A stretch of DNA of 64,000 nucleotides, taken from the NCBI RefSeq assembly GCF_014695915.1, contig NZ_JACJPF010000034.1, positions 1-64,000 on the forward strand. The letters run 5' to 3'. The position numbers and the translations under genes were made by a program. The notes beneath the pieces are model-generated. The model made no database searches and was not told the DNA's origin. It worked only from the letters and a program-made list of their open reading frames with translations. Positions 1 to 64,000 of this stretch are shown here, one piece after another (position 1 is the first letter of the stretch; the number at the start of each line of letters is the position of its first letter). The DNA comes from Trichocoleus sp. FACHB-40. Its GTDB lineage: Bacteria; Cyanobacteriota; Cyanobacteriia; Cyanobacteriales; FACHB-T130.

Positions 1-176
1 CTTAATATTTTAAAAAATTATAGCATTTAATATGAGACGAGCTTTAAAAATTGATTTCAATTGAAGATTATGCCAATTGTCAAAGTAACCCCTTGCCGAG
101 GCAAGTGAATAACCACCACAAAGTCTAAAAATGGAATTATTTTTAGTTTATATATTTACCCTTTCACTACATATTT

Positions 177-289
177 ACCACCACCGGCAATTCTACGAAT
201 TTGATATCAGGCGTTTGTACTGCATCAAGCTGCTTTCGGGCAAAATTCCTTACCGTCGGTACCGCTTGAGGTTTAATTTGATCCTTGGC
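177..289 (-). pseudogene. Possible C-terminal gene remnant, about 37 codons
   Basis: Read on the minus strand this stretch is open from just after an in-frame TGA (290-292) to a TAG at 177-179. It gives a protein-like sequence containing PDIKFVELPVVVNM at its end. No start codon or ribosome site is present, so if it was ever coding it is a decayed 3' end. I do not recognise the parent family. The rest of bases 1-349 is AT-rich and shows no gene. Confidence 0.2.
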
Positions 290-309
290 TCATAAGTCAG
301 GTATTATAT

Positions 310-323
310 AGTACATTTATACT
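310..323 (+). promoter_or_regulatory. Near-match to cyanobacterial LexA box upstream of the WGR-HEAT gene
   Basis: The sequence agtacatttatact departs from the cyanobacterial LexA consensus RGTAC-N3-DGTWCB at one position (A in place of G in the right arm). It lies 26 bases before the start of the WGR-HEAT gene and overlaps a -10-like TATACT (318-323). No good -35 element is visible. It resembles the perfect site in the promoter of the reverse transcriptase, which suggests shared control, but on its own it is weak. Confidence 0.4.
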
Positions 324-349
324 ATTTAGATTCCAAGAGTTGAGATCGT

Positions 350-3300
350 ATGGAACTAATCAAAAGGACTACGCTGATCTATCAAGCCGGGAGTTCCGAT
401 AAAGTCTACGAAGTCGATCTCTGTCAAACTGGTGAAAACCGTTATTTAGTCAATTTCCGCTATGGAAGGCGGGGCGCAACTCTGAAGGAAGGTACAAAGA
501 CGGTTCAGGCTTTGCCATTAGCCCCAGCGCAGCGAGTGTTCGATAAGCTGGTTGACTCCCAAATTCAGAAGGGCTATCGGGATGTCACCGCTGGGACGGT
601 TAGCGAGACAGTCGCACCAGTTACGGTTGAAGGGGAGACTGTAGCTGTCAGTAGCGATCGCAGACACCAAGCTATCTTAAACCGTTTGGCGAACCGGGAC
701 AACCGAAAATGGCCTCTGGAAAGGGCAATTTGGCGGGCTGGAGAACTTAAAATCGGGGAAGCCACACCGTTGTTAATTCAACTGATTAGCACTGGCGAAC
801 CTTTGAGAGACTATTGTATAGCTTGGGCGTTGGGTTGGTGTGGGGATGAGAATGCGATCGCGTCCCTGAATCGCCTTTATCATCGTTCTAATCCGGATTT
901 TATTCGCCGCATTGCTTGGGAAGCCCTATTTAAGTTATCAAACGAACAGACACAAGGGCAGATGCGTTCTGAAAAGATAAAAGAATTGCCCTCAGAATTG
1001 CGCGATTTAGCCCGAAATGGAACAGCAGAAGCATTTGCAACTGCACTTCGCGATTATTTAAACAGCGGCGACTATAGGCATTTTGCCGCCCTCGATATTA
1101 TTTATCAAATCGATAACGAACACGTGCGTCCAGCACTACTGGATATTTTATGCGAAGCACCTTTTAAACCTAACTACTTCCAGCGAATTCGCCATATTTT
1201 CAAACTTGCTGAATATCGCCATGATGCAGAAGTTTTCGGCATCCTTGCTTATGCCTTTGAGAAAGAACCGGAAACATTTAATAATAAGCGAACGGATTGG
1301 CGCTGGGACTCCGTGAGGCGCAAATATTATTGTACCGGGCAACGTCGTTACGTTGAAGAACTCAAGAGTCCGCAGTCAAATAAAGCTTACAGCGAACAAA
1401 CTCGCGAATATCTGCGGCGGAGAGTGTGGCGCACTCTCAAAACTTTGGGTGAAGAAGGCGACTCTAATTATGTCAATCTAGCTGTTAGCATTCTCCTACA
1501 ATATTCCGATGCTGACGCACAGGAAATCAAACAGTCAAGCTTCACGAGATGGAACCAACAACGCCGCGCTACTGAACGTTTTACTAGATACTGGGATTCT
1601 TTTGCTGGCTATGTAACTTTTAATCATATTCTCTACGAAAACAGTGCCCGCTATGCCTCCCATCATAAAGCGTGGCGTTGTCGGGAGGGTTACAAACCAG
1701 GAGATCCAGAACCGCAAGTAAGAGAAGAAGCATTTCCCGAACTTTGGCAACAAAACCCAGCAGGACTTGTAGAGTTACTAATAGAAAGTGATTGCCGTCC
1801 GGTGCATCATTTTGCAGTTAAGGCGTTGCGCGTCTGCAAAGAATTTTGCGATCGCCTTGACATAGACACATTAATCAAATTTCTGAATAAACCCTACGAA
1901 ATAACCGCCGAATTCGGCTTTTTACTCGCACGCGATCGCTACAACCCCGCCCAACCCAACAGCGAATTAGTTTTGGCTCTTGCTAATTGTGCATTCCCAG
2001 AGGCACGTACACAAGCCTATCGTTGGATCGAACAGCAACGAGAATTCTTTTTTGAATCCAGTGACTTTATCGCGGCTTTAGTGACCAGTCAACAAGCTGA
2101 TACCCGTGCTTTTGCGCGAAGGTTACTAAGTTCATCAATTTTAACCGATACCACCGCCAGGGTACTCATCGGAAGAATTATTGCTGCTGTGTTGGCACTA
2201 GAACCTACGCAAACAGATAGTTCAAGAGAAATTAGTGAAACTTTGTTGCTCTGTTTTGCACCGCAACTGCGTAATTTGGGGTTTGGTGTAATCCTTGATT
2301 TACTTAATCACCCGATGCCGGAAATTCAGGAATTAGGCGCAAGAATTCTATTAAATCATGATATTCGTGCTGTTGATCTACCGCCAGATTTAATTGAATT
2401 ACTTCTTGCCTCTCCTTATGAGTCGGTGCGGGGTATTGGGGTGAGGATTTTTGGACAACTACCTGATGAGAGATTGTTAAGCGATCGCATTCTCATCGTC
2501 GCAATGGCAATTAATGCTGTCGCTGATATTCGTAACGCAATTCGTCCGGTGATTCGACGTTTGGCAACCAATCAACTCAATTTTAGTGCCGAGTTAGCGG
2601 ATGACTTGATTGATGTCTTAATTACGCCAGAAAGGCACGAAGGTGTTCACAAATATTTATCGCGTTTGTTGCGAGAAGATATCCCCGGATGGATGTCTAA
2701 CATCAGCAAAGAACGTGCGATGCAGCTACTTCGTGCTAAATCTTCAGCCGCCCAGGAATTGGGTGGTTTGGTATTGCAAGAAAATAGCGATCGCTTTCTC
2801 CCCGAATTCGAGACAAGCGAGATTGTCAAGCTAGCAAATCACGAAATTTTATCAGTGCGTAAAGCCGCAAGAGAGATGTTTTTAAAAATCTTAAGCCGCA
2901 TCCGCAACAACTCCCAAGAAATGTTATCAGCAGTGCGACTGCTAGAGTCAAAATGGGATGATTCGCGAGAATTTGCATCTAGAATTTTTAGCACAGATTT
3001 CACCAATGAAGATTGGACACCAGAAGTAATGGTTAGCATCTGTGACAGCATTCGCGAAGATGTTCGTTCCTTCGGGCGCGATTTAGTAACTTGCAACTTC
3101 AAAGAAACCGATGGGCAAGAATACTTACTCAAATTCAGCGAACATCCCTCAACAGATATGCAGACCTTTGCTACTAACTATCTAGAAAACCATGCTGTAA
3201 ATAATTCCCAACGTTTGCGAGAACTAACGCCATACTTTATCAGCGTTTTGTCCGGTGTCAATCGCGGAAGAGTTGCCAAACAAAGCATATTTGCCTTTCT

Positions 3301-3487
3301 AGATACCGAAGCCCAAAAAAGCGAGGAAGCTGCACAAATTGTGGCTGAAATTCTCACCCGACAATCTGTAACGATGGCAATTGGCGACAAAGCTACAGCA
3401 ATTCAGATAATGCTGAAAATTCAAAAAGCTTATCCTCAGATATCGTTACCGATTCAGGTAAAACCTATTTTCCAAGTCAGAAACTAA
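350..3487 (+). CDS. WGR domain plus HEAT/ARM-repeat protein, retron-associated
   Basis: A 1045-residue soluble protein. Residues 1-80 form a WGR domain (YGR core at 38-40), a fold that binds DNA ends or nucleic acid in PARP-type proteins. From about residue 100 to the C terminus the sequence is an alpha-helical HEAT/armadillo solenoid; the repeat around GWCGDENAIASL is typical. I see no catalytic motif. It is followed 162 bases later by the SWIM protein, the retron RNA and the reverse transcriptase. This ARM, WH-SWIM, RT order is what I recall as the type XIII retron arrangement, so this is probably a sensor, scaffold or effector of an anti-phage system. That role is inferred from the neighbours. 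A near-LexA site precedes the gene. Confidence 0.85.
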   Translation: MELIKRTTLIYQAGSSDKVYEVDLCQTGENRYLVNFRYGRRGATLKEGTKTVQALPLAPAQRVFDKLVDSQIQKGYRDVTAGTVSETVAPVTVEGETVAVSSDRRHQAILNRLANRDNRKWPLERAIWRAGELKIGEATPLLIQLISTGEPLRDYCIAWALGWCGDENAIASLNRLYHRSNPDFIRRIAWEALFKLSNEQTQGQMRSEKIKELPSELRDLARNGTAEAFATALRDYLNSGDYRHFAALDIIYQIDNEHVRPALLDILCEAPFKPNYFQRIRHIFKLAEYRHDAEVFGILAYAFEKEPETFNNKRTDWRWDSVRRKYYCTGQRRYVEELKSPQSNKAYSEQTREYLRRRVWRTLKTLGEEGDSNYVNLAVSILLQYSDADAQEIKQSSFTRWNQQRRATERFTRYWDSFAGYVTFNHILYENSARYASHHKAWRCREGYKPGDPEPQVREEAFPELWQQNPAGLVELLIESDCRPVHHFAVKALRVCKEFCDRLDIDTLIKFLNKPYEITAEFGFLLARDRYNPAQPNSELVLALANCAFPEARTQAYRWIEQQREFFFESSDFIAALVTSQQADTRAFARRLLSSSILTDTTARVLIGRIIAAVLALEPTQTDSSREISETLLLCFAPQLRNLGFGVILDLLNHPMPEIQELGARILLNHDIRAVDLPPDLIELLLASPYESVRGIGVRIFGQLPDERLLSDRILIVAMAINAVADIRNAIRPVIRRLATNQLNFSAELADDLIDVLITPERHEGVHKYLSRLLREDIPGWMSNISKERAMQLLRAKSSAAQELGGLVLQENSDRFLPEFETSEIVKLANHEILSVRKAAREMFLKILSRIRNNSQEMLSAVRLLESKWDDSREFASRIFSTDFTNEDWTPEVMVSICDSIREDVRSFGRDLVTCNFKETDGQEYLLKFSEHPSTDMQTFATNYLENHAVNNSQRLRELTPYFISVLSGVNRGRVAKQSIFAFLDTEAQKSEEAAQIVAEILTRQSVTMAIGDKATAIQIMLKIQKAYPQISLPIQVKPIFQVRN

Positions 3488-3649
3488 AGCCAACCATAAA
3501 ACCTTCCTCTCCGTTTCTTATCTTCGCCTCTTGGCGCTTCATTCTCCCTCCCTAAAAACCATTAAATATCCTATTTTTTTTCTTAGCGCCTTCAGTGCTT
3601 CTGCGGTTCGTTAAATCTACTTTCTCCCACTTCCTACAAGTCAAACCTT
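3488..3649 (+). repeat. Intergenic dispersed-repeat sequence
   Basis: The 162 bases between the ARM and SWIM genes are pyrimidine-rich. They hold a degenerate dispersed motif (cttagcgccttcagtgcttc followed by tgcggttcgtt) whose relative occurs at 27250-27282 (gagcgcctgggcggttcg). No terminator is obvious, so readthrough from the ARM gene into the SWIM gene is possible. Confidence 0.4.
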
Positions 3650-5290
3650 ATGGAATTTAACTACGCCTACAACGGGAACACATCTGTTAATGAAAGCGGT
3701 GCAAACACCCGGATGTCCTTTTCTCCCGATACTAAACGCGAACCGACTTACTTTATCGGAGAATTGCGTCATAATGTCGCCTTTCGGGAAGCGATTAGCG
3801 CCTTACACGATGTTGTCGTCTCCGATATGCGGTTCAAACCAAAAGATAAAACGGCATATAAAGAATGGGCAGCAAAACAACAGGATCTAGACTGGCAAAT
3901 CATCGCCGCACAACGCCAAGAAGTTGCGAATCAAATCAAGCCGTTGCAGGAAGAACTCAATCAGTTAAACCAACATAGTTACCAGCGGCGGGAATCTTTT
4001 TACAAAGCACAACGCCGCTATTTTGATTACCTTTATCAAAAAGACCGTGATGCTTGGTTTGTTCTCGACCCAGTGATTACTGTTCATCCCGATGAAGTAT
4101 TTTTTGAATGTTTCAGTCAGGATGAATCCAGTTATGGTCGTCTCGGTGCCAGCTACGAGGTTTTTAAAAATATCAACGAGTTTGCCTGCGGTACGACTAA
4201 TATTGATTACTCAGCGGCACTTTACGACGAGTTTCAAAAAATCCGCAGTTACAAAAATACCAGATTTGAAATAGACCCCTCTGGTTTTGAAGTTCAAACT
4301 ACGTACGAAGAAACTTTTAAAGAAGTCAAAATCGATTTACCCGACAGTTGGGTAAGAGGATTTTTGCAAGTTAGTTCGGCGATGTCTTTACCAGCAACGC
4401 GAGTTGATTTGCATCCGATGGATATTTACAATATGTGCTTTGTGCTGCGTCGCCACAAGGAAAAACAAGGGCCTCGCAGTATGCGCTACCATCTTAAACC
4501 TGGGGAACCCGTGCGGGTGACATTCGATCCGTGGGGAATTGAAATCGTTTGTGCGCGCTCGCTCTACACTGGATTGCAATCACAAGAAATCCGCGTTTGG
4601 GGACGCCGCCGCCTCCACATCCTCGAACGTCTCATCCCCGTTGCCAAAAAGTTTACCGTTCACCTACTCGGTACGGGTATGCCTTCCTTCTACGTCGCTG
4701 ACTTAGGCGATATGTCTTTTACCCTCGGTTTATCGGGATGGACGGCAAACGACTGGGCGCAATCTGGTAACTTTGACTTGATGGCACCCCGCGCCGACAT
4801 TGACAAATGGACGCAGCAACAAATTTTCGAGGCGCTGAAGAAGAATTGGGTAGAAAGTCCCGACTCGCTTGCGGAACGCCTTGGTTTAAACCGTGCCGTA
4901 GTTCTAGGTACTTTAAGTGCTTATACGCAAGCCGGACGTGCGATTTATGACTTAAACAAGCAAGTTTATCGGGTGCGGGAACTGACACGAGAACCTTTGC
5001 CGATGGAACGCCTGCGCTTTGCCAATGAGCGAGAAGAGAAAGCTACCCGTTTCTTGGTTTACAATGCTGTGCAGGTGGCTACTGTTACCAGCGATCCCAC
5101 GAAAGCATTTACTCTGCAAGGTAATGTTTCAGACAAGGGTAAAACCTTGAATCCTTCATTGACAGTTGACGCAGACGAGCGTATAATATCCGCAGAATGT
5201 ACTTGCAACTGGCATCAACAGAATAAACTGTACAAAGGCCCTTGCGAACACATTCTGGCGTTGCGAATGCAACACGCCCGTCAGTATTGA
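3650..5290 (+). CDS. Winged-helix plus SWIM zinc-finger protein, retron-associated
   Basis: A 546-residue protein ending in a clear SWIM zinc finger: C517-x-C519, twelve residues, C532-x-H534. SWIM fingers bind DNA or proteins. Just before it, around residues 390-450, is a winged-helix-like segment (SLAERLGLNRAVVLGTLSAY). The N-terminal part is charged with a likely coiled coil at about 75-115; the middle resembles no enzyme I know. The stop codon lies only two bases before the first arm of the retron RNA, so this gene and the RNA are probably one transcript. It matches the WHSWIM component that I recall for type XIII retrons. Its biochemical role is not known to me. Confidence 0.85.
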   Translation: MEFNYAYNGNTSVNESGANTRMSFSPDTKREPTYFIGELRHNVAFREAISALHDVVVSDMRFKPKDKTAYKEWAAKQQDLDWQIIAAQRQEVANQIKPLQEELNQLNQHSYQRRESFYKAQRRYFDYLYQKDRDAWFVLDPVITVHPDEVFFECFSQDESSYGRLGASYEVFKNINEFACGTTNIDYSAALYDEFQKIRSYKNTRFEIDPSGFEVQTTYEETFKEVKIDLPDSWVRGFLQVSSAMSLPATRVDLHPMDIYNMCFVLRRHKEKQGPRSMRYHLKPGEPVRVTFDPWGIEIVCARSLYTGLQSQEIRVWGRRRLHILERLIPVAKKFTVHLLGTGMPSFYVADLGDMSFTLGLSGWTANDWAQSGNFDLMAPRADIDKWTQQQIFEALKKNWVESPDSLAERLGLNRAVVLGTLSAYTQAGRAIYDLNKQVYRVRELTREPLPMERLRFANEREEKATRFLVYNAVQVATVTSDPTKAFTLQGNVSDKGKTLNPSLTVDADERIISAECTCNWHQQNKLYKGPCEHILALRMQHARQY

Positions 5291-5292
5291 CG

Positions 5293-5538
5293 AATCACGC
5301 GCACCTAATCAGTTGGTAAACAGCCTTGCAATCCGGACGATGGATCGTCGTCCTTGCGTTTAGCCTAGCCATGCACCACTAGCCTGCTCGTAACTGTGCG
5401 GTCATTCGGTACTACCGGAAAATCCGGTTTGACTTCCATGAAGTGAATTGATTCCGGTAGTACCGAGACCGCTTGAGTTGAGCAATCTAGTCCTGAGATG
5501 TTTACGAAGGGGCAACCAACTGATAATGGCGCGTGATT
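5293..5538 (+). ncRNA. Predicted retron msr-msd RNA
   Basis: This RNA has the hallmarks of a retron template. The ends pair as a1/a2 in two perfect 10-bp blocks: aatcacgcgc (5293-5302) with gcgcgtgatt (5529-5538), and atcagttggt (5308-5317) with accaactgat (5515-5524), separated by a small internal loop. An AGC at 5322-5324, just inside a1, offers the priming guanosine (G5323). An msr hairpin follows (ggacga 5335-5340 with tcgtcc 5348-5353, extended by gcaa/ttgc). The msd is a long hairpin: gcggtc (5398-5403) with gaccgc (5467-5472), and cggtactaccgga (5407-5419) with tccggtagtaccg (5453-5465), with a smaller acttc/gaagt stem at its tip. All pairings are read from the sequence; reverse transcription is inferred. 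Confidence 0.85.
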
Positions 5539-5700
5539 TTATTATTTTTAGCCCCCAACGCCCCCACAAGCTGAAGTCTGGGGCTATACAAAAAAGTCCG
5601 CCTGCGCCGACTAGATAAATATTCTCTCGTTCCAAGTCAGATGCTGGGAATGCTTTTTCAGAAGCTCCAGCCTCCATTACTTCCAGGTTTCAGGGATTAT
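5539..5700 (+). repeat. Dispersed repeat between retron RNA and RT promoter
   Basis: This stretch contains gcccccaacgcccccacaag and agtccgcctgcgccgact, parts of the same repeat family (agcccgcgcaggtgggct type) seen at 20099-20155. It separates the msr-msd from the promoter of the reverse transcriptase. The open frame on the opposite strand here is not convincing as a gene. Confidence 0.45.
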
Positions 5701-5707
5701 TGCGCTG

Positions 5708-5735
5708 TTGACAATCAGTACATATGTACTATAAT
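5708..5735 (+). promoter_or_regulatory. Consensus sigma-70 promoter of the retron RT gene
   Basis: TTGACA (5708-5713) and TATAAT (5730-5735) are both perfect consensus, with a 16-base spacer. Transcription would begin near 5742, giving a leader of about 23 bases before the ATG at 5765. The spacer is almost wholly occupied by a palindromic operator. Confidence 0.8.
5717..5730 (+). promoter_or_regulatory. Perfect cyanobacterial LexA box in the RT promoter
   Basis: agtacatatgtact is a perfect 14-bp palindrome and fits the published cyanobacterial LexA consensus RGTAC-N3-DGTWCB at every position. It fills the space between the -35 and -10 boxes and shares its last base with the -10, so a bound repressor would block RNA polymerase. 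Control of the reverse transcriptase by the SOS response is therefore likely, though not proven by sequence alone. Confidence 0.7.
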
Positions 5736-5764
5736 TGCTGAAACGCATCGTTACTTCTACAAAT

Positions 5765-7168
5765 ATGTCCGATCAGCCGCGTACCCGCCAGGAATTGTAC
5801 GATCGCATCCGACAAACGGGCAAAGAGGAATTTATCCTCGAAGAGATGATACGTTATGGGTTCTGGCCTGCACAAGGCGAGATACCGCAAGATCCAGCCG
5901 ATGACATTCGGCGGATGGGAGAGATCCGGCGAGAACTGGATGAACTGCGACAGCAGAGTTCGCGTCTTCACAACGAAAAGGAACTTCGCAAGCAGCTACT
6001 CAAGCAACGCCTCGCCGAGTCGCGGCGAAAGCGACAGGAGACAAAGGAACGGCGGGAACGGGAACGGCAAGAACGAGCGGAAGATTGGCGACAAAGAAAA
6101 GAGCGAGAAATCCTTTATCTGGGTGAAGATATCTCAGGTGGACTCAACTATACTGAGTGCGATGAGGAAAGGTTGCGAAGTTATGGATTACCTTTGTGCG
6201 GTACGCCTTACGAAATTGCCACTGCAATGGGAATTACTGTGGGACAATTGCGCTTTCTCGCTTTTTCCCGCAAGACTTCGACAATCTCTCACTATATCCG
6301 CTTCAAGATTCCTAAAAAAACGGGTGGAGAACGCCTGATTTCCGCACCAATGCCACGCTTGAAGCAGGCGCAGCATTGGATTTTGGGCAATATTTTGGAA
6401 AAGCTGGAACTGCACGATGCGGCGCATGGTTTTAGACGCGATCGCTCTATGGTCAGCAACGCTCAACCTCACGTAAAACGCGACGTAATTATCAATTTTG
6501 ACCTAAAAGATTTCTTTCCCTCAATTTCCTATAAGCGAGTTAAAGGACTTTTCCACTCATTCGGTTATTCGGAAGCTGCGGCAACAATTTTCGGGTTGTT
6601 GTGTACCCAACCGGATATCGAGGAGGTTGAATTAGACGGCAAAACTTATTATGTAGCCCTCACCGATCGACATTTACCCCAAGGTTCACCAGCTTCTCCA
6701 GCCATTACGAATCTAATGTGTCGCCGCTTAGATAAACGACTTACCAGTATGGCTGAACAATTGGGTTTTGTTTATACTCGCTACGCTGACGATTTAACTT
6801 TTTCTGCTTCTGGTGACAGTCTCCGAAATATCTGCAACATTCTCAAACGCACTCAGTCAATCGTGGATCATGAAGGATTTGCGATTAACGAACAGAAGAC
6901 TAGAATATTGCGGAAAAACCGGCAGCAGGAAGTTACTGGAGTTGTGGTGAATGATTATCCGAATATTTCTAAAAAAGAGCTAAAACGCTTCCGCGCTACT
7001 TTGTTCCAAATCGAGAAAGATGGCTTGGAAGGTAAGCAGTGGGGAAATTCTGATAATGTGATGTCTTCGATTCAGGGTTATGCCAATTTTGTCGCTATGG
7101 TTAATCCGCAAAAGGGTGTTGAGTTTCAGGAGCAAATTCGACGAATTCGGGATAAATACAGACGCTAA
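5765..7168 (+). CDS. Retron-type reverse transcriptase with N-terminal coiled-coil extension
   Basis: A 467-residue RNA-directed DNA polymerase. The catalytic box is YADD (340-343), with the first metal-binding aspartate at D246 (FDLKDFFPSI) and QGSPASP at 306-312. Two retron-specific signatures are present: NAxxH in the X region (N232, A233, H236) and VTG in the Y region (390-392). Before the RT fold lies an unusual ~130-residue extension that is strongly charged and coiled-coil-like at about 55-120. The ATG at 5765 was chosen over an upstream TTG because the TTG lies on the -10 box. The enzyme should copy the msd part of the upstream RNA. The locus looks like a type XIII retron; the function is probably anti-phage defence. 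Confidence 0.93.
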   Translation: MSDQPRTRQELYDRIRQTGKEEFILEEMIRYGFWPAQGEIPQDPADDIRRMGEIRRELDELRQQSSRLHNEKELRKQLLKQRLAESRRKRQETKERRERERQERAEDWRQRKEREILYLGEDISGGLNYTECDEERLRSYGLPLCGTPYEIATAMGITVGQLRFLAFSRKTSTISHYIRFKIPKKTGGERLISAPMPRLKQAQHWILGNILEKLELHDAAHGFRRDRSMVSNAQPHVKRDVIINFDLKDFFPSISYKRVKGLFHSFGYSEAAATIFGLLCTQPDIEEVELDGKTYYVALTDRHLPQGSPASPAITNLMCRRLDKRLTSMAEQLGFVYTRYADDLTFSASGDSLRNICNILKRTQSIVDHEGFAINEQKTRILRKNRQQEVTGVVVNDYPNISKKELKRFRATLFQIEKDGLEGKQWGNSDNVMSSIQGYANFVAMVNPQKGVEFQEQIRRIRDKYRR

Positions 7169-7206
7169 CACTGAAAAAAAATTATCACAAGTTAGCGATA
7201 TATCTG

Positions 7207-7233
7207 TAGGGGCATGGCAATGCCATGCCCCTA
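7207..7233. repeat. Palindromic dispersed repeat, GGGGCATGGCAATGCC type
   Basis: taggggcatggca and tgccatgccccta form a 13-bp inverted repeat around a single base. A shorter relative occurs at 50722-50745. It lies between the reverse transcriptase and the VWA gene and could act as a terminator or simply be a mobile palindrome; there is no T-run after it. Confidence 0.6.
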
Positions 7234-7395
7234 GGAATTTTGATTTTGTTGGAAGTTTAAAAATGGGCAATTTTGTGTATAAAAAATCCGAAATTCTCAT
7301 CTCTACTCTTGTAGTTTATCTAAGTCACAAATCAAAAAAACGGCATTCTCGACTCGACGCTAGAAACTGCACAAAATATCTAGAGGACGCTACAG

Positions 7396-9234
7396 ATGAA
7401 AGCAACTTACTCCCTGAGTCAATCGCTTATTGCAGCCGCTACCCCGTCCACCGTAGACTTGATTGTTAATTTCCAGGCTGAAGAAGAAACGCGCAACAAA
7501 GTACCGCGTCTTCCGCTTAATTTGAGTGTAGTAATTGATAGATCGGGTTCGATGGCGGGAGCGCCACTTAAGAATGCTATTCAAGCTGCACAAAGACTTG
7601 TGGAATATTTGACCCCAGAGGATTTTCTTTCAGTTGTAATTTATGACGATACGCCGGAAACAATTCTTCCGCACCAACTGGTTCAGGATAAAGCTGCCAT
7701 TCGTTCGCTAATTGGTAAGGTGAAAGCTGGCGGGTGTACTAACTTGAGTGGCGGCTGGTTGATGGGATGCGACAATGTAAAATCTCAGCAGTCCACAGAA
7801 CGCATCAATCGCGTTTTATTATTAACAGATGGACAGGCGAATGTTGGCATTACTGATTCTCAAGTATTAATCAACACTGCAAGACAACAAGCCGAACAAG
7901 GAATCATTACTACAACTTTAGGGTTTGGAACTTATTTTAATGAAGATTTGCTCATCGGCATGGCAAATGCTGCCGGGGGAAACTTTTATTTCATCCAATC
8001 ACCTGACGATGCTACTGATGTATTCAGAATTGAACTAGAAAGCCTCACGTCTGTTGTCGCCCAAAATCTGACTGTGACGCTGCAACCAGAAGATTCTGTA
8101 CAAATTACCGGGATTCTCAACAATTACCGCTCCAATTCGATTGGCAACAACCTGGAAGTTTTCTGCGGCGATGTTTATGAGGTAGAAAATAAGCAGTTAG
8201 CCGTAGAATTGTCAATACCTCCGCAAACCAATATTGGAGTAACAAATATTGCCACCGTTGCTTATAAATATCAAGCGGTTGTCGATGGCAGCATCCAAGA
8301 ATTTACTGACGAAATCCCGATCAGTATAATGGTTGCTGATGCTGAATCAGCCAGTAACGTGCAGCCAGATGCAGCGGTTGTGGAGCAAGCAAGTAAGCTG
8401 AGGATTGGTAAGGTAAAAGATGAAGCGATCGCACTCGCTGACAAAGGAGATTATACCGCCGCATCCCAGAAACTTCGCAAGACAATCGAGGATCTCAAGC
8501 TGAAAGCATTGCATGAATCCTTTGAAGTTGCCGAAGAGATGGAACAACTGGATTATTATGCACAACGCCTGGAGAGCAGAAAGTTTGATAGTGTCAGTCG
8601 CAAGGAGATGCGAGATCAATCTTACCAAGCTCTTACACGCGATCGCGGCGATTTGAAATTGCGCGGACTTGCTGCGAGTGCCAACAGCTTACAAGCGGTT
8701 TCCAGCGTGGATGCGGGAGTTTTGGTAAAATGCGATCGCGTTAGTGGTAAGTTGCGGATTCACGTCATTTCTGACGGTTACAATCCTGATTTCAACGTGC
8801 AATTCCCCCGCAATATTCGGGAAGAAGGTGTCACCTACATCGTTGATGAAATCAATCTATCTGCTGACGGTAGCTTTTATCGCGTCTCCGGTAACATTCG
8901 CCGCTTAGTGCAACCCGGACAAGAACGCGCCGCATCATCTCAAAATGGTACATCTTCTTCCAGTCCGAAACGACAAAAGCTGAATGCACCAGCTTCTGCC
9001 GCCGATTTAGAAACAATTGATACTGTAGGTGATGGAGTTATCGTTCAGTGCGTGAAAGAAGGCAGTAAATTGAGAGCCAGAGTCGTGTCCGATGGGTACG
9101 ATCCTAACTACAACATCCGCTTTCCCCGCGACATTCGAGAAGAAAACGTTCTCTATGTAGTTGATGAAGTGGAAGAGGCGAAGAATGGCGGATCTTATGT
9201 TGCTTATGGAAAGATTCGCAGGTTAGTTCAGTAA
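7396..9234 (+). CDS. VWA-domain protein with duplicated C-terminal domain
   Basis: A 612-residue protein. Residues 40-230 form a von Willebrand factor A domain with an intact metal-ion-dependent adhesion site (DRSGS at 48-52, LLTDGQ further on). A central beta-rich and helical region follows. The C terminus carries two copies of a ~68-residue domain (439-506 and 545-612) joined by a Ser/Pro-rich linker. The copies share SDGY(N/D)P and FPR(N/D)IREE. The same domain occurs once at the end of the WGR-propeller protein at 10542-11963. There is no signal peptide, so it should be cytoplasmic. It lies 227 bases after the reverse transcriptase on the same strand and may be a retron accessory protein, but co-transcription is not shown. 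Confidence 0.85.
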   Translation: MKATYSLSQSLIAAATPSTVDLIVNFQAEEETRNKVPRLPLNLSVVIDRSGSMAGAPLKNAIQAAQRLVEYLTPEDFLSVVIYDDTPETILPHQLVQDKAAIRSLIGKVKAGGCTNLSGGWLMGCDNVKSQQSTERINRVLLLTDGQANVGITDSQVLINTARQQAEQGIITTTLGFGTYFNEDLLIGMANAAGGNFYFIQSPDDATDVFRIELESLTSVVAQNLTVTLQPEDSVQITGILNNYRSNSIGNNLEVFCGDVYEVENKQLAVELSIPPQTNIGVTNIATVAYKYQAVVDGSIQEFTDEIPISIMVADAESASNVQPDAAVVEQASKLRIGKVKDEAIALADKGDYTAASQKLRKTIEDLKLKALHESFEVAEEMEQLDYYAQRLESRKFDSVSRKEMRDQSYQALTRDRGDLKLRGLAASANSLQAVSSVDAGVLVKCDRVSGKLRIHVISDGYNPDFNVQFPRNIREEGVTYIVDEINLSADGSFYRVSGNIRRLVQPGQERAASSQNGTSSSSPKRQKLNAPASAADLETIDTVGDGVIVQCVKEGSKLRARVVSDGYDPNYNIRFPRDIREENVLYVVDEVEEAKNGGSYVAYGKIRRLVQ

Positions 9235-9506
9235 AACAGTTTTTAATTAAGTTATCGCACTCTGAACTGCCTGAATCAAAGTAGCAGGATTATTGAAGGC
9301 ACTCTAGATTGCTATGATACAAAATTCTAAGTGCCGAGCAAATGCACAAGAATGAGCAATGTAAAAAAAACTCATATCCTGCTACTTCTAAAACCTCCGC
9401 TAATAGACTACCAAATGGTAGCCCATTCCGCTAGTCAGTACAACCTTCAGCAGATAAATTTACATCGTAACTTGAGTTATTGCCTGTGCGTTTATTCAGC
9501 CAATTA

Positions 9507-9824
9507 TCAAGCATCTTGCAGAGAAGATAGAACATTAATTTGTAAATCTTCTGTTGCATCTGATATTAAGTGCTGCCGTATTAGATCAATTACTTCTTCG
9601 TTGAGAGGATGAGAGATGCTAATGCTTTTGTATTTGAAGTAAATAATCACAGCAACCAATGAGCGACGATTTACTACACTAGCGGCTATCCTTCGACCAA
9701 AATCTTCCTTCCGACTCCATATTTCGTACTGTTCCCCAAACTCAAACACCAATTGCTCAAAGTAATCTTTAAAGGGTGCTTCTTCTGTTGTAATATTACT
9801 TGAGCTATATGGACGATCAACCAT
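9507..9824 (-). CDS. Hypothetical protein, 105 aa
   Basis: A small acidic/amphipathic protein of 105 residues that I do not recognise. It has no membrane segment and no known motif. A purine-rich site (gggaga) lies about 10 bases before the ATG. A plus-strand frame overlaps its 3' half but has unlikely composition. It sits between the VWA gene and the WGR-propeller gene, on the strand of the latter. It could be a true gene of the defence island or an unrelated orphan. Confidence 0.55.
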   Translation of the reverse strand: MVDRPYSSSNITTEEAPFKDYFEQLVFEFGEQYEIWSRKEDFGRRIAASVVNRRSLVAVIIYFKYKSISISHPLNEEVIDLIRQHLISDATEDLQINVLSSLQDA

Positions 9825-10063
9825 AAGTTAGTTCTCCCAGGCTCTTAATACCAGTTTTTTAAAGTTGTGAGACAGATAGAACGCATATAGCTAAGCTGGA
9901 TAAAATTAAATATAAACAAGCTATTTTATAACTTTTGAAATTAATATGAAGTAAAGCCTCCTATTAACTAGAATCAGTGCGATTGATAACGCTTGTAATC
10001 AAAGGTGACACAACCCAGAATATCAGTTGCAGTAATTTGCTATACGTGTTCTCAAACAAAACT

Positions 10064-10447
10064 TTATTGGAGTTGAGGCTCATGAAATTGAAAAAAATCA
10101 TCTCCCCAAAGGTGTAAACCATATTTTTTCATATTTAGATCCCTCGCTTTTTTGAACTCAGGAGATAAAAAATGTAAATTACCTACTTGCTCATATGTTT
10201 CTTTGCCTGACTGGCTTTCGCATTCAAGCAGGAGTAACAAATAAGCTCTCTGTTTTGATTTATCTTGACTCGTGAACCAGTTTCTTTCAGCCGAATTAAC
10301 ATCAAACCTACTTTGCATTACAACATATTTTACAAACTCTTGTTCGCGAAATTTCAACTCATCCTCAATATATCTTTCTAGTTCACTGCGACTGTCGCCG
10401 GGCTTAAAAAGACCAGTAAAAAAATCAAACACTATGGTTTCCTCCAT
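10064..10447 (-). CDS. Hypothetical protein, 127 aa
   Basis: A 127-residue soluble protein, rich in charged and aromatic residues and probably helical. It is not recognised as a member of a family. It starts with a segment FDFFTGLFKPGDS and ends with HLWGDDFFQFHEP, which look like parts of a compact folded domain. It is encoded just after the WGR-propeller gene on the same strand, with a 94-base gap that holds HIP1 sites, and could be co-transcribed with it. Confidence 0.6.
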   Translation of the reverse strand: MEETIVFDFFTGLFKPGDSRSELERYIEDELKFREQEFVKYVVMQSRFDVNSAERNWFTSQDKSKQRAYLLLLLECESQSGKETYEQVGNLHFLSPEFKKARDLNMKKYGLHLWGDDFFQFHEPQLQ

Positions 10448-10541
10448 TACTTGGGACGCTATACACTATTATAGCGATCGCATTCTGTAAAAGAGGCGCG
10501 ATCGTATAGGTTAGAGCAAGCGATCGCGCAACCTACAACTA

Positions 10542-11963
10542 CTACACTAATTTCTTGATATCCCCAAAAGCACGATAAAATCCGCCACGAGAAGATGCGC
10601 GCACCTCTTCCACCAGATAACGCGCACCTTCGGAGCGAATCTCCTGGGGAAATTGTACTTTCCAATTGGGATTGTAACCAGGAGAAACAGCGCGAATTCT
10701 TAACTTCCCGCCTTCTTGGAAACATTCTACAATTACACCGTGAGTAGCATTTGATGTCGTGTCTAAAGTATTAGAAGGAATGGCTGCGGCAACGGCGGTA
10801 GGTGCTTTAATGTTAATAGCCTGGGGAACTGTACCCGCTTGCGCCGCTTTGATTGCAGTTTCACTAGCGTCGATGCAAGCAAGAGAACCATCGGTGGTGA
10901 CGATGTAGAGATGGTCATCTATAAACTGCATGGAGAAGGCAGAACCGCAGCCAGTGGCAAGTTTCCAAAGACGCTCTCCTTGCTGACTAAAACAATAAAT
11001 CGAGGAGCAATTGTCGCCTGCAAAGACATATTTACCTTCTTCAGCAGTGGCGCAAGAATAAACCGGCGCATCACATTGATATATTGTGCTAACTTCGCCT
11101 TTCTTCGTGAAGCAATAAACTTGATTCTCACTGGTACTAGCATATACAAATGCTTCTTCTTGCCAGCCAAACAGCACCCCGCCACGAGTCTTTTGATTCC
11201 AAATCTTCGTTCCATCTTCCCAGTCATACATGGTTACGCCGTTGCTGTGACCGTGATAGATACCAATCTCATCGCAGCGCACCATCCAGCCATACTCGCC
11301 ACTACTTTTTTTAGTCCATTGAGACTCATCTTCGTGATTGATAGTTGTAACATTTCCAGTATCATCAGAAACACCGAGAATTGCATCTTTAATATCAAGC
11401 CAGAAAATATTTACATCGGGGGCAATTTCATAAGCAACGCGGGGAATTTTTCCTGTCAAATCGTATACTTTGCCATCATCGCATCCCGCATAAAGCCAAC
11501 CTTCATCAGCGACAATACACTTCACGCCGTCAGGAAGCCGAAACTGATTTTGGACAATTCCCGTATGGCTGAGAGCAAAAATTTGACCCGCTTGATTGCC
11601 AACCCAACAGCGCGAGTTGTCAATAAAAATGCCGAAAGCAGGGGAAGAAGAGGCAAATTTCCAAACTACAGGTGCTTGGTTTGCAGTTGAGCGATCGCTC
11701 TTTATTTCCCGTCGAGTAATGGGACGTTTACTTCGCACTCCCATAACTGCTTGTTCGTAACCTTTCTTCAGTTTCTCGTTAATCTTTTTCGTCGCCTCAG
11801 CTTTGGCTTTTTCCGGGGTTGGATAGGTTTTTACCTGAGTTTGTCCTGAGTCGCCAATGCGACCATAGCGAATGGATACTTCCGTATCGTTGACAATTAC
11901 TTCATAAAATTTGTGAGAACTGGAATCTGATTCAGATAGCTCTAAATAGGTTTTATCTTCCAT
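10542..11963 (-). CDS. WGR-domain, beta-propeller protein sharing the VWA protein's C-terminal domain
   Basis: A 473-residue protein in three parts. Residues 1-75 form a WGR domain (YGR at 33-35; KKGYEQAV closing helix). Residues 100-370 are a repeated beta structure of the PQQ/WD-like propeller kind (blades such as YVFAGDNCSSIYCF and LYIVTTDGSLACID). Residues 407-473 are a single copy of the ~67-residue domain found twice in the VWA protein, with SPGYNP and FPQEIRSE. It is convergent to the VWA gene. The combination of WGR with this private domain suggests a partner of the retron locus, perhaps in sensing damaged DNA. That is inference from shared domains. Confidence 0.8.
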   Translation of the reverse strand: MEDKTYLELSESDSSSHKFYEVIVNDTEVSIRYGRIGDSGQTQVKTYPTPEKAKAEATKKINEKLKKGYEQAVMGVRSKRPITRREIKSDRSTANQAPVVWKFASSSPAFGIFIDNSRCWVGNQAGQIFALSHTGIVQNQFRLPDGVKCIVADEGWLYAGCDDGKVYDLTGKIPRVAYEIAPDVNIFWLDIKDAILGVSDDTGNVTTINHEDESQWTKKSSGEYGWMVRCDEIGIYHGHSNGVTMYDWEDGTKIWNQKTRGGVLFGWQEEAFVYASTSENQVYCFTKKGEVSTIYQCDAPVYSCATAEEGKYVFAGDNCSSIYCFSQQGERLWKLATGCGSAFSMQFIDDHLYIVTTDGSLACIDASETAIKAAQAGTVPQAINIKAPTAVAAAIPSNTLDTTSNATHGVIVECFQEGGKLRIRAVSPGYNPNWKVQFPQEIRSEGARYLVEEVRASSRGGFYRAFGDIKKLV

Positions 11964-12256
11964 TATTTCTTCCTCACTTTATGTGTATATCTATGTCTTC
12001 TCTCTGAAATTGAATATGCAGATTATAACAATTTAATTAGAGTTATAAAAACCTCTTTTTATGTTATCTTTAAGGTGCAGGGACAAAGTTTAGGCAAGAT
12101 GCCTATCGCTCTCGTGGCGAGAAAGCGCTGCAAACGAAAAAATATTTCACAACTCGTTTAGGATTGCTATATTCAGCCTAATAGCAGGGTGGATAACCTT
12201 TCTGCTAGTGCGGTGCATCCAAAGGCGCAAATCGCAGAAATAATTACAATTAAAGA
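11964..12256. other. Divergent intergenic region
   Basis: These 293 bases separate the divergent WGR-propeller and PHP genes and must hold both promoters. The left part is AT-rich with TATAAC/TATAAA-like motifs near 12025-12055. I see no gene, RNA fold or LexA-like site. Confidence 0.5.
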
Positions 12257-13084
12257 ATGCTAGAATTACACTCCCACACAACTTACTCAGACGGAACTCT
12301 CACCCCAAGCGAACTGGTTGAAGCCGCAGTGAATGCTGGAGTTTGCGCCCTCGCCATCACCGATCACGATACGATGAATGGCTGGGATGAGGCGTTTGCT
12401 GCTGCTAAACCGCACAACCTGGAAATTGTCCCCGGACTTGAACTGAGTACCGTTCACAATGACTGCTCATTGCATATTTTAGGATTTTATCCTGATGCCC
12501 AGAAGCTTCGAGAACCTTTGCGCGATCGCATCGAAGGACGCAAACGCCGTTCTCAAGAAATGGTAGCGAAATTGGCAGAACTAGGCTACCCAATTGAGTT
12601 ACCCCAGTTAGGAGAAGGTATGGCACCAGGTCGTCCTCATATTGCCACTGCCCTCGTAAAAGCGGGTTATTTCCAATCGTCGCGGGAAGCTTTCGACATT
12701 CTGCTGGGCGATGACAAACCCGCTTACGTGCATTACGAGAAGTTCTCGATTGTTGAGGGTATTACTCTGTTACGTTCTTGCGGTGCAGTTCCAGTCTGGG
12801 CGCATCCTTACTTGTTCCGAGGCGGTAAAGTTGAACAAGTGCTGAAGGAATTAGTTACAGCTGGTTTGATGGGTGTTGAAGTTTATCATCCCAACCACAG
12901 TCCGAAAGAAATTAATAATTTAAAGAAATTGTGCGCTGAGTATGGTTTACTGATGACGGGTGGCAGTGATTATCATGGCCCCAATTCTGATTCTGTAGGC
13001 CCAGAACGTCACTCACTCAATATGCTTCACGTACCTTTGGAGTTGCTGGCACCTATTAAACAAGCGGCTGAAAGTTTGCGTTAA
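12257..13084 (+). CDS. PHP-domain phosphoesterase
   Basis: A 275-residue PHP-family metal-dependent phosphoesterase. The metal ligands of the family are visible: HSHTTYSDGT at the N terminus (residues 5-14), ITDHDT near 34-39 and GGSDYHG near the C terminus. The length and arrangement fit the YciV/RNase AM group, which removes 5' nucleotides from short RNAs and hydrolyses 3',5'-bisphosphonucleotides; the precise substrate cannot be told from sequence. It lies upstream of the glutaminase gene with a strong terminator between them, so the two are probably separate units. Confidence 0.88.
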   Translation: MLELHSHTTYSDGTLTPSELVEAAVNAGVCALAITDHDTMNGWDEAFAAAKPHNLEIVPGLELSTVHNDCSLHILGFYPDAQKLREPLRDRIEGRKRRSQEMVAKLAELGYPIELPQLGEGMAPGRPHIATALVKAGYFQSSREAFDILLGDDKPAYVHYEKFSIVEGITLLRSCGAVPVWAHPYLFRGGKVEQVLKELVTAGLMGVEVYHPNHSPKEINNLKKLCAEYGLLMTGGSDYHGPNSDSVGPERHSLNMLHVPLELLAPIKQAAESLR

Positions 13085-13100
13085 TCGCTAAGAGTTAAGA

Positions 13101-13133
13101 AAAAGGCAAAATTGAAGAATTATTTTGCCTTTT
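13101..13133 (+). terminator. Intrinsic terminator after the PHP gene
   Basis: A perfect 12-bp stem, aaaaggcaaaat (13101-13112) with attttgcctttt (13122-13133), ends in a T-run. It lies 17 bases after the PHP stop codon and just before the glutaminase start. Confidence 0.8.
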
Positions 13134-13149
13134 ACATAATTACCTTTTT

Positions 13150-14151
13150 ATGGAATCTCCCATCCTTCAAAACTTTCTCAACGAGTTGCATCTCAAGTAC
13201 AAGTCAATGCGTGACGGCTTATTGGCGAACTATATCCCAGAATTAGCGAAAGCAAACCCGGATTGGTTCGGCATTTGCATTGCTACTGTAGATGGTCAAA
13301 TATATGAGGTGGGCGATTACGAACAATTATTCACCATCCAGTCGATTTCCAAGGCATTTGTGTATGGAATGGCATTGGAAGATCATGGACGAGATTACGT
13401 TTTGACGCGGGTTGGGGTGGAACCAACGGGGGATTCTTTCAACTCGATTGTGTTGGATGAATCGTCCAAGCGATCGTATAATCCAATGGTAAATGCAGGC
13501 GCGATCGCTACCACCAGTTTAATCAAAGGATCGGGGCCTACTGAACGTCTTGTGCGGATGCTGGATATGTTTCAGCGCTATGTGGGTCACAATCTTTTTA
13601 TAGATATGCCCGTGTTCATGTCTGAACGCACTACTGGACATCGTAACCGGGCAATGGCGCATCTCATGCTGAATTTTGGCATGATTGACGCAAAAATTGA
13701 AGAGGCGCTGGATTTGTATTTTCAGCAGTGTTCCCTGATGGTTAATTGTCGCGATTTGGCAGTAATGGCAGCGACTCTCGCCAATAATGGTATTAACCCA
13801 ATTACTAAAGATCGTGCCGTTGATTCGCGCTATGTCAGAGATATTTTGACTGTGATGTACACTTGCGGAATGTACGACTTTGCCGGAGAATGGGCATATA
13901 CAGTCGGTCTTCCCGGAAAAAGTGGGGTGTCGGGTGGATTGCTTGTAGTTGTGCCGCAACAAATGGGAATTGGAATTTTCTCGCCTCCCCTCGACTCCCA
14001 CGGTAGCAGTGTTAGGGGAATGCAAGTTTGTAAGGAATTGTCTGAACGGTTTGGGTTACACTTGTTTGACCTACAAACAGATAGATCGAAATTGCTTGAA
14101 ACATTGTGCAATGCAAGTCAGGCTGATTCGGATAGCAGCGTTGTACCTTGA
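13150..14151 (+). CDS. glsA: Glutaminase
   Basis: A 333-residue glutaminase of the serine beta-lactamase-like fold, which hydrolyses glutamine to glutamate and ammonia in the cytoplasm. The catalytic S-x-x-K is S65-I-S-K68 ([10 protein letters not shown]). Further family motifs are [12 protein letters not shown], the [10 protein letters not shown] stretch and [11 protein letters not shown]. The length is slightly above the usual ~310 residues because of a variable C-terminal tail. No glutamine-type riboswitch is visible in the short leader. Confidence 0.95.
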
Positions 14152-14204
14152 AGTGCCGCTAGTGCTATTTCTTGCCTTTTCTATGAAAGAATGTAGAAAA
14201 GAAA

Positions 14205-14310
14205 GTAGGTTGGGCGCTTGGAACGCAAACCAACATTCAGTAGATGAAAGCGAGTCGTTGGATCACACTTGCGTACCGCTACACCCAAGCAAGCTACAAC
14301 CCAACCTACG
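14205..14310. repeat. Long inverted dispersed repeat (gtaggttggg ... cccaacctac)
   Basis: gtaggttggg at 14205-14214 pairs with cccaacctac at 14300-14309, and related sequence about AACGCAAACCAACATT lies between. This is a common cyanobacterial intergenic palindromic element. It lies just after the glutaminase gene and may serve as a transcript end. Confidence 0.6.
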
Positions 14311-14353
14311 AATTACTACAAATTACTAGGCATTTGTTTCATGCGTTTTGCCT

Positions 14354-14629
14354 TTAACTGTTGGCTTCTTGTTGCACCCGGAAAAACTTTCTAAAAGGCT
14401 GTGGGACGAAAGCTTTGATAGATGCTGGTTTCAAAAACAGCCAACTTACAAAAAAGAAGGAAGCTGTAAACAACTGAGTAATATCTAATGCAGAAAGGTA
14501 GCCATCAGCGAAGGACGCAATACTTCTATCAGTGATTCCAAATAGCCAAGAGGATACACCGAAGATCCATAAACCGCTTTTGAGGCTTCCTAAAAAATCA
14601 TTAGCTTCCGTTGTTTGCGGATTATTCAT
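14354..14629 (-). CDS. Small two-helix membrane protein
   Basis: A 91-residue protein with two hydrophobic segments (about residues 20-34 and 51-66) and a basic C-terminal tail (PQPFRKFFRVQQEAN). The composition suggests an integral membrane protein with both ends in the cytoplasm. I do not recognise the family. A purine-rich stretch (aaagggaaagggc, minus strand) precedes the ATG, so translation is plausible. Confidence 0.6.
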   Translation of the reverse strand: MNNPQTTEANDFLGSLKSGLWIFGVSSWLFGITDRSIASFADGYLSALDITQLFTASFFFVSWLFLKPASIKAFVPQPFRKFFRVQQEANS

Positions 14630-14956
14630 AATTTCAGCCCTTTCCCTTTAAGGAACTTGTGTTGATGTGGTTATTCAAGGGCTTGAGGACTAATTCTTAT
14701 TCCTTAAACTCCCTTTGTTGCTTCCCATGTTAAAAAATGTTTCATTTTCTTGCCATATGTCCAAAGACGTAGTTGGAAAATACCAGAGATGTATCCTAAA
14801 TGCAAGGAAAAAAGTATATAAAAATACGGAATGTGTCAGAAGCGTTCGGCTGCATAGGGTTTGGCAACCTTCAGACACAACAAGCCAAAGGAAAACAGCA
14901 TCCTGGTAAAATGCTTTGAAAGACCTTATCCCGGCGTGTCGGTGAACTGATCCTGA
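14630..14956. other. Intergenic region, no gene seen
   Basis: These 327 bases lie between the small membrane protein and the Hsp70-like gene, which are divergent. Short open frames on both strands overlap each other and have unlikely compositions. Promoters for both genes must be here, but I cannot point to a strong one. Confidence 0.4.
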
Positions 14957-16570
14957 ATGGCGATCGCAATTGATTTTGGAACTAGCAACACCGTAATTGC
15001 TCGCTGGAACGCAGCAACCCAGCAGCCAGAAACCGTTAGCCTACCTGGTTTATCGGTAAAGTTTGAGCAGAATCCTCCGCTGATTCCCAGTTTGCTTTAT
15101 GTTGAGGATGCAACGCTATCAACGGTTGTGGTCGGGCAAGCAGTGCGCGATCGCGGTCTTGACCTCAGCGCAGATCCGCGCTTTTTCCGCAACTTTAAGC
15201 GGGGAATTGGTGCTGATATCCAAGGCTTCATCCCAGAATTGGACGGGCAGATAATTACTTTTGAGCAAGTTGGGAAATTGTTTCTCCAACAAATTATTGA
15301 GAAACTTGCAGAAAATAACTCCTCTCCAGCCCTCCCGAACAGCGGGGGGGGAGTAGAGTCGCTGGTATTAACTGTGCCAGTAGACAGCTTTGAAGCTTAC
15401 CGCAACTGGCTTTCGGCAGTATGCGATGATTTGCCAGTAGAACAGGTGCGGATGTTGGATGAACCCACAGCAGCAGCTTTGGGTTACGGAATGGCAGAAG
15501 GGGGCGTGTTGCTGGTGGTCGATTTCGGCGGCGGGACGCTGGATCTTTCCCTGGTGCGGTTAGATATTAAGGCAGATAAGAAGCCGTTGGGTTTTATCCT
15601 CAAGTGGGGTAAGAAACCTTTGAATGAGTCAGCGCAGAAGGCAAAAACTGCCCGCGTGTTGGCGAAAGCTGGGCAAAATCTGGGGGGTTCGGATATTGAC
15701 AATTGGGTGGTTGATTACTTTGCCAAAACTCAGAGGTTGAAGGCGACACCGTTAACGACGCGACTGGCGGAACGGTTAAAGATTCAACTGTCTAGTCAAA
15801 CTCAAGCGAGTGAGGTGTATTTCAATGATGAAACATTTGAAAGCTACGAGCTAGAACTAGATCGTTCGCAGTTTGAAACTATCCTCAAAGAACACCAATT
15901 TTTCGACCGTTTAGACGAGTCGATGACTCAAGTTTTGCAACAAGCACGTCGCCAAGGTATCGAAGTTTCAGACATTGATGCAGTTTTATTAGTTGGCGGT
16001 ACAGTGCAAATTCCGGCTGTGCAGACTTGGGTGCAACAATATTTTGATATTAGTAAAATCAAATGCGATCGCCCGTTTGAAGCGATCGCATCCGGCGCAC
16101 TCCAGCTGAGTTTGGGTGTCGAACTGCAAGATTTTCTCTACCATAGTTACGGCATCCGCTACTGGGATCGGCGTAACAATCGCCACAACTGGCATAAACT
16201 GATTAACTCCGGACAAGCTTACCCGATGAGCGATCCGGTAGAACTACTCTTGGGTGCCTCGGTGGAAAACCAACCCAGCATTGAACTAATTATCGGCGAA
16301 ATAGGAGCGGAAACTGGCGGTACAGAAGTATATTTTGAAGGCGATCGCTTAGTTACTCGCCGTCTTGGGGGTGATACATCAGTGCAACCCCTCAACGACA
16401 GAGAAGGGGCGCGTAGCATTGCCCAACTCGCACCGCCTGGCTATCCTGGGAGCGATCGCGTTAAACTCCAGTTTCAAGTAGATCGCGATCGCTTCCTCAG
16501 AATCACCGTCCAAGACCTGCTAACAAACCAAACCTTATTAGAAAATCAGTCTGTAGTTCAACTTAGCTGA
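14957..16570 (+). CDS. Hsp70-family protein, short DnaK-like
   Basis: A 537-residue member of the Hsp70/actin ATPase superfamily. The nucleotide-binding signatures are present: IDFGTSNTVIARW at the N terminus, VRMLDEPTAAALGYG, VDFGGGTLDLSLV and LVGGTVQIPAV. The C-terminal part after about residue 400 is much shorter than in DnaK and lacks a recognisable substrate-lid domain. It is therefore a DnaK-like relative, common in cyanobacteria, rather than the housekeeping chaperone. Its client is unknown. It appears monocistronic. Confidence 0.88.
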   Translation: MAIAIDFGTSNTVIARWNAATQQPETVSLPGLSVKFEQNPPLIPSLLYVEDATLSTVVVGQAVRDRGLDLSADPRFFRNFKRGIGADIQGFIPELDGQIITFEQVGKLFLQQIIEKLAENNSSPALPNSGGGVESLVLTVPVDSFEAYRNWLSAVCDDLPVEQVRMLDEPTAAALGYGMAEGGVLLVVDFGGGTLDLSLVRLDIKADKKPLGFILKWGKKPLNESAQKAKTARVLAKAGQNLGGSDIDNWVVDYFAKTQRLKATPLTTRLAERLKIQLSSQTQASEVYFNDETFESYELELDRSQFETILKEHQFFDRLDESMTQVLQQARRQGIEVSDIDAVLLVGGTVQIPAVQTWVQQYFDISKIKCDRPFEAIASGALQLSLGVELQDFLYHSYGIRYWDRRNNRHNWHKLINSGQAYPMSDPVELLLGASVENQPSIELIIGEIGAETGGTEVYFEGDRLVTRRLGGDTSVQPLNDREGARSIAQLAPPGYPGSDRVKLQFQVDRDRFLRITVQDLLTNQTLLENQSVVQLS

Positions 16571-16609
16571 CTTTCTCGTTCCGAGTCTCTGAGTTGAAAA
16601 TCAATCGTT

Positions 16610-16798
16610 TGACCTCTCCCCAACCCCTCCCCTACAAGGGGAGGGGCTTCTGGCTACCCTTGCTCGTATAAAACATTTATTCGGCTTCCCTCTCCTAAGA
16701 GGAGAGGGTTAGGGAGAGGTGGGAAGGAGTTCGGGGTAGGGAATAGATAAGACTTTTCCCCATCCCCAATCCCCAATCCCTAATCCCCAATCCCCATT
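16610..16798. repeat. Inverted repeat plus CCCCAAT heptamer array (STRR type)
   Basis: First comes an inverted pair, cctctccccaacccctcccc against aggagagggttagggagagg. It is followed at about 16758-16798 by imperfect tandem CCCCAAT/CCCTAAT heptamers. The heptamers are of the STRR kind described in filamentous cyanobacteria. Related arrays occur at 17424, 46949, 54010 and 60586. Confidence 0.75.
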
Positions 16799-17360
16799 AC
16801 CTCTGCACAACCACCTTAGTCCCTACTGGCGCCCAGCTGTATAACCTTCTAGCTGCTCCTACCGGAAGATTGACGCAGCCGTGGCTGACAGGTCTGCCAA
16901 AACGATTGTGCCAGTAGGCTCCATGAATCGCATAGCCTCCAGAGTAGTACATTGCATGAGGTACATTGGGAACGTTGTAGTCTCTGCCGCGCATCCGAGT
17001 TGAGCGATACTTTCTTTGAATAGCGAAAGTTCCGAGGCGAGTGGGGGTTGAACGCTTACCGCTGGAGATGCGGTAGGAATAAACTCTTTTCTTTCCTTCC
17101 CAAGCAACCAATCTTTGACTTGATAAATCAACTTGTATCCAGCGTCGTCCTCTTGCAGCTTTTTTGACTCGAACTTTTTTCCTCGACCTAGTAATTTTGT
17201 TGAACTGTAGTGATGGCGCACCAACCTGCGTTGATCTTGATGATTTGGAGGCCGCCTCAGTTGGTGTTATCCAAAAACACGAAGCTGTAAACAACAGTGC
17301 CACAACTGTCCAGAAAGTTCCACGCCGACGTAACCAAGAAAAACGAATTAAGTTTTCCAC
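16797..17360 (-). CDS. L,D-transpeptidase (YkuD), copy 1
   Basis: A 187-residue exported enzyme. Residues 14-37 form a signal peptide ending in TEAAS. The YkuD catalytic domain starts near residue 73 (RRWIQVDLSSQRLVAWEG) and has the active-site pattern H146 ... S159-H160-G161-C162-x-N. Such enzymes cross-link peptidoglycan through a cysteine or attach proteins to it. It is the downstream member of a tandem pair with the gene at 17450-18034; the catalytic domains are strongly similar. The heptamer repeat abuts its stop codon. Confidence 0.9.
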   Translation of the reverse strand: MENLIRFSWLRRRGTFWTVVALLFTASCFWITPTEAASKSSRSTQVGAPSLQFNKITRSRKKVRVKKAARGRRWIQVDLSSQRLVAWEGKKRVYSYRISSGKRSTPTRLGTFAIQRKYRSTRMRGRDYNVPNVPHAMYYSGGYAIHGAYWHNRFGRPVSHGCVNLPVGAARRLYSWAPVGTKVVVQR

Positions 17361-17423
17361 GATTCACCCCTCACATCATTGTTACTTTTGTTTACTTGGA
17401 ATTAGAGTTTTGATTTGGGAATT

Positions 17424-17446
17424 TCCCCCTTCCCCAATCCCCAATC
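17424..17446. repeat. Short CCCCAAT repeat between the transpeptidase genes
   Basis: Two to three copies of the ccccaat heptamer (ttccccaatccccaatc) lie just after the stop codon of the upstream transpeptidase gene. Confidence 0.6.
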
Positions 17447-17449
17447 TCT

Positions 17450-18034
17450 TCATTTATGAACAACCACTGGCGTTCCCACTGAAGCCCAGTTATATAGCCA
17501 TTTAGAATGATTCACTGCCAGATTTATGCAACCGTGGCTGACTGGAGTGCCAAAGCGACGATGCCAGTAAGCACCGTGAATTGCATAACCTCCGTAGTAG
17601 TACATCGTATAGGGAACGTTAGGAACATCGTAACCTTCGCCGCGCATCCGGTTATAGCGGTGCTTAGATTTTATGGCAAAAGTACCGATGCGGGTGGGAG
17701 TGGAACGCTTGCCAGTGGATACAACGATCGCATACACAGGTTTTGAGCCTTCCCAAGCAATCAGGCGTTGCTTTGTCAGATCGATCTGAATCCAGCGTTG
17801 ATCCGATTGTTGCAACTCCTGCATTTTGCTGGAGATTATCGCGCCTTGTGGCTGTGTCAAAGCTGGTTTTACCCAGGCACTCATCGCCGTAAGCGTCAGC
17901 ACTGCACTAGCAAATAAAGCCACTGGGCGACTTTTTAAGGCAGGACAAATGATGCTTTTCATGGCTCTTCGGCTGATTTGGTGTGTCAGAACAGAGAAAT
18001 TCAACGAAAAACTCTTTCTAACTAATGGCATCAA
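17450..18034 (-). CDS. L,D-transpeptidase (YkuD), copy 2
   Basis: A 194-residue paralogue of the downstream transpeptidase. The hydrophobic export segment spans about residues 36-58 ([16 protein letters not shown]). The catalytic pattern is H153 ... SHGC with the nucleophile at C169, followed by INLA. A second ATG at 17962 (residue 25) directly before the signal peptide is a credible alternative start. Tandem duplication is indicated by the adjacent position and by the near-identical blocks RWIQ(V/I)DL and GKRSTPTR(L/I)GTFAI. The role is in the cell envelope. Confidence 0.9.
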
Positions 18035-18066
18035 TGGATATCGGATTTTATTAGCTTAATCCTAAA

Positions 18067-18732
18067 TCAGCCTGTCTGGTAATTTACTAAGTTTTGCATC
18101 AGAGTTTGGGCGCGTTGGGCGATGAGCGCATATTGCTCAGATTCAGAATGTATGGTATTCCCCTTTTCGGGGAATAAACTGCCGGAAACTCCGACTGCGA
18201 TCGCTCCCGCTAGTAGAAATTCTTTGGCATTTTCCAGGGTTACGCCGCCTGTGGGAATTAAGGGAATGTGTCCCAATGGCCCTTGTAAACTTTTTATATA
18301 TCTCTGTCCGCCTACAGCGCCGACGGGAAACACTTTCACGCAGCTGGCACCTGTAGCCCAAGCGGTGACAATTTCCGTGGGGGAAAGCGCCCCAGGCACC
18401 ATCGGTACGCCGCTATCATTTGCTGCTTTAATCAGGGTGGGGTCAACGTGAGGAGTGAAGACGAACTGGGTGCCAGATGCGATCGCGCTCTTTAGCTGTT
18501 CTAGATTCAATATCGTTCCTGTGCCAATTGTGCAATTTGGTAATTCGGAACGCAAATGGGCAATTAACTCTGCTGCTTTGTCGCTATTCCAAGTAATTTC
18601 AATTAGGTGCATCCCTCCCGATGCCACAGCTAGAGCCATTTGGCGACCAAGTTCCATCTGTGGCGCTCTTATGACTGCGATCGCTCGGTGTTTTTCCACC
18701 AGCTTTAACCACGACTGATTATACATCCTCAC
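18067..18732 (-). CDS. eda: KDPG/KHG aldolase
   Basis: A 221-residue class I aldolase of the Entner-Doudoroff pathway, which cleaves 2-keto-3-deoxy-6-phosphogluconate to pyruvate and glyceraldehyde 3-phosphate; some members also act on 2-keto-4-hydroxyglutarate. The Schiff-base lysine is K133 in CVKVFP, and the catalytic glutamate is E45 in LIEITW. TGTI and PTGGV are the phosphate-side motifs. It is the usual length. An alternative start two codons in (MYNQSW) is equally good. No dehydratase gene is adjacent. Confidence 0.88.
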   Translation of the reverse strand: MRMYNQSWLKLVEKHRAIAVIRAPQMELGRQMALAVASGGMHLIEITWNSDKAAELIAHLRSELPNCTIGTGTILNLEQLKSAIASGTQFVFTPHVDPTLIKAANDSGVPMVPGALSPTEIVTAWATGASCVKVFPVGAVGGQRYIKSLQGPLGHIPLIPTGGVTLENAKEFLLAGAIAVGVSGSLFPEKGNTIHSESEQYALIAQRAQTLMQNLVNYQTG

Positions 18733-19079
18733 TATCTACCGTCCGGCAGATTTATTTTTTAACCTTTTCTTATATACTTATAATCCTTATTTTTGTCAAA
18801 AATATTAATTTTTATATATATATAAATAAGCATTTATATATATTAGCTGGCTCGGCTCAATTAATATACTTAATATTACTTAAAACTGCTGCTTGTTATA
18901 GACGCAAAATTAAACCTCAATATTCAAAATTCCGCACATCTAAGCTTTAGTATCAACTGTTTTACACCTTTAGATGAGCTTGATTATCTTAGGGAATTCA
19001 GTCGCTGGGGAGAGGAAGCAAATTCGAGATATTTGTAAAGTAAATAACATAGAGATGTAACAACTTAAGGGAAAGTAGC
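18733..19079. other. AT-rich divergent intergenic region
   Basis: These 347 bases lie between the divergent aldolase and PRC-barrel genes. The left half is extremely AT-rich, with an alternating tatatatata run near 18815-18842. I find no gene or stable RNA. The promoters of both genes are presumably here. Confidence 0.5.
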
Positions 19080-19952
19080 ATGGCTCTTTTAAAAATAGAA
19101 GATTTTGATCCAAACTACCGCGACACTTTTGGTGGCAATGACCTTCAAGGGATGAGTGTCTATACTGAAGGATCTAATGAAGAAAAATTTGGCAACGTTA
19201 CCGACGTTTTAGTTGACGAAGAAGGTCACTTACGGTATCTAGTGGTTGACTTAGGATTTTGGATTTTTGGCAAAAAAGTTTTGCTACCAATTGGTCGCTC
19301 TAGAATTGATTATAATAGCGATCGCGTATACGTTAGCGGCATGACTAGAGAGCAAGCAGAAGCTCTACCCGAATATAGCGATCGCATGACAACTGATTAT
19401 GATTATGAAGAACAGGTAAGAGGAGTTTATCGCGCTCCAACTACGGGTGCATCTGTTAGCCCGGTAGCTGATGCCACATATGACCGCAGCACCTATAACT
19501 ATCAGCAAGAACCCTCTTTGTACGAGATCAACGATCGCGATCATCAAACTCTCAAACTGTACCAAGAGCGACTTATTGCTAACAAAACTCGCGTAAAAAC
19601 AGGTGAGGTTACAGTTGGCAAGCACATTGAAACGGAAACAGCACGAGTTTCAGTGCCAATTGAAAAAGAGAGAGTTGTAATTGAGCGAGTTACCCCAGCA
19701 GATGCAGGTCAAGCAGTTGCTCCGGGAACTGTTAGTTTCCAAGAAGGCGAAGTAGCACGCATGGAAATCTACGAAGAAACTCCTGACATTCACAAAGAAG
19801 CTTTTGTACGTGAAGAAGTGCGAGTCAGCAAAGTAGTAGACCGCGAAACAGTGGATGCTGAAGAAACCATCCGTCGCGAAGAGTTAGATGTTAACACCAC
19901 CGATCAAACGTTTGTAGATCGCTCTACCAACTTACCCACCGACCGAATTTAA
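19080..19952 (+). CDS. PRC-barrel plus DUF2382 stress protein
   Basis: A 290-residue soluble protein. Residues 20-95 form a PRC-barrel (GMSVYTEGSNEEKFGNVTDV, LRYLVVDLG). Residues 150-275 form a DUF2382 (YsnF-like) domain with the typical opening LYQERLIANKTRVKTGEV and repeated charged beta strands. Proteins of this design are linked to general and desiccation stress in cyanobacteria and other bacteria, but no biochemical activity is known to me. A purine-rich site precedes the ATG. A second DUF2382 protein lies 660 bases downstream. Confidence 0.88.
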   Translation: MALLKIEDFDPNYRDTFGGNDLQGMSVYTEGSNEEKFGNVTDVLVDEEGHLRYLVVDLGFWIFGKKVLLPIGRSRIDYNSDRVYVSGMTREQAEALPEYSDRMTTDYDYEEQVRGVYRAPTTGASVSPVADATYDRSTYNYQQEPSLYEINDRDHQTLKLYQERLIANKTRVKTGEVTVGKHIETETARVSVPIEKERVVIERVTPADAGQAVAPGTVSFQEGEVARMEIYEETPDIHKEAFVREEVRVSKVVDRETVDAEETIRREELDVNTTDQTFVDRSTNLPTDRI

Positions 19953-20258
19953 TTAGCCCTCGTGACTATACGGTTGTTGAGTTGATTTTGATAGACAAAT
20001 AACCGTGTAAGCGGGTGTATCCTATTTTTGGAAATATACCCCCACACCGTTAAGGGTGTGGCTACACAAACCAAGCCGTAGCGAGAACAGGCTAATAGAA
20101 AAAGCCCGCGCAGGTGGGCTTTGGTTGAGTAGCTGCGACTTTAGTCGTCTGGCGTTTATACAAAAGTGGGATATTCCCGTTTCTCAGTGCCTGTATGCTT
20201 ACCAGGTATCTGTAACACGGTAAATCCTTTCCAGTGAACCCCAATTTAGGCATCTTCT
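19953..20258. repeat. Intergenic region with dispersed repeat and terminator-like hairpin
   Basis: At 20099-20122 aaagccc pairs with gggcttt (aaagcccgcgcaggtgggct, then tt), a terminator-like hairpin that also opens a common dispersed repeat running on to gactttagtcgtctggcg at about 20150. A hairpin with ccccacaccgttaagggtgt lies at about 20040. No gene is visible. Confidence 0.55.
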
Positions 20259-20465
20259 ATGTTTCTCAAAGATAAAGAATCCGGCAGTTTGATTGAAATA
20301 ATCGATATTCAGCCTCTAATTAGCCCTACTTCAAGTGCTGTCTCTGGAAGAGACCAAGCAGGACAAGAGGAACAGGAACCGGCTACTTATCAAAAGGAAA
20401 AATTGGTTTTTCCTTCAGGCGAAAGCCTACCGATTTGTTGGATGGATGAGAATTACACCACCTAA
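20259..20465 (+). CDS. Small conserved cyanobacterial protein, 68 aa
   Basis: A 68-residue acidic protein. The opening MFLKDKESGSLIEIID and the block KLVFPSGESLPICW are typical of a small protein family conserved in cyanobacteria that has no established function. There is no signal or membrane segment. It lies between two DUF2382 genes on the same strand, which may hint at a stress link, but nothing more can be said. Confidence 0.75.
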   Translation: MFLKDKESGSLIEIIDIQPLISPTSSAVSGRDQAGQEEQEPATYQKEKLVFPSGESLPICWMDENYTT

Positions 20466-20614
20466 TTTTTAGGATAATCGCAGCATAAGGGGGTGTTTGT
20501 AAAGTAGATCATGGGCGAAGGTTGCCGAAATTAGCCAGCTTTACAAACACCCGTTAACCAACAGATAATAAATAGGTTTTTGCGTCAAAAAAAAATTTTA
20601 GTAAGCTCTATAAA

Positions 20615-21562
20615 ATGAACAACGAAACATTGCCAAAAAATCAGGGTTCAGAAGAAAACGATATTCGGATCAATGTCTTGTTGAGCAAGTTGAAGAATAA
20701 GCTAAAAAATTATACCGCCAAGGATCGGCAAGGTTTGCTGCTGGGTGAGGTGAAGGATGTAATTCTAGACCCAACTCGTCAGTTAAACTTAGTCATATTT
20801 CCGGCTAAAGCTGAGCCAGTCTCCAGTCTATTTTTAATTAGAAGCAAGCACATCCAGCAAGTAGACTCAGCAGATAAAACGCTCTATGTAGATGTCAGCC
20901 AATCGGAAATAGAGTATTCAGCAGATTATATAATACCAAATGGGGATGGGGAATTGGCAGAAATTCCACAAACGTCGGTAATGCCTACACGCTCATCAAC
21001 TGAAAGCTCTACTGCATCTGTCACCCCAACAGCAATACAATTAAATAATAACCAAAAGCAATCGGAGAAACTTATGTCAGATTCTAACACTTCAGATGCA
21101 GAAGTTGTAGAACAAGAAATCATTCGTTTGCTAGAAGAACGATTAGTCGTAGACAGTAGCAAACATAAAGTAGGCGAAGTTATTGTTCGCAAAGAAATCC
21201 AAACGCGGATGGTAGAGATTCCAGTTCGACGGGAGATTTTGATTGTTGAACAAGTCAGCCCAGAACATAAGCAATTAGCAGAAATTGATTTAGGACAAGA
21301 AGATATCTCTGGAGTTGAGCTGACTGAAACTATACGTTTAAACAATGGAGCTGCAAGCCCAAACAGTCAGCCAACAGTAAGGGGCGAGTTTGATTCGCCA
21401 AAAACAGCTAGTAGAATTTTAGATGCGATCGCACATCAGCGGCCTCACGGTTGCGCGAAAGTGCGAGTGGAAATCATTCTTGAAGATGCAAAACATCAAC
21501 AAACTTACCAGGAATGGTTCGACCGCTGCACAATTAAGCCGCAGGGAAACTCTGGAAAATAA
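20615..21562 (+). CDS. PRC-barrel-like plus DUF2382 protein
   Basis: A 315-residue protein. The first ~100 residues resemble a diverged PRC-barrel (GLLLGEVKDVILDPTRQLNLVIF). A Ser/Thr-rich linker follows. A short DUF2382 domain is seen at about 165-225 (IIRLLEERLVVDSSKHKVGE). The C-terminal ~55 residues (AHQRPHGCAKVRVEIILED) form an additional small domain that I cannot name. It is a paralogue in design of the protein at 19080 and likely belongs to the same stress-response group. Confidence 0.8.
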   Translation: MNNETLPKNQGSEENDIRINVLLSKLKNKLKNYTAKDRQGLLLGEVKDVILDPTRQLNLVIFPAKAEPVSSLFLIRSKHIQQVDSADKTLYVDVSQSEIEYSADYIIPNGDGELAEIPQTSVMPTRSSTESSTASVTPTAIQLNNNQKQSEKLMSDSNTSDAEVVEQEIIRLLEERLVVDSSKHKVGEVIVRKEIQTRMVEIPVRREILIVEQVSPEHKQLAEIDLGQEDISGVELTETIRLNNGAASPNSQPTVRGEFDSPKTASRILDAIAHQRPHGCAKVRVEIILEDAKHQQTYQEWFDRCTIKPQGNSGK

Positions 21563-21586
21563 TATCATCAAGGCACCTCGTTACCT

Positions 21587-21611
21587 CATTCCCAGCATCT
21601 GACTGGGAATG
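21587..21611 (+). repeat. Hairpin with cattcccag/ctgggaatg arms
   Basis: A 9-bp perfect stem with a 7-base loop lies 25 bases after the DUF2382 stop codon. There is no T-run. Related cgttcccag/ctgggaacg palindromes occur near 50808-50832, so this is probably a dispersed element. Confidence 0.5.
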
Positions 21612-21786
21612 AGAAGTACTAAGGTTACATATCGTGTTTGTAGAATAGGTAAAAAAGCCTATTCTTTTTGTATAGCCAGCTAAAAGCCGCTATATACAAC
21701 AACCATTGCATTTTTCAGCCTACCTTGGGGTGTATAATTTACAATTCCCGCCGTATAGTAGGGATAGCCCAATTCTGTAGCTATGT

Positions 21787-23805
21787 ATGAGCTACTGCAT
21801 CAACCCCTTCTGCCCCAAGCCAAACGATCCCGCCAATGCCAACAACCGTATATGTCGCAACTGTGGCTCAGAGTTGTTGCTCCAAGGGCGCTATCAGGTG
21901 ATGCGCCTGCTGAGTGACAACAGCGGATTTGGCAATATATATGAAGCTTATGAGGGAGCAGCTCCCCAAATCCTGAAGATACTAAAACAAGAACATAACA
22001 AAAACCCCAAAATTGTTGAGCTATTCCAGCAAGAAGCAGATGTATTGAGCCAGCTAAATCATCCAGGTATTCCCAAAATGGAACCTGATGGTTATTTTCA
22101 GTTTTATCCCAGAAACTGCAAAGAGCCAGTGCATTGCATCATCATGGAGAAAATTGACGGACTTAACTTAAAGCAGTGGATGAAACAGCAGGGCGATTGC
22201 CCGATAAGTCAGCAGCTTGCTCTTAACTGGTTAAAACAACTGGCACAAATTTTACATATAGTACATCAAAAAAACTACTTTCACCGCGATATTAAACCAG
22301 CCAATATTATGATGCGTTCCACAGGGCATCTAGTATTAATAGACTTTGGCACTGCTAGAGAAATGACATATACCTATCTTGCAGAAGTCGGCGGTGCAGG
22401 TAGAGTCACTAAGATTAGTTCCGCTGGTTACACGCCACCAGAGCAAGAAAAAGGTCATGCAGTACCGCAATCAGATTTCTATGCTTTGGGGCGTACTTTT
22501 GTTTATTTACTGACAGGAAAGCAAGCAACAGATCATGCTATTTACGAACCCCTAACCGATCAATTCCACTGGCGACGTCATGCGCCTGATATTTCACCTC
22601 AGCTTGCAGATTTAATTGATAAACTGATGGCGCGTACAGCAGCGGCGCGTCACAAGAATACTCAGGAAATTTTAGATGATATAGATAAGATTTCGCGGCA
22701 ATTGTCTGGAAATAAACTATATGCCAACCATCTTATGGGTATAGGTGCGGTTAGTTCTAGATTTCTATCTTGGAAGTCGCCCAACTCGCCAACTAAAATT
22801 GGTCAAACTGATAAAAATAAATGGCTAGTTGGGGGCGCGATCGCGATCGCTATCGGATTAGGCGCATATGGAATTTCGCAATACAACCCAGCATCACCCA
22901 AAACAATCCCCTATGAAAATCTTTCTGTAGCCAGAACCTTTTCCGGGCATACCAGCCATGTTAATTCCCTCAACATTAGCCCTGACGGGGAAATTTTAGC
23001 AAGTGGCAGCGCTGATAAAACTATCAAAATTTGGGATAGATATACTGGGAAAATAATCCGCACCATCAACGGGCATGATAGCTATATTAATTCTATTGCC
23101 ATTCACCCAGATGGGAAAACCTTAGCGAGTGGCAGTGCTGATAAAACTGTAAAAATTTGGAATATATCCGCAAGCAAAGAAATCCGCCGACTAGAGGGAC
23201 ATTCCGCCCCAGTTAATTCCGTTGCTATTAGCAGCGATTGGCAAACTTTAGTCAGTGGTAGCGCTGATAAAACTATCAAAATTTGGAATATATCTACAGG
23301 AGAAAATATTCGTACCCTCACCGGAAATTCTCAGCCTATTAATTCTGTTGCCCTTAGCCCAGATGGTCAAATATTAGCCAGTGGCAACGCGGACAAAACT
23401 ATCAAAATTTGGGATATGTCCACAGGCAAAAATATCCATACTCTCACCGGGCATTCTCAACCTATTAATTCTGTTGCCATCAGTTCAGATGGACAAATAT
23501 TAGCAAGTGGTAGTGCGGATAAAACTATCAAAATTTGGGATATGTCCACAGGCAAAAATCTTCGCACCCTTAGCGGACATTCTAGCTATATTAATGCCAT
23601 TGTTATTAGCCCAGATGGACAGACATTAGTTAGTGGCAGTGTGGACAAAACTATCAAAATTTGGAATATTCCCACTGGGGAACTAATTCGCAACCTCACC
23701 GGGCATTCCGGTTGGGTTAAGTCGATTGCGATTAGCGCCGATGGACAAATAATTGCTAGTGGCAGCTTTGACAAAACTATAAAAATTTGGCAGGTGCCAA
23801 GATGA
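21787..23805 (+). CDS. Ser/Thr protein kinase with seven WD40 repeats
   Basis: A 672-residue membrane-anchored kinase. A small zinc ribbon opens it (C4, C9, C23, C26). The kinase domain spans about 33-310, with HRD at 166-168 and DFG at 186-188, both intact, and the APE-like PPEQ. A single transmembrane helix lies at about 349-365 (WLVGGAIAIAIGLGAYGIS). After it, seven WD40 repeats (about 380-672) form a propeller, each ending in DKT(I/V)KIW. The repeats at 23300-23560 are nearly identical at DNA level, a sign of recent duplication or conversion. This is the usual cyanobacterial eukaryote-like kinase; its substrates are unknown. Confidence 0.93.
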   Translation: MSYCINPFCPKPNDPANANNRICRNCGSELLLQGRYQVMRLLSDNSGFGNIYEAYEGAAPQILKILKQEHNKNPKIVELFQQEADVLSQLNHPGIPKMEPDGYFQFYPRNCKEPVHCIIMEKIDGLNLKQWMKQQGDCPISQQLALNWLKQLAQILHIVHQKNYFHRDIKPANIMMRSTGHLVLIDFGTAREMTYTYLAEVGGAGRVTKISSAGYTPPEQEKGHAVPQSDFYALGRTFVYLLTGKQATDHAIYEPLTDQFHWRRHAPDISPQLADLIDKLMARTAAARHKNTQEILDDIDKISRQLSGNKLYANHLMGIGAVSSRFLSWKSPNSPTKIGQTDKNKWLVGGAIAIAIGLGAYGISQYNPASPKTIPYENLSVARTFSGHTSHVNSLNISPDGEILASGSADKTIKIWDRYTGKIIRTINGHDSYINSIAIHPDGKTLASGSADKTVKIWNISASKEIRRLEGHSAPVNSVAISSDWQTLVSGSADKTIKIWNISTGENIRTLTGNSQPINSVALSPDGQILASGNADKTIKIWDMSTGKNIHTLTGHSQPINSVAISSDGQILASGSADKTIKIWDMSTGKNLRTLSGHSSYINAIVISPDGQTLVSGSVDKTIKIWNIPTGELIRNLTGHSGWVKSIAISADGQIIASGSFDKTIKIWQVPR

Positions 23806-24028
23806 ATGCGTATGCGTTCTGATGGTATTTTTTAACCTACCATTGGATAGATGCAAAGTAAATTATTGCCTAAAAATAGGGACAAAGGGCTCAAAAAATA
23901 AACTGACCACGTAAAAGGTTGGTCATTGTTATGACAAGTTGGGTAATAGAAATACTGACCACAGAGAGAGTGTAGATTATTGATTTTCTATTAGAATTAA
24001 CACGGTTTGTTGTATATGTGAACAAGTA

Positions 24029-25063
24029 ATGAATCTAGGAGAATCAGTATCAACAGCGTGGGATAAGATTCAGGGAATGATCGAGGGTGCGATCATCCTG
24101 CTGCCAAACTTGGTATTAGCACTAATCGTATTTGCACTATTTTGGTTCGGCGCGATCGCGATCAGATCGCTGGTTAAACGCCTCACCCGCAGGTATCGCC
24201 ATGCTCGGAATTTGGGGCTGGTACTTGGGCGGTTGTCGCAAGGGTTAACCATATTAATAGGTTTATTTGTCGCCTTATCTATTGTCATTCCGACATTCAA
24301 GGCAGGGGATTTGGTGCAATTGTTGGGGATTAGTGGGGTAGCAATTGGTTTTGCATTCCGCGATATTCTCCAGAATTTCCTAGCTGGTATTCTGATTCTG
24401 TTGACTGAGCCTTTCCAGATCGATGACCAAATTGTTTTCAAAGACTTTGAGGGAACAGTTGAAAATATTCAGACACGCGCCACAACAATCAGAACTTACG
24501 ATGGTCGCCGGATTGTGATTCCTAATTCTGAACTGTTCACAAATTCGGTGACAGTTAATACTGCCTTCGAGAACCGCCGACTACAGTACGATATCGGCAT
24601 TGGTTACGGCGACGACATTGACCGGGCGAAACAACTGATTCTGGAAGCGATCGCTAGCGTCGATGATGTTTTGCAAGATCCAGCTCCCGACGCCCTTGTA
24701 GTGGATCTTGCTGACAGTACCGTAAACATCCGCGCCCGTTGGTGGGTAAAGCCGCCGCGACGTGCAGATATTCTTGATAAGCAGGACAAGGTTCTCACTG
24801 CTATTAAAAATAAGCTCACTGCCAACGGCATTGATATGCCCTTCCCGACGCAGCAAATCCTTTTCCACGACCAAACCGAAGAGACAGATGGCGATCGCGC
24901 ACGTCAGCGTGAAGGATGGCCTGCTGGGAATCAAGAAGTGCCAAAACCGCGCAGCATCGGCGGTTCGCTCAGGAAGCTAGCTGAAATGCGTGTCCAAAGA
25001 GACGGTAATGGTAGCCATAGAGACGAGAACCCCGATCGCCCTCATACTGCCGACGATAATTGA
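24029..25063 (+). CDS. Small-conductance mechanosensitive channel (MscS family)
   Basis: A 344-residue channel with three N-terminal transmembrane segments (about 22-45, 70-95 and 95-125). The pore-lining helix and following loop are conserved (GVAIGFAFRDILQNFLAG), and the beta domain carries the family motif (RRIVIPNSELFTNSV). The last ~60 residues are a charged tail. It relieves osmotic stress by opening under membrane tension. Only a few bases separate it from the next gene, and the third gene overlaps the second, so the three probably form an operon. Confidence 0.9.
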   Translation: MNLGESVSTAWDKIQGMIEGAIILLPNLVLALIVFALFWFGAIAIRSLVKRLTRRYRHARNLGLVLGRLSQGLTILIGLFVALSIVIPTFKAGDLVQLLGISGVAIGFAFRDILQNFLAGILILLTEPFQIDDQIVFKDFEGTVENIQTRATTIRTYDGRRIVIPNSELFTNSVTVNTAFENRRLQYDIGIGYGDDIDRAKQLILEAIASVDDVLQDPAPDALVVDLADSTVNIRARWWVKPPRRADILDKQDKVLTAIKNKLTANGIDMPFPTQQILFHDQTEETDGDRARQREGWPAGNQEVPKPRSIGGSLRKLAEMRVQRDGNGSHRDENPDRPHTADDN

Positions 25064-25076
25064 TGAAAAATAATTG

Positions 25077-26405
25077 ATGAAAAACATCAAGCTGGGGAAA
25101 CTGTGGGACTCGCTCCACTCTAGCTACTGGTTTGTGCCAACCCTGATGGCGCTCATGGCGATCGCGTTGGCATTCGGAATGTTAAGCCTTGATCGAGCAG
25201 CCAAATCTGGCCCCATAGAGTCGTTGGGCTGGATCTACACCGGCGGGCCAGATGGGGCGAGAACGCTGCTTTCATCTGTTGCTGGTTCGATGATTACCGT
25301 TGCTGGTACTGCCTTCTCGATTACAATTGTTGCCCTCACTCTCGCTTCCTCACAATTCGGGCCGCGACTGATGCGGAACTTCATGCAGGATACGGGCAAT
25401 CAAGTCGTCCTGGGCACGTTTATCGGTACATTCATCTACTGCTTGCTGGTACTGCGAACCGTCCGGGGAGATGACTACAACGTATTTGTGCCGCAAATCT
25501 CCGTCACGATCGGCATGGTGCTAGCGCTCGCCAGTATTGGCGTCCTGATCTACTTTATCCATCATGTCTCAACCTCGATGCAGGCATCCCATATCATCAG
25601 AGATGTTGGCAGAGAGTTGGACAATGCCATCGATCGCTTGTTTCCGCAGAAGATCGGGCAGGGTAAATCAGTCCCAAAGCAGCGGTCGGTGGCGGAAATC
25701 CCCTCCGATTTTGAGAAGGAAGCGACTCCTATCTTGGCGAAAGAAAGCGGTTATCTTCAAGCAATTGATGAGGAGCGGTTGATGAAGATCGCCACCTCAA
25801 AAGACCTCCTCCTGTGTCTAAAATATCGCCCCGGCAAGTTTGTTGTGGAAGGAAGCGAAATGGTGATGATTTGGCCTGGAGAACGGGTGAATAAAAAACT
25901 CACCCACCACCTGAACCAAGCATTTATTTTTGGCGAGCAACGCACTGAACAACAGGATGTAGAATTCCCCATCAATCAGTTAGTTGAAATTGCCGCTCGT
26001 GCTATTTCTCCTGGCATCAACGATCCGTTCACGGCGATCCAGTGTATTAACCAGCTAACGGCTGCACTTTGCCGTCTGGCGGAGAGAGATTTTCCCTCGC
26101 CCTACCGCTACGACAACGACAACAACCTGCGAGCGATCGCTAATCCGGTGACGTTTGCAGAATTACTTGACGCTGCCTTTAACCAGATTCGACAGTACAG
26201 CAAACCCGATGTAGCGGTGGTAATTCGATTGCTGGAAGCGATCGCTCTCATCGCATCGCGCACCCAACACAAAAAAGACCGCGCCGCACTACTACGTCAT
26301 GCCCAAATGATCCAACGCGGTAGTCAGGAGAATATACCCGAAGAGTTAGACCGAAAAGATGTTGAGGAGCGATACTTGGCAGTAGTTAGGGCGCTAGAGG
26401 AGTGA
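25077..26405 (+). CDS. DUF2254 membrane protein
   Basis: A 442-residue protein of the DUF2254 family. Four hydrophobic segments occupy the first ~165 residues, with the family block TLLSSVAGSMITVAGTAFSI and FGPRL. A large soluble C-terminal domain includes ARAISPGINDPFTA. No function is established for the family; the position between a mechanosensitive channel and a cation channel suggests a role in ion homeostasis or envelope stress. The ATG at 25077 is preferred to a TTG one codon earlier. Its stop codon overlaps the start of the next gene. Confidence 0.88.
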   Translation: MKNIKLGKLWDSLHSSYWFVPTLMALMAIALAFGMLSLDRAAKSGPIESLGWIYTGGPDGARTLLSSVAGSMITVAGTAFSITIVALTLASSQFGPRLMRNFMQDTGNQVVLGTFIGTFIYCLLVLRTVRGDDYNVFVPQISVTIGMVLALASIGVLIYFIHHVSTSMQASHIIRDVGRELDNAIDRLFPQKIGQGKSVPKQRSVAEIPSDFEKEATPILAKESGYLQAIDEERLMKIATSKDLLLCLKYRPGKFVVEGSEMVMIWPGERVNKKLTHHLNQAFIFGEQRTEQQDVEFPINQLVEIAARAISPGINDPFTAIQCINQLTAALCRLAERDFPSPYRYDNDNNLRAIANPVTFAELLDAAFNQIRQYSKPDVAVVIRLLEAIALIASRTQHKKDRAALLRHAQMIQRGSQENIPEELDRKDVEERYLAVVRALEE

Positions 26406-27211
26406 TGAACAATCTTAATACATCTGAAAAAAGGGAACTCCGAAAAGAACGACTCGAAGTTCTCGAACAGCTGGAAGATTGGCTGGAAACACCGATGCTA
26501 TTCCTTGGCTTCGGGTGGCTTTTGTTGTTAGTCGTCGAACTGATCTGGGGCTTAAATCCACTGCTGGAAGTTATCAGCAACACGATCTGGATTGTTTTCA
26601 TACTCGACTTCGTATTGCGATTTACTTTGGCAGATCGCAAACTCGTTTATATCAAGCACAATTGGTTAACTGCCCTTTCCTTGGTGTTACCAGCATTGCG
26701 CGTCTTCCGGATTAGCCGCGTGATTCGCATCCTCAAAGCTAGCCGGGGACTGCGACTGGTGCGCGTCATCAGTTCTCTGAATCGGGGAATGCGATCGCTT
26801 AGAGCTAGTATGAGTCGTCGCGGCTTTGGCTACGTCGTGGTGCTGACGCTAGTAGTGACGCTGGTGGGAGCAGCCGGGATATATGCTTTTGAAAGCAACC
26901 TTCCTAATGGTGGCGGACTGAGTAACTACGGGGAAGCACTATGGTGGACAGCAATGCTGATGACAACGATGGGTGGCGAATATGTGCCGCAGACTCCAGA
27001 AGGTCGCGTTTTACACCTAATTCTGGCACTGTACGCCTTCACAGTATTTGGTTACGTAACAGCAACACTCGCCACCTTCTTTATCGGGCGCGATGCCGAA
27101 AACGAAGAGGCAGAGTTAGCAAGCGCCAAATCCATTGCCGCCCTGCACCAGGAAATTGTCGCCTTACGGGCCGATATTCAAGCCCTTTCAAGTCAGCAAC
27201 TAGAACCATAA
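26405..27211 (+). CDS. Voltage-gated-type ion channel with unusual selectivity filter
   Basis: A 268-residue six-helix cation channel of the voltage-gated superfamily. A voltage-sensor-like helix has regularly spaced arginines (about 99-122, RVFRISRVIRILKASRGLR). The pore loop ends in TTMGGEYVP (187-195) where potassium channels have TTVGYGDxxP, so the glycine-tyrosine-glycine core is missing and ion selectivity is uncertain. A C-terminal coiled coil (about 230-262) could hold a tetramer together. The ATG overlaps the upstream stop codon (TGATG), giving translational coupling with the DUF2254 gene. Confidence 0.88.
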   Translation: MNNLNTSEKRELRKERLEVLEQLEDWLETPMLFLGFGWLLLLVVELIWGLNPLLEVISNTIWIVFILDFVLRFTLADRKLVYIKHNWLTALSLVLPALRVFRISRVIRILKASRGLRLVRVISSLNRGMRSLRASMSRRGFGYVVVLTLVVTLVGAAGIYAFESNLPNGGGLSNYGEALWWTAMLMTTMGGEYVPQTPEGRVLHLILALYAFTVFGYVTATLATFFIGRDAENEEAELASAKSIAALHQEIVALRADIQALSSQQLEP

Positions 27212-27388
27212 TAGATATATATTCATAAACTTCTCCCTTTCCTCCTCCTGTGCGCCCTAGAGCGCCTGGGCGGTTCGTTTAAAAGTAGCTTTCACCAATA
27301 AAATAACCCTCCAATCTCAGATTAAATTAATCCCTTCATTTATAGTTTATTAGTAATCCATAATTATGAAACTTATGAGGAAAAAGCC

Positions 27389-27970
27389 ATGCTGAATACT
27401 GACTGGCGAGGTTATCGGATAGCCGCTTGGGTTGGAGAGTTTTTCCTAGCGATCGCAATCGTCTTTACAGCCAGTCAACGTAACTGGGAAGGTTCATTTT
27501 TACTCGCCTGCTTCCTAGCTGCTTCGTTCCTGTTTGTCACCTTAGAAAATAAACTACCAACTTTGTTTGATTTTCTGTTTGTAGTAGCAGCGTTGCTGAA
27601 TGCGGCAGGCTGGGTTTGGGGCTTATTTTACCTACCGGGGCCATACGATGAAATTACCCATGCCTTTACAACCTTTTCCGTCACGCTTGCACTGAGTTTT
27701 TTGGTGTATAGCTCGATGCTAACTACCTTCCGCAACCATCTGCTAATTTATATGTTAGCGATCGCAAGTTTCGGAATCGCCATCGGTGCTATTTGGGAAA
27801 TAACGGAATGGGGGATCGGAGTTATCAATAGCATTGATGATACAATCATTGACCTAATTATGGACACTTTTGGCGCTAGTTTAGCAGCACTGGTGAGCGT
27901 CTTTGCATTACCAGCGCGATCGCATTCAGAATCAAGTTCCGAAGATCAAAAACCGACCAGAGCGCGTTAG
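27389..27970 (+). CDS. DUF2238-like membrane protein
   Basis: A 193-residue protein with about five or six transmembrane segments. Conserved-looking polar motifs within the membrane region, PYDEITHAFTTF and GAIWEITEWG plus DTIIDLIMDT, match the DUF2238/YjdF type, whose activity is not established. A gaggaaaaagcc ribosome site precedes the ATG. It is on the strand of the channel operon but 177 bases later, so it may be an independent unit. Confidence 0.8.
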   Translation: MLNTDWRGYRIAAWVGEFFLAIAIVFTASQRNWEGSFLLACFLAASFLFVTLENKLPTLFDFLFVVAALLNAAGWVWGLFYLPGPYDEITHAFTTFSVTLALSFLVYSSMLTTFRNHLLIYMLAIASFGIAIGAIWEITEWGIGVINSIDDTIIDLIMDTFGASLAALVSVFALPARSHSESSSEDQKPTRAR

Positions 27971-28006
27971 GAAATAACCTATTCCTCAAAAAGCTACGTT
28001 CTAGCA

Positions 28007-28036
28007 AAGACAAAAGCACTCTACTGCTTTTGTCTT
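28007..28036. terminator. Hairpin between convergent genes
   Basis: A perfect 12-bp stem, aagacaaaagca (28007-28018) with tgcttttgtctt (28025-28036), lies between the DUF2238-like and DUF3611 stop codons. It probably ends transcription from both sides, although the T-runs are within the stem. Confidence 0.65.
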
Positions 28037-28037
28037 A

Positions 28038-28604
28038 TTACTGATTATGTATCCACTTTAGCAATCCCAGTGAAGTGACAATCCCCACAAAGTGACCAGC
28101 AATACCATTGATATTCGCTACTGCTACAAAAACATCAAGCGCACGAATAATCATATTGGGGTCAGTAAGTGCTACCCCTGGAGGTTGGGATACAGCTTTT
28201 GCAACTAGCACTCCTACAGTTGCACCCGAACCTAAGAGGCATAACAATATTCCCACCAAACTCGTGATTACTGACATTCTCAAAATTTGGACAGTATCAG
28301 CTTTTCTAGGATGACGCTCTGGATTAGGATTGCTTAAACCTTTGGCTAGGCGAGTATAACGGAACGCTAAAAATACATTAAAACACAACGCTAAAAGTCC
28401 AGCGACAGCCCAAAAAATACCTACCCCAATGCCGGGATTTGTTTCAGCAGCGAAGTTACGACCAGAGATAGAAAATAATAAAGCTATCCCAGAACCAATA
28501 GTCAAACCCAACTCTATCCAAAATGCAATCCAACCTACTAGGCGAAAAATGTTGGCAATTTTTTGTTTAGTCTCTGAGGTTGAGGATTCTGAGTGAACTT
28601 GCAT
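28038..28604 (-). CDS. DUF3611 membrane protein
   Basis: A 188-residue protein with four transmembrane segments, typical of the DUF3611 family found in cyanobacteria and plastids. Recognisable blocks are RLVGWIAFWIELGLTIGSG near the N terminus and GHFVGIVTSLGLLKWIH at the end. The function is not established. It is divergent from the membrane protein at 28904, with a 299-base gap that shows no other gene. Confidence 0.8.
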   Translation of the reverse strand: MQVHSESSTSETKQKIANIFRLVGWIAFWIELGLTIGSGIALLFSISGRNFAAETNPGIGVGIFWAVAGLLALCFNVFLAFRYTRLAKGLSNPNPERHPRKADTVQILRMSVITSLVGILLCLLGSGATVGVLVAKAVSQPPGVALTDPNMIIRALDVFVAVANINGIAGHFVGIVTSLGLLKWIHNQ

Positions 28605-28903
28605 ATCTGTCCCTTCTCGTAGCGACTGGGATACACGGCCTTTGAATAATACCTTTAACTGCTCTTATTGTACCCCCGCCTACAGAAATAAAGCGCCTCT
28701 GCCTCAAGATGAAAATTTTTATCAAAGTCGGCTTGTCTAAACAATAAAATTCCTCACAAGAATATGCTATTAGGAGGAGGAAATTGCGTCAAAATCTTAC
28801 CAAGCTGAAGAGAAAAAGCAACGCTCCTAAATGGTCTTGGGAGCAATTTCTGCTAATTTAGTGAAGATATCAGCCAGAAAAATATTAAAGGTGCTTGATT
28901 AAC

Positions 28904-29677
28904 ATGGTGTTTGCAGTTGCAGAGCCTTCAGTATCGAGTCCTAGTGCCGTCATCTTGTCTGCAATTCTGGCAGTTTGTCTGGCACTTGTGCATCTTGTTT
29001 CCGGCAAAATGCGCTTTCTGGACAGGACTCCTCGCAGTCGGTGGCTTTCCGCCGCTGGTGGGGTATCAGTTGCCTATATTTTCGTTCACGTTTTCCCCGA
29101 ACTCAACCAGGGACAGCAGGTAATTGAGCAAAGGGAGGGTTATTTAATTGAATTTTTTGAACACCATGTTTACCTGGTGGCGCTTTTGGGTTTTGGTGTG
29201 TTCTACGGATTAGAAAGACTTGCCAAGCGATCGCGTCAGCAAAACCAACAAGAAAACCAGAAAGATATCACCGATACAGGCGTTTTTTGGCTGCACATGG
29301 CTTCGTTTTCGATTTACAACGCCCTCATCGGTTATCTTCTCCTCCATCGGGAAGAACGAGGTATTTGGGATCTGCTATTATTCTTCGTTGCAATGGCTTT
29401 GCATTTTGTGGTGAACGATGACGGCTTGCGCGAAAACCACAAAGGAGATTATAACCGGATGGGGCGCTGGATACTGGCGGCGGCGATTATTGCTGGATGG
29501 GTGATTGGGCGGGCGACAGAAATTTCTGAGGCAGCGATCGCAGTCATTTTCGCCTTCATCGCCGGGGGAATTATTCTCAACGTCGTTAAGGAAGAATTAC
29601 CAGAGGAACGGGAAAGCCGTTTCTGGGCTTTTGCTTTGGGTGCGGCTGTCTACTCGGCGCTTATGGTAGCAATTTGA
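28904..29677 (+). CDS. Multi-spanning membrane protein, ZIP-transporter-like layout
   Basis: A 257-residue integral membrane protein with about seven hydrophobic helices and a charged loop near residues 105-122 (SRQQNQQENQ). Histidines in helices (YIFVHVFPEL, FFEHHVYL, ALHFVVNDD) could bind metal, which recalls ZIP-type transporters, but the match is loose and I would not assign a substrate. The ATG at 28904 is chosen over a TTG at 28895. Confidence 0.7.
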   Translation: MVFAVAEPSVSSPSAVILSAILAVCLALVHLVSGKMRFLDRTPRSRWLSAAGGVSVAYIFVHVFPELNQGQQVIEQREGYLIEFFEHHVYLVALLGFGVFYGLERLAKRSRQQNQQENQKDITDTGVFWLHMASFSIYNALIGYLLLHREERGIWDLLLFFVAMALHFVVNDDGLRENHKGDYNRMGRWILAAAIIAGWVIGRATEISEAAIAVIFAFIAGGIILNVVKEELPEERESRFWAFALGAAVYSALMVAI

Positions 29678-29736
29678 AAGTAATTATAAAAAATCGGGAC
29701 AGTTCTAGAAAAAATCCTAGAATTGCCCCGACTAAA

Positions 29737-29759
29737 GATTTTAGATAAAATCTAAAATC
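29737..29759. terminator. Hairpin between convergent genes
   Basis: gattttagat and atctaaaatc form a perfect 10-bp stem around aaa. A second, imperfect hairpin (29695-29731) precedes it. Both lie between the stop codons of the membrane protein and ftsH and probably end transcription. Confidence 0.5.
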
Positions 29760-29776
29760 CTTGCCTTGAAAATTGA

Positions 29777-31615
29777 CTACGCGATCGCTGCCATTTTCAC
29801 ATCATTATTTGCCAGCACTTCTTGCAGTTCATCGGCATCTACAGTTTCTTTTTCAATCAGCATTTGTGCTAACTGATCCAGAATGTGACGGTTATTCAGC
29901 AACACATCTTTAGCGCGGCGATAGGCTTGATCTACCAAGCTGCGGACTTCATTATCAATGGTGGCAGCAGTTTGCTCGGAGAAATCGCGTTCGGCGGCGA
30001 TGTCGCGACCCAAGAACATATTGCCTTGCTGACGACCTAGAGCAACTTGACCCAAGCGATCGCTCATACCAAACCGCATCACCATTTGACGCGCTACACG
30101 AGCCACCTGCTGCAAGTCATTCGATGCACCAGTTGTCACCTCTTCCTCACCGAAGATGATTTCTTCAGCAATTCGACCGCCCAAAGCTACCGCCATCTGA
30201 TTTTGCAGATATGAGCGGCTGTACAGACCAGAATCCATCCGGTCTTCACTCGGTGTAAACCAAGTCAAACCACCAGCACGACCGCGAGGGATAATACTGA
30301 TTTTCTGCACTGGGTCATAATCTGGCATCAACGCACCAACTAGCGCGTGACCAGCTTCGTGATAAGCAACCAAAGTTTTGCGCTTCTCGCTCATCACCCG
30401 GTCTTTCTTCTCAGGGCCAGCCAGCACCCGGTCGATGGCATCATTGATTTCATCCATCGAGATTTCCGTCAAACTGCGACGAGCCGCCAAAATTGCTGCT
30501 TCGTTCAGCAGGTTGGAAAGGTCAGCGCCTGTGAAGCCTGGGGTACGACGGGCAATCTTCTCCAGATCCACATCCTTCGCCAGGGTCTTACCACGAGCGT
30601 GAACGTTGAGAATTTCCAAACGACCAGCGTAATCAGGGCGATCTACGACCACCTGACGGTCAAAGCGGCCCGGACGCAGCAGTGCTGCATCTAGCACGTC
30701 TGGGCGGTTCGTAGCAGCAATGATAATAATCCCAGTGTTGCCCTCGAAACCGTCCATCTCAGTCAGCAACTGGTTGAGGGTTTGTTCCCGCTCATCGTTA
30801 CCGCCGCCTAGACCTGCACCCCGTTGACGACCAACGGCATCAATTTCATCGATGAATACGATACAAGGAGCATTTGCTTTGGCTTGTTCAAACAGGTCGC
30901 GCACGCGAGATGCACCGACACCGACGAACATTTCCACAAACTCAGAACCAGAGATAGAGAAGAAAGGTACGCCAGCTTCCCCAGCTACAGCACGAGCCAG
31001 CAAGGTTTTACCAGTTCCCGGAGGGCCAACTAGCAGCACGCCTTTGGGAATTTTGGCACCAATGGCGGTGAAGCGGTCGGCGTTCTTGAGGAAGTCTACA
31101 ACTTCGTTCAATTCCAGCTTGGCTTGGTCAATTCCGGCAACATCCCCAAAGGTTACTTGGGTTTGCGGTTCCATTTGCACTCTAGCTTTGGATTTGCCAA
31201 AGTTCATGGCTTGAGAGCCTGGGCCACTTTGGGCGCGGCGCAGCAAGAAGAACAATCCCACCAGAAGCAGAATTGGGAAAAACAAACTGCTTAAGATGCG
31301 GAACCAGAAGCTTTCATCACTCTGGGGCAAAACTGCAATGTCAACATTTTTACTGGTCAGAATGTTGATCAGGTCTGGATCGTTGGGTAGGTTGACTACA
31401 ACCTTGTCGCCGCTTTGAGCTGTGACAAGCGCTTTGGTGCGGTCAGCACTTAAGCCAACTCTCTCGATCCTGCCTTCTTGAACTTCCTCAATCAGTTTGC
31501 TGTATTTCCAGGTCTCCCGACTCTGGGGTTGTTTTTCTAAAAATGTTGTTCCTAAGGCGATGACAACTATCGCTAGCAGTGCATATAGCCCTGCGTTTCT
31601 CCACCGCTTATTCAC
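29777..31615 (-). CDS. ftsH: ATP-dependent zinc metalloprotease FtsH (copy 1)
   Basis: A 612-residue membrane AAA protease. Two transmembrane helices (about 8-25 and 108-126) flank a lumenal/periplasmic domain. The AAA module has Walker A GPPGTGKT (197-204), Walker B FIDEID and the SRH region. The protease site is HEAGH (419-423). FtsH degrades damaged membrane proteins, in cyanobacteria including photosystem II D1. The N terminus ([14 protein letters not shown]) resembles the FtsH3-type subunit, which pairs with other FtsH proteins, but I hold that subtype loosely. A second FtsH is encoded at 44563-46503. Confidence 0.95.
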
Positions 31616-31778
31616 GCTTATTCCTCCTAAGCTTTAGGATGTGATTGGATTTTTATTGTATTAACTAATGTTAACCTTTCTCAGAATCTCTTGACACATT
31701 TTAGGTACATTAGCCTGCAAAATAGGATTTCCCAAAGGTCGTCCCTACTACTTTGATACTAACCAACCCGGTAAGATT

Positions 31779-32606
31779 TCAGGGCTTGTGGCTGCGATCG
31801 CTTTGGTGGAGGCGACGCAATTGCTCTAGGCTGCTGTGAGTTGGATCGTAGGTAATCTGGCTTTCTGAGGTGATAACGGTATGGATGGGAACGACTTCCA
31901 CGACGCTGTTGCTATAAGCAATAGCAGATAACCCCTTCACCCAGTTGGCATCGAATGCGACTTCCCCCACTGGTTGATTCTGACTCACCAGCCAATTAAT
32001 CAGTTGCGATCGCATGATTCCCGGCAAAATTCTCCCATCGATTGGCGGTGTCCACCACTTCCCATCCCGCCATCCCCAGAGATTCCCCGTGCTGGTTTCC
32101 AGCCAATTTCCCTGCTCGTCAACTAATATCGCTTCTTGTGCCTCAAATTTCTTGGCTTTGTTCATTGCCAGCCACGCAGCTAGGTAGTTACCAGTTTTAT
32201 GCTGTGGCAATGACCGCTCAATAACCCCAGGCGGCGGGGTTAGGCGGGGTTCTATAAGTAAAGCGCTTATACCATATTTTTGTCGTTGTGTCAAATCAAC
32301 AGGTAAGAATCGCCCAGTAATCCACTCGCGCCCATCGGGAAAGATGGTGATTCTGAGGATGGGAAAGTGTTTTGTTAAAGTTTCTGCACCATAGCGCGAT
32401 CGCTCCCAGTCTGGTTGTTGCCAACCAAGAGCCAGCAAACTCGAACGAATGCGATCGCAGTGTCCATTCCAGTTAGTCAATGGGTTATCCAACGACTGAT
32501 AAACCCGCAGCGTGGAAAAAACTGTAGCACCGTACAGCAACCCCGGATCGTCAATAGCTAATTCCAGCGTTTCACCGTCAATCAGTTTGCCGTTGTACCA
32601 GTACAA
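31779..32606 (-). CDS. Class IV aminotransferase / aminodeoxychorismate lyase-like
   Basis: A 275-residue PLP enzyme of fold type IV. The PLP-lysine lies in PQHKTGNYLAAWLA, followed by the cofactor-binding stretches EAILVDEQGNWLETSTGN and GRILPGIMRSQL. The sequence fits 4-amino-4-deoxychorismate lyase (folate pathway) better than branched-chain aminotransferase, judging by the length, but family IV specificities are easily confused. It starts 24 bases after the phosphotransferase stop codon, so the two are likely co-transcribed. Confidence 0.85.
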   Translation of the reverse strand: MYWYNGKLIDGETLELAIDDPGLLYGATVFSTLRVYQSLDNPLTNWNGHCDRIRSSLLALGWQQPDWERSRYGAETLTKHFPILRITIFPDGREWITGRFLPVDLTQRQKYGISALLIEPRLTPPPGVIERSLPQHKTGNYLAAWLAMNKAKKFEAQEAILVDEQGNWLETSTGNLWGWRDGKWWTPPIDGRILPGIMRSQLINWLVSQNQPVGEVAFDANWVKGLSAIAYSNSVVEVVPIHTVITSESQITYDPTHSSLEQLRRLHQSDRSHKP

Positions 32607-32630
32607 TTTAGGACTCTCCCGGCGTTGTAA

Positions 32631-33632
32631 TCAGGTGTAGATATCAAAATTATCACTAGAAAGCTGATCCAATAACGCTAACTTAGAATCAAGCCAATCG
32701 TCAGTAAACCAGCCATAAGGCAAGACATCTCCGACTGCTTCGCAATTGATTCCCATGACCCAAATGTGTGCAACTTTGGTAAATATAGGAATCGAGGCGA
32801 GTTCATCTTCGCTAAGTTTGCGGATAGTTTGATAACCGTCTAAAAAAGGCTTTCTTACTTCACTGTTCATCTTCCAAGCATAGGTTACGTGCATAAACTT
32901 GCCGAGGTCAAAGGCACGCCAGCCATAGCCGCATTGATCAAAGTCAAACAAAGTTGGTTCATCGGTTTCGGTAAAGTGAGCATTTCCCGAATGAACATCA
33001 CCCATACAAATTCCATAGACTGGTGCTGAAAGATGTAGTTTTAACACCTCTAACTGCACTTTGATTTTCTCGGTTTGTTTTTGGAGATCATCGAGCTCAT
33101 CGGCTCTATCTTTAAAAAGAGGTGCAATTATATTTAGCGATCGCTCTAGCAGGTACTCGTAATTTAAAGCGGGACGATTAAAACGACTTTTAAAGTCGTC
33201 CGTCGCTAAATGAATATTTGCCAGCACCTCTCCCAGCCGTCGGCTTTGTTCGCTATTGAGCTTCTCATTTACCGCCTTACCTGGTGCGTAGGAAAATAAA
33301 GTAGCATAGCGTCTCCCCTCCGGTGCTTCAATTGCTTGGGTGAAACTGCCTGAATTGCTTTGGAGGGGGTACGCGACTGGCATTTTATGATTATGTAGAA
33401 ACGCCAGCAGTTCAACTTCAAAATTAATAGCTTCTAAAGTTCTCCACCCTCTGCGATAAACTCGCAAAATATATCTGTCTCGATCTGTTTCTACCAGATA
33501 AGTATCGTTAAGTCCTCGTTTATACAATCGGCACGATAGGGGTTTTTCGATCTGATAGTTACATAATACGTTTTCAATTAAAGCTTCGCCTGATGGTATG
33601 GAATGAATCACAGGAATGAAAGCAGAACACAT
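32631..33632 (-). CDS. APH-family phosphotransferase
   Basis: A 333-residue kinase-fold protein of the aminoglycoside/choline/homoserine phosphotransferase superfamily. The nucleotide-side strands (YKRGLNDTYLVETDRDRYILRVYR) resemble an ATP-binding beta sheet. The catalytic loop is CMGDVHSGNAHF and the metal-binding motif is LFDFDQCGYG. The arrangement is like SrkA/YihE-type protein kinases or homoserine-kinase-like enzymes; the substrate is unknown. It is the first gene of a pair with the aminotransferase. Confidence 0.82.
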   Translation of the reverse strand: MCSAFIPVIHSIPSGEALIENVLCNYQIEKPLSCRLYKRGLNDTYLVETDRDRYILRVYRRGWRTLEAINFEVELLAFLHNHKMPVAYPLQSNSGSFTQAIEAPEGRRYATLFSYAPGKAVNEKLNSEQSRRLGEVLANIHLATDDFKSRFNRPALNYEYLLERSLNIIAPLFKDRADELDDLQKQTEKIKVQLEVLKLHLSAPVYGICMGDVHSGNAHFTETDEPTLFDFDQCGYGWRAFDLGKFMHVTYAWKMNSEVRKPFLDGYQTIRKLSEDELASIPIFTKVAHIWVMGINCEAVGDVLPYGWFTDDWLDSKLALLDQLSSDNFDIYT

Positions 33633-33731
33633 AAAATCATTTGCTTATTTTTATCGCCAGTTCCCTACAATTATTTTTAACTCCGCGATCGCACTCCCAC
33701 CACAGCACAACGCGATCGCATGACAAATTAT

Positions 33732-35936
33732 TTAACCAACCAAAGAAGTTCTAACTAAACTAGCGATCGCCGCAGCTAACTTAGCTGGCTCCACTGGCTT
33801 AGCTATGTGTCTGTGGAAACCTAGCGAAATAGCACGCTGAGAGTCTTCGCTCCTAGCATACGCCGTCACAGCCACAGCGATAATCTCTCCTCCTTGCTCT
33901 GGCTCCAAGGCTCTAATTTTGCGGATCAGCGTGTAGCCATCCTCACCGGGCATCCCAATATCACTCACCAAAACATTTGGCTTCACCTGTTCGAGTGCCT
34001 CAAATGCCTCGGTTGCTGATGCAACTGCCCTCACCCTAGCGCCATACTGTTCAAGGGCTATCGTGAGAAAATCTCGGCTATCAGGCTCGTCATCGACAAC
34101 CAGCACTTGCAATCCATCAAGTACAGCACTAAAGATTGCATCAGGAGTGGGTGGGGCTTCTGGCTCAGTTTCCAGTTCATGCCCAGGCGTTAACAGCCCG
34201 TTCCCGTGAGTCGTAATTATCAGGGGCAACTGCACTGTAAAAATTGTCCCCAGCCCCTCGCCTGGGCTGTCAACATGGACAGTTCCGCCATGCAGTTCTG
34301 CCAGGTGACGCACAATTGCCAAACCTAAACCAAGTCCGCCATGCGATCGCGTGCTGGTACTATCAGCTTGGCGGAAGCGCTCAAAGACATAGGGCAGAAA
34401 GTCAGCGCTAATCCCTTTCCCCGTGTCACTTACGCGGATCTGGGTGTGGGAGTCACTGCACTCCAGCCTTATTTCCACCTTTCCCCCTTCAGGAGTGAAC
34501 TTAATAGCATTGGAGAGCAGATTCCAGACAATCTGCTGCAAGCGGTTTGGATCGCCTGACACCAAGCCTACTGAAGGATCTAGTACCGACTCAAGTTGAA
34601 TGTTCTTAGCGCCAGTGGCTAGCTGCACCGTTTCAATAGCTGCCTGAATGATTGGTACCAGGTTAACTGGGCAAACCTGCAAAGACAACTTGCCTCGAAT
34701 CAGGCGCGAGACATCGAGAAGATCCTCAATTAGCTCTGAGAGTAACTTGGCGTTGCGCTCAATTGCTTCCAGTGCGCGAGCCGTAGTCACTGCGTTTAAC
34801 TTCTGAGCGCGAAGCATCCGAGACCAGCCAAGAATGGGGTTGAGTGGCGATCGCAACTCATGAGAAAGTACAGCTAAGAAATCATCCTTCATGCGGTTAG
34901 CGGCCTCCGCCTCCCCACGAGCCACTTGTTCGCGAACCAACAGTTCGGCGCGTTCTTCCTCCCTCCGCTTGCGCTCTAGTTCTGCTGTCGCACGGGTAGC
35001 AAAGATTGTTAGTAGCGATTCTGCAAGCTGGGTATTTTCCAACGGTTTTCTAGCCATCACCCCAAGCAATCCCAGTACGCAGCCTGTGGAATCTAGAAGC
35101 GGAGCTGCGATATAGCTGTCCACTTCCATCTGTGCCAGCAAATGATTATCAGGAAAGTGCGCTTGGATGCCACGGGGATAATAGCATGGCTTCCCCTGCT
35201 GAATGACTTGTTTGCAAGGTGTATTCAGCAAGGAATATTCAATGTTGTCTACCATCTCATAGTCGGCACATAAAGCAATAGTGCTAATTTTTTCCCCAGC
35301 CAGTTCCCCCAGAAAAGCGTAATCAACACCCAATGCCTTTGTGAGGTGTTGCACCAGTGAGTAGAAAAACGCCTCGCCTGTCGCTGCGGAAACTCCCTTA
35401 GTCACCTCGATGAGGGCGGCATCCATCTGAGCAATTTTGCGAGCTGCCAGCCGCAACTCTAACTCATCAACCACTATAGCCGCTAGGTCGGTAAGGCTTG
35501 CTCGCTGCTCGGCACTCAGTTCATGGCGCGGCTTGCTGTCAAGAAGACACAAAGTGCCAAGATTATAGCCATCCTTGTCGATCAGTGGCGCGCCGGCATA
35601 GAAGCGAAGGCCCGGTTCGCTAAGCGCAAAGGGCATACAAGCGAAGCGTGGGTCTTTTCTGGTATCCGGAACGACTAAAACATCGTCACACAAAACTGCG
35701 AAGCTACAAATTGTTGATTCGCGACTGACTTCGCGAGACTCAAAGCCATAGGAGGATTTAAACCAGGCTCGAAATTCGTCAACTAAGGAAACCAGGGTAG
35801 TTGGCACGTCAAAAAGACGTGCCGCGAGAGCTGTGATGCGGTCGAAGCTCTCTTCAGGAGGTGTATCGAGGATATTGTATCGCCGCAGTGCCTCTAGGCG
35901 TTGTACTTCGTTGGGCGAGATAGGCGCAGTGGTCAA
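33732..35936 (-). CDS. Hybrid sensor histidine kinase, GAF-GAF-HisKA-HATPase-REC
   Basis: A 734-residue cytoplasmic hybrid kinase with no transmembrane segment. A first GAF domain (about 20-165, RYNILDTPPEESFDRITALA) is followed by a second (about 185-325), a coiled coil, a HisKA domain with the phospho-histidine in FLAVLSHELRSPLNP, an HATPase with DTGKGIS and GGLGLGLAIV, and a C-terminal receiver (about 610-730) with aspartate in VLVSDIGMPGEDG. The signal is unknown. It stands alone, without an adjacent response-regulator gene. Confidence 0.93.
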   Translation of the reverse strand: MTTAPISPNEVQRLEALRRYNILDTPPEESFDRITALAARLFDVPTTLVSLVDEFRAWFKSSYGFESREVSRESTICSFAVLCDDVLVVPDTRKDPRFACMPFALSEPGLRFYAGAPLIDKDGYNLGTLCLLDSKPRHELSAEQRASLTDLAAIVVDELELRLAARKIAQMDAALIEVTKGVSAATGEAFFYSLVQHLTKALGVDYAFLGELAGEKISTIALCADYEMVDNIEYSLLNTPCKQVIQQGKPCYYPRGIQAHFPDNHLLAQMEVDSYIAAPLLDSTGCVLGLLGVMARKPLENTQLAESLLTIFATRATAELERKRREEERAELLVREQVARGEAEAANRMKDDFLAVLSHELRSPLNPILGWSRMLRAQKLNAVTTARALEAIERNAKLLSELIEDLLDVSRLIRGKLSLQVCPVNLVPIIQAAIETVQLATGAKNIQLESVLDPSVGLVSGDPNRLQQIVWNLLSNAIKFTPEGGKVEIRLECSDSHTQIRVSDTGKGISADFLPYVFERFRQADSTSTRSHGGLGLGLAIVRHLAELHGGTVHVDSPGEGLGTIFTVQLPLIITTHGNGLLTPGHELETEPEAPPTPDAIFSAVLDGLQVLVVDDEPDSRDFLTIALEQYGARVRAVASATEAFEALEQVKPNVLVSDIGMPGEDGYTLIRKIRALEPEQGGEIIAVAVTAYARSEDSQRAISLGFHRHIAKPVEPAKLAAAIASLVRTSLVG

Positions 35937-36214
35937 TATTACCTCCAGAAGACACTCCTGAAATACAGTTGCGACTATGATAGTTTGGCGCTTACCTGTG
36001 GAAGAGTATCGTATTTAGACTTAATTGAATTTTATGGCATTCTCAAGTCAAACGGAGTAATTAATCACAATCAAGGCACTATATACATTAATTTTTGGCG
36101 CTATTAGAAAATTCTCTGGTGCGATCGCGTTCTTTTCCCCAACTCCGGAGGAACATACTTGACATGAGCCACGCCTAAAGGAAAAAGATACTTTTGGAGA
36201 AATTGGCTCAACTT

Positions 36215-36400
36215 ATGTCCCCAGAAACGGCAATTATCCGGTGGAAACGACTAGGTGCGGTATATGGTTTGCTGTTGCTAATGGTTTATTGTGGCATCCA
36301 GGGAGCAGCCATCAGGGACACTCAAGCTAAGAAAGCGCCACAAGGCGTAAACCAAGATGCGATCGCGAAGCGTATGCGCGTTAGCGCTACTCGCGCCTGA
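36215..36400 (+). CDS. Doubtful small ORF with one hydrophobic segment, 61 aa
   Basis: A possible 61-residue protein with one hydrophobic helix (RLGAVYGLLLLMVYCGIQG). Its 3' end is made of a HIP1-rich dispersed repeat (gcgatcgcgaagcgtatgcg). I recognise no family and see no clear ribosome site, so this may be a remnant or not a gene. Confidence 0.25.
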   Translation: MSPETAIIRWKRLGAVYGLLLLMVYCGIQGAAIRDTQAKKAPQGVNQDAIAKRMRVSATRA

Positions 36401-36512
36401 TCCGGCTGGAAAATTACCCTTGACTATCCTCAACTGAAATCCATAATAGATCGAGTATTATCTGTTGAATAACTATTCACAGTCTGGGTCAAGACGGAAA
36501 GGTTGAGGTGGC

Positions 36513-37433
36513 ATGGATCGGGAAAAAGAGAAATGGTTTCAAGTTGCTTTGCGACTTCGAGGTTCGGTAATTTCAGCAGTTTTACCTAGAGTAATATTGT
36601 GTGGAGCATTTGGTTTTTTTGTTGCCCTACTTCACAAATTTGGAGTATCGGTATCAATGCCGTTTCTGAGTGCATTAATCCCCAATATTGTCTTAGGCTT
36701 ATTACTGGTTTTCCGAACAAATACAGCTTATGAGCGATTTTGGGAAGGTCGCAAAGCTTGGGGTAGCATAGTTAACAGTGTCCGTAACCTATCTCGTCAA
36801 ATTTGGGTATCGATTGACGAAAAGGAACCAAAAGATAGAGAGAACAAAATTTCCGCCCTGCGATTATTGATTGCTTTTGCGATCGCTACTAAGTTGCATC
36901 TCAGAGCGGAGCCTGTAAACAGCGAGTTAGAACCATTTATGTCACAATCTCGCTATTTTAAGCTAAAAACGATGAACAATCCACCGCTAGAGGTTGCCTT
37001 CTGGATTGGAGATTATCTACAGGATCAGTATAAGCATAAACACCTCAATGCTCACCAGTTAACTGCTCTACAAAGTTTGATAAATATCTTAGTAGACAAT
37101 TTAGGAGCCTGCGAACGCATTCTTAGAACACCTATTCCTATTGCTTATGCTATCCATTTGAAGCAGTTGTTGTTGCTTTATTGTTTAGCATTGCCATTTC
37201 AAATGGTTAGAGATTTAACTTGGTGGACTGGGCCAATTGTTGCTTTGATTAGTTTCACTTTGTTTGGTATTGAAGAGATTGGCATTGAAATTGAAAATCC
37301 TTTTGGTCACGATGCTAACGACTTGCCCTTGGATGCGATTTGTGCAACAATGAAACGAAATATTGAAGATTTAATCTCGCTTGCTCCCAGCGTTCGCGAT
37401 TGGAACAAAACAGGAATAGAGCAAATGGAATAG
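36513..37433 (+). CDS. Bestrophin-like (UPF0187) anion channel
   Basis: A 306-residue membrane protein of the bestrophin/UPF0187 family, which forms pentameric anion or cation channels. The family features are the double hydrophobic hairpin near 25-65, the motif VFRTNTAYERFWEGRKAWG, and the C-terminal region FGIEEIGIEIENPFGHDANDLP. Plant and cyanobacterial relatives in thylakoids adjust proton motive force. Location in plasma or thylakoid membrane cannot be told from sequence. Confidence 0.9.
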   Translation: MDREKEKWFQVALRLRGSVISAVLPRVILCGAFGFFVALLHKFGVSVSMPFLSALIPNIVLGLLLVFRTNTAYERFWEGRKAWGSIVNSVRNLSRQIWVSIDEKEPKDRENKISALRLLIAFAIATKLHLRAEPVNSELEPFMSQSRYFKLKTMNNPPLEVAFWIGDYLQDQYKHKHLNAHQLTALQSLINILVDNLGACERILRTPIPIAYAIHLKQLLLLYCLALPFQMVRDLTWWTGPIVALISFTLFGIEEIGIEIENPFGHDANDLPLDAICATMKRNIEDLISLAPSVRDWNKTGIEQME

Positions 37434-37700
37434 GGTACATGAACGATAAGCGATCGCATATAGCGATCGCTCTAAGTATATATACAAATTTTTTCTATTA
37501 GCTAATGTATATTGACGTACAAAAAAGTCTTGAATACCATCTAATAAATAAATTGTGCGAGGGCAGTACTCGCAGCCAATCTAATGCGTGTTTACCGCAC
37601 CGATGGCCATTCTTACTGGCGTGGGTAGATGTACAGCTTGGATTCATCCCTTCCGCGAACGGGCAGCCTTGCTTTGGAGCGCGACCTTGACGATCTTTGC
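37434..37700. other. Intergenic/remnant region
   Basis: HIP1-containing sequence directly follows the bestrophin gene. Overlapping short frames here (37505-37690) look like noncoding or decayed sequence. Confidence 0.35.
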
Positions 37701-37874
37701 CTGTTAGCCAATGAAATTCATCTGTACTACATCATTCTCTTACATGCTTCTCATCCCCCTGCTGCTGCTACCACGCTCTTCGTTGCTCTTGGTAGCTTCA
37801 AACCAACAGTACACGATGCTCTAACCGTGATTATTGGAGTTTTGATTGTGGCAACAATTGGCGAGCGACTTTGA
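37701..37874 (+). pseudogene. C-terminal remnant of an HPP-family-like membrane protein
   Basis: The frame ending at 37874 encodes ILLHASHPPAAATTLFVALG followed by a final hydrophobic helix (TVIIGVLIVATIGERL). HPP plus Ala/Gly-rich segments are the hallmark of the HPP transmembrane family, linked to nitrite transport in cyanobacteria. The upstream part does not give matching membrane helices in any frame, so only the 3' end survives. Confidence 0.45.
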
Positions 37875-38069
37875 CGTATTCAACTGGGGAAAGCCAATCC
37901 AGATTCGGCATTGAACACACCACAATTCAGGTAGAAACGGATAATTTTATGCCGTATTGCGGCCAAAAGTCTTGTTGTGAGGAGTGAACATAGACGTAAC
38001 TATCTTCCCCAGGAAGCGATCGCTTCTTTGAGACAAGGAGAGCTGGGGACGCGATCGCTACACAAGTAG
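37875..38069. other. Intergenic region, no gene seen
   Basis: Sequence between the HPP remnant and the DUF2600 gene has two HIP1 octamers and no supported gene. Confidence 0.35.
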
Positions 38070-39215
38070 TTAGCAGTAACGAAGACGAGCCATCACCAGA
38101 CGATTTAAAAAGAAAAAGAACGTCGAGCCACCACCCAGACTGATGAGTTGTCTGGCGATTCCTTGAACTTCCTTTTGTCTTCCCACTTTCTCATCTGCTA
38201 GATAAATGCCCAACAAGGCATGATTAATCATCTGATGAAAATTTGTATTGGGTAATTGAGCAACACTTTCCTTAGCCTTATTAACAAAGTGTGTAAACCG
38301 CTCCGTCATTTCATCTTTGTTCTTATAGTAAGAACAAAAATTTAGATCGCCGCCGAGGCTATCTTCCTCTTGATCTATAAGGTAATCCAGTAAAATATGT
38401 AATCCTTGTATCCAGGGAAAATAACCATTTTTTACTTTCTGAATTAATTCTTCTGAACAATCTTCATGGGAAGCATAGGCGATAAGACAAAAAATTCCAA
38501 GGGTTGAGCCAGCACAGGCCGAAAATTCATACCAGCTCATCTCAGGGAGGTTTTCCTGATGTGATTTAAACCAAGCTTTTAGACGCGGAATGCGCTCTTC
38601 AACTTGCACATGTTTATGAACTTGTAAATCGCAATAATAACTGGCTAATTCATGAAGAGCTGAAGATATTTTTGGATAAGCTGGAAGCTGCTTTAATACA
38701 GTTTGACAAGTTTTAACCAGTTGTCTTAAATAGCCTCCATCCTCCTGCTCCTTACGAAAACGATAATAATTTGTGCATTCTGCTTCTGGAGTTAAGGCAT
38801 GAAAGATGGATTCATGAAGAGCGCGAAAATCCTTAGGATCGAGTGAGGTACTTCGGTCACACAAATTATCTAAATAATCGCTAATTGTTTGATAAGCAAC
38901 AATAAAACGAATTGTTTCATCGCTGTGGTTTTTAGCTAACAATCCATAGATGGCACCTCCTGCACAGTGAAACGTTTTTGTCTCGATACTCATTAATGCT
39001 TGTTTGCGAAGTTCTGGGTCGGGTATTTGATTGGCTCGTTCTTTCCATTCTCCTAAATAGCGATGAACGGCTGGAAGTACATTACGGTAGATTCCTGACA
39101 TCAACGTCCAGGGGCGAGTCGGAATTTTCATCAACTCAGTCATGGGAATATTTTCCAAATTATTCTTGTCAAGAAATACCTTGAAGAAGCAGTATTTATG
39201 CTCCTTCGGTTTCAC
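38070..39215 (-). CDS. DUF2600 / YtpB-type terpene cyclase-like protein
   Basis: A 381-residue all-helical protein resembling the DUF2600 family, whose Bacillus member YtpB makes tetraprenyl-beta-curcumene. The first aspartate-rich motif is SDYLDNLCD (112-120) and a second acidic stretch is LDYLIDQEED. The opening TRPWTLMSGIYRNVLPAVHR and CAGGAIYG are typical. An internal ATG at 39143 (MTELMKIPTRPW) is a likely alternative start since the first 24 residues are atypical. It suggests C35 or related terpene chemistry, which is not proven here. Confidence 0.75.
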   Translation of the reverse strand: MKPKEHKYCFFKVFLDKNNLENIPMTELMKIPTRPWTLMSGIYRNVLPAVHRYLGEWKERANQIPDPELRKQALMSIETKTFHCAGGAIYGLLAKNHSDETIRFIVAYQTISDYLDNLCDRSTSLDPKDFRALHESIFHALTPEAECTNYYRFRKEQEDGGYLRQLVKTCQTVLKQLPAYPKISSALHELASYYCDLQVHKHVQVEERIPRLKAWFKSHQENLPEMSWYEFSACAGSTLGIFCLIAYASHEDCSEELIQKVKNGYFPWIQGLHILLDYLIDQEEDSLGGDLNFCSYYKNKDEMTERFTHFVNKAKESVAQLPNTNFHQMINHALLGIYLADEKVGRQKEVQGIARQLISLGGGSTFFFFLNRLVMARLRYC

Positions 39216-39284
39216 TATAAGAGGTTGTAAATGCGATAGCGTCTGCCTAATGGCGTGATAATTATTTTTTATAATTACCTATTG

Positions 39285-39971
39285 TTAATCTGTTAACAAA
39301 TCGGGAGAGATAAGTTGTTTTTGGATGGCTAAGACGGCGGCTTGAGTGCGATCGCGCACCTCTAACTTCTTCAAGATGGAATGCACATGAACTCTGACAG
39401 TACCAGGGGCAATGTAGAGAAGGTCGGCAATTTCCTGATTGCTCCGTCCGGCTGCAATCATTGCCAAGATTTCCTGTTCGCGCCTTGTGAGCAGATTTTC
39501 CGGTATTTGTTCAGCCTGTGATGGGGTAGAAGTAGGTTGTGCGTGCATGAAAGTAGCTTGAATCTCCGTGGTTGCAGCTTCGTCCCACCAAGAAGCTCCC
39601 GCTGCTACAGAACGGATCGCCAGGATGAGAAGTTCTGCCCTAATACCCTTGAGGCAGTAGCCTTTGACACCGATTTCAATTAACTTAGCAATCAGAGGTT
39701 TTTGGAAACGAGATGTTAAAGCTAGGATGGGTAGCTCTGGGCGTTGCTGCTTAAGTTGTTCACAAGTCTCAATACCACCAATTCCCGGCAATCCTACATC
39801 AAGTAGCACAATATCGAGTGGCTGTTGAAGAGCTAATTCTATAGCTGTCTCACCGTCTTCAACCTCAGCGACGACTTCAAATCCAGGTTCCTGTTGCAAC
39901 CGCATAGACAAACCGAGGCGAAACAGTTCGTCATCTTCAACAAGCAAAATCCGTAGTGCATTTAAGGTCAT
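39285..39971 (-). CDS. NarL/LuxR-family response regulator
   Basis: A 228-residue two-component regulator. The receiver domain (residues 1-120) has acidic residues in LLVEDDELF and the phosphorylated aspartate in IVLLDVGLPGIGG. The LuxR-type helix-turn-helix (about 160-220) reads LTRREQEILAMIAAGRSNQE. The start at 39971 (MTLNALRILL) is preferred to one five codons upstream. It lies after the sensor kinase gene on the same strand, but a terminator separates them, so partnership is likely but co-transcription is partial at best. Confidence 0.9.
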   Translation of the reverse strand: MTLNALRILLVEDDELFRLGLSMRLQQEPGFEVVAEVEDGETAIELALQQPLDIVLLDVGLPGIGGIETCEQLKQQRPELPILALTSRFQKPLIAKLIEIGVKGYCLKGIRAELLILAIRSVAAGASWWDEAATTEIQATFMHAQPTSTPSQAEQIPENLLTRREQEILAMIAAGRSNQEIADLLYIAPGTVRVHVHSILKKLEVRDRTQAAVLAIQKQLISPDLLTD

Positions 39972-40082
39972 CTTTACCAAACACAAGCAGCTAAAGCCGC
40001 ATACAAAAGCAAAACTAGAAAGGGTGTGCCAAAATCATGCCAAATCACCTTATAAATCTTGCATTAAAAAGCTTTCGCTTCA

Positions 40083-40117
40083 CAAGAAAACAACAGCCGA
40101 CTCCGGAGCCGGCTGTT
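40083..40117 (-). terminator. Intrinsic terminator after the sensor kinase gene
   Basis: On the minus strand AACAGCCG pairs with CGGCTGTT across a GC-rich near-palindrome (40092-40117), followed by TGTTTTCTT. It lies about 90 bases after the kinase stop codon and before the regulator gene. Confidence 0.7.
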
Positions 40118-40202
40118 ACGGATGTATTAGGCATGATCTAGCTAACTCTCAATATGAAGCATCGATATGGCGGCTTATTGTCATTTCCATGAAGCTTCTG
40201 TG

Positions 40203-41360
40203 TTAACTAATCTCATCCAAGTATGCTGACAATTGTTCTGAGCGTTGATGCACAGGTAATCTGAATCCAAACGAAGCACCGCGTTGCGATCGCGAAGTAG
40301 CCTCTTTTGAGGAGAAACGATTTTTGCCCCAGACAGTACCGTCGTGGGCTTCAATAAGCTGTCGAGTTAAGTATAACCCCAGCCCAGACCCCATAGATTG
40401 GCGATCGCTATGTCCCTGGTAAAAGCGGTCAAACAAGCGCGGGAGTTCATCCGGTGTTATTCCCCGCCCATTATCGAGAATCTTCACCACCTGATAGTTA
40501 AAGTCAGATTCTAAAAGAATTTCCACTTTACCACCACGAGTGCAATTGTTAATTGCATTCGTCAACAAGTTGCTAAAGACTCGTTGTAGTTGTAGTGCAT
40601 CCCCATTTACCCAGAGAGGGCGAGCGTTGGATTCTCCAAAAGTGAGGTTAATTTCCACTCGGCGCTTTGCGGCTAACTCTGATACGGTGGCGATCGCTTC
40701 CTTAGCTATAGCAACTAGATCAACAGGTGCCAATTTTAATCTGACTCCCTCTGTATCGTTGCGATAGACATCCAACAGCGTCTCTATTAGCGCAAGTGAG
40801 TTCTCGTGACTCCGAGCGATCGCTGAGAACACTTTTTGCTGTGCGGCTGTTACTGCACCATACTTTTCTTGCTGCAACGAGTTCAATGTCTCAATTGCTC
40901 CCAGGAGCGGTGTTTTCAGGTCGTGGGTTAACGTTGACACGAAATCCTCTCGCGCACTAGCTAACTGCTCTTGTGCCTGTAGCTGCGCTTTATGTCGCGC
41001 GATCGCTTCTTCATGACGCAAATTGCGATCGCTCAGCCAACCTGTGACTACAAGTGCCAGCGCCATCAGCAAGCGGTTCATCAGGTTTGAGGAGTTCATC
41101 CATTCTGCTTTAGGGATAAACAGATTCAGAAGGGTTAACCCTGTTCCCATCACCGTAGCTTGAACTGTTGCCGAGCGACTCAGCCGTGAAGAAGCCAACA
41201 AAATGGGCCCGGTATAGAGGAAACCCAAGGCATAAGGGGGTGGAGTAAAAAAATCTAAGACGATAATAATCGCAAATAATCCAACAATCAGCCAGACCCT
41301 CGTGAGGTGCTGCTGCTGAAGCCTAGGCATTTTAAAAATTGCTTTTAATCGCTGTAGCAT
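40203..41360 (-). CDS. Membrane sensor histidine kinase
   Basis: A 385-residue kinase. Four hydrophobic segments in the first ~110 residues (LIVGLFAIIIVLDFF, LGFLYTGPILLAS and others) form a membrane sensor module. A HisKA domain follows with the phospho-histidine in VSTLTHDLKTPLLG, then an HATPase with NLLTNAINNCTRG, DNGRGITP and GSGLGLYLTRQL. It likely signals to the response regulator encoded next at 39285-39971. The signal is unknown. Confidence 0.9.
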   Translation of the reverse strand: MLQRLKAIFKMPRLQQQHLTRVWLIVGLFAIIIVLDFFTPPPYALGFLYTGPILLASSRLSRSATVQATVMGTGLTLLNLFIPKAEWMNSSNLMNRLLMALALVVTGWLSDRNLRHEEAIARHKAQLQAQEQLASAREDFVSTLTHDLKTPLLGAIETLNSLQQEKYGAVTAAQQKVFSAIARSHENSLALIETLLDVYRNDTEGVRLKLAPVDLVAIAKEAIATVSELAAKRRVEINLTFGESNARPLWVNGDALQLQRVFSNLLTNAINNCTRGGKVEILLESDFNYQVVKILDNGRGITPDELPRLFDRFYQGHSDRQSMGSGLGLYLTRQLIEAHDGTVWGKNRFSSKEATSRSQRGASFGFRLPVHQRSEQLSAYLDEIS

Positions 41361-41775
41361 TGCAAGCCAATTTAATTTGAACTACTAATAGATACATAAT
41401 AAAAGTAGATTTAATTCTATCTTAGGCAAGAAATATGTGTTTAGTTACTATTTATATCTAGAGATATAAATAGCAGCTAAACTGCCTAAACATTATTCTA
41501 TGCTAAATTTTATATTAATACATTTAGTTCCATCCTAAACGCATAACTATATCTTGATTTTACCGATGAGATAAATAATGATTAAGTTATTGAACTTAAA
41601 AATAATTTGTTTTCATGAGTTGTTAGATAACTGAAGTAGTAGTCAAAGCTGAGCAACTTACAATCGTAAGTGCCTAGATATTATTTAAATATGATTAATT
41701 ATTTCAGTTTACTCCCTTCTCTCTTCAGGATTAAAAACATTTATTGAACAAAATTGATGCTTTTAGGAGGTATTT
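41361..41775. other. AT-rich intergenic region, no gene seen
   Basis: These 415 bases between the divergent kinase and exported-protein genes are very AT-rich. A symmetrical pair tatatctagagatata lies at about 41453-41468. I see no coding frame or clear RNA. Promoters of both genes should lie here. Confidence 0.5.
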
Positions 41776-42429
41776 ATGCAACCAAATTCAAAGAGTCAAA
41801 AACCAGTTGGGTTAGTCGGGGCTATCTGTGGAACCTTACTCATTGGTTTACCAGCAATTCCTTTAGCGGCATCGGCAATGCCGGTTTCCAAGGTCAACCC
41901 CTGCCCTGGTATTTATTACGAAGAACCCTTTAATAGGACACACTTAGCTCCCCAGGGATGTCCGCCTAATGCTGCTACACAGCGTGTTCAAATAGGTAGG
42001 ATTTTTAACAGAGCAGTTACCACAGGTCGGGAGGTCTTTATGGAACCTCTGACCCCCGCACCAGCTCCAGTGGGTGTTATTCAACCGCCTTTACCAGAGA
42101 CTCGTAGTAATGCAATCGCTGTTGTCACACCTATTAATGGAAAGGTAGATGTGAAACTGAAAAATAACACCAACGCGATTATCTCCTATGAAGCAATTGG
42201 ACATACTCAACGCCGATTTATACAAGGCGGAGAAGAAATTGTCCTGCAAGACTTGCCAACCCCAGTGACTATCACAACGGTTCGTCAGGATAAAGGGCTA
42301 GTGGATGTAGCTCCAATATCCACCTCCCAAACAGGAATGTTAGTGATTTCCTTGGATGAATCGAAAAATTTAGACGATAACCTGGGCGCACTGAGAATTC
42401 AAAGAGATGGTCAAGTCTTTTTGAACTAG
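41776..42429 (+). CDS. Exported hypothetical protein, 217 aa
   Basis: A 217-residue protein with a clear signal peptide (residues 1-36, cleavage likely after ASA). The mature part includes a proline-rich stretch (PLTPAPAPVGVIQPPLPE) and a beta-rich C-terminal domain (VDVKLKNNTNAIISYEAIGH). It has a perfect ribosome site, AGGAGG, 7 bases before the ATG. I do not recognise a named family. It should act in the periplasm or outside. The next gene on the same strand encodes a lipoprotein. Confidence 0.75.
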   Translation: MQPNSKSQKPVGLVGAICGTLLIGLPAIPLAASAMPVSKVNPCPGIYYEEPFNRTHLAPQGCPPNAATQRVQIGRIFNRAVTTGREVFMEPLTPAPAPVGVIQPPLPETRSNAIAVVTPINGKVDVKLKNNTNAIISYEAIGHTQRRFIQGGEEIVLQDLPTPVTITTVRQDKGLVDVAPISTSQTGMLVISLDESKNLDDNLGALRIQRDGQVFLN

Positions 42430-42574
42430 CACAAGTGAAGCTTGTGTGAGCAATTGATAGCGGTTGAAATAGACGCGATCGCGTCGAAGCAGTAGGAAAA
42501 GAACTACTGCACAAAGGGAGCAGGTTCTCCCTCAATAACTACCGATGAATAGAGAATTTAAGGAGATTTTTTCA

Positions 42575-43423
42575 ATGAAGAATAGATTTAATGAAGTCCG
42601 GGTTGTCAGTTACGCATCTGTCCGTCGTAACGGCTTTGCTCAAGCATTGTCGAACGCCAAAGGAACAGCAATCGGCCTGGCGTTCCTTGCTCTGCTTCTT
42701 CCGGCTTGCACCACTAACGATCCAAACACAGGTGGCCCTACAGCTCAGACTAACGTTAGTACAGAGGAAGTTGCTGAAGAAACAAACGAACTCCTTGGCA
42801 AAAGTGTAACTGTCAGAAGTGAAGTTGGAGAAAAAGTTGGTGCCAATTCCTTCACAATTACTGATGAGGAGCTTTTCGGTAATGACAAAGTTCTGGTTAT
42901 TAATGCTTCAGGAGCGCCCACAGTTCTCCCTGATGACATCGAACTTCAAGTGACAGGAAAGGTTCAAAAGTTTATAGTTGCTGATGTCGAGAGAGAGTTC
43001 AACTTAGACTTAGAACCAGAGGTAGAGGTTGAATACAAAGACAAACCAGTAATCATTGCCCAATCAATTGCTTTAGCTCCTAAACCGGGTGAAGTGACCA
43101 AAAACCCCAGCGCCTTCTATGGCAAAGTTATTGCTGTGAAAGCTGAAGTCGAAGACATCATCAGTCCAGCTTCGTTTAGCCTAGATGAGGATAAGCTGAC
43201 CAGCACCCAAGATTTGCTGGTTTTAAATAGAACCCCAGGCCAAACCATCAACGATGGTCAGGAGGTTGTCGTAACTGGTGTACTCCGCCCGTTTGTTTTT
43301 GCAGACATCGAAAGGGACTACGATTTAAACTGGGATTTGACTGTGCAAAGAAAGCTGGAAGCGGAATATAGCCAAAAGCCTGTACTCATTACCAACTCTG
43401 TATTCCCAGCAGCAGAAGATTAA
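42575..43423 (+). CDS. Lipoprotein with two tandem OB-like domains
   Basis: A 282-residue lipoprotein. The lipobox LLLPAC lies at the end of the signal peptide. The mature protein has two homologous ~105-residue halves; each runs from a (G)K(S/V)(V/I)(T/A)V core to PV(I/L)I(A/T). Shared blocks are FxV/FADxERxxxL and V(E/L)xEYxxKPV. The start at 42575 is chosen because AAGGAG stands 9 bases before it; an ATG at 42545 lacks this. The duplicated small beta domains resemble periplasmic OB-type folds. No function is known to me. Confidence 0.78.
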   Translation: MKNRFNEVRVVSYASVRRNGFAQALSNAKGTAIGLAFLALLLPACTTNDPNTGGPTAQTNVSTEEVAEETNELLGKSVTVRSEVGEKVGANSFTITDEELFGNDKVLVINASGAPTVLPDDIELQVTGKVQKFIVADVEREFNLDLEPEVEVEYKDKPVIIAQSIALAPKPGEVTKNPSAFYGKVIAVKAEVEDIISPASFSLDEDKLTSTQDLLVLNRTPGQTINDGQEVVVTGVLRPFVFADIERDYDLNWDLTVQRKLEAEYSQKPVLITNSVFPAAED

Positions 43424-43441
43424 TCCGTGGGCTAAGAATGT

Positions 43442-43473
43442 AAGAGGAAGCAATTTGCTTTCCTCTTCATTTT
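43442..43473 (+). terminator. Intrinsic terminator after the lipoprotein gene
   Basis: aagaggaa (43442-43449) pairs with ttcctctt (43460-43467), followed by cattttg. It lies 19 bases after the stop codon. Confidence 0.75.
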
Positions 43474-43517
43474 GTGAACTTGATTTTAGTGAAGCGGCTC
43501 TCTAAAAGGAGCGATTC

Positions 43518-43727
43518 GTGCTTTGCGATCGCTTCATTAAGGTCACAACAGAGCCTCCTCAGAAAGTCGCACTGGATGGTGTCATGGGAACAACACCAGT
43601 TGAAATTGAGCGCATTCCGGGTAGCTTAACTATCTTCATGCCATTTTCTTACATGAAAATATATATAAAACTATTTATGATAAACTTCGGAACCTTCTCA
43701 GGAACCCAGAAAACTACTCCGGGTTGA
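43518..43727 (+). pseudogene. Remnant of a YegS-type lipid kinase
   Basis: The frame contains VTTEPPQKVALDGVMGTTPV and IPGSLTIF, which resemble the C-terminal substrate domain of diacylglycerol/lipid kinases of the YegS type. The kinase domain is absent on both sides, and the frame decays after about 40 codons. It is best read as a gene fragment. Confidence 0.4.
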
Positions 43728-44018
43728 GCCTACCCCAAGAGGGGGGTGCTTTCTATCTTCCTTGTTGTTTCCTACTTTAACTCATATTGTATAGCAGCCG
43801 TAGGGATAGCATTGCTGCTGACTCTAAAAATATAACTAATTATACGTAGCCCAGTCGGAGGAAGCGAACTTTTAGAGCCATCTGGCAGTCTACAAAGATG
43901 ATGGGTTCGCGTTGTCTTAGGATTAGGCTAATCAACATGATCAGGATTGCCAGGAAGCTGCAAGCAAGCAACCCGACAGGACAGATTAACAACTATTTTG
44001 GGAACTTCGGAGGAACAG
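43728..44018. other. Intergenic region, no gene seen
   Basis: These 291 bases between the lipid-kinase remnant and the next gene include ccccaagaggggggt, a short palindrome near 43733. No coding frame or RNA is supported. Confidence 0.4.
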
Positions 44019-44369
44019 ATGGCATATCAAGATCAGGAAAAAAATAGAGATGCCCGAATCGCTGCAACTTCCAGAATATGGGGGTTTGCGACAGTAATGC
44101 TGGGAATTTGTATTCCGCTTTCATCTGTTACTAGACATGGAGCAATTCTCCCAATAGCTGTAATTTCAGGGGTAGCAATTGGCACAGGTGCAGTTTGGCA
44201 ATCTTCTGATAAAAAATCTCAAAATAGCCTACTGCCACCTAGTAAAGTCAACGAGTTAGAAGAAAGGATTGCTAACTTAGAAACTATTGCTGCTGAAAGT
44301 GACGAGTTGGATTTGCACAAGAGAATAAAACAGTTAGAATCAAACAAATTGATTAAGCGACGAGGCTAA
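44019..44369 (+). CDS. Small membrane protein with C-terminal coiled coil, 116 aa
   Basis: A 116-residue protein with two hydrophobic segments (about 20-35 and 40-60) and a coiled-coil tail (NELEERIANLETIAAESDEL). The start at 44019 is supported by GGAGGA 4-9 bases upstream; the longer frame is not. I do not recognise the family. Confidence 0.65.
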   Translation: MAYQDQEKNRDARIAATSRIWGFATVMLGICIPLSSVTRHGAILPIAVISGVAIGTGAVWQSSDKKSQNSLLPPSKVNELEERIANLETIAAESDELDLHKRIKQLESNKLIKRRG

Positions 44370-44488
44370 ACACCGTATCTGTTCCAGGCTCAGCCTGGGT
44401 AGGAGGAAAGCTCGTTGTTGTACATACAATTTGAATAGGGTTTACTTAACAATAGTTGTAGTAAGGTTTGGATTTTTAGCTACATATT

Positions 44489-44511
44489 AGCTCCCCTTAA
44501 AAAGGGGAGCT
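44489..44511. repeat. Hairpin agctcccctt/aaggggagct
   Basis: A 10-bp perfect stem lies between the stop codons of the small membrane protein and the second ftsH. It may end transcription or be a dispersed palindrome; no T-run follows. Confidence 0.5.
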
Positions 44512-44562
44512 AAGAGAAGGGAAGGTGTAGCGGGATGAATTGGTATTAGTCAGTCTTAACTA

Positions 44563-46503
44563 CTAACGAATGACTGTTTGCATCAACTGCGTGCCTTCCG
44601 GAAGTTTGCCAGTACGCAACCATTCATCCATTTCGGCTGGAACCTTAGCAAGTTTTAGCTGCTCTCGCAGTGCAGAACCTTCCAAAACTTCTTTCTGTAA
44701 CAGGGTTTGCGCTGTTTCTTCCAGCAAGTCCCGATTTTTATCCAGAATTGCTAAGGCAATGTGGTGCGCTGCATCAATTGTTTCCTTTACCTCCCGATCG
44801 ATTTCTTCAGCCACCTTAGGACTAATTGCACGACGGGGGTTGCTGTAACCTTCGATAAACTGTTGTTGTGTTTTCTCAAAAGCAACTGGCCCTAATTCAT
44901 CGCTCATGCCGTAGAGAGTGACAGCACGTTCTGCCAAATCTGTTGCTTTCTGGATGTCGTCACTGGCACCTGTGGACACTTTACCAAAGATTATCTCTTC
45001 CGATGAGCGTCCACCTAAGAGAGTGGCAATGCGACCGCGAATTTCATCTTCCACCATCAAGAAGCGGTCTTCTTCCGGCATTTGCAGAGTGTAACCCAGC
45101 GCTCCCACGCCACGCGGCACGATGGAGATTTTCTCCACTTTACCTGCTCCTGGCATCATAGCGGCGATAATCGCGTGGCCAACTTCGTGATAGGCGACGG
45201 TCTTTTTCTCAATTTCATTGAGTACGCGCGATCGCTTCTCTAAACCAGCAACAACCCGCTCAATTGCTTCGTTGAAATCTGCCATCACTACAGCATCGCG
45301 GTTCTGACGTGCCGCCAGTAGTGCAGCTTCATTCGCTAAGTTAGCTAGATCGGCACCAGCAAAGCCGGGAGTACGAGCTGCAATTGTTACCAAATCGACA
45401 TCAGGAGCTAATTTGATACCTCTGACGTGGACGTTCAAAATCGCTTCTCTACCAATCTTATCCGGTCGATCTACCAACACTTGTCGGTCAAAACGTCCGG
45501 GACGGCGTAACGCTGGATCAAGCACTTCTGGGCGGTTTGTGGCGGCGACGATAATCACGCCAGTATTGCCATCAAAACCATCCATTTCGGTGAGCAACTG
45601 GTTGAGGGTTTGTTCGCGCTCATCGTTGCCGCCGACAAAACCATTGGCACCGCCGCGAGATTTACCCAGTGCATCTAATTCGTCGATGAAGACGATACAG
45701 GGAGCTTGTTTTTTGGCTTGTTCAAATAAGTCGCGGACTCGTGCAGCACCTACGCCGACGAATAGCTCGATGAATTCGGAACCAGAGATACTGAAGAAAG
45801 GAACGCCAGCTTCGCCTGCGATCGCTTTCGCTAAAAGTGTCTTTCCCGTTCCCGGAGGGCCGACTAGCAGCACGCCTTTGGGAATTTTCGCTCCCAGTCG
45901 GGTGTACTTACCAGCGTTTTTCAGGAAATCTATTATTTCTAGCAGTTCCATTTTCGCTTCATCGACACCAGCAACGTCATTAAATTTGATGCCAGTGCTG
46001 CCTTCTGAGTAAATTCGCGCTTTACTTTTTCCTACCGTTAAGGCAGCGCCACCAGCACCACCACCCCGGTTCATCAACCAACCCCAAATACCAAAGAAAA
46101 TTATCGGTGGAACAACCCAACTCAGTAGTGTTCCAATCCAGCCATTATTATTTGGTGCAGGTGCGGCAAAATCTACGTTATGTTCGCGCAGAATTTTCGG
46201 CAAATCTAAATCGAGTGCTACTGGCGTGGTGACAAATACTTGACTCGATGCAGATTCATTTGTATTTACATCGGTTTTGAGTGAATACTCAATCCGCTCG
46301 TTGCCAACAATCGCACGGTCAACTTTGCCACTTTGTACTTGATTGATAAAGTCGCTATAAGAAGCCTGCGGCAACCGAGGCCCAAAGCTAGGAATGATAA
46401 AGTTTAGCAGTACAAGGATTGTGAACAGAATCAGTAATCCGCCGCCAATCTGCCTCGGTCGGGAGGGTTTAAGCGATCTCTTGTTATTATTTTCAACAGG
46501 CAT
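44563..46503 (-). CDS. ftsH: ATP-dependent zinc metalloprotease FtsH (copy 2)
   Basis: A 646-residue FtsH protease. A transmembrane helix at about 22-40 and a second near 130-150 enclose the external domain. Walker [18 protein letters not shown] and the zinc site HEVGH are intact. The Gly/Ala-rich linker ([12 protein letters not shown]) after the second helix distinguishes it from copy 1. The ATG at 46503 (MPVENNNKR) is preferred to one ten codons upstream because aagagg lies in front of it. Cyanobacteria usually carry four FtsH proteins working in pairs; which one this is cannot be settled here. Confidence 0.95.
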
Positions 46504-46735
46504 TGTAGATACGAACCTCTTAAATGTTTGCAAGAGAACAAGAGTAGCTTTCAGATTTCTACTTGCTGAAAGCTTTTTGCTGTCTTCGGGTGAGTAAGCT
46601 TTTAGAGCTTCGAGACTGATAATATGGTGAGGCTCTCTTAGCTATTGTAAAAAAGAGGATGCGTAAGCCTGGGTTCGGTGTCTACGCCTACAAGCATCCG
46701 TATAGCCGTACTTTAGTCTTTATATATTAAGTTGT

Positions 46736-46963
46736 ATGACAACTCAGGCTGGATTTGTTCTCAAGGTGCTAATTCTCTCAGCTGTGCTGTCGATTTTGAT
46801 TAAGTATGCTGGGCCTTATATTCCTATTCCAGCAACAGGAGCGATGTTTCTAGGGAACGATCCACTACAAGCGATCGCGCTTATAGTCGTCTTTCTCCCC
46901 ACTCTCATCATGGCTTTTGCCCTCTGGCGGCGGGCATATCTTTATAAGGGGGCTGGGGATTAG
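46736..46963 (+). CDS. Small two-helix membrane protein, 75 aa
   Basis: A 75-residue hydrophobic protein with two transmembrane helices (about 8-24 and 44-64) joined by a loop with YIPIPATGAMFLGNDPLQ. It looks like a conserved cyanobacterial protein of unknown role. The final codons are part of the heptamer repeat that follows, showing that the repeat reaches into the coding end. Confidence 0.7.
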   Translation: MTTQAGFVLKVLILSAVLSILIKYAGPYIPIPATGAMFLGNDPLQAIALIVVFLPTLIMAFALWRRAYLYKGAGD

Positions 46964-47102
46964 GGACTAGGGACTAGGGACTAGGAACTAGGGGCTGGGG
47001 ACTAGGTAAGACTTTTCCCCAATTCCCAATTCCCAATCCCCAATCCCCAATCCCCAATCCCCAATCCCCAATCCCCAATCCCCAATCCCTAGTCCCCAAT
47101 CC
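46949..47102. repeat. Large STRR heptamer array with inverted half
   Basis: The first half is G-rich (repeats of ggggattaggg and ggactag) and the second is a run of about eleven CCCCAAT/CCCAATT-type heptamers (about 47016-47100). The two halves are roughly complementary and could fold into a long hairpin. This is the largest such array in the window. Confidence 0.8.
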
Positions 47103-47208
47103 AAAATTGGCATCCCTCCCGCGAAGCTAGGCGAAAGTTGCCGATATCGGCTAATCTAGCTGCATTGATCGGGAATTATAGCCTGAGATAGTCTTTGAGG
47201 CGTCACTT

Positions 47209-48378
47209 GTGAAACTAGGTCAGCTAATTGGCTTTTTTGCCATAGTCGTTTCTTTATATATCCTGTGGCAAATACGGGATTTGTTACTGCTACTGTTTGC
47301 TGCTATTGTGTTAGCGACTGCCTTGAATCGGCTATCGCTACGGCTGCAACGATCGGGAATGCAACATGGCTTAGCTGTGTTGTGTTCAATTGCTTTGTTA
47401 CTAGCCCTGATTGTAGGATTTTTCTGGCTAATTGTGCCCCCGTTTGCAGTCCAGTTTGAAGAACTAACACAGCGGGTTCCCCAAGGATTTGAGCGCCTGA
47501 ATAATTGGACTGATTACTGGAGAGATCGTGTTCCTACCCAGCTAGTTCCGTATCTACCGGATGTGGACAGCATCAGCCAACAAGTACAGCCTTTATTAAA
47601 TCGGCTGTTAGGAGGCTCGGTCGCGTTTTTCTCTAGCTCTTTGGGCGTTATACTCAGGGTTTTGTTAGTGCTAGTTTTGACAGGGATGCTATTAGCAAAT
47701 CCTCAAGCTTATCGCAAGGGATTTGTGCGGTTATTCCCCTCTTTTTATCGGCGGCGAGTGGATGGAATTTTGGATCAATGCGAAGTTGCATTGGGAAGGT
47801 GGCTTGGTGGCGCACTGATTAGCATGAGTGTAGTAGCGCTGATGAGTATGGTTGGGCTGTCAATTTTGCGTATACCTTCACCGTTGGCCCAAGGAATTTT
47901 GGCGGGGGTTTTGAACTTGATTCCCAATCTGGGCCCAACTATTAGTGTGATACCACCAATGGCGATCGCATTGTTGGAAGCTCCTTGGAAATCTGTCGCG
48001 GTGTTCGGTCTTTACTTTGCCATTCAGCAGATTGAAAGTAATTTTTTGACCCCTTACGTCATGGCTCAGCAGGTATCGCTACTGCCAGCTGTAACTTTAC
48101 TTTCTCAAGTGTTTTTTGCCACCTTCTTTGGATTTTTGGGGTTATTTTTGGCGCTACCTTTAACCGTCGTTGGTCAAATTTGGGTAAAAGAAGTATTAAT
48201 CAAAGATGTTCTCGATCAATGGCGTAGCGATCGCAAACAGGTTTTTGATGCCAAGGGTACAGATTTATCCGATGAAGCTGGTGAATTTGATCAAGAAACT
48301 GGAGTTTTGCCAGAAGCGAATCTACCAATCCATGACGAGCCGAATCTTGATGATGTGAGTGGCAAACATAAAAAGTAG
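47209..48378 (+). CDS. AI-2E family transporter
   Basis: A 389-residue membrane protein of the AI-2 exporter (PerM/TqsA-like) superfamily with about eight helices. Family blocks include IRDLLLLLFAAIVLATALNR, GVLNLIPNLGPTIS and the C-terminal FGFLGLFLALPLTV. It begins with GTG. The acidic tail (DEAGEFDQETG...) is cytoplasmic. In this family the substrate is often not AI-2, so the function is a transport role of unknown cargo. Confidence 0.88.
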   Translation: MKLGQLIGFFAIVVSLYILWQIRDLLLLLFAAIVLATALNRLSLRLQRSGMQHGLAVLCSIALLLALIVGFFWLIVPPFAVQFEELTQRVPQGFERLNNWTDYWRDRVPTQLVPYLPDVDSISQQVQPLLNRLLGGSVAFFSSSLGVILRVLLVLVLTGMLLANPQAYRKGFVRLFPSFYRRRVDGILDQCEVALGRWLGGALISMSVVALMSMVGLSILRIPSPLAQGILAGVLNLIPNLGPTISVIPPMAIALLEAPWKSVAVFGLYFAIQQIESNFLTPYVMAQQVSLLPAVTLLSQVFFATFFGFLGLFLALPLTVVGQIWVKEVLIKDVLDQWRSDRKQVFDAKGTDLSDEAGEFDQETGVLPEANLPIHDEPNLDDVSGKHKK

Positions 48379-48427
48379 CAATAAATAGCGATCGCTATCA
48401 TCACCACTCCTCAATGAGAGAATAATA

Positions 48428-49339
48428 TTGCTCTCTCAAATTGCACTCTTGGAATACGACAACACCTGTAAATATCTTGCCGAGAATTACCCAGCTGACT
48501 TTGCCAACTGGCTACTCAATGTTGATTCAGACATTGAGGTAATCAAAACTGAACTGGGTTTAGAACCGATTCGCGCTGATTCTGTCACCTTTCTGCAAGT
48601 CGCCAACCAAATCCTGCACCTAGAATTTCAAACCTTAGCGCAATCAACTCCTCCCCTCGACTTCCGGATGCTCGATTACTACACGCGGCTCAAGCGACAA
48701 TATTGGTGTGAAATCGTGCAGGTGGTGATTTTCTTGCAAGCCACCACCTCAGAACTCGTCTTTAGACAGCAGTATGTAGACACAAGTACCAGACACCACT
48801 ATCGCGTCATCCGTCTGTGGGAAGAAGATCCTGCCCCACTCCTGGCAAACCCTGCTCTCTTACCACTGGCAACCTTAGCTCGCAGCGACTCCCCCAGAGT
48901 TTTATTAGAGCAAGTTGCCGCTGGGGTCGCTACGATCGAGGGAAGCGCCGAGCGAAAGAATATCCTAGCTTGTGCAGGGGTTCTGGCTGGTTTGCGGTTT
49001 AAAAAAGATTTGATTCAACAACTATTGCGAGAGGAAATTATGCAGGAATCTGTTATCTATCAAGACATCCTCCAAAAGGGGGAGATGCGAGGTGAGCAAC
49101 GAGGTCTGCAACGAGGTCTGCAACAAGGTCTGCAACGAGGCAGGGAAGAGGGCAGGCAGCAAGGAGAGGCGGCGTTAATTTTGCGGCTACTAACACTACG
49201 GTTTGGTGAAATTAATCCTCAACTGCAAGAACAGATTCGCGGTTTAGCTATCCCTCAGTTAGAAGAATTGGCGGAAGCGCTGTTGAATTTCTCCAGCCAA
49301 AGCGATTTAGTCAACTACTTGGCGACTCAGGAGCCATAA
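48428..49339 (+). CDS. Rpn-family nuclease/transposase-like protein with DUF4351
   Basis: A 303-residue protein. The N-terminal half (YDNTCKYLAENYPADFANWL, LEFQT) belongs to the PD-(D/E)XK-type Rpn/DUF4351 group common in cyanobacteria; LHLEFQ provides the expected glutamate. A tandem low-complexity segment (repeats of RG-LQ) lies near 216-240. The C-terminal DUF4351 region includes LTLRFGEINPQLQEQI. It begins with TTG since no ATG is in frame. Relatives may be recombination-promoting nucleases, but many copies have no known activity. Confidence 0.78.
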   Translation: MLSQIALLEYDNTCKYLAENYPADFANWLLNVDSDIEVIKTELGLEPIRADSVTFLQVANQILHLEFQTLAQSTPPLDFRMLDYYTRLKRQYWCEIVQVVIFLQATTSELVFRQQYVDTSTRHHYRVIRLWEEDPAPLLANPALLPLATLARSDSPRVLLEQVAAGVATIEGSAERKNILACAGVLAGLRFKKDLIQQLLREEIMQESVIYQDILQKGEMRGEQRGLQRGLQQGLQRGREEGRQQGEAALILRLLTLRFGEINPQLQEQIRGLAIPQLEELAEALLNFSSQSDLVNYLATQEP

Positions 49340-49442
49340 TTTCAACAGCAGCACATAACGTGAACCGCTGAAAGGGGTCGCCCCAAAGGGCGTCGCAATA
49401 GAGGAAACTAAGGATGAGCAATCCCACCCTTCAACCTTCCCT

Positions 49443-50642
49443 ATGCGAACTATCGCCGAAATTAACGACAAGATCAGCCGCCAATTGGCTGTTGTGTGGA
49501 CAACAGAAGAATTAAAAGCACGGGTGGCAGAGGTGGGAGTCACCCAAGCCGCTAAGGAAGTGGATGTAATTACCACTGGCACCTTTGAGCCAATGGAGTC
49601 ATCGGGGGCGATCATCAACCTGGGACACACTGATCCACCGATGAAAATTCGCCGTTGTTGGTTGGATGGAGTACCAGCCTACGCGGGATTTGGTGCCGTG
49701 GATCTGTATTTGGGTGCAACCGGGATGGTGGAATACGCCAGCACTGGTGAAGCACCAGATGGGGAAGAATCAAGAGAACGCGGTGGCGGCCATATCATAG
49801 AAGACTTGATTGCTGGTAAACCTGTGCAACTACGCGCCATCGGACAAGTTACAGATTGCTATCCGCGAGCGTCCTTTGAGACAACCATCACCCGCGACAC
49901 GATTAACCAATTTTACTTATTTAATCCGCGCAATATATACCAAAATTTTATTGTAGGGGTGAATGGAGGCGATCGCCCTCTCTTCACTTACCTCGGCCCT
50001 TTGCAGCCCCGACTAGCAAATGCCGTCTATTCAAACGCTGGGGCAATTTCCCCCCTCCTCAACGATCCCGACCTGCAACTGATTGGTATCGGCACCCGGA
50101 TTTTTTTAGGCGGCGGCATCGGTTACGTTTCCTGGGAAGGCACGCAGCACTTTCCTTTACAAAAGCGCTTACCAAATCGGACACCAATCGGCCCAGCAGC
50201 CACCCTTGCCTTGATGGGAGATGCTAAACAAATGAACCCCCGCTGGGTGCGCGGTTGCTACTTCAAAAATTACGGCCCTTCTGTAATGCTGGGTGTCGGC
50301 GTTCCCTTGCCAGTGTTGCACGAGCAAGTCGTCGCTAGTTGTGCAGTCCAAGACAAAGACATCGTAGCGCCAGTTGTCGATTTCTCGATTCCCCGGCGCG
50401 TCCGTCCCACCTTTGGCTTAGTGAGTTACGCCCAGTTAAAAACTGGACGGATCTCCATTGAAGGTAAACCCGTGCGGGTTGCCCCCCTTGCGTCTGTGTT
50501 TCTCTCGCGTCAAGTAGCGCTGGAGTTGAAGCAATGGATTGAGGCTGGGGAATTTACCCTCACTGAACCTGTTGCCCAGATTCCGATGGATCGGTCTTTT
50601 TTACCCCAAGACCGATGGGGTTCTCAAATTTCCTTGGAATAG
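49443..50642 (+). CDS. DUF39 homocysteine-biosynthesis-type protein
   Basis: A 399-residue protein of the DUF39 family, which in methanogens and some bacteria takes part in homocysteine formation from aspartate semialdehyde. Family blocks visible are VITTGTFEPMESSGAI, CWLDGVPAYAGFGAVD and GVGVPLPVLHEQV with a conserved cysteine in SCAVQD. Two further cysteines occur in CWLDG and GCYFKNYGPS. The role in cyanobacteria is not established. It appears monocistronic. Confidence 0.85.
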   Translation: MRTIAEINDKISRQLAVVWTTEELKARVAEVGVTQAAKEVDVITTGTFEPMESSGAIINLGHTDPPMKIRRCWLDGVPAYAGFGAVDLYLGATGMVEYASTGEAPDGEESRERGGGHIIEDLIAGKPVQLRAIGQVTDCYPRASFETTITRDTINQFYLFNPRNIYQNFIVGVNGGDRPLFTYLGPLQPRLANAVYSNAGAISPLLNDPDLQLIGIGTRIFLGGGIGYVSWEGTQHFPLQKRLPNRTPIGPAATLALMGDAKQMNPRWVRGCYFKNYGPSVMLGVGVPLPVLHEQVVASCAVQDKDIVAPVVDFSIPRRVRPTFGLVSYAQLKTGRISIEGKPVRVAPLASVFLSRQVALELKQWIEAGEFTLTEPVAQIPMDRSFLPQDRWGSQISLE

Positions 50643-50852
50643 TCATTAAAGACTAATTCTCGTTCCCAGTCTCAGGGTGGTTTCATACAATCAAAGAAAA
50701 TATCGAAAATTGCGACATTTTGTAGGGGCATGGCAATGCCCCTACCGCCAGCCAAAATCAACGTTACAGAGTTTTCTTTTAATAAATGAAACCATCCTTC
50801 TTTCATCGTTCCCAGACTGGGACTGGGAACGAGGGTTGGTTCTTTTGCCTTT
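50643..50852. repeat. Intergenic palindromic repeats
   Basis: Within this gap gtaggggcat (50722-50731) pairs with atgcccctac (50736-50745), the same family as 7207-7233. A second palindrome, cgttcccagactgggactgg..., is at about 50808-50832. No gene is supported. Confidence 0.6.
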
Positions 50853-51812
50853 TTACTTTTTACTTTCTGGAGGCGGTGTTGAGCGTTTAACTGGCTTCGG
50901 CAGGGGTTCCCGGCGTTTGGGTTGCGGGGCTGCTGCTGCTGGTCTGTCTCCTGCGGGACGCATGGGACGCTCTCGATTGCCTGTTGGTCTTCTGCCTGGA
51001 GGACGACCCCCCCCACCTCGGAAGGGCTTCTTGCCCGGAATCTTCCTGGGAGGAAGACGACCAATATCTTTGCTCTCCTGAATCACCAAGTTGTTACCTT
51101 GCCGCTGCACTTGCACATCCATGAAGTGACCAACAGCTTTGTCTTGGACAATGCCCTTGAGTTTCAACTTGAAAAACTTGGGATTTTCCTCGTCCTTGCG
51201 GGGAGACTGCTTGATCTTGATGACGATGTCTTCTTCTTCTGGCGACTGATAAATCACCTCGCCGCGAATGGAAAAATAACCATCGTTGGCTACACTTTCG
51301 TCGCTTTGAGCATCCGTTTGAGCATCTGTTAGTTCGGTTGATTCTGCCTCAGACTCAGGCGGCGGTTGGTTCAGTCTTTCAGGCTCCCAGACACCCACAA
51401 TTTGGACGTGCAAGTTGCCGTCTTCTTGTCGCATTCGGGGATAAACAACCCACAGGTGTTCTTGCTCTAAGTTCAGGTGATTTTTCACCAAACTCATAAC
51501 TCGACCCAGTAGCACGGCATCGATGTCTGTTCCATCTGATGCCAGAAGCATTCCTCGCGTAAATTGCTCTTCGGAGGAGGTGTATTTACCCCGTACCAGG
51601 CCAATTGCCCGGTACTGCATTGGTTCGCTGGGCGGGGGAATTGGTCGCTGCCTTGTGGCAGCATCATCAGAGACAGGCACTTGTGTTGTTTCCGAATCGC
51701 TGTTCGGCATTGTATCGGCTGGTATTAGCGGATTGGGCGTTTGTGGTGGCTCTGGCTTGGGATCACCAGAAGACTCAGGTAAGTCGGAAAACCGATTCAC
51801 AGAAGGACTCAT
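50853..51812 (-). CDS. Cyanobacterial hypothetical protein with basic proline-rich tail
   Basis: A 319-residue soluble protein. The first ~65 residues are Pro/Ser/Asp-rich and disordered. The central domain (about 66-155, YRAIGLVRGKYTSSEEQF, LWVVYPRMRQEDGNLHVQIV) and a later beta stretch (VIKIKQSP, FKLKLKGIVQ) look folded. The C-terminal ~70 residues are rich in Arg, Gly and Pro, a nucleic-acid-binding composition. It may be an RNA-binding protein, which is only inferred from the tail. Confidence 0.75.
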   Translation of the reverse strand: MSPSVNRFSDLPESSGDPKPEPPQTPNPLIPADTMPNSDSETTQVPVSDDAATRQRPIPPPSEPMQYRAIGLVRGKYTSSEEQFTRGMLLASDGTDIDAVLLGRVMSLVKNHLNLEQEHLWVVYPRMRQEDGNLHVQIVGVWEPERLNQPPPESEAESTELTDAQTDAQSDESVANDGYFSIRGEVIYQSPEEEDIVIKIKQSPRKDEENPKFFKLKLKGIVQDKAVGHFMDVQVQRQGNNLVIQESKDIGRLPPRKIPGKKPFRGGGGRPPGRRPTGNRERPMRPAGDRPAAAAPQPKRREPLPKPVKRSTPPPESKK

Positions 51813-52062
51813 ATTACTCCTCGCGGCGGAGACACATCCCCTTAGGGGGAGTCAGTCAGCTCATTGTACTGAATGCAGAGATGCGACTGGTAGATCCGCA
51901 ATGTTTTTGCACGAAACTAAGCAAAAACTCCTATAGAGTATCAAATTTAATACAATGCTGCCACTATTTTAGAGCTTGGAGGCGGTGAGGCAGCTTGTCG
52001 TAAGTGCAAAAGTGGAAAATCCGTTTGTGGTCGATAATGTCAATAGAGTTCAATGCAGTTGT

Positions 52063-52965
52063 GTGTCCAAAAAACGCGGTCGCTGGTTAATTAATTTGGT
52101 ATTGGTGCTGGGTGTACTGGTGTTTGTAGGTGTGTCGATTATTCCGCTGGTAGGTATGGTTTTTGAGCAAAAGCCGCCTTCCACTGGAGCGACACCTGTA
52201 GCAAGCCAGACGAGCCAACCACCTGTCAATCAGTCGGAATTAGAAGCTCAGGCGAAAGGTTATGAATTGGTTTTGCAGAAGGAGCCTGAGAATCAAACGG
52301 CGTTGCGAGGGTTGTTGGAAACGCGGCTGAAACTGCGCGACGTTAAGGGCGCGATCGCACCCTTGGAAAAACTGGCGAAACTGAATCCCCAGCAGTCTGA
52401 GTACGCTGTTTTGCTCGCTCAAGCTAAACAAAAAACTGGCGATTCTGAAGGTTCGGCCCAAACTTATCGCTCGATTTTGACTTCTAAACCGGGAGATATT
52501 TATGCTCTGCAAGGTCTTGTAGGTCTTTTGCTCGAACAAAACCGTCCGGAGGCGGCGATAGGGCTGCTACAAGATACTTTGAAAACGGCAACAGATGTGA
52601 ATCAAGTGCAGCCGGGTAGTGTGGATGTAACTTCGGTGCAGTTGGAGTTGGGTAAGGTTTATGTTGGGCAAAATCGTTTTCCGGAAGCGATCGCTATTTA
52701 CGATGAGGCGATTAAGGGTAATAAACAGGATTTTCGCCCCATCGTAGCTAAGGCTTATGTGCTTCAACAACAAGGCAGAACTGCCGAAGCTAAGCCCTTA
52801 TTCGACACTGCTATTGCTTTAGCACCAGCGGATGTCAAAGACCGAATTAAACAATTGGCTACCCAAACACCTACATCCACCAATTCTCCCGCCAACCCTC
52901 CCTCTAATGCTCCCAGCAGTGTGCCTACTATTCCACCACCTCAGCCTGACGAAACAAGAGACTAA
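52063..52965 (+). CDS. TPR-repeat protein with N-terminal membrane anchor
   Basis: A 300-residue protein. A single hydrophobic segment (about residues 7-31) anchors it. TPR-like helical pairs run from about 60 to 270 (NQTALRGLLETRLKL, NRPEAAIGLLQD, NRFPEAIAIYDEAI), and a Pro/Ser/Thr-rich tail ends it. The GTG at 52063, giving VSKKRGRWLINLV, is preferred because the segment before it is atypical. It most likely is a scaffold in the envelope or thylakoid. A terminator follows directly. Confidence 0.8.
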   Translation: MSKKRGRWLINLVLVLGVLVFVGVSIIPLVGMVFEQKPPSTGATPVASQTSQPPVNQSELEAQAKGYELVLQKEPENQTALRGLLETRLKLRDVKGAIAPLEKLAKLNPQQSEYAVLLAQAKQKTGDSEGSAQTYRSILTSKPGDIYALQGLVGLLLEQNRPEAAIGLLQDTLKTATDVNQVQPGSVDVTSVQLELGKVYVGQNRFPEAIAIYDEAIKGNKQDFRPIVAKAYVLQQQGRTAEAKPLFDTAIALAPADVKDRIKQLATQTPTSTNSPANPPSNAPSSVPTIPPPQPDETRD

Positions 52966-52995
52966 AGAAAGTTAGGAGTCATGAGTTTTGCTAAG

Positions 52996-53022
52996 CCGGA
53001 GACTTTGAATCTCCGGATTTTT
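52996..53022 (+). terminator. Intrinsic terminator after the TPR gene
   Basis: ccggaga (52996-53002) pairs perfectly with tctccgg (53010-53016), followed by attttt. It lies 31 bases after the stop codon. Confidence 0.85.
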
Positions 53023-53078
53023 GAGTTGGCAAAAAGTTAGGATTTAGAAGCTGAAAACTAAAAGTTAGAGTTATTAAC

Positions 53079-53702
53079 TCATAACTTATAAGTTTCTAAA
53101 ATTGCCATCGCTCCAAAAACCAAAAACAAGCAGCCACCAATTCCTGTAATTATCCGTTCAGAAATTCGCCCTGCAATCATACGACCGCCTAAGACTGCGA
53201 TCGCTGCACAAATACTATGCCCCAAAATCGCTCCAGCTGTGACACCCACCGCTGGATAGGATGCTGCCATCGCAATCGTAGCAATCTGTGTGCGATCGCC
53301 CCATTCCGCCACAAATGTCAACATAAAGGCTTCCATGACAATCGCCCACTGGCTTTTGTGTTTCGGCATTTTCAACTCAGCTTCTTTCACGGTGCTGAGT
53401 GCTTCTTCTGCTTCCGCACACTCTGCTTCCGCTGGCATTTGGGCAGCATCGTAAAGTAACTTCACCCCAAAACCCAAAAACAATGCAATTTCCGCAAACT
53501 TAACATAATTCTGGGGTAGTAAAGACGCTACTTGTCCAACTAAAACAGAAACTATCGTCATCACTGCCAAAGCCGCTACAACTCCAGTAAATACCAATCT
53601 TCGGGAGTGGCGCATTGCCAAAATCACAGCAATAAAAAAGGTTTTATCGCCTAATTCTGAAATGGTAATTAGTAATAAACCTGCGGTAAAAGCTGCCAGC
53701 AT
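53079..53702 (-). CDS. mnx: GDT1/TMEM165-family (UPF0016) manganese exporter
   Basis: A 207-residue membrane protein of the UPF0016 family. The two signature motifs are ELGDKT (near residue 16) and EWGDRT (near 136), each in one half of the duplicated six- or seven-helix fold. The Synechocystis member, Mnx, exports manganese from the cytoplasm to the thylakoid lumen and prevents Mn toxicity. The leader carries a yybP-ykoY manganese riboswitch with a visible switch hairpin, which supports the assignment. Confidence 0.93.
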   Translation of the reverse strand: MLAAFTAGLLLITISELGDKTFFIAVILAMRHSRRLVFTGVVAALAVMTIVSVLVGQVASLLPQNYVKFAEIALFLGFGVKLLYDAAQMPAEAECAEAEEALSTVKEAELKMPKHKSQWAIVMEAFMLTFVAEWGDRTQIATIAMAASYPAVGVTAGAILGHSICAAIAVLGGRMIAGRISERIITGIGGCLFLVFGAMAILETYKL

Positions 53703-53765
53703 GGTCTCAAGATCCTCAGAATTTTCTACTTAAATTCCATCTGAGTGAGCTTGATAAGACTATAA

Positions 53766-53819
53766 AGACCTCACCAAGCTCACATCTTATGTGAACTTAG
53801 TGAAGGTCTCGCTCCCAAG
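53766..53819 (-). promoter_or_regulatory. Expression-platform hairpin of the Mn riboswitch
   Basis: On the minus strand agaccttcac pairs with gtgaggtct, extended by aagttcacat with atgtgagctt, followed by ttta. Its first strand is the same gaccttc that closes the aptamer's P1 helix, so the two folds exclude each other. This gives a terminator that would be prevented when manganese holds P1. Confidence 0.7.
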
Positions 53820-53951
53820 GCGGGAAACTTTAGCTGGTGCCACTACGCGCCGTGTCAAGTTTCTCTTTTCTTGTCACCTGAACCAGGCTTATCGCCAGTA
53901 TGTTGATTCAGATGGGCTAGCAAATTCTCTCGCTAGCAGCTACTCCCCTTC
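53811..53951 (-). ncRNA. yybP-ykoY manganese riboswitch
   Basis: Read on the minus strand, the leader has the conserved 5' core gaaggggagtagc (to 53951) and the 3' core gcgagaccttc (about 53813-53823). The two form the P1 helix (gaagg with ccttc). Between them lies tcaacatact, another conserved loop element of the family. Rfam-type yybP-ykoY RNAs sense Mn2+ and usually switch on Mn efflux genes. The downstream UPF0016 gene fits exactly. Confidence 0.88.
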
Positions 53952-54009
53952 ATTGTTAAGTAATTTTACCTCTATCTTAGACGAAAGGATAGTAGTGAAA
54001 TTACCCAAA

Positions 54010-54098
54010 TAAAATTTGGGAATGGGGAATGGGGAATGGAGATTGGGGACTATGTAAGACTTTTTCCTAATCCCCAATCCCTAATCCCTAATCCCTAA
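54010..54098. repeat. Heptamer repeats (ggggaat and ccctaat)
   Basis: A short G-rich run (gggaatggggaatggggaat) is followed by its complement (cctaatccccaatccctaat), both of the STRR type. The second part reaches the sdhA stop codon. Confidence 0.7.
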
Positions 54099-55822
54099 TA
54101 CTTCCGCTCTTTCGGCTCAAACATGGTAATCGTCACAGGTTTATACTGAAGGTCAATCCCGGCGGGGGAATAGTAAGCCATCGTGTGCTTGAGGAAATTG
54201 CTATCGTCTCGCTCTTGATAATCCTCCCGGAAGTGTGCGCCACGACTTTCCTGGCGGTTGAGAGCAGATGTGAGAATTATCTGACCGACAATTATCAGGC
54301 TGCGGAGTTCCATAGCTTCGATGACTTCAGTGTTCCAGAGTTTGCCTTTGTCATCCAGGTAGATATCTTGGGATTGAGAAAGGATTTCTTGCAACTTTGT
54401 CAAGCCCTCGCGCATCAATTCCTCGGTGCGGAAAACACCACAATACTTAGTCATGCAGTCTTGGAAGGATTCACGGACTTGGTTAATACGGTATTGCCCT
54501 GATTGATCCAGTAGCGCTTGGATTTTGCAGTGAGCTTCTAGCAAATAGGATTGCTCATCTAGATCCGGCAATTTGCGATTTTGGACAAATTGTGCTAGTG
54601 AAGCGCCTGTTTTTCGCCCGTAAACGATACACTCAAGCAGGGAATTGCTTCCCAGCCGATTTGCCCCGTGAACGGAGACGCAAGCGGCTTCCCCGGCGGC
54701 AAAGAAGGCATCAACTAAGGTGTCTGTGCCACTACGAACTTGACCGCTAGTATTGACGGGGATGCCGCCCATTGAGTAGTGAACGGTAGGGCGGACTGGC
54801 ATCGGCTGATTTACGGCATCGATACTCAGTAGGCGATGAGCTTCTTCCCAAGCGAAGGGAACCCGATTCATAATTTTTTCTCGCCCCATGTGGCGCAAGT
54901 CGAGATAGACAAAAGGCCCACCTGCACTACCATCGGGATGAATGCCGCGTCCGGCGCTAATTTCCAGAGCGATCGCACGAGAAGTAATATCTCTAGGAGC
55001 CAGTTCCATGCGACTAGGGGCGTAATTCGCCATGAAGCGATCGCCCTCACTATTGATCAGATATGCCCCCTCACCCCGCACCGCCTCGGAAATTAGCACC
55101 CCCACCGGATACAATCCAGTCGGGTGAAACTGCACAAACTCCATATCTTCCAGAGGCACCCCAGCCAGGGCAGACATCGCCAAACCATCCCCTGTCGAAG
55201 CATAGTCATTTGAGGTCGTATTATAAACCCGACCATACCCGCCTGTGGCGAACATGACCGCCTTCGCTCGGACAACCTCAATTTGCCCATCTAGAAGGTG
55301 GTACATCACCACGCCCTTCGCCTGGGCATCTTCCAAAATCAACTGCATCACGTACCACTCATCATAGATACGGACACCGCAACGACGCAGGTTATTAACT
55401 AATTCGTGCAGAATTGCGTGACCAGTCTTATCTGCTGCGTAGCAAGTGCGATTGTGAGAATGTCCTCCAAAAGCTCTCTGGGCAACGCGACCATCTGGCA
55501 ACCGGGAAAATAGCACTCCCATGTGTTCCAGGTCAATTACCACATCTGGAGCTTCGCGGGTAAGGATTGCCACCGCGTCCTGATCCGCCAAGTAGTCCGA
55601 ACCCTTTACGGTATCAAAGGCATGAGCTTCCCAACTGTCTTCGGCATCTACATTTTTCAGGGTTGCCGCCATGCCACCTTGGGCGGCGACAGAGTGGGAA
55701 CGAATCGGATGAGTTTTGGCAACGAGAGCTACACTCAAGCTGGGGTCGGTGCGGACAATCTCCAGGGCGGCACGACACCCCGCTAATCCACCTCCCACAA
55801 TGATGACATCGTGTTCAAGCAT
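54095..55822 (-). CDS. sdhA: Succinate dehydrogenase/fumarate reductase flavoprotein subunit
   Basis: A 575-residue flavoprotein. The FAD-binding motif is VGGGLAGCRAA at the N terminus; the histidine that carries FAD covalently is H43 (RSHSVAAQGGM). Substrate-site blocks are FHPTGLYPVG, RGEGAYL and HYSMGGIPVN. It oxidises succinate to fumarate and feeds electrons to plastoquinone in the thylakoid or plasma membrane. No iron-sulfur subunit is adjacent, which is usual for cyanobacteria. Confidence 0.95.
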   Translation of the reverse strand: MLEHDVIIVGGGLAGCRAALEIVRTDPSLSVALVAKTHPIRSHSVAAQGGMAATLKNVDAEDSWEAHAFDTVKGSDYLADQDAVAILTREAPDVVIDLEHMGVLFSRLPDGRVAQRAFGGHSHNRTCYAADKTGHAILHELVNNLRRCGVRIYDEWYVMQLILEDAQAKGVVMYHLLDGQIEVVRAKAVMFATGGYGRVYNTTSNDYASTGDGLAMSALAGVPLEDMEFVQFHPTGLYPVGVLISEAVRGEGAYLINSEGDRFMANYAPSRMELAPRDITSRAIALEISAGRGIHPDGSAGGPFVYLDLRHMGREKIMNRVPFAWEEAHRLLSIDAVNQPMPVRPTVHYSMGGIPVNTSGQVRSGTDTLVDAFFAAGEAACVSVHGANRLGSNSLLECIVYGRKTGASLAQFVQNRKLPDLDEQSYLLEAHCKIQALLDQSGQYRINQVRESFQDCMTKYCGVFRTEELMREGLTKLQEILSQSQDIYLDDKGKLWNTEVIEAMELRSLIIVGQIILTSALNRQESRGAHFREDYQERDDSNFLKHTMAYYSPAGIDLQYKPVTITMFEPKERKY

Positions 55823-55870
55823 CTTTGGTCTGATATCTGGAATTCCTATCTCTATGAGTAACGCAAATAA

Positions 55871-55904
55871 AAACTTCCCTACCAGAAAGCAGGGAAGTTT
55901 TTTT
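55871..55904. terminator. Bidirectional intrinsic terminator
   Basis: aaacttccct (55871-55880) pairs perfectly with agggaagttt (55891-55900), with T-runs on both strands. It would end transcripts of the minus-strand gene at 56052-56363 before sdhA. Confidence 0.8.
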
Positions 55905-56051
55905 ATAAATTAATCCGTTGTCCGTTGATAGCTGTCCACTAACCACTGACCACTACCATGTAAGCGTCTCAGGTAAGCCGGGGAGCCACGCGAAAAGCTT
56001 TACCCACTGACTACTGACCCAGGCGAGACGCCTGTGCTACGAATTGACTGT

Positions 56052-56363
56052 TCAGCTGGTTACTTCAGCAGGTTTTTGGTAGGGCAAACTTCCACCTACA
56101 GTCTCAGTTGAGTCTGCTGTATCCATAGCAGCAACCTCAATGTGGTTAAACAACGTAGTCACGAAGGCAAAGAGCAAGAAGGGCAGAGACAATACGAGGA
56201 TAAGTCCCACGGTGGCTAGGGCGTAGATTTGACGAGTGCTACTCCACAGGGCAAGTGCCGAGGCTAAACTAATGAAAATCACAATCAACCAAATGATGAT
56301 TTGACCGTAGATATCGCCAAAAGAGAGGGTACAGACGAAGCGATACTTTTGCATTTTATCCAT
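56052..56363 (-). CDS. Small two-helix membrane protein, 103 aa
   Basis: A 103-residue protein with two strong transmembrane helices (about 21-40 and 46-70), a short hydrophilic tail and the N-terminal motif YRFVCTLSFGDIYGQ. A gagg site lies about 9 bases before the ATG. I do not recognise a named family. A terminator follows it before sdhA, so it is probably its own unit. Confidence 0.65.
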   Translation of the reverse strand: MDKMQKYRFVCTLSFGDIYGQIIIWLIVIFISLASALALWSSTRQIYALATVGLILVLSLPFLLFAFVTTLFNHIEVAAMDTADSTETVGGSLPYQKPAEVTS

Positions 56364-56971
56364 GACGTTTTCCTCGCAACATTCCTTTAAATTTCTAGGT
56401 TAAAGTTCGGACTGGGTAATGACCAATTTCTAAATCTTTTTCAAAGAGTTGCAACACGACTTTACAATTCTGCGCGATCGCAAGTTTGGTCTAGGCGGCT
56501 TTTGGGTGATACGCATCCTTCTTTTGGCTGAAAAAATTGCGTTACTGAAATTTGAAGCCGTCCCTAGGAAAATCTTTTTTAAAAAAAATACCAGTAACGC
56601 ATATTTGTATGGTAGGCGAGACACCTGCCCTACGCGCAACTTCCTGCACAAAGTCAAAGGTAATGCACCTTATGGGTATTGTATAAATTACCAATCTTTT
56701 AAATTTAGCTCCGTATAATTACGTAAAAACATTGTCAAGAGTTGATAACTTTGGGAGTAATTCCAGTTGCGATCGCTCTGTTGCTCATACCGCAGGCTAG
56801 AACGGTATCCACCCACTTCAATAGGGCTTTGGCTGCATTGAGGCTCGTCTAGGTAATCGAAATACTTTACACAAACATCATAATTTCCTCAGCAAAATAA
56901 CTTTTATTAGTAATAATCAATACATACAATACATATACAACAAAAATTATGCACCACAGATGGGAGAATTT
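56364..56971. other. Long intergenic region with dispersed repeats
   Basis: These 608 bases between divergent genes hold a dispersed repeat fragment (gtaggcgagacacctgcccta, near 56610), a HIP1 site and AT-rich sequence near 56880-56950 suited to promoters. Small open frames overlap on both strands without convincing protein character. Confidence 0.5.
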
Positions 56972-59900
56972 ATGGGGGAATTTTTACAAAGTTTTTTGAC
57001 TTCAAACTCATTTATTCCCCACGGCCATTGTTACCTGTGGAAGCCTGGTTTGGTGTGGCTGCATATCGCCTCAGATTCTCTAATTGCCTTAGCCTATTAC
57101 TCTATTCCTATTACCCTCTTAAACTTTGTCCAAAAGCGACGGGATTTACCCTTCGATTGGATATTCTTGCTATTTGGAGCCTTCATAGTTTCTTGTGGCA
57201 CAACCCATGTGATGGAAGTGTGGACGCTCTGGCACCCGACCTATTGGCTTTCCGGTATGCTAAAAGCCATTACCGCGGGAATTTCCCTTTATACAGCAGT
57301 GCTACTGGTACGGTTAATTCCCCAAGCCCTAGCGTTGCCAAACTCGACACAACTAGAAGCAGTTAACCGGAAACTGGAAGCCGAAATCATTGAGCGATCG
57401 CGTATTGAGGAGCAGCTGGTGCGATCGCAACATATGCTACAGCTAGTAATGGATAACATCCCACAATTCATCTTTTGGAAAGATAGAAATTCAGTTTATA
57501 TAGGTTGCAATCGCAGTTTTGCCACAATGGCTGGCATTGACAATCCAGAGGATATCATTGGGCTGACAGACTACGACTTGCCTTGGAAGCAGGAGGAAAC
57601 AGAATTCTTCCGCAAGTGCGACGCTCGCGTGATGGAGAGGGACGAGCCAGAATATCACATAATTGAACCCATACTGCAAGCTGATGGCAAACAATCGTGG
57701 GCGGACACTAACAAAATTCCCCTCCATGATGCAGAGGGAAAAGTTGTAGGCATCCTTGGCACTATAGAAGATATTACCGAGCGTAAACTGGCAGAGGAAG
57801 AACTGCGTAAAAGCCGGAATCGTTTTGATTTGGCTGTTCTTGGTTCCAGAGATGGCTTGTGGGATTGGGATCTTCAAAGCAACGAAGTTTATTTCTCGCC
57901 GCAATGGAAGAGTATGCTCGGTTTTGCGGAGCATGAACTGCAAAATAATTGGGATGCGTGGAAAAATCGGATACATCCGGATGATAGCGATCGCATACTA
58001 GCCAATATCGAAGCTTGTTGGGATGGACTAACTCCTCATTGGGAAGTAGAATACCGCTTGCAGCACAAAAATGGCTCTTATCGATGGATTTTCGGGCGGG
58101 GAGCGGCGTTATTTGATGCCAACGGCAGAGCTATCCGCATAGCGGGTTCCCACACAGATATTACCGAGCGCAAAGCTGCCCAAGAAGCTTTGGAAAAAGC
58201 TAAACATGAGCTGGAAAAAAGCTATAACCTCTTGCGTGCGGCGATCGATGGCACTCCAGATGTCATCTTTGCCAAGGATATACAGGGACGCTACATATTA
58301 GTTAACACCTCTGCTGCCCATTTATATAGCCAGCCGGCAGCGGAAATTATTGGTAAAGATGACACATTATTATTTTCGCCCCAAATGGCACAGCGACAAG
58401 CTGAAATTGACCGGAGGGCGATCGCTACCGGGCTTCCCCAGCGATCTGAAGAAGTTTTCACGCTCCGGGGAATTACACTAACTTATCTATTGACCAAAAG
58501 TCCCTACCGCGACGCGCAAGGAAACATCATCGGTGTTGTTGGTATCGCTCAAAACGTTACTTCCCGCAAACAGGCTCTTGATGCCTTAAAAAAAATCAAC
58601 GAAGAACTAGAAAGCCGAGTTGAGGAACGCACAACACTTCTTAGAGATGCTAACCAGAAATTGCAGCGCGAAATTGCCGAGCGCACCGCTACTGAAGAGG
58701 CGTTACGAATTAGCAACCAAACTTTGGAAACGCTAATTGAAGCTTCCCCGGTAGCGATCGCCACCATCTCTGTTGATGGCAAGGTGATGATGTGGAACCC
58801 AGCCGCAGAGAGACTTTTTGGCTGGAGCGAACAAGAAGTTATGGGTCGCCCTCTGCCCATCGTTCCTCCAAGTGAACAAGAGCAAGCCCTTACCCTACTT
58901 CAATCTGAGATGCAGGGGCAGGTACCTTCTGGCATCGAATTACGCCGCCAGAGGAAAGACGGTTCATTGATTAATGTCAGCCTCTGGACAGCACCGATGT
59001 TTAATAGCAGTGGCGTTGTAATTGGTAGCATCGGCTTATTGATTGATATCAGCGCCAGAGTGCAAGCCGAAGACGCATTACGGGAGAGCCAACAGCGACT
59101 ACAGGCAATTTTGGATAACTCCCCAGCAGTCATTTACCTCAAAGACCACGAGGGGCGATACCTTCTGGTCAACCGCCAGTGGGTCAGCCTGTTTCATGTC
59201 TCTTTAGAGGAAGCCAAAGGTAAAACTGACTGGGATCTTTTTCCTTATGAATTAGCGATCGCATTTCGGGAGAACGATCGAAAGGTACTCGAAAGCGGAA
59301 CTGGTTTAAAAATTGAGGAAGTTGCCCCTCTAGACGATGGACTCCACACCTACCTGTCGATTAAGTTTCCTCTATACGACTCTGCTGGCGTATCTTATGC
59401 CATTTGCGGGATCTCCACTGACATCACCGAACGCAAAGTCGCTGAGGAGAAACTGCGGCAGTCGGAAGCAAAATTTCGCGAAGTAGCGACTAGGGAAGCA
59501 CTACTCAATCGCCTTGCGAGCCAGATTCGCGCTTCCCTTGATTTGGATACACTTTTAGAAACAGCCGTACTTGAAATCCACAGCCAGTTAGAGATTGATG
59601 TTTGCCTGTTTAGTTGGTATCGTCCCAACGGCACTCGTCCTGGTTGGATGGTCGTAAAAGATGCTAAAAATCCCGATTTGCCCAGCTTCCGGGGTTTATA
59701 TCCGTTGGAAAACTGGCATCCCTTCACATCTGCGCTAGTAAATCTGGAAATATTCCGAGTGGACGATGTTACTCAGAGTGATTTGGCAGTGCAGGAGATG
59801 TTAAAGCCATATAATGCGGCTTCTCTGTTGTCGCTGCCAATTCAGACGCAATCAGGCAAGTTAGGTGCGGTGACGTGTGGGCGCTTGGTTTCCCAGCAAT

Positions 59901-61009
59901 CTTGGGCAGAAGAGGAGTTGGAACTGCTACAAGCAGTATGCAACCAACTAGCGATCGCTATCGACCAAGCCGCACTCTACAAACAAAGTCGCACCACTGC
60001 TGCTGCTGCCCAAGCACAAGCCACCCAGCTAGAACAAACCCTGCGCGAACTCCAACAAACCCAAGCCCAACTCGTTCAAAGTGAAAAAATGTCCAGTCTG
60101 GGACAGATGGTGGCTGGTGTCGCTCACGAAATCAACAATCCCGTTAACTTCATCTACGGCAATCTTATTCATACTAATGAATATGCCGAAGACTTACTCC
60201 GTTTGTTGGAACTTTACCAGAAATACTATCCTCATCCAGCAGAGGAAATTCAAGCTTCTATTGCCGCAATTGACCTGGAATTCATCCAACAAGACCTGCC
60301 CAAAATCCTATCATCAATGAAAATGGGAGCCGACCGCATCCGGCAAATTGTCTTATCGTTGCGTAACTTCTCGCGACTGGATGAATCCGAAATGAAACAG
60401 GTGGACATTCACGATGGGTTAGATAGCACTCTACTGATTCTGCAAAATCGTCTGAAACCCAAACCAGATCGTCCTGCTATCCAGGTGATTAAAGAGTATG
60501 GCAACCTGCCGCAGGTAGAATGCTACGCCGGACAACTCAATCAGGTGTTTATGAATATTCTCAGTAACGCTATTGATGTACTAGAAATGGGGAATGGGGA
60601 ACGGGGAATGGGGAACCGGGACTGGGGCCTCGTGAATAGGGAATTTCCCATCCAAAATCCAACCCCCCCTAACCCCTCTTTATTAAGGGGGAAAGCCAAA
60701 ATTCAAAATCCGGAAATTCGGATTTTTACCGAGGTGCAAGATGACAATCACGTGCTGATTCGGATTGTTGACAACGGGCCAGGTATGACCGAGGAGGTAC
60801 AACGTCGGTTATTCGATCCTTTCTTTACAACTAAACCTGTCGGTGCAGGGACAGGTTTAGGGATGTCTATTAGTTACCAAATTGTGGTAGAAAAACATGG
60901 CGGTCAATTGCAGTGTATTTCAGCACCAGGGCAGGGCGCACAATTCCTCCTCCAGATTCCGATTGGGCAGAACAAGCGGCAAGTGCTGGCTCAGAAAATT
61001 ATGTCTTAA
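56972..61009 (+). CDS. Ethylene-receptor-type multi-PAS sensor histidine kinase
   Basis: A 1345-residue kinase. The first ~120 residues are an ETR1-like ethylene-binding membrane domain with the copper ligands C75 and H79 (CGTTH), D35 and Y42 in the same spacing as plant ETR1 (D25, Y32, C65, H69). It is followed by about five PAS domains (approx. 145-830), a GAF domain (approx. 845-1000), a coiled coil, HisKA ([14 protein letters not shown]) and HATPase ([19 protein letters not shown]). The ATG at 56972 is supported by a GGGAG five bases upstream. A repeat-derived insertion lies inside the HATPase domain (bases 60586-60711). Ethylene sensing is strongly suggested. Confidence 0.92.
60586..60711 (+). 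repeat. STRR-type repeat translated within the kinase gene
   Basis: About 120 bases of ggggaat/ggggaac heptamers followed by another intergenic element (cccccctaacccctctttat) lie in frame inside the HATPase domain, between the N box (NAIDVLE) and the next beta strand (IRIFTEV). They encode about 40 low-complexity residues and leave the frame intact. Confidence 0.85.
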
Positions 61010-61206
61010 AATTTGAGTGGCGTTTGTAGCGATCGCGCTTTTAGCAGTGACTGTTCAGGAGTAACCCGCCTAGATCACCAACAGGGAAAAACAACAAGTA
61101 AGTTTTACAACTTTTAATTTCTAGTTTGAAATTGCATCCCAATCTTGTTGCTGTGGGCGCTCGTGCGGAACGATATCATAAAAAAAGCAAATTGTCTTGA
61201 TTCAGC

Positions 61207-61764
61207 ATGACTTCTCACCCTGTGCAAAGTAACTTCAACAGAGACTCTGACCCTAGTGAACATAAACCTTCTGGCGATCCTGGTTTGCGCGGATTTGCCA
61301 ATCGTCTTGCTAAAACGATGGAGCGAGATGCTTTAGTTCAAAAAACTACCGACGAGCTAAGAGATTTTCTTCAGGTCGATCGAGTAGTTTTATATTACTT
61401 TTATCGCCATTGGAAAGGTCAAGTTACATTTGAGTCTTTAAATTCTGACGAGTTCTCAATTTTCGGAACGACAGGAGCTGATGACTGCTTTAATGATAAC
61501 TATGCAGAAATGTACCTAGAGGGAAGGGTAAGAGCGATCGCAGATATTGAATTAGAACCCATTCACCCTTGCCACCGCGATTTTCTCCGCAGCATCCAGG
61601 TTCGGGCTAATTTAGTAGTACCGATTCTGAATCCTTCCAGGTTGTGGGGCTTGCTAGTTGCTCATCACTGTCAACACCCTCGTCCTTGGCTCCCCTCAGA
61701 TATCGAAACCATGCAAAAAGCAGCAGAAACTCTCGCCACTTCTAGTTCAATCCGAGAAAGCTAA
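61207..61764 (+). CDS. Standalone GAF protein, DXCF-type cyanobacteriochrome-like
   Basis: A 185-residue protein consisting of one GAF domain (about 38-180). It carries the canonical bilin-binding cysteine-histidine pair (C122-H123 in PCHRDFL) and a DXCF motif with a second cysteine (DDCF, C94), as in blue/green or violet-sensing cyanobacteriochromes. QVRANLVVPI and LLVAHHC are also typical. It has no output domain. It follows the ethylene-receptor kinase by 197 bases on the same strand. It could bind phycocyanobilin or phycoviolobilin and regulate a partner, perhaps that kinase. Confidence 0.85.
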   Translation: MTSHPVQSNFNRDSDPSEHKPSGDPGLRGFANRLAKTMERDALVQKTTDELRDFLQVDRVVLYYFYRHWKGQVTFESLNSDEFSIFGTTGADDCFNDNYAEMYLEGRVRAIADIELEPIHPCHRDFLRSIQVRANLVVPILNPSRLWGLLVAHHCQHPRPWLPSDIETMQKAAETLATSSSIRES

Positions 61765-61779
61765 AGAGTAGTTGAATTT

Positions 61780-61814
61780 TGTGTGCTGGGTGGAGCAACG
61801 AAACCCAGCACACA
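61780..61814. terminator. Hairpin between convergent genes
   Basis: tgtgtgctgggt (61780-61791) pairs with acccagcacaca (61803-61814), a 12-bp stem between the GAF and metallophosphoesterase stop codons. It probably ends transcripts from both sides. Confidence 0.65.
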
Positions 61815-61825
61815 TACAAATTCAA

Positions 61826-63613
61826 TTAATTCAACCGAAACTCATCAAACTTTACCACCTTAGATTCTTCCACCGTATCAAAGCGGTAACTACTTACTGT
61901 ACCCGTCCCCGTGTCCAATATACTGAACGCCGTAATTTCATTACTTGCCACATACGGCAACGGTTTCCCATCCTCACCCATCAGCGGCGCAATTGTAGGC
62001 ACAACCGCCTGCAACCCATTCGGATCGCCCGTTACCGGATAATTTTCCTTATTAAAGCTATCTGGTACAGGTCGCTTCTTGTCGCCAACAGCAGCACCAT
62101 AAGAGTTGCCCACATTAGAAGTTTCCAGAAAGTGCATCCCGCTAGGACTCACAAAACGATTCCATAAATGCGAGTGTCCATAAAACACCAGCTGCACCCC
62201 AGCCGCCTCTAGCAGTGGCTTCACATCCCGGATAATATAATCGGCTTCCTTGGGATACTCATAGCGAATAGATTTTATGCTGCCATCCGCATTTACTTCC
62301 CGCACTTGCACCGGGTCGGTATATGCAGGAACAATATTGTCACCCAGAGAATGGGGCGGATGATGCAACATCACCATTTTATATTTAGCTTCGCGAAACT
62401 CCGAACCCGATAGCTCTGTTTCCAACCATTTATACTGCTTACTACCCTTAGCAATTGGCTCAAAAATGTGCTGTCCATAACCCCAATTTTCAGGGTTATT
62501 CAAATCTTGCTCTCGTTCGCGGTATCTTCCCCTGGTCTTCTCTTCAAGTCCCCAATAACGCCACATATTTGTAGCGTACAACACCACCAAACGCACATCC
62601 CCAAAGGTGAGAGCGTAGTATTTTTCTCCACCTTCTTTGCTCTGGGGTAAAGTAAAAATTTCTTCGTAGGTGTCGGTATTAAAAGAATTGTCTTTCAACC
62701 AAGCTTCGCGCACCTTTGGGTCGTCACTATTGTTTAATTGCGCCGCATTTTTTGTATATATTTCCTCAGCAGCTTTCCGGGGAAACGAGTCATCAAACTG
62801 CTGATTTAAACTTTTATCCATCGAGAAGCGTCCCATGACTTCATGGTTGCCAATTGCAGTATAAATTGGGGCGTGTTGAATAATTTCTCCACCTCGATAA
62901 ACTGTTTTGATGCCATTGCGATCGCTTATCGTTTTCGCCCGTCCTTGGAAACAAGGAAAAAAGGCACCTCCACGGTCATCATCAAACCACTCGCTAGCAC
63001 GGTCGGGAACGTTTACCAAGTCCCCAACCATGAAAACAGCATCGAATTTTCCCATAGTCTCAACTGCCTTCTGAAGATTGGCAGCTGTCATCGGTTTGAG
63101 TTGGTGATCAGAAGTCAGCAGGATTTTCAGTGGCGTTCCCTGTGGAGGTTTAGGGGCGAGGGTGAACGCCTCGCTAGTTACAGCCTCGCCATCTTCCTGT
63201 TCGCTAGTCACGCGATAAGGCACACGTTTGCCTGGAGTTAACTCAGTAACTTCTGCCTCGTGCCGCCAGATGTCGCGTCTAGTTGGCTGCTGGTATTGAT
63301 TATCCTCGGTTTGGTTCCCTACCTTTGATTCCTCGTCTTCCCTGGTGCGGCTGAGTTTGGTGGTAGTGGCGACGACACTTTGAGCGAAATTTTCACCGTA
63401 GGCGACACGATGACCAGTGCCAGCAAATTCAGTAAACCAAACAACTCGCACGCTCGTCTCGCTGGGCAGTTGCAGAAATGGAGCCGTCAGCAGCTGATTT
63501 TGGGATGTCATAACTGGCTGTGGGGTTAATAGCACAATTATTAGACTAACGGCTGCCAGAAGCAAAAACACAGCCGGAGCGAGTATGGTACGACTGGTGA
63601 GGCGTTGAAACAT
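61826..63613 (-). CDS. Exported metallophosphoesterase, purple-acid-phosphatase-like
   Basis: A 595-residue enzyme with an N-terminal membrane/signal segment (about 8-27). A fibronectin-like domain (about 40-150; VRVVWFTEFAGTGHRVAYGE) is followed by a calcineurin-like phosphoesterase domain. Metal-binding motifs are LLTSDHQLKP, FMVGDLVN, YTAIGNHEV, MLHHPPH and VFYGHSHLW. The layout resembles purple acid phosphatases. It likely hydrolyses phosphate esters outside the cytoplasm. The ATG at 63613 is chosen over an upstream one because it directly precedes the signal segment. Confidence 0.88.
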   Translation of the reverse strand: MFQRLTSRTILAPAVFLLLAAVSLIIVLLTPQPVMTSQNQLLTAPFLQLPSETSVRVVWFTEFAGTGHRVAYGENFAQSVVATTTKLSRTREDEESKVGNQTEDNQYQQPTRRDIWRHEAEVTELTPGKRVPYRVTSEQEDGEAVTSEAFTLAPKPPQGTPLKILLTSDHQLKPMTAANLQKAVETMGKFDAVFMVGDLVNVPDRASEWFDDDRGGAFFPCFQGRAKTISDRNGIKTVYRGGEIIQHAPIYTAIGNHEVMGRFSMDKSLNQQFDDSFPRKAAEEIYTKNAAQLNNSDDPKVREAWLKDNSFNTDTYEEIFTLPQSKEGGEKYYALTFGDVRLVVLYATNMWRYWGLEEKTRGRYREREQDLNNPENWGYGQHIFEPIAKGSKQYKWLETELSGSEFREAKYKMVMLHHPPHSLGDNIVPAYTDPVQVREVNADGSIKSIRYEYPKEADYIIRDVKPLLEAAGVQLVFYGHSHLWNRFVSPSGMHFLETSNVGNSYGAAVGDKKRPVPDSFNKENYPVTGDPNGLQAVVPTIAPLMGEDGKPLPYVASNEITAFSILDTGTGTVSSYRFDTVEESKVVKFDEFRLN

Positions 63614-63736
63614 CGCTGTTTTTCCTGGGAGGGAAGGACGCGATTTTCCAAGGGAATAACCCCTTTGAAGGGTTCGCGCCAAAATATGTTTGTAGGGTGA
63701 GCATTTGCCCACCCTACAAAGGTTAACTCTTATTAA

Positions 63737-63810
63737 TCGGAGTGGCGGGATTCGAACCCACGACCTCAGCTACCCCAAAGCTGCGCGCTACCAACCTGCG
63801 CTACACCCCG
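63737..63810 (-). tRNA. tRNA-Pro (anticodon GGG)
   Basis: The 74-base minus-strand sequence folds as a cloverleaf. The acceptor stem pairs CGGGGTG with CACTCCG (one G-T). The anticodon stem CAGCT/AGCTG encloses the loop TTGGGGT, giving anticodon GGG. The T loop is GGTTCGAATCC. CCA is not encoded. Confidence 0.95.
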
Positions 63811-63859
63811 GCACAGTCTTAAATTTTATAATGTCTTTTTCTAAATTGTCAAGTTCAAT

Positions 63860-64000
63860 TTAGAAAACCTTTAAAACTTGGATGGCTTGCACCAAACCCG
63901 GAACCGCATCCGCCGACCAATTCCCTTCTGCGCGCCTCCCAGTGTTCAAGATAAAGCGAAGACTGTAGGTGTGGGGATAACCTTCGACTTCCATCCAGAG
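63860..64000 (-). CDS. DUF1818-like protein, C-terminal part
   Basis: Only the last 46 codons are inside the window; the gene runs past its right edge. The visible part contains MEVEGYPHTYSLRFIL, GRRAEGNW and AIQVLKVF at the end, which fits the small cyanobacterial DUF1818 family. The function is unknown. Confidence 0.75.
   Translation of the reverse strand, partial: LWMEVEGYPHTYSLRFILNTGRRAEGNWSADAVPGLVQAIQVLKVF

Follow-up and report, generated by a model that had tools for sequence, protein, structure and literature searches.

Retrons are usually pictured as always-on guardians in which msDNA keeps a toxin in check, and Mx162 of Myxococcus is the likely classical example of Type XIII. We know of no earlier sequence-level link between LexA and a retron. 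A review passage presents the retron as one polycistronic cassette under one promoter (PMC6868368). Two other defence systems have some link to DNA damage or the SOS response, as excerpts of the respective reports have it: SOS gene expression increases during immunity by DRT3, which is also based on a reverse transcriptase (RT), yet RecA is dispensable (PMC13174585), and mitomycin C activates AbpAB independently of both RecA and LexA (PMC10732053). The same excerpts describe no LexA operators in the promoters of either system, unlike the locus considered here, which carries LexA-like boxes. Among the titles and opening abstracts listed in searches of open-licence literature, we recognized no report of LexA control of a retron. 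The closest parallel on the regulatory side is the cyanobacterial LexA regulon (Li et al. 2010, PMC3091678), which shares with our locus the box sequence and its position in promoters, and which has lexA and ssb as targets; the main text of that paper contains none of the words retron, reverse transcriptase, phage, defense, and defence.

The window, by which we mean the whole 64-kb stretch of Trichocoleus DNA that was analysed, is part of a 6.38-Mb genome assembled in 126 contigs, and its first 7.2 kb contain a complete Type XIII retron as recognized by PADLOC, with all three protein families in order. The first gene (350 to 3487, forward strand) encodes a HEAT/WGR protein of 1045 residues (WGR_XIII, E = 0; HEAT-ARM_XIII, 3e-44; Pfam HEAT_2, WGR just below the cut-off). 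Close by follow the gene for a SWIM protein of 546 residues (3650 to 5290, forward; SWIM_XIII, 3.5e-247; Pfam SWIM just below the cut-off), a structured msr-msd-like ncRNA just after it, and the RT gene (5765 to 7168, forward), which starts with ATG and encodes 467 residues with a Pfam RVT_1 match. Assignment of the RT to RT_XIII (E = 1.2e-200) is clear, at 665 bits versus 321 bits for the next best family. The locus differs from the Type XIII pattern in that the RT has its own predicted promoter with a LexA-like box, and the ncRNA forms a separate unit with a putative promoter within the SWIM coding sequence; many cyanobacteria have the RT elsewhere altogether. The retron is apparently not the one-promoter polycistronic cassette of the review excerpt (PMC6868368). 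Downstream of the RT lies a VWA-domain gene (7396 to 9234), upstream of which a scan with the matrix described below finds no site scoring at least 9; a similar ORF also follows the RT in one relative (L042), and, by eye, the C-terminal stretch of a WGR/beta-propeller gene (10542 to 11963) resembles that of the VWA gene.

The predicted RT promoter combines a consensus -35 element, TTGACA (5708 to 5713, forward), and a consensus -10 element, TATAAT (5730 to 5735, forward), separated by a 16-bp spacer (5714 to 5729), and the LexA-like box AGTACATATGTACT (5717 to 5730) is set between and partly over them. The first-pass annotation had this palindrome exactly filling the gap, which is right about its place inside a consensus promoter but slightly overstated: the box covers 13 of the 16 spacer bases, and its final T is common to the box and the -10 element. 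The accompanying claim, that the palindrome fits the cyanobacterial LexA consensus, is borne out, since with a matrix built from the 48 cyanobacterial LexA sites of PMC3091678 it reaches the highest attainable score, 21.2 of 21.2. Exact TTGACA-N15..19-TATAAT arrangements occur twice in the window (shuffle mean 0.11), once here and once inside the SWIM gene ahead of the ncRNA.

How much weight the match can bear depends on the pattern used. As the only RGTACNNNDGTWCB site in the window, AGTACATATGTACT gives 2 strand-hits, being counted on both strands because it is a palindrome, against a shuffle mean of 0.51, and 12 of 100 shuffles reached 2. Genome-wide, this loose pattern gives 43 strand-hits versus 39 for its reversed control, barely above it, and is thus weak evidence taken alone. 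The strict palindrome AGTACNNNNGTACT is found at 4 places in the 6.38-Mb genome versus 1 for the reversed control, all four agreeing with the AGTACWNWTGTACT consensus printed in PMC3091678; with at most one mismatch, AGTACWNWTGTACT occurs at 26 genomic places (38 strand-hits versus 7 for the control). By matrix score, the RT box and a box before the HEAT/WGR gene are the two top sites of the window, the next one scoring 13.9. Judged from its sequence, the identification of the RT-promoter palindrome as a LexA-type operator is supported.

The HEAT/WGR box, AGTACATTTATACT (310 to 323; score 15.8), came to light after the RT box and is absent from the first-pass annotation. Only 26 bp separate it from the HEAT/WGR ATG, and it adjoins TATTAT (302 to 307, forward), which we read as the likely -10 element of a HEAT/WGR-SWIM promoter, so that the box would sit at about the transcription start. 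Given the 26 genomic places, the 349 bp upstream of this gene should by chance contain approximately 0.0014 boxes with no more than one mismatch. The box is identical in the window and in four relatives (L267, L271, L272, and L274), where its start varies from -40 to -103 relative to the ATG and the flanks partly differ. With a box at this place, LexA would control the effectors as well as the RT.

The genome encodes a single LexA (E = 5e-59), and AGTACGAATGTTCT (score 15.4) lies 36 bp upstream of the lexA start. Its protein, read by eye, has an Ala-Gly dyad, the serine of a DSM motif, and the lysine of a TLKR motif, which we take to be the residues of a self-cleaving repressor. A box in the promoter of lexA itself does not accompany every box-bearing retron: the genome G396 has both retron boxes, yet its two lexA genes lack a matching site (0.1 and -3.1). 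In the scoring of lexA upstream regions, which covers the genomes other than G360, the sites are also weak in G435 and G446 (3.9 in each) and reach 9.0 in G507. Other candidate targets in the Trichocoleus genome are an SSB gene carrying AGTACATTTGTACT 11 bp upstream of the ATG, a second SSB-domain gene with GGTACATTTGTTCT 42 bp before its start, and recA, with a weaker site (13.6) 460 bp upstream. High-scoring sites also fall inside genes, one instance being a ribonucleotide reductase-like ORF, so a match does not by itself make an operator.

The ncRNA (about 5292 to 5539, forward; these limits are the ends of the outer helix) has the paired a1/a2 ends and the long msd stem of a retron msr-msd. 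It folds with z = -8.2 relative to shuffles, and compensatory changes affect 31 of 65 consensus pairs in a 16-locus alignment; Rfam gives no useful match between 5200 and 5800. Approximately 105 bp before it, and embedded in the SWIM coding sequence, lies TTGACA-N17-TATAAT (5159 to 5187, forward), and codon usage argues that this is a promoter. The codon at its -10 element encodes Ile in 34 of 40 SWIM genes and is the rare ATA in 25 of these 34, versus 133 of 846 at the other Ile codons of those genes (P = 1e-13, kinship ignored); by hand count, exact TATAAT is present in 22 of the 40, the others having TATGAT or less. The embedded -10 is absent from every non-cyanobacterial SWIM row compared. 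These patterns support a hidden promoter carried within the SWIM protein code, by which the ncRNA would have a promoter separate from that of the RT and need not wait for LexA. Activity of this promoter would presumably be constitutive; it is also possible that ncRNA arises by read-through from the putatively LexA-controlled HEAT promoter. Two relatives carry two copies of the ncRNA motif pair in one locus, at 5726 and 6976 in L267 and at 4563 and 5780 in L278.

RT_XIII matches of any kind are present in 139 of 386 genomes of the phylum and in 278 of 388 genomes of the order. The best full-length of these matches contributed 60 stretches besides L035 to L044, and the best 80 of 547 relatives supplied further RT_XIII loci. 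Removal of 30 near-copies (same first 400 RT residues) from 115 loci left 85, including five non-cyanobacterial ones (L088, L099, L100, L102, and L103), and 82 of the 85 have 400 bp of upstream sequence, the short ones being L040, L087, and L299. The set does not take in L045 to L063, among which L045, L046, L051, and L054, though more distant, align with almost the full RT model; no locus of L045 to L063 exceeds 11 of 14 consensus positions. Viral relatives (80 kept), which share no more than 39% identity across a portion of the RT, were not used, and on plasmids one relative covers at least 80% of the query, from Methylobacterium at 50.5% identity.

A site scoring at least 12 lies within 400 bp before the RT unit in 13 of the 82 loci, compared with 0.48 expected (P = 3e-15, ignoring kinship). 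A caveat is that the expectation derives from no more than 13 such sites elsewhere in the loci, over 824,717 positions. These 13 include an operon site in L322, and two groups of them (L292; L280, L281, and L283) may be operators of other genes. In L322 (genome G197), which makes a fourteenth locus, the box stands ahead of an operon of two further genes and the RT; the two extra genes between box and RT (L322 / L378) apparently share one operon with it, and one of them looks PIN-like by eye. On an RT tree of 83 rows, the 14 box loci require 7 changes, at least 5 of which are forced by well-supported branches. The palindrome is therefore not absent upstream of homologous RTs, one of the outcomes that the first-pass annotation had named as refuting its proposal, but most homologues (69 of 82 loci, many from genomes with lexA) do lack it. 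Of 15 RT loci from other or more distant types, scanned as controls over 620 bp around the match start (intragenic in at least L047 to L050), none reaches 12 and the best scores 8.0; the best site in the 300 bp scanned at each of 36 non-cyanobacterial RT_XIII loci (L108 to L143) scores 6.7.

The box starts 45 to 65 bp before the ATG in 9 of the 13 loci and at -297 to -357 in the other 4. These far boxes (about -300 in L302, L303, and L315; -357 in L104) lie directly ahead of the ncRNA, which the RT follows, and enter the count as sites in the promoter that would serve an ncRNA-RT unit; their interpretation as ncRNA stems was rejected, as the folded sequences place the boxes upstream of the ncRNA. 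Relatives that carry the box have conserved half-sites and, for the most part, a conserved -10 element (exact TATAAT beside the box in 6 of the 9 loci with a proximal box), but the -35 element is not conserved. Across the six members of the clade that includes the window, the commonest base has an average share of 98% at half-site positions and of 93% in the ATAAT that follows, compared with 71% at the four central positions and 59% in the flanks. Another strong LexA-like site, AGAACAAATGTACT (18.0), is located at about 4089 in L292, between the ncRNA and the RT and 2.9 kb before the latter.

The two retron boxes tend to occur together. By hand tally, a HEAT site of at least 11 is present in 8 of 11 cases with a box at the RT unit and in 1 of 21 without (P = 1e-4), a count in which only 129 bp (G428) and 210 bp (G440) are visible before the HEAT gene of two genomes. 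The association extends to retrons in which the two genes lie apart: the HEAT site scores 14.5 in G547 and 11.4 in G396, where HEAT and RT are on different contigs of draft assemblies, which does not prove them unlinked, and 12.0 in G455, where they are 1.2 Mb apart on one contig. In G507, the HEAT site scores 11.3 but the RT site a weak 7.9, and the RT-unit box occurs without a HEAT box in G308, G197, and L104. LexA-like boxes before the RT unit thus recur in several cyanobacterial lineages, some of which have the RT and the effectors at separate places in the genome.

Presence of the box also follows presence of lexA, which was found in 41 of the 68 RT-bearing genomes searched. All 13 genomes with a box before the RT unit have lexA, compared with 28 of the remaining 55 (P = 6e-4, kinship not taken into account); the box-bearing side of this comparison comprises loci other than L104, and three of the 55 (G172, G411, and G428) show less than 400 bp before the RT. 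Of the 27 genomes without lexA, 25 represent all 25 tested members of families f4, f7, and f50, and none of them has a box; the remaining two are isolated cases in f11, a family with lexA in other genomes. This amounts to a natural experiment, in which lineages without lexA keep the retron and have no box.

Retron architecture varies among these genomes in other ways. In G308 (L321, L371), HEAT, SWIM, and the ncRNA lie at 1.10 Mb and the RT, the only strong RT_XIII among the matches listed, at 1.74 Mb of the same contig; in G455 (L308, L374), HEAT is at 3.5 Mb and the RT at 2.3 Mb. An RT so far from its RNA would have to act in trans. Elsewhere, RT_XIII directly follows an RNase III gene, mostly by about 40 bp (108 in L036), as seen in L035, L036, L043, L067, L277, L279, L284, and L286, and the genomes of such RTs (G195, G039, G008, G615, G569, G593, and G532) lack lexA; in the lexA-bearing G440 and G490, an RNase III gene lies 117 to 203 bp before the RT.

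We consider it very improbable that a regulator other than LexA recognizes the palindrome, or that it arose by chance with the TACTATAAT promoter context favouring it. Because box and -10 element overlap, part of the right half could be promoter sequence, but the left half-site is conserved too, and the HEAT box lies beside, not within, its likely -10. Most homologues are without the box and the loose consensus is significant in neither the window nor the genome; against this stand the joint presence of box and lexA and the control RT loci, all below 12. Chance as the origin of the RT box was rejected because, unconvincing as the loose consensus is, the evidence from the genome, the homologues, and the second box is convincing. 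Among other regulators, NtcA recognizes GTA-N8-TAC, a spacing to which the palindrome, with N6, is unsuited.

A less remote alternative, though still an unlikely one, accepts that LexA binds both operators but casts it as a general stress or metabolic regulator, so that the retron would follow redox, pH, or light, and not DNA damage or phage. A recent paper (PMC13416735) reports that LexA of Anabaena PCC 7120 is cleaved independently of RecA and in a pH-dependent manner, and cites this LexA as regulating stress responses globally. The LexA of Synechocystis 6803 is said not to act as an SOS repressor, and cyanobacterial LexA, more widely a stress regulator, may answer to pH or oxidative stress instead of DNA damage. 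In the same paper, however, UVC, gamma rays, and H2O2 each elicit a response from a reporter driven by the recA promoter in Chroococcidiopsis. In Trichocoleus, the boxes before lexA and the two SSB-domain genes, together with the weaker site upstream of recA, likewise speak against a role remote from DNA damage. Given the Anabaena findings, we infer, and do not assert, that DNA damage switches the retron on.

Our preferred reading, to which we assign a probability of approximately 75%, is that the palindrome is a LexA operator, that LexA represses both the RT gene and the HEAT/WGR-SWIM genes, that the RNA is made constitutively, and that msDNA follows the loss of LexA. Both boxes, a lexA gene with a box of its own, the separate ncRNA promoter, the conservation, and the co-occurrence can all be read from the DNA, and the boxes, conservation, co-occurrence, and separate promoter together make LexA control of the RT and effectors, apart from the RNA, well supported. 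The first-pass annotation had proposed such control for the RT alone; its core is upheld by an operator-like sequence, a box before some homologues, and a promoter proper to the RNA, but it missed the box before HEAT/WGR and with it the effectors.

We posit that LexA would bind the RT-promoter palindrome, cover the -10 element, and shut the RT gene off, and that, bound at the second operator over the start region, it would likewise shut off the HEAT/WGR-SWIM genes, while the LexA-free promoter inside SWIM would keep supplying the ncRNA throughout. A resting cell would then contain the template RNA, little RT, and little effector. Upon inactivation of LexA, whether through DNA damage, with phages that attack DNA perhaps among its causes, or through another LexA-cleaving stress, the RT and the effectors would appear together, and msDNA would be made once they do. 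In this scheme, LexA binding and repression, the constitutive RNA, the trigger, and the role in defence are all presumed. Its most specific form, in which RNA is stockpiled from the constitutive SWIM-internal promoter, LexA holds back the RT and effectors, and msDNA synthesis is itself triggered by damage, seems to us evenly poised. If the RT and effectors are indeed repressed by LexA and the RNA alone is constitutive, msDNA would be a product of stress, and the arrangement suggests a defence that is held half-assembled until the cell is in trouble.
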